NCBI GenBank assembly: GCA_030544185.1
Contig: JAUNRO010000015.1
Coordinates: 1-13,731, forward strand
Length of the DNA stretch: 13,731 nt
Direction of reading: 5' to 3'
Source: Propionibacteriaceae bacterium
GTDB taxonomy: Bacteria > Actinomycetota > Actinomycetes > Propionibacteriales > Propionibacteriaceae
The position numbers were made by a program, and so were the translations under genes. Shown piece by piece: positions 1 to 13,731 of the stretch (its first letter is position 1; every line of letters starts with the position of its first letter). Under the pieces are notes generated by a model. That model did not search any database. It saw only the letters and a program-made list of their open reading frames with translations, and had not been told where the DNA came from.

Positions 1-1
1 C

Positions 2-1210
2 GGGTGCAATCAACGGGCGCGGGCGCTGGATGCGTTCCTCACCGACGTCTATACCGGGCAGCAGATCATCCGCGATGGGGTCGTCGGCGAGTGGGTGGTC
101 GACAACGCACCGGGCTACGTGAGCTCGGGTGTCCTCGCCCGCGGCGTCCGCGCCCACATCGCCGGTTTCGACATCGTCACCGCCGGTGACGGGCGGTGGC
201 TGGTGCTGGAGGACAATCTCAAGATCCCCTCGGGGATGGCGTACGCCCTGTGGAACCGCCAGCTCGTGACCCGCTTCGCCCCCGAGTTCGTCCCGCCGGC
301 GCCACTGGTCGGCCACGACGCCATCGCTTCGACGCTGCTGGAAACACTGGTCCGGGCGGCGCCGCCCCGGGCGGGAGACACCCCGCACGTGGTGATGATG
401 TCGTCGGGAACGGACAACTCGGCGTACTCCGAGCATGTCGAACTCGCCACCCGCATGGGCGTGCCCCTGGTCTTCCCCGAGCACCTGATGGCGGGCGACG
501 GCCACCGGCTCGTCCGCCGCACCGGGGTCACCGCCACGGCACCGGTCGAGGTGATCTATTCCCGCGTGGACGAGGACGAGCTCGTCGAGTGCGTCGGCGC
601 CGACGGTGAGATCCTGCGCGATGCCGTCCATGCGGCGCTGCACCGGGGCACCCTCACGATCGCCAACGCGTTCGGCAATGGGGTCGGTGATGACAAAGCG
701 ATCTATGCTCTGGTACCACAGATGATCGACTACTACCTCGGTGAGAAACCGATCCTCGACAACGTGCCCACCTATCTCTGCGCAGAACGCGACGAGCTCG
801 ACCACGTTCTGGAGCACCTGGGTGAGCTCGTCACCAAACCCATCGACGGTTTCGGTGGGCGCGGGGTCGTGATCGGGCCCGATGCCACTGAAGCGCTGCT
901 CGAGGAGCGGCGGACCGAACTGCTGGAGTGCCCCGCGCGCTACATCGCGCAGGAGACGGTGAACCTCTCCACGGTGCCCTCGTTCGACGGCCAGGCCCTG
1001 CAGCCCCGGCACGTCGACCTGCGCGTGTTCACCCATGTGCGGGCGAACGGCGCCGGGACCGAAGCCGTCACCCTGCCCGCGGCCCTGACCCGGGTCGCCG
1101 CGGCCGGCAGCCGGATCGTCAACTCCTCCGCAGGCGGGGGCAGCAAGGACACCTGGATTCTGAGTCCCGCAGGGCGGGCGTCCGGCGCCGAGGCCGACGA
1201 AGGGAACTGA
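2..1210 (+). CDS. Circularly permuted ATP-grasp ligase (COG2308 type), 5' partial
   Basis: The frame is open from the left edge, so this is the C-terminal ~402 residues of a protein that usually has about 480; roughly 80-100 residues lie outside. A GTG at 95 is not the start, because the codons before it already encode family-like sequence (RALDAFLTDVY). Visible family signatures, numbered from the edge, are a GNGVGDDKAIYALVP stretch in the middle, the lysine-bearing VTKPIDGFGGRG segment (Lys near 279), PRHVDLRVF, and the C-terminal SSAGGGSKDTW motif. Proteins of this family are predicted ATP-dependent carboxylate-amine ligases and often sit beside alpha-E and transglutaminase genes; here the partner is an amidotransferase instead. 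The stop lies 4 nt before the next ATG, so the two genes are probably co-translated. No signal peptide is visible, but the N-terminus is missing. The family assignment is firm; the substrate is unknown. Confidence 0.88.
   Translation, partial: GCNQRARALDAFLTDVYTGQQIIRDGVVGEWVVDNAPGYVSSGVLARGVRAHIAGFDIVTAGDGRWLVLEDNLKIPSGMAYALWNRQLVTRFAPEFVPPAPLVGHDAIASTLLETLVRAAPPRAGDTPHVVMMSSGTDNSAYSEHVELATRMGVPLVFPEHLMAGDGHRLVRRTGVTATAPVEVIYSRVDEDELVECVGADGEILRDAVHAALHRGTLTIANAFGNGVGDDKAIYALVPQMIDYYLGEKPILDNVPTYLCAERDELDHVLEHLGELVTKPIDGFGGRGVVIGPDATEALLEERRTELLECPARYIAQETVNLSTVPSFDGQALQPRHVDLRVFTHVRANGAGTEAVTLPAALTRVAAAGSRIVNSSAGGGSKDTWILSPAGRASGAEADEGN
1199..1205 (+). promoter_or_regulatory. Ribosome binding site of the amidotransferase gene
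   Basis: GAAGGGA lies inside the last codons of the ATP-grasp gene, 9 nt before the ATG at 1215. It supports that start and indicates translation coupled to the upstream gene. Confidence 0.7.
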
Positions 1211-1214
1211 CTAC

Positions 1215-2996
1215 ATGTGTGGGTTGTGCGGCGAGATCCGTTTCGACGGCGAGCCGGTGGACCTGAGCGCGGTGCGCGCGATGACCGATGCGATGGCGCC
1301 CCGAGGACCGGATGGGTCGGGCGTCCACGCCCGCAGCCACTTCGGTCTCGGCCATCGCCGGCTCTCCATCATCGACCTCTCGGCGCGCGGCGCGCAGCCG
1401 ATGGTCGACAGCCAGCTGGGCCTGTCCTGGGTGTTCAACGGCTGCATCTACAACCATCAAGACATCCGTGACCAGCTCGAGAAGGCGGGCTATCGCTTCT
1501 TCTCCGAGGCCGATTCCGAGGTCGTCGGCAAGGCCTACCACTACTGGGGTCTCGACTTCGTCGATCACCTGCGCGGCATGTTCGCCATCGCGATCGCCGA
1601 GACCGACACCGGCCGGGTCGTGCTCGCCCGCGACCGGTTCGGGATCAAGCCGCTCTATCTGTCCGAAGGCCCCGGCCGCTTGCGGTTCGCCTCGAGCGTC
1701 CAGGCCCTGCTGGCGGCGGGCGACGTCGACACGAGCCTGGACCGCGTCGCGCTGCACCACTACTTCACGTTCCACGCCGTCGTGCCCGCGCCACGCACGG
1801 TGTTCAACGGCATCCGCAAGCTCCCACCGGCGACCGTGCGGCGCTATGAGCCCAACGGCGCGGTGACCGAGCGCCGCTACTGGAATCCGCCCTATGCCAG
1901 GGATCCCGAGAAGGATGGCTGGTCGGCCCAGGAGTGGCAGGAGGCCCTGCTGGACTCGTTCCGCGAGGCGGTGAAGCTCCGGATGGTCTCCGACGTGCCC
2001 GTCGGTGTGCTGCTCTCGGGCGGTTTCGACTCGAGCCTCGTGGTGGCACTGCTGGCCGCGAGCGGTCAGCACGGGCTCAAGACGTTCAGCATCGGCTTCG
2101 ACGCGGCCTCGGGCGAGTCGGGCGATGAGTATGCCTATTCCGATCTCGTCGCCGAGACGTTCGCGACCGATCACCACAAGATCCACATCGACACCTCCCG
2201 GCTCTATCCGGCCGTGCTGCCGTCGATCCGGGCGATGAGCGAGCCCATGGTCAGCCACGACTGTGTGGCGTTCTATCTGCTGTCGGAGGAGGTGTCGAAG
2301 CACGTCAAGGTCGTCCAGTCCGGACAGGGCGCCGACGAGGTCCTCGCCGGCTATGGCTGGTATCCACCGCTGGAGGATGTCCCGCTGGCCGATGCCACCC
2401 AGGCATATTCCAAGGTCTTCTTCGACCGCGATCACGACCGGGTCAACTCGCTGCTGGAGCAGCAGTTCGGGCTTGCCTACGATCCGTCCTGGGCGTACGC
2501 CCGGGAGCACCTGTCCGCCGCCGGTGCGGAGACCTCCGTTGACGCGGCGCTGCGATTGGACTCCCAGACCATGCTCGTCGAGGACCCGGTGAAGCGGGTC
2601 GACAACATGACGATGGCCTGGGGGCTCGAGGCCCGCGTCCCGTTCATCGACCACAAGTTCGCCGAGCTTGCCGCGCTCTGCCCGCCCGAGCTGAAGCTCT
2701 CCGGCGGTGGCAAGGGGGTGCTCAAGGACGCCTCCCGCGGGGTGCTGCCTGATGCGATCCTCGACCGCACCAAGGGCCACTTCCCGGTCCCCGGGATCCG
2801 CCATCTGGAAGGGGAACTGCTCGATCTGGTGCATGATGCGCTCGACGGCCAGGTCGCGCGCAACCGCGGGCTCTATCGCCGCGAGGCGCTGGAGACGTTG
2901 TATGCCGACCCCAACCGCTATCGCACCCCCATGGACGCCAACACCCTGTGGCAGGTGGCCACCCTGGAGCTGTGGCTGCAGGAGTTGGGCCGCTGA
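1215..2996 (+). CDS. asnO: Asparagine-synthase-like glutamine amidotransferase, NAGGN type
   Basis: 593 residues. It is a class II glutamine amidotransferase domain followed by an asparagine-synthase ATP-pyrophosphatase domain. After removal of Met1 the nucleophile is Cys2 (MCGLCGE). The glutaminase pocket shows RGPDG (30-34), GHRRLSIIDLS (46-56), FNGCIYN (74-80) and Asp100. The PP-loop is LLSGGFDSS (266-274), and GQGADEVLAGY (370-380) follows. FNGCIYN instead of the usual FNGEIYN, plus the EPMVSHDCVAFYLL block, resemble the amidotransferases of the NAGGN osmolyte system rather than housekeeping AsnB. Family knowledge: these enzymes take ammonia from glutamine to amidate a dipeptide carboxylate in the cytosol. 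The usual partner, a GNAT/ATP-grasp synthetase (Ngg), is not in view; the neighbour is a circularly permuted ATP-grasp protein. Subfamily is likely; plain asparagine synthetase is the alternative. Confidence 0.85.
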   Translation: MCGLCGEIRFDGEPVDLSAVRAMTDAMAPRGPDGSGVHARSHFGLGHRRLSIIDLSARGAQPMVDSQLGLSWVFNGCIYNHQDIRDQLEKAGYRFFSEADSEVVGKAYHYWGLDFVDHLRGMFAIAIAETDTGRVVLARDRFGIKPLYLSEGPGRLRFASSVQALLAAGDVDTSLDRVALHHYFTFHAVVPAPRTVFNGIRKLPPATVRRYEPNGAVTERRYWNPPYARDPEKDGWSAQEWQEALLDSFREAVKLRMVSDVPVGVLLSGGFDSSLVVALLAASGQHGLKTFSIGFDAASGESGDEYAYSDLVAETFATDHHKIHIDTSRLYPAVLPSIRAMSEPMVSHDCVAFYLLSEEVSKHVKVVQSGQGADEVLAGYGWYPPLEDVPLADATQAYSKVFFDRDHDRVNSLLEQQFGLAYDPSWAYAREHLSAAGAETSVDAALRLDSQTMLVEDPVKRVDNMTMAWGLEARVPFIDHKFAELAALCPPELKLSGGGKGVLKDASRGVLPDAILDRTKGHFPVPGIRHLEGELLDLVHDALDGQVARNRGLYRREALETLYADPNRYRTPMDANTLWQVATLELWLQELGR

Positions 2997-3025
2997 CGAT
3001 TCCCCGCCCGCCGGCGAACGCTGCG

Positions 3026-3082
3026 CCCCGATCGCCGCCGTCCGCCGCACCCCGACCCAGGCCGATCGTCCCCGATCGCCGC
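3026..3082 (+). repeat. 13-bp direct repeat in the gap before the peptidase gene
   Basis: The 103-nt gap between the amidotransferase stop and the peptidase start holds CCCCGATCGCCGC twice, at 3026-3038 and 3070-3082, 44 bp apart start to start. The pair is exact but the motif is GC-rich, so it could be chance. No clear promoter or hairpin was seen in the gap. Confidence 0.35.
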
Positions 3083-3086
3083 GACC

Positions 3087-3093
3087 AAAGGAG
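3087..3093 (+). promoter_or_regulatory. Ribosome binding site that fixes the GTG start of the S9 peptidase
   Basis: AAAGGAG sits 6 nt before a GTG at 3100. The reading frame stays open far upstream, into the amidotransferase gene, but the protein only becomes S9-like from this GTG. Confidence 0.8.
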
Positions 3094-3099
3094 TTCCTC

Positions 3100-5004
3100 G
3101 TGGACCTGTTCGGACGCCCGACCTTCGGGCCGTCGGTCTCCCCGGACGGCAGCTCCTTCGCCCATCTCGTCGAGGTCGACGGCTATCCGCGGGCGGTGCA
3201 GCGCTATCTCACCGACGGGCGGGTCAGCCAGTCCCGATGGGTGTCGCTGCCCGTGCTGGGCCCGATCACGAAATTGCGCTACTCGCCGGACAGCCGCTGG
3301 CTCGCCTGCCAGGTCAAACCCGAGGGCAGAGAGCGCAACCAGGTCTGGGTCGTCACCAATGACCCCAACGACCCGCGCTGCTGGCGGGTGAACGAGGCGG
3401 ACGACATCAACGCCGAGCTCGTCGGGTGGGACGGTGAGCGCATCGCGATCACGGTCGAGGACGACGATTGCATCGGGGAATCCCGCCTGGTCCATCCCGC
3501 CACGCACGAGGTTGAGATCGTGGATCGGCGCCGCGGTGGCCGGTTCATCGACTCCTGGCTCGGCAGTCACGTCATCCGCGAGGGTCCGCGCTGTGACCGG
3601 CACCTCGTCTTCCTGCGCAACGGGCGCGAGTTCCGGCTGCTGCCGGCGGATCCGGGCTCGACCACCGATCCGGGCCAGATCCTCGACGACAAGAAGCCGC
3701 TTCGGTTCTTCTATCGCGATGCGTACGCCGACCTCTATTATCCGGCGCCGCTCGTCGAGCCGGATGACCCGCTCGGTGGCTATGTCCGCGTGGTCGCGCG
3801 GACCGACCACGACGCCGACCATGCGCACCTCATCCTGATGACCATCACCCGCGGTGGGGTGTCGCGCCGGGTGCTGGCCACGCGCGACGGGGTCGACCTC
3901 GACAGCTTCGAGGTGAGCGAGGACGGATCGATCGTCGCCCTGCTGTGGAATGTCGACGGGGGCCATTCCGAGCTCCAGCTGATGGCGCTGGCCGACGGTT
4001 CGCTGCTCGATCCGGTCCCGCTGAGCGGTCAGGTGGGCTCCGAACTGAGCCTGTCCGCCGACGGCAGCCTGCTGGCGGTCACGGTCCAGGGCCCGGGGAT
4101 GGCGCGCTCGGTCGAGCTCTATGACACCCGGGCCCAGGAGTGGATCGAGATCGAACGGCCGCAGCGGGTCAGGCACTCGGTGGAGCCGACGTTCGAGACG
4201 ATCACCGCGCGGGACGGGCTGCGGCTGAACGGGTGGCTCTATCGCGCGGAGGAGCCGGAAGGGTCGGGTGCAGCCGAGGGTCCCGGCCCGATGGCCGTGT
4301 GGTTCCACGGCGGGCCGGAGGGGCAGGCGCGCCCGGAATACTCCTATGTGTTCCCGACGCTCCTGGCCGCCGGGGTCAGCGTGTTCGCGGCGAACGTCCG
4401 CGGATCCTCCGGTTTCGGCCGCGACTATGTCCATGCCGACGATCGCCATCGGCGCTGGGCGGGGATCACCGACGGGATCGACATCGCCCAGGCGCTGATC
4501 GATTCCGGCCTGGCCGATCCGGCCCGGATCGCCGCGACCGGGCGCAGCTACGGCGGCTACCTCACCAACGCCCTGATCGCCTTCCATCCCGGCACCTTCA
4601 CGACCGCGGTCGCGATCTGCGGGATGAGCGACCTGACGACGTTCTATGCCAACACCGAGCCGTGGATCGGGGCGGCCGCGGTGTCGAAATACGGGCATCC
4701 GGTGGCCGATGCGCAGCTCCTCGCCGACCTGTCGCCGCTGCGCAAGGCAGAGGCGATCGACGTGCCGCTGCTGACCATTCACGGCGCGAGCGATACCAAC
4801 GTGCCGGTGTCGGAGTCGGACCAGATCGTCGCCGCGCTCCGCGCGCAGGGCAAGCGCGCCGAGTGTGTCGTCATCGACGGGGAGGGCCACGAGTTCACCC
4901 AGCCCGACAACCGGCAATGGCTCGCCGACCTCGTCCGCGACTGGCTGTTGGAGAGCTGGGGAATGGGCGCCCCAGCTGACCCACGGCGGCCGGTCACCGG
5001 ATAG
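3100..5004 (+). CDS. S9 family (prolyl oligopeptidase/acylaminoacyl-type) serine peptidase
   Basis: 634 residues from a GTG start chosen by its AAAGGAG site. Residues 1 to about 385 form a beta-propeller-like region with repeated SPDG/SPDS, SEDG and SADG turns, starting at VSPDG. About residue 390 to the end is an alpha/beta-hydrolase. The oxyanion-side motif is WFHGGPEGQ (His403-Pro406), followed by NVRGSSGFG. The nucleophile elbow is GRSYGGY with Ser483; the other triad members are Asp565 (HGASDTNVP) and His597 (GEGHEF). All catalytic residues are present and there is no signal peptide, so an active cytosolic peptidase acting on short or blocked peptides is expected. It is the third gene of the apparent operon, 103 nt after the amidotransferase. 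NAGGN loci usually carry a metallopeptidase; this enzyme may fill the same turnover role, which is inference. Substrate unknown. Confidence 0.9.
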   Translation: MDLFGRPTFGPSVSPDGSSFAHLVEVDGYPRAVQRYLTDGRVSQSRWVSLPVLGPITKLRYSPDSRWLACQVKPEGRERNQVWVVTNDPNDPRCWRVNEADDINAELVGWDGERIAITVEDDDCIGESRLVHPATHEVEIVDRRRGGRFIDSWLGSHVIREGPRCDRHLVFLRNGREFRLLPADPGSTTDPGQILDDKKPLRFFYRDAYADLYYPAPLVEPDDPLGGYVRVVARTDHDADHAHLILMTITRGGVSRRVLATRDGVDLDSFEVSEDGSIVALLWNVDGGHSELQLMALADGSLLDPVPLSGQVGSELSLSADGSLLAVTVQGPGMARSVELYDTRAQEWIEIERPQRVRHSVEPTFETITARDGLRLNGWLYRAEEPEGSGAAEGPGPMAVWFHGGPEGQARPEYSYVFPTLLAAGVSVFAANVRGSSGFGRDYVHADDRHRRWAGITDGIDIAQALIDSGLADPARIAATGRSYGGYLTNALIAFHPGTFTTAVAICGMSDLTTFYANTEPWIGAAAVSKYGHPVADAQLLADLSPLRKAEAIDVPLLTIHGASDTNVPVSESDQIVAALRAQGKRAECVVIDGEGHEFTQPDNRQWLADLVRDWLLESWGMGAPADPRRPVTG

Positions 5005-5008
5005 GGAA

Positions 5009-5037
5009 GAGGCCGGACGGGATCACCGTCCGGCCTC
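5009..5037 (+). terminator. GC-rich hairpin between convergent genes
   Basis: A perfect 12-bp stem (GAGGCCGGACGG at 5009-5020, its complement at 5026-5037) with a 5-nt loop begins 5 nt after the peptidase stop. There is no T-run, which is common for actinobacterial hairpins. As a perfect palindrome 33 nt from the end of the convergent phosphoesterase gene, it could serve both directions. Confidence 0.75.
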
Positions 5038-5069
5038 GATGGGCCCGCGATTCACGGGCGGTCAAGGGC

Positions 5070-7262
5070 TCAGCGCTGAGACGCCCCCGCTGGTGTCGGC
5101 AGCGGCTTCGGCTGTTCCGGGCGGCCGGCGCCCTGGGCATGTCCCGGCACCCCGGTGCTCCCGGCATGTGGCGGGCGCCCGGTGGTGTGGCTGTGCGCGG
5201 GGCGCCCGACGCCGCGTCCTGGGGTGGGTGCCTTGACGACCGGCTGGACGAACGGGTTGGGGATCGTCACCGAGCGCAGCTCCGCGTTGATGGTGTTGTC
5301 GAACCCCGTCGTCGCCACGGGGCCGAAATCCCGTGCTGTCACGACCATCCGGTCGCTATAGAGGTCCACGGTCAGCCCCCGGTTGATATCGCGAGTGACG
5401 ATCTCGCTGATGCCCGAGGTGTTCTCCCCGCGGGCATCCCACTCGACGTGCATTGCGAGGGTATTGATCGCCCAGTTGCCATCCGGGTGTCCCTCGGCCG
5501 TCCGGCGCTGCACGGCCCAGTCGCCGAGCTCGGCCGGATAGTGCGTGTGGCCGTTCAGCATCACGGCGTTCGGGTGATCCGCCAGCATCTCGGTCAGCAG
5601 ATCGTTGTACTGGTAGGCATTGTGATACCACGGGATCCAAGACGCCGAGTGGGTGTCGCCCAGTGGGAAGTGGGAGATCACGAGCACCTGCTTCTGCTGT
5701 GCCGACCAATGGTCGAGGCGCTGGTCGAGCCAGGCGACCTGCTCGGCCGACATCGGCACCTCGGGCTGCCGGGCGTACTCCTGGCCGATCACCAGCACCG
5801 GCAGCTCGCCGCCGGCACCGCTCAGCACATATTCGCCGTAGACCTGGTCGCGCTCGGCGAACTGCAAGAAGCGATCGCGCAGGACCGGCCAGCCGCCCGC
5901 GGCGTACGACTCATGGTTGCCGATCGCTGCCGCCAGCGTGTCCGGCAGGATCTCCGCGCGCTCGGCCAGCACCCCATAGATCTCGTCCCACTGCCACTGC
6001 GCGCCGGTGTCGACGATGTCGCCGACCATGAGCAGGCCGGCCGCGTCGGGCCGGACGGCCTGCAGGTCGAGCAGGCCATGGGACAGATCCTGCGGGTGAC
6101 CCTGGATATCGGAGACGACCCAGGCCGAGGTGCGCCCGGCCGGCGGCGCGGGCAGGGCGGCGGAGACCGTCACCGAGTCGATGGCCCAATACCAGCTGTT
6201 CGCCTCGGCCTCGAACTTCCAGCGGAAGGTCGCGGTCTTCTTGCCGTTCGGCACCTCGATGCGATGGGTCTCATTCGAGTTGATCTTCGACCCGTCATAG
6301 TTGTCGGTCACGGTGGTGGAGTCGAAGCGGACGACCTCCCGCTCGGGACCCCCGTCGAAGGACACCGTCACGACCGCCGACTGCCCGGCCCAGCCCCGAT
6401 AGTGGGAGTCGAACGACAACTCGACGGCCTTGTGCTTGAACACGGGCACCGGCGCGGAGGTCAGCGTCGCGCCGTAGCGGTGCGGCGCGTTGTTGGCGTC
6501 GGCGAACTCGTCGGAGTCAACGACCGCGATGACGTCCTGGGCGCGGCCGAAGCGGAATCGCATCTGGTCCTCGGCATCGGTCCAGAACTCCCGGGTTGTG
6601 AACGACCAGCCGCGCCACTCAGTGACGCCCACGCCTTCCATCGACGCATCGAAGCCCGACGACCAGCCCGCAGGGGTCTGGTGGGTGAAACCGATGGTGC
6701 CCGGTGCGATGCCGGGATCGTCGGCCCGGGGCTGGAAATCGGCCGCCAGCGCATCGAAGCCTTCGCGAAAGAGCACGCCGTCCGTGCCGGTCGTGTCGAT
6801 CGGTGCGGGGGTGTGCGGAGCCGCGGGTGCGGGCGGCGGGGCTGGATTGCCGACGGTCAGCGGCAGCGGCCCGGCCAGCGACCGGTAGCCGTCGTTCTCC
6901 AGCAGATACACCACGTAGTCGCCCTCACCGACACCGGTAAAGGTGACCGTGCCTGCGGCCGCGGGGGCGTACTGCCAATAGCTCGAGGTCTGCACCCCGG
7001 GCACATCGTTGCTGCGATAGATGCCGACCCAGTTGAGCGGCATCGGGTTGTCGGCGGTATAGCTGACCCGCACGTCCTGGCCGGCGTCGACCCGGGCTGA
7101 CTCGAGGGTGAGCGTGCCGCCGGTGTTGGCGCGGGCGGGCAGCGCCGGGGCGAGAAGCATCGTCGCGAACACGACCAGGGCCACGAGGACCCGACCCAGC
7201 CGGGTCCGGTCCGGACAGATGATCGGGCGGTGCGGTCGCGCAGCCGGGTGGTCGGCAGTCAT
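5070..7262 (-). CDS. Secreted calcineurin-like metallophosphoesterase, multidomain
   Basis: 730 residues from the ATG at 7262, preferred over an upstream GTG at 7292 because GAAAGG lies 7 nt before it. Domains: a signal peptide with a basic region and a hydrophobic core (LVALVVFATMLLAPALPARA), then NTGG; a small beta-sandwich domain of the kind found before phosphoesterases (about 48-140, GTLTLESARVDAGQDV); a ~210-residue beta-rich region about 155-370, possibly carbohydrate-binding; a phosphoesterase domain about 375-660; and a Pro/Gly/His-rich tail. Metal motifs are SDIQGH (Asp385), GDIVDTG (414-420), GNHE (448-451), ISHFP (His531) and GHTH (571-574). The first motif has Gln where many relatives have His. 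No membrane helix or sortase signal ends the protein, so it is probably released or loosely wall-bound. Likely role: hydrolysis of extracellular phosphate esters; substrate unknown. It lies 152 nt downstream of the BTAD regulator gene on the same strand. Confidence 0.87.
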   Translation of the reverse strand: MTADHPAARPHRPIICPDRTRLGRVLVALVVFATMLLAPALPARANTGGTLTLESARVDAGQDVRVSYTADNPMPLNWVGIYRSNDVPGVQTSSYWQYAPAAAGTVTFTGVGEGDYVVYLLENDGYRSLAGPLPLTVGNPAPPPAPAAPHTPAPIDTTGTDGVLFREGFDALAADFQPRADDPGIAPGTIGFTHQTPAGWSSGFDASMEGVGVTEWRGWSFTTREFWTDAEDQMRFRFGRAQDVIAVVDSDEFADANNAPHRYGATLTSAPVPVFKHKAVELSFDSHYRGWAGQSAVVTVSFDGGPEREVVRFDSTTVTDNYDGSKINSNETHRIEVPNGKKTATFRWKFEAEANSWYWAIDSVTVSAALPAPPAGRTSAWVVSDIQGHPQDLSHGLLDLQAVRPDAAGLLMVGDIVDTGAQWQWDEIYGVLAERAEILPDTLAAAIGNHESYAAGGWPVLRDRFLQFAERDQVYGEYVLSGAGGELPVLVIGQEYARQPEVPMSAEQVAWLDQRLDHWSAQQKQVLVISHFPLGDTHSASWIPWYHNAYQYNDLLTEMLADHPNAVMLNGHTHYPAELGDWAVQRRTAEGHPDGNWAINTLAMHVEWDARGENTSGISEIVTRDINRGLTVDLYSDRMVVTARDFGPVATTGFDNTINAELRSVTIPNPFVQPVVKAPTPGRGVGRPAHSHTTGRPPHAGSTGVPGHAQGAGRPEQPKPLPTPAGASQR

Positions 7263-7269
7263 GGGCGTG

Positions 7270-7275
7270 CCTTTC
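7270..7275 (-). promoter_or_regulatory. Ribosome binding site of the phosphoesterase gene
   Basis: On the minus strand GAAAGG lies 7 nt before the ATG at 7262. The alternative GTG at 7292 has only pyrimidine-rich sequence before it, so this site decides the start. Confidence 0.65.
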
Positions 7276-7326
7276 GGAAAACGGGCGGACACGGGGGAGG
7301 TCCGGTGCCAGCCGATTCATCGCAGG

Positions 7327-7359
7327 TCGACGTGAGCCCTGTGTGGCGTGGATCTGAAC
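7327..7359 (-). promoter_or_regulatory. Possible PHO-box-like repeats upstream of the phosphoesterase
   Basis: On the minus strand GTTCAGATCCA (7359-7349) and GCTCACGTCGA (7337-7327) are spaced exactly 22 bp apart, that is, two 11-nt units with a degenerate unit between. Streptomyces PhoP binds 11-nt direct repeats starting with G-T/G-TCA. The match is good only in the first five bases, so this is tentative. The rest of the 152-nt gap (7263-7414) shows no convincing -10/-35 pair. Confidence 0.22.
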
Positions 7360-7414
7360 GCAGGGGTACGCCCCAGTGACCGCCCGGTCCGCTGCGCCGC
7401 CAACCTCGCGCGGA

Positions 7415-10099
7415 TCAGCTGACGACGGCTTCGAACGCCTTCGCACTGGGCTGCATCCCGAGCTCCCGCGCCAGGGGCAGATAGTGCTTCGCCAACTCGC
7501 GCGCCGTCGTTTCGTCCGCCACCTGCACCCGGTCGGCGGCCGACCTGATCTCCCAGACCGGCGTACCCGCCTCGGCACACTGTCGCTGCGCGGCTGCGAG
7601 GTCGGCACCCGCCTGATCGCGGTCGCCGGCCAATGCGGCGAGCATCCCCAGGATGCGATCGACGGGCCCCAGGCTGGTCGCGACCAGCCCGACCGCGATG
7701 AACTGACCGCGATAGGGTGCTGCCCGGCGCTGCAGGGCGCCGATCAGACCGGGCCACGGCGGCGCACCCGCCCACAAGGTCTCCGCCGCGAGCGCGAGCG
7801 TGAAGGGTGTGAAAGCGGTCGTCGGAGCGTCGAGCACGTCGTCGAGAGCCGTCCGCAGCGGATCGACGGCCGCGTCGGCCCGGCCCGCCTGGGCCAGCGC
7901 CAGCGCGATCGCGGCGGGCAGGAGCGTGTTGGCCGGCGCCACGACCCACAACCGCTCCATCGCCGGCCGGAAACCCTCCAGCGAGTCCCGCACCAGATGG
8001 GCCGCGAGCCGGTGGCCCGCCTCGGCCGCGATCGCATCCGGCAGGCCGGCGGTGACACCGCGCAGCAGCGCCGCCTCCGCCACCCGGTCGGCCTCCGCAA
8101 AGCGGCCCAGATCGCGGTGCAGGGACGCCTTCGACAGCTGCGCCAGCCAGAGCGAGCGCTCGCTGTTAGCGGCGTTGGCGGCATCCTTGAGCTGATCGAT
8201 GAGCGCGGGCACCTCGGTGAAGCGGCCGAGGATGAAGCAGTCGAAGATCACTTCCGACAGCGCCCAGCACTCCCAGCGGGGCAGGCCTTGGCTCTCGCGC
8301 AACAACTCCTCCGCGATCCCCTCCCGGCCGGCGACATCGGGGGAGGCACGGTTGAGCGCGTGATGGGTCAGCAGGGCATATCGCATCGACTCCCGGTCAC
8401 CCACCTGCGCGGCAGCATCCTGCAGCGACTGCACGGCCTCCCGGGTGGGCGGGACCCGGCCGGGCACCGAGAGTTCGAGCATGGCGGCCGCGCGGACCCG
8501 GATCGACAGCGGGGTGCTCGCGGGCCCGAGGCGCTCCTGTGCCTCGGCGAGCACTTCGGGCAGGTCGCTGCGCACCGTGACGCTGCGCGACACCCAGGTG
8601 CGGGTGAGGGCCAGGAGGGCGAAGCGTTCGGGGTCGTCGACGGTGCGCGCGAGGGCCAGCGCCGATCGCCATTCCCGTTCGGCGTGCTCGATCGCGCCAC
8701 GGGCGGTGAGCGCCTCGATCAGCAGCCGGGTCAGGTCGAGCCGGGTGGCATCGGGAACGTCGAGCGTGAGCGCCTCCGCGCAGAGTTCCTGCGCTGATTC
8801 GGCGAAGCCGGCCGACAGGCAGCTCGCCGCGGCCTGGGTCACGGTGCCCAATGCCTGGGCGCGCGTGGCCGGCTCGGCCGGTGCGGCGTTGAGACTCGCC
8901 AGGCGATGCCACGCGATTGCGGTGAGTGATCCCGCGACCGGATTGAGCACGCGCTCGAGGGCATCGGCAGCCCGGCGGTGCAGCATCGCACGCTCGATGG
9001 GTGAGCGCTGCTCCAGCCAGGCGGTGCCGAACTCGGGGCGATAGAGACTGACCGGCGCGGGCGGCGCAAGTGGCGCGACGAGACGACGCTGGATGAGGGC
9101 GGCCACGGTCTGTTCGGCCTCCGCCGCGGTGAGGTCGGCGGCTGCCGCGAGCACGCGCGGATCGGTGAACTCGCCCAGGATGGCGATGAGGCCGACGAGC
9201 AGGCGTTCGGCGGCGGTGGCGCCGGTCAGCCGGTCCGTGACCAGATGCCGGATCGGCGGGCTCATCTGGTGGTGAACCGGCGCGGGCCGCCGCGGTGCGC
9301 GGTCCAGGTCGGGCCCCCGGCCGCCGCCAAGGTGACGCAGCAGGGACTGATCCTGGCGCAGGATCGCTACTTCGAGACGGGTGGTGTCGGGGTCCGGGTC
9401 CACGCCGAACTCATCGCGGAGCAGGTCCCGCAGGCGCGCACCGGCGGCGAGCGCATCCGCCTGCCGGCCGGAGCGATAGAGCGCGAGCATGAGTTGGCGC
9501 GTCCGCCGTTCCCGCAGCGGGGCCGCCCCCACCAGGTCGGCCGCCATTTCGGCAGCCGCCTGCTCCCGGCCGAGGTCCAGCAGCACCTTGACCCGGTCCT
9601 CGCTGAGCCGGTCGCGGACTTCGATCAGGGCCTGGGCCAGCACCCGACTCTCGTGATCCTCCAGATCCACCAGTGGCGGGCCCCGGAAGAGCGCCAGTGC
9701 CTGCTTGAGCAACTGGTCGGCTGCCTCCGGATCGCCGAGGTCGATGCGGCCCACGAGCTCCTGCAACTCAGCGACATCGGTGGTGATGCCGGCACCCCGG
9801 AGTCGATAGCCGGCCGTTTCGTGCTGGAGCGGGGTCTGGCCGTCGAGGGCCACCGCAGCGCGAATCTTCGACACGTGCACGCGCAGCGCCGAGGCTGCGG
9901 TGGCGGGTGGCTGGCCGTTCCAGACGCGGTCGATGAGCCGGTCGGTCGAGACGGCCTCGCCGAGGTGGGCGCCGAGCACACCCAGCACGGCCCGCTGCCG
10001 TTTGCCCAGCCGGATCTCGCGCTCGCCGCGCATCACGGTCGCCCGGCCCAGCAACAGGAGTCGGACCGCAGGGTCCTCGAATCCTGCATTCGCTGTCAC
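7415..10099 (-). CDS. BTAD (SARP/AfsR-like) transcriptional regulator without P-loop
   Basis: 894 residues from a GTG at 10099, chosen because the DNA-binding domain starts about ten residues later and codons further upstream look non-coding. Residues about 12-100 are an OmpR-type winged helix (RLGKRQRAVLGVL, STDRLIDRVW, ALRVHVSKIRAAV). About 107-254 are the bacterial transcriptional activation domain, ending in DEFGVDPDPDT. A linker leads to a winged-helix-like segment (about 286-345) like those that follow NTPase cores in STAND regulators. The remaining ~540 residues are Ala/Leu-rich helical repeats resembling TPRs. No Walker A or B motif is present, so the AfsR-type NTPase core seems to be missing. 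No SD precedes the GTG; a TANNNT hexamer 7 nt upstream suggests a leaderless mRNA. It sits between phnM and the phosphoesterase gene, so it may regulate phosphorus genes, but nothing in the sequence proves a target. Confidence 0.85.
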   Translation of the reverse strand: MTANAGFEDPAVRLLLLGRATVMRGEREIRLGKRQRAVLGVLGAHLGEAVSTDRLIDRVWNGQPPATAASALRVHVSKIRAAVALDGQTPLQHETAGYRLRGAGITTDVAELQELVGRIDLGDPEAADQLLKQALALFRGPPLVDLEDHESRVLAQALIEVRDRLSEDRVKVLLDLGREQAAAEMAADLVGAAPLRERRTRQLMLALYRSGRQADALAAGARLRDLLRDEFGVDPDPDTTRLEVAILRQDQSLLRHLGGGRGPDLDRAPRRPAPVHHQMSPPIRHLVTDRLTGATAAERLLVGLIAILGEFTDPRVLAAAADLTAAEAEQTVAALIQRRLVAPLAPPAPVSLYRPEFGTAWLEQRSPIERAMLHRRAADALERVLNPVAGSLTAIAWHRLASLNAAPAEPATRAQALGTVTQAAASCLSAGFAESAQELCAEALTLDVPDATRLDLTRLLIEALTARGAIEHAEREWRSALALARTVDDPERFALLALTRTWVSRSVTVRSDLPEVLAEAQERLGPASTPLSIRVRAAAMLELSVPGRVPPTREAVQSLQDAAAQVGDRESMRYALLTHHALNRASPDVAGREGIAEELLRESQGLPRWECWALSEVIFDCFILGRFTEVPALIDQLKDAANAANSERSLWLAQLSKASLHRDLGRFAEADRVAEAALLRGVTAGLPDAIAAEAGHRLAAHLVRDSLEGFRPAMERLWVVAPANTLLPAAIALALAQAGRADAAVDPLRTALDDVLDAPTTAFTPFTLALAAETLWAGAPPWPGLIGALQRRAAPYRGQFIAVGLVATSLGPVDRILGMLAALAGDRDQAGADLAAAQRQCAEAGTPVWEIRSAADRVQVADETTARELAKHYLPLARELGMQPSAKAFEAVVS

Positions 10100-10150
10100 G
10101 CAAAGGAGCTTAGTGCCGTCGTGGTCAGCTGTGGACAAGTCCTTTGCGTG
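10097..10150. repeat. 11-bp perfect inverted repeat around the regulator promoter
   Basis: CACGCAAAGGA at 10097-10107 is the exact reverse complement of TCCTTTGCGTG at 10140-10150. The arms are separated by 32 bp and start 43 bp apart, close to four helical turns. One arm includes the GTG start codon of the BTAD gene; the other lies just upstream of a weak -35-like TTGTCC. This is the layout of an operator for a dimer pair or loop; autoregulation is inference. Confidence 0.6.
10107..10112 (-). promoter_or_regulatory. Candidate -10 element for leaderless BTAD gene transcript
   Basis: TAAGCT on the minus strand fits the actinobacterial TANNNT form and ends 7 nt before the GTG at 10099, which would place the transcription start at or beside the start codon. 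There is no SD here: the bases before the GTG are CTCCTTTGC. TTGTCC upstream is about 20 bp away, too far for a good -35. Confidence 0.35.
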
Positions 10151-10201
10151 GCTTTTGCGCCCGAGGGCGAAGCTTGGAGGGCAGACCGTGTCGGACGTGG
10201 G

Positions 10202-10237
10202 CGGGTCGTTGCCAGGTCGGGGGGTGGCAACGGCCCG
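10202..10237 (-). terminator. Hairpin after phnM, probable end of the phn operon
   Basis: A 13-bp stem with one G-T pair (arms 10202-10214 and 10225-10237, core CGTTGCCA/TGGCAACG) and a 10-nt loop begins 22 nt after the phnM stop in the direction of transcription. No T-run follows. It separates the phn operon from the BTAD gene. The other intergenic sequence here (10100-10259) holds only the promoter and inverted repeat described separately. Confidence 0.65.
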
Positions 10238-10259
10238 TTCGCCAGTTCCGCGCCGGACG

Positions 10260-11468
10260 TCAGCTGGGGCGCAGCACCCGGGCGACCCGCAGCCAGGTGC
10301 CCCGGGAATCATCGACCAGCACGAGGTCGGCCCGCTGGCCCTCGGCGAGGGTGCCCCGGTCGGTCAGCCCACCGACCTGGGCGGCCCCTGTGGTCACCAG
10401 GCGAGCGGCGGCGGGCAGTCCGATCTCGGGGGCGAGCACCGAGACCGCGCCCAGCAGCGCCGGTGGCAGATAGTCGGAGGCGAGCGAGTCGACGAGGCCC
10501 CGGCGGGCCAGTTCAAGGGCCGAGACATTCCCGGCGTGGGAGCCGCCGCGCATCAGGTTCGGTGCGCCGGCGACGATCAGCAGCCCGCATTCGCGTGCCC
10601 GCTCCGCCGCGGCCACCGTGGTCGGGAACTCGGCGACAGCGGCGCCCCGCTCGACCAGGGCGTCAACGGCCTCGGGGGTATCGGGATCATGGCCCATGAG
10701 CCGGATGTGCCCGGCCCGCGCGAGCTCGCCGAGCCAGGCCAGGTTGGCCTCGCGGATCGGTGCGCTCTGCACACCCTCCGCGCGCATCTCCTCGACACGT
10801 TCCCAGGCCTCGTCCTCGGTCTTGTGGTCGACGCCGACGATATAGGCCACCAGATAGCTGGGATCGACATATTGCCCCTGACCAGGGGTGTGGTCCTCGT
10901 GGGAGACCAGCGGTGGGATGTGGCCGGGGCCGACGTGGTCCACTTCCTCGAGCCGTTCGCGCAGGGCCGCGGCCCCACCCTCGCTCAGCACGTCGAGCCG
11001 GTGCAGGATCCGGTGATCGACCGCGGGCGCCGGGTGCCGGTCGACCGCACGGCACAGCTCAAGCGCGGCGGCAGGCTCCCGGCGTACTCCCCGGGCATGT
11101 TTGTGCTGGAACCCCGCCCCGTGGAACATCGTGGTGACCCCGGAGCCCAGGAGCCGGCCCTCGAAGCTGGGGATCGCGAAATCCCAGGGCAAGGTGGCCG
11201 TCGGCCGCGGTGCCCGCTCCTTCTCCAGCGCATCGGAGTGCACGTCGATCAGGCCGGGCAGGACCAGCAGGCCGCCGCCGTCCAGATCGGCGCGGGAGCC
11301 GCCGGTCCCGATCTCGGCGATCCGGCCCTCGCGAACCGCGATCCAGGCGTCGTCGAGGATGCGGTCGGTGAGCACCGCGCGGACGCCGCCGAGGACGAAA
11401 TCGGCGGGCGTGGGGCCGGCGGGCCAGGCCTGTGCCCGGGCCGGGGCCAGGGCGTCGAGGGGGTTCAT
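10260..11468 (-). CDS. phnM: Alpha-D-ribose 1-methylphosphonate 5-triphosphate diphosphatase PhnM
   Basis: 402 residues, amidohydrolase superfamily. In the C-P lyase pathway PhnM removes pyrophosphate from the ribosyl-phosphonate triphosphate made by PhnGHIL, giving the 5-phosphate substrate of PhnJ. The metal site begins at LIDVHSDALEK (73-83). Further PhnM signatures are VSHEDHTPGQGQ (188-199), GHDPDTPE (259-266), GAPNLMRGGSHAGNVSA (301-317) and SDYLPP (331-336). From memory the third conserved block usually reads HTPGQRQ, so Gly in place of Arg is a possible variant to check. The protein has about 20 more N-terminal residues than the E. coli enzyme (~378 aa), but the start is well fixed: its ATG overlaps the phnL stop as ATGA, and GGAG lies 7 nt upstream. 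It is the last gene of the operon, followed by a hairpin. Confidence 0.93.
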   Translation of the reverse strand: MNPLDALAPARAQAWPAGPTPADFVLGGVRAVLTDRILDDAWIAVREGRIAEIGTGGSRADLDGGGLLVLPGLIDVHSDALEKERAPRPTATLPWDFAIPSFEGRLLGSGVTTMFHGAGFQHKHARGVRREPAAALELCRAVDRHPAPAVDHRILHRLDVLSEGGAAALRERLEEVDHVGPGHIPPLVSHEDHTPGQGQYVDPSYLVAYIVGVDHKTEDEAWERVEEMRAEGVQSAPIREANLAWLGELARAGHIRLMGHDPDTPEAVDALVERGAAVAEFPTTVAAAERARECGLLIVAGAPNLMRGGSHAGNVSALELARRGLVDSLASDYLPPALLGAVSVLAPEIGLPAAARLVTTGAAQVGGLTDRGTLAEGQRADLVLVDDSRGTWLRVARVLRPS

Positions 11469-12292
11469 GCGACTGCTCCGTCGGTCGGGGAAGGGCTCGG
11501 GCGGTCGTCGAGGGACGCCTCGGCGATCCCGTCGTCGGTGAGGTGGTCGATCAGTTCGGCGCGGTCGGCGATCACGGCATCGGGGGTGTCATCGGCCACG
11601 ACGTGGCCGCCGGCGATCACGATCACCCGGCTGGCGAGACGGCGGATGATCTTCATGTCGTGATAGACCGCGAGCACCGCCACCTCGAGCCGGCGGAGGT
11701 CCTCGATCAACAGCAGCGCCTTCTCGCGGTTGGCCGGATCGAGCGCGGAGACCGGCTCGTCGAGCAGCAGCAGCCGGGGCGGGCTGACCGTCCCGGCCGC
11801 GAGGTTGACGCGTTGGCGCTCACCGCCCGACAGCACCGCGCAGTCGACGTCCCACAGCGCCTCGTCGAGCCCCAGCCGCTGCAGTGCGCCCACGGACGCG
11901 GCCCTGGCCTGCGCACCCTCCAGACCGCGACGGCGCGCCGCCCGGTGCACCAGCTCGAAGGGCCCGACCCGCGGTGGGGCCTGCAGGAACTGTGACACAT
12001 AGCCGAACTCGCGCCCGCGCAGCCGGGCCATCGTCCGGTCGGGGAGAGTGGTGAGCTCCAGCGGCCCGCTGCCGTTGACGACGAGCCGCACCGAGCCAGA
12101 GTCCGGCAGATAGGTGCGATAGATGCAGCGCAGCAGGCTCGACTTGCCCGCCCCGGAGGCGCCGGCGACGGCCACGTGTTCGCCGGGATCAACGTGCAGG
12201 CTGACACCGTCGAGGCTGGTCACCGTCCGCCCGCCGATCGCGTGCAGGGTGAACGTCTTGACGAGGTCGTCGACGGTCAGAATCGGCGCCAT
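11465..12292 (-). CDS. phnL: C-P lyase ABC ATPase subunit PhnL
   Basis: 275 residues. It is a soluble ABC ATPase with Walker A GASGAGKSS (44-52, Lys50), Q-loop YVSQFLQAPPRV (98-109), signature LSGGERQRVNLA (154-165), Walker B LLLLDEP (174-180) and the switch His211 (VYHD). The Q-loop and signature forms are PhnL-like. PhnL is needed with PhnG, PhnH and PhnI for the nucleophilic transfer of phosphonate to ATP ribose, and it docks with PhnK on the core complex. A charged tail of about 25 residues after 250 lacks obvious family features. The start has a strong SD (GGGAGGTG) 7 nt upstream that overlaps the stop of the phnJ-phnK gene; the two genes are 6 nt apart. The stop overlaps the phnM ATG, so phnM is probably translationally coupled to it. 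Confidence 0.93.
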   Translation of the reverse strand: MAPILTVDDLVKTFTLHAIGGRTVTSLDGVSLHVDPGEHVAVAGASGAGKSSLLRCIYRTYLPDSGSVRLVVNGSGPLELTTLPDRTMARLRGREFGYVSQFLQAPPRVGPFELVHRAARRRGLEGAQARAASVGALQRLGLDEALWDVDCAVLSGGERQRVNLAAGTVSPPRLLLLDEPVSALDPANREKALLLIEDLRRLEVAVLAVYHDMKIIRRLASRVIVIAGGHVVADDTPDAVIADRAELIDHLTDDGIAEASLDDRPSPSPTDGAVA

Positions 12293-12298
12293 CCGGCG

Positions 12299-13731
12299 TC
12301 ACCTCCCGGCGGCTGCGACGAGCCGCTGTGTGTAGGGATGATGTGGGTCCGCGAACAACTGATCGGTGAGACCTTGTTCGATCACGCGCCCGTCCCGCAT
12401 GACGATCGCCCGATCGGTCAGCGCGGAGATCACCGCGAAGTCGTGGCTCACGACAGCGACGGCGAGCTCGCGCTCGGCGAGGAGTTCGCGCAGCAGATCG
12501 AGGACGCCGGCGGCGACGCTCGCGTCGAGTCCGGTGGTGGGCTCGTCGAGCAGCAGGACCTGGGGATCGCCGGCGAGTGCCTTCGCGATCTGGACGCGCT
12601 GGCGCATGCCGCCGGAGAACTGCCCGACGACATCGTCCATGCGGCTGAGCGGGACCTCGACCCGGTCGAGCAACTGGGCGGCGCGGCGGCGGATCCGGTG
12701 ATAGGAGCGCCAGCCGCCGGCGGTGAGCCGGTCGGCGATGTTGCCGCCGGCGGAGATCCGCAGGTCGAGTCCGGCCGCGGGATCCTGATGGACCACGGCC
12801 AGGGTGGAGATCCGCAGTGCTCGCCGCTGCGCGGCCGACAGGTCCAGGACGTTTGTCCGCCCCTCGTCCACCGCCGCGAGCAGAACCCGGCCCTCCCGGG
12901 TCGTCTCCTCCCCGATCAGGCAGCGCAGGACGGTCGACTTGCCTGAGCCGGATTCGCCGATGATGCCCAGTGCCTCACCCGGTGCGATGTCGAGACTCAC
13001 CTCGTCCACGGCCCGCACCCGCGTCGAACCGCGGCGCGCGGCGAACGTCTTGCCGAGGTGCTCCACCTTGACGGCCCATTCCTCGCCCGGGGCGGTGATC
13101 GCCCGGGCGGCGCCCAGCTCATCGGCCGGGCCCCCGCCGGGGGGCGCCGCCGCGGCGGCCCGCACCCGTTTGGTCGGATCCGGCAGCCACCGCAGGGGCG
13201 CGACGCGCCGGTGGTCGGCGGCATCCACATCGCCGGCGCGCACGCGGGCGCACCACTCGACGTCGGAGCACAGCCAGTTCCCGCTGCTCGTCTGCACCAG
13301 ATAGGTGTCGGCGGACCCGCACAGCACACAAGCCGAGCCCTCGGCGTACTCCACCTCGAACGGCACGTCATCGAACGTCACCGGGACCACCGAGGTGTGC
13401 GGCGGGACCGCATAGAGCTTCTTGTCGCGGCCGTGGGACAGCAGCGTGAGGTGATCGGCATCATCGAAGCGCGGGACGTCCCAGCGCGGGATCGGGCTCG
13501 GTGCCATCACATGCCGGTCGTGGACCAGCACCGGGTAGCCAGCCGCGGCATTGATCACCCCACCGGTGACGAGGTCCTCATAGAGCGCGACCCAGAGCCG
13601 CGCATAGTCGGCCTCGGCGTGCATCCGCCGGGTCTCGGTGACGTCCTTCTCGATCGGGCGCAACGGCTCGGAGACCGGAACCTGCAGGACGAGGGTCTGG
13701 TGGTCACGCAAACGGTCCTCGGGGACGCGGT
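12299..13731 (-). CDS. phnJ-phnK: PhnJ-PhnK fusion: C-P lyase radical-SAM subunit joined to ABC ATPase, 5' partial
   Basis: The frame is open to the right edge; a TTG at 13711 is internal, as codons before it match PhnJ (RVPED). Numbering from that TTG codon, residues 1-155 are the C-terminal part of PhnJ: FQVP-like LVLQVPVSEPLR, TETRRMHAEADYA, PSPIPRWD, GRDKKLYAVPP, then all four expected cysteines (Cys128, Cys131, Cys148, Cys154) that in E. coli bind the 4Fe-4S cluster or form the thiyl radical. Residues ~156-212 are an Ala/Pro/Gly-rich linker. Residues 213-470 are a full PhnK: Walker A GESGSGKST (252-260), VVHQDP, SAGGNIADRL, signature FSGGMRQR (365-372), Walker B LLLDEP (386-391), His423 and the PhnK-like end ADPHHPYTQRLV. 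PhnJ cleaves the C-P bond; PhnK docks on PhnJ. About 110 N-terminal PhnJ residues, including the radical glycine, lie outside. Confidence 0.92.
   Translation of the reverse strand, partial: RVPEDRLRDHQTLVLQVPVSEPLRPIEKDVTETRRMHAEADYARLWVALYEDLVTGGVINAAAGYPVLVHDRHVMAPSPIPRWDVPRFDDADHLTLLSHGRDKKLYAVPPHTSVVPVTFDDVPFEVEYAEGSACVLCGSADTYLVQTSSGNWLCSDVEWCARVRAGDVDAADHRRVAPLRWLPDPTKRVRAAAAAPPGGGPADELGAARAITAPGEEWAVKVEHLGKTFAARRGSTRVRAVDEVSLDIAPGEALGIIGESGSGKSTVLRCLIGEETTREGRVLLAAVDEGRTNVLDLSAAQRRALRISTLAVVHQDPAAGLDLRISAGGNIADRLTAGGWRSYHRIRRRAAQLLDRVEVPLSRMDDVVGQFSGGMRQRVQIAKALAGDPQVLLLDEPTTGLDASVAAGVLDLLRELLAERELAVAVVSHDFAVISALTDRAIVMRDGRVIEQGLTDQLFADPHHPYTQRLVAAAGR
12300..12307 (-). promoter_or_regulatory. 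Ribosome binding site of phnL
   Basis: GGGAGGTG on the minus strand lies 7 nt before the phnL ATG and overlaps the phnJ-phnK stop codon, so ribosomes ending on phnJ-phnK can reinitiate directly. Confidence 0.75.

Follow-up and report, generated by a model that had tools for sequence, protein, structure and literature searches.

In the window, i.e., the whole stretch of 13,731 nucleotides that was analyzed, the C-P lyase subunits PhnJ and PhnK are joined in a single polypeptide, and this fusion was confirmed as a real observation. Comparison with relatives shows that the fusion is inherited, and comparison with the E. coli enzyme makes it probable (about 60%) that its PhnK part docks at an E. 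coli-like site while being tethered, with two PhnK domains per core and the motor retained. On the minus strand, positions 12299-13729 form one open frame with no internal stop (476 codons plus the stop). Pfam placed PhnJ (PF06007) at residues 1-164 of the product (192 bits vs a cut-off of 25, profile positions 105-273) and ABC_tran at residues 242-399, and the top NCBIfam match for the second half was PhnK (TIGR02323, 214.6 bits, residues 222-473). This score is below the equivalog cut-off of TIGR02323 (302.85 bits), and the ATPase part is named here a PhnK-type domain, not a PhnK member by the NCBI threshold. Cysteines 134, 137, 154 and 160 and the Walker A, signature, Walker B and H-switch motifs were all found. 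The preliminary description, which had read PhnJ and PhnK as one chain with the PhnJ cysteines and PhnK motifs intact, was thus borne out on both points. Features of the region are as follows.

12299..13729, minus strand: phnJ-phnK fused gene (stop codon 12299-12301; 5' end cut by the window edge; Pfam and NCBIfam)
13250..13729, minus strand: PhnJ part, starting near E. coli residue 109 and ending with the last cluster Cys (Pfam and alignment)
13250..13330, minus strand: CxxC...C.....C motif, four Cys aligned to E. coli PhnJ Cys241, 244, 266 and 272
13169..13249, minus strand: PhnJ C-terminal extension, 27 aa, ending LPDPTK (alignment)
13085..13168, minus strand: variable linker, 28 aa (17-40 aa across 35 fused rows)
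12302..13084, minus strand: PhnK-type ABC ATPase domain (Pfam and NCBIfam)
12932..12958, minus strand: Walker A, GESGSGKST
12596..12619, minus strand: ABC signature, FSGGMRQR
12539..12559, minus strand: Walker B, VLLLDEP, including the catalytic Glu
12443..12445, minus strand: H-switch His
12299..12307, minus strand: GGGAGGTGA, ribosome-binding-like site for phnL, overlapping the fusion stop (read from sequence)
11465..12292, minus strand: phnL, separate gene (top NCBIfam match TIGR02324)
10260..11468, minus strand: phnM (NCBIfam TIGR02318, NF011984, NF011990)

The PhnJ part in the window is incomplete: it begins at about residue 109 of E. coli PhnJ, and the first ~108 residues lie beyond the window. 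The database copy of the protein is likewise 476 aa long, on a 16,849-base contig, so the contig probably stops at the same point as the window. Full-length relatives have the PhnJ N-terminus in frame; the closest one among the matches listed has 591 aa and is 90% identical to the window fusion. The mass calculated for the full-length relative P0002, 64.2 kDa, agrees with the product of ~65 kDa that had been anticipated. PhnL is a separate gene, as had also been described: it starts six bases past the fusion stop, behind GGGAGGTGA, its best match is TIGR02324 (205 bits, under the cut-off of 256.3), and equivalents of E. coli PhnL Arg82 and Glu175 are present. The phnM gene overlaps phnL by four bases; it scored 307 bits with TIGR02318, under the cut-off, and above the cut-offs of NF011984 and NF011990. 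Of the C-P lyase genes, J-K, L and M are in the window and G, H and I are past its edge. Among the 23 fused relatives that have longer flanks, 21 carry these three genes; the other two, L006 and L010, show part of the set only. In the window PhnL was identified by TIGR02324, and in relatives by its position after the fusion, because the ABC profiles built by iteration for PhnC and PhnL came to overlap. Neighbors outside the phn operon occupy 2-5004 (plus strand) and 7415-10312 (minus strand); they include, in a row, genes for a circularly permuted ATP-grasp protein, a glutamine amidotransferase/asparagine synthase and an S9 peptidase, with a BTAD-type regulator gene on the opposite strand.

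The junction consists of two parts. From the last cluster Cys to the EEWAVKV start of PhnK the window fusion has 55 residues (58 to AVKV), close to the linker of ~57 residues described earlier, but only part of this stretch is a linker: 27 residues form a PhnJ tail ending in PDPTK, followed by 28 variable residues. The tail is conserved across the fused clade, with PDP nearly invariant, and is missing from the split sisters shown. The linker proper varies from 17 to 40 aa among 35 fused rows, and its frame was open in all 35 when examined as DNA, with no stop and start that would restore separate genes.

A search with the window protein yielded 6,640 matches at E <= 0.001, and each of the 120 best relatives listed carries both Pfam domains (117 of them are 589-635 aa long), so that the same fusion, as the preliminary description had proposed to look for, does occur in relatives. 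For the trees, PhnJ was sampled by a genome scan (80 loci kept of 166 confirmed) and by family searches of whole genomes. The result was a set of 124 distinct PhnJ sequences (E. coli counted twice): 34 fused copies, 85 with an adjoining separate PhnK and 5 without PhnK in the stretch. Adding the window and leaving out the five copies without PhnK, one of the two E. coli loci and two thirds of the Pseudomonadota copies gave 100 rows, 35 of them fused. The fused rows made up one side of a single branch in the PhnJ, PhnK and joint trees (SH-aLRT support of 97, 99 and 99, respectively), i.e., one change; these are quick trees, and the program flags long branches among some split rows. Genes at this point are thus not always split in relatives, and no return to split genes was seen among the 35 fused rows. 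The fused clade arises from within a group of split actinobacterial relatives, which consists mainly of Acidimicrobiia and other actinobacterial metagenome-assembled genomes (MAGs), Spongiactinospora and four Streptomyces. In 14 of the 16 split sister rows phnJ and phnK overlap by four bases (ATGA or GTGA), a plausible starting point for a fusion. The trees point to a probable single origin of the fusion, in an ancestral actinobacterium whose phnJ and phnK genes overlapped.

Occurrence of the fusion differed between samples. In an even sample of Actinomycetota, PhnJ was found in 15 of 396 genomes; 12 of these were split, two lacked PhnK in the stretch, and the single fused genome was the centre genome itself. 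The fusion is therefore a minority form in the phylum. Within families, with loci that repeat earlier ones taking their earlier class, PhnJ occurred in 12 of 197 genomes of the family of Microlunatus (8 fused), in 16 of 249 genomes of the family of Saccharopolyspora (17 copies, 14 fused) and in 2 of 297 genomes of the family of Streptomyces (one fused, the other with two split copies and a fragment). Genomes G004 and G832 each carry one fused and one split copy. In Pseudomonadota, PhnJ was over the cut-off in 27 of 200 genomes; 28 of the 29 copies given loci were split and one had no PhnK nearby, and the open frames of three further PhnJ copies (320-352 aa) were too short for a fusion. Spread of the fusion by plasmids was considered and rejected: 200 plasmid records matched, all under 60% identity, and the 15 matches listed align in two pieces. 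In addition to the fused copy L009, the genome of Actinopolymorpha pittospori contains another phn stretch that has decayed (L061, ~4527-5414), with 152 residues of the C-terminal part of PhnK and no PhnJ match.

We then compared fused proteins with the E. coli C-P lyase PhnGHIJKL (PDB 7z15-7z19, 4xb6; PMC9947105), whose gene order, G-H-I-J-K-L-M, is the same as in the fused clade. The PhnJ and PhnK folds, cluster cysteines, ATPase motifs and most PhnJ-PhnK contacts are also alike. In E. coli, however, PhnJ and PhnK are separate proteins whose genes overlap by four bases, whereas the fused clade has one chain with the 27-aa PhnJ tail and variable linker, and PhnK Arg82 and Trp29 are replaced. 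Residues were scored in 216 fused proteins, out of 341 proteins fetched, chosen by score limits and not by the tree, so that at least one (P0242, which groups elsewhere) lies outside the clade. The four cysteines of the PhnJ Fe4S4 site were present in all 216 and in the window, as were, in all 216, the catalytic PhnK residues Asp170 and Glu171 together with Gln90 and His204. The position of PhnJ Gly32, which we take to be the radical glycine, lies outside the window and is Gly in all 34 other fused rows.

According to the structural account in PMC9947105, PhnJ Glu149, Asp226, Asp228, Asp229 and Tyr158 meet PhnK Arg78, Arg82, Arg116 and Tyr118, and PhnJ E149A, PhnJ Y158A and PhnK R78A/R82A each abolish growth of E. 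coli on phosphonate. In at least 215 of the 216 fused proteins, six of these nine contact positions retain the E. coli residue type. PhnJ Tyr158, PhnJ Asp229 and PhnK Arg78 are invariant, position 149 of PhnJ is Asp in 215 and Glu in one, PhnK Arg116 is present in 215, and position 118 of PhnK is Tyr in 196 and Phe in 20. Asp228 occurs in 197. The Asp226 position is mostly Thr, and Arg82 is found in none of the 216, with Arg at the neighboring position 81 in 211. The 16 split sisters show the same Arg82 and Asp226 changes, which therefore predate the fusion and were not caused by it. These split actinobacterial C-P lyases (Streptomyces L025-L028, Spongiactinospora L029-L030 and Acidimicrobiia MAGs), the closest kin in the trees, differ from the fused clade in having separate PhnJ and PhnK genes and no conserved PhnJ tail. 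Most docking residues are conserved regardless of whether the genes are fused or split, and the two domains of the fusion probably still dock as in E. coli. The side of PhnK that faces PhnL is altered. Its Trp29 is Ala in 215 of 216 fused proteins, and the stretch 231-247 is not as acidic as in split rows: of 35 fused rows, 28 have a net charge of -1 there, compared with -2 in E. coli. In the predicted model, the PhnL-facing C-terminal end is of low confidence (42-73).

Several other features of these proteins were observed. One split row, L161, has a charge-swapped contact (PhnJ 149 Arg and PhnK 78 Glu), unlike the acidic-Arg pair of the other 99 tree rows; it is one case only, with a long branch, and suggests that the two positions form a genuine salt bridge. 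A conserved insertion of ~17 residues (GTGPEHGTAISP...) just after the first PhnK strand is found in fused proteins of Pseudonocardia/Streptomyces type (e.g., L012) and in split sisters (e.g., L025, L031), and P0191, P0207, P0248 and P0260 have a CxxC...CxxC zinc-ribbon-like insert in its place. Among 65 split PhnJ rows, 14 (L023, L024, L046, L047, L050 and L052-L060) keep the first Fe-S cysteine alone. These cysteine-poor rows belong to Bacteroidota, Verrucomicrobiota, Acidobacteriota and one Chloroflexota; phnG, H, I, K and L adjoin most of the 14 genes, and the genomes G007, G008 and G011 had no other PhnJ match. No account of such a loss was found in the literature searched.

The proposed mechanism adds no new chemistry. 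Each PhnK domain would dock on the insertion-domain site of PhnJ as in E. coli and be held there by a flexible linker of roughly 20-40 residues. Because most contact residues are invariant, the tether would add retention and would not replace docking. The E. coli core has two PhnJ; in that system, as described in PMC9947105, one PhnK bound alone is inactive and disordered, and movement of PhnK opens the core. A 1:1 tether would therefore give every (GHI-JK)2 core two PhnK domains, as in the active E. coli arrangement, and exclude the inactive one-PhnK form. The two domains would pair on ATP and recruit free PhnL, and ATP hydrolysis by the pair would pull PhnJ open, with the tether keeping the motor on the core. 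Leaving PhnJ would then not be an obligatory step of the PhnK cycle. The earlier suggestion that a tether fixes 1:1 stoichiometry, retains the ATPase and leaves PhnL free fits the E. coli structures (PMC9947105) and the conservation of most docking residues; we infer it rather than observe it, and on a core with two PhnJ it has to be read as two PhnK domains per core. In the published model the PhnK subunits are pushed apart as the core opens, with which a PhnK unable to leave PhnJ would agree. A stronger form of the proposal, in which PhnK never has to leave PhnJ, the two motors are permanent, recruitment of PhnL alone controls the ATPase and the single-PhnK state is off-pathway, is put forward tentatively, at slightly less than even odds. 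PhnK of one chain may also dock on the other PhnJ, strapping the core halves together during opening. Any fitness gain from the fusion is likewise something that we infer.

The sequence data could be explained almost as well by a neutral event, in which overlapping co-translated genes were joined in frame by chance, stoichiometry and mechanism were unchanged, and the join persisted since a stop, a ribosome site and a start are unlikely to arise anew. In favor of such an event, the trees show a single origin, the four-base overlap in most split sisters is a short step from fusion, docking residues are conserved in fused and split proteins alike, and both forms coexist in Actinomycetota with the split one commoner in the phylum sample (1 of 15 PhnJ genomes fused). 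However, the lack of any reversal among the 35 fused rows and the conserved new PhnJ tail with its PDP suggest some selection on the joined form, even though a neutral change that runs in one direction could account for both as well. On balance we consider the neutral explanation unlikely, while giving it real weight.

It is improbable that a separate PhnK is still made, either by internal initiation or by cutting of the linker. The variable length of the linker would allow for this, as would the Met that 61 of 216 fused proteins have between their PhnJ and PhnK parts, but no start site is shared: of 35 rows, 6 have an ATG near the junction and 3 a start codon with a Shine-Dalgarno match of at least 5 bases, at no common place (the control is weak, as only 16 of 33 phnL starts reach 5 bases). 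No separate phnK was present in the 23 fused loci with longer flanks. When the top 74 candidates per genome were scored in 24 fused genomes, 22 of these had no PhnK match at E <= 1e-50 other than the fused gene.

The chance that an assembly or sequencing error joined the two genes in the window is negligible, since independently assembled genomes, some with contigs of several megabases, share the fusion, and the window protein retains all four Cys together with the PhnJ tail typical of the clade, and no Met lies between its PhnJ and PhnK parts; a contig artefact was accordingly rejected. Erroneous joins do exist elsewhere. A search whose query was an end-to-end join of E. coli PhnJ and PhnK (best 120 of 7,920 listed) gave many joined proteins, and 43 of the 44 inspected had both E. 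coli-type domains; several had a frame-shifted PhnJ end (e.g., P0121, P0122, P0126) and several retained PhnK's own Met start (e.g., P0123, P0128, P0129). The 43 proteins, judged as a group and not one by one, were not counted as a second fused clade because several of the joins were frame-shifted or Met-retaining and most of the proteins stand on one contig. The singletons P0179, P0207, P0242 and P0260 also have PhnJ and PhnK in one predicted protein and may be independent fusions or errors; unlike in the fused clade, the nearest kin of P0179, P0207 and P0242 are split rows, and a search with P0207 showed no close fused kin among the matches listed (next best 47-55% identity). Another type of joined protein (P0150-P0154, P0156-P0162; ~633 aa, 98-100% identical to E. 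coli PhnJ) combines PF06007 with PF05861, presumably PhnI, and one cluster of this type has 385 members; a PhnI-PhnJ join and a repeated frameshift are both possible.

All 24 fused genes tested scored 209-230 bits with TIGR02323, under the NCBI PhnK cut-off, so that phnK can look absent; the split PhnK of G004 was also under it (183 bits). Database names of fused proteins are PhnJ, ATP-binding cassette protein or ABC oligopeptide transporter. Section 7.2 of a review (PMC7866108) lists the Streptomyces rhizosphaericus cluster as phnMLJIHFCED, without phnK, an omission which may reflect a fusion under the cut-off. No report of a PhnJ-PhnK fusion was found in the literature searched, the scope of which left out most subscription journals, and the words "fusion" and "fused" are absent from the main text of PMC9947105. 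The fused sequences are already in public databases, and the fusion is a variant of a known complex. It exposes an annotation gap for phnK and makes available, for structural and turnover studies, a single-chain complex whose composition is fixed. The joining of the ATPase to the catalytic subunit is in keeping with a cycle in which PhnK does not dissociate.
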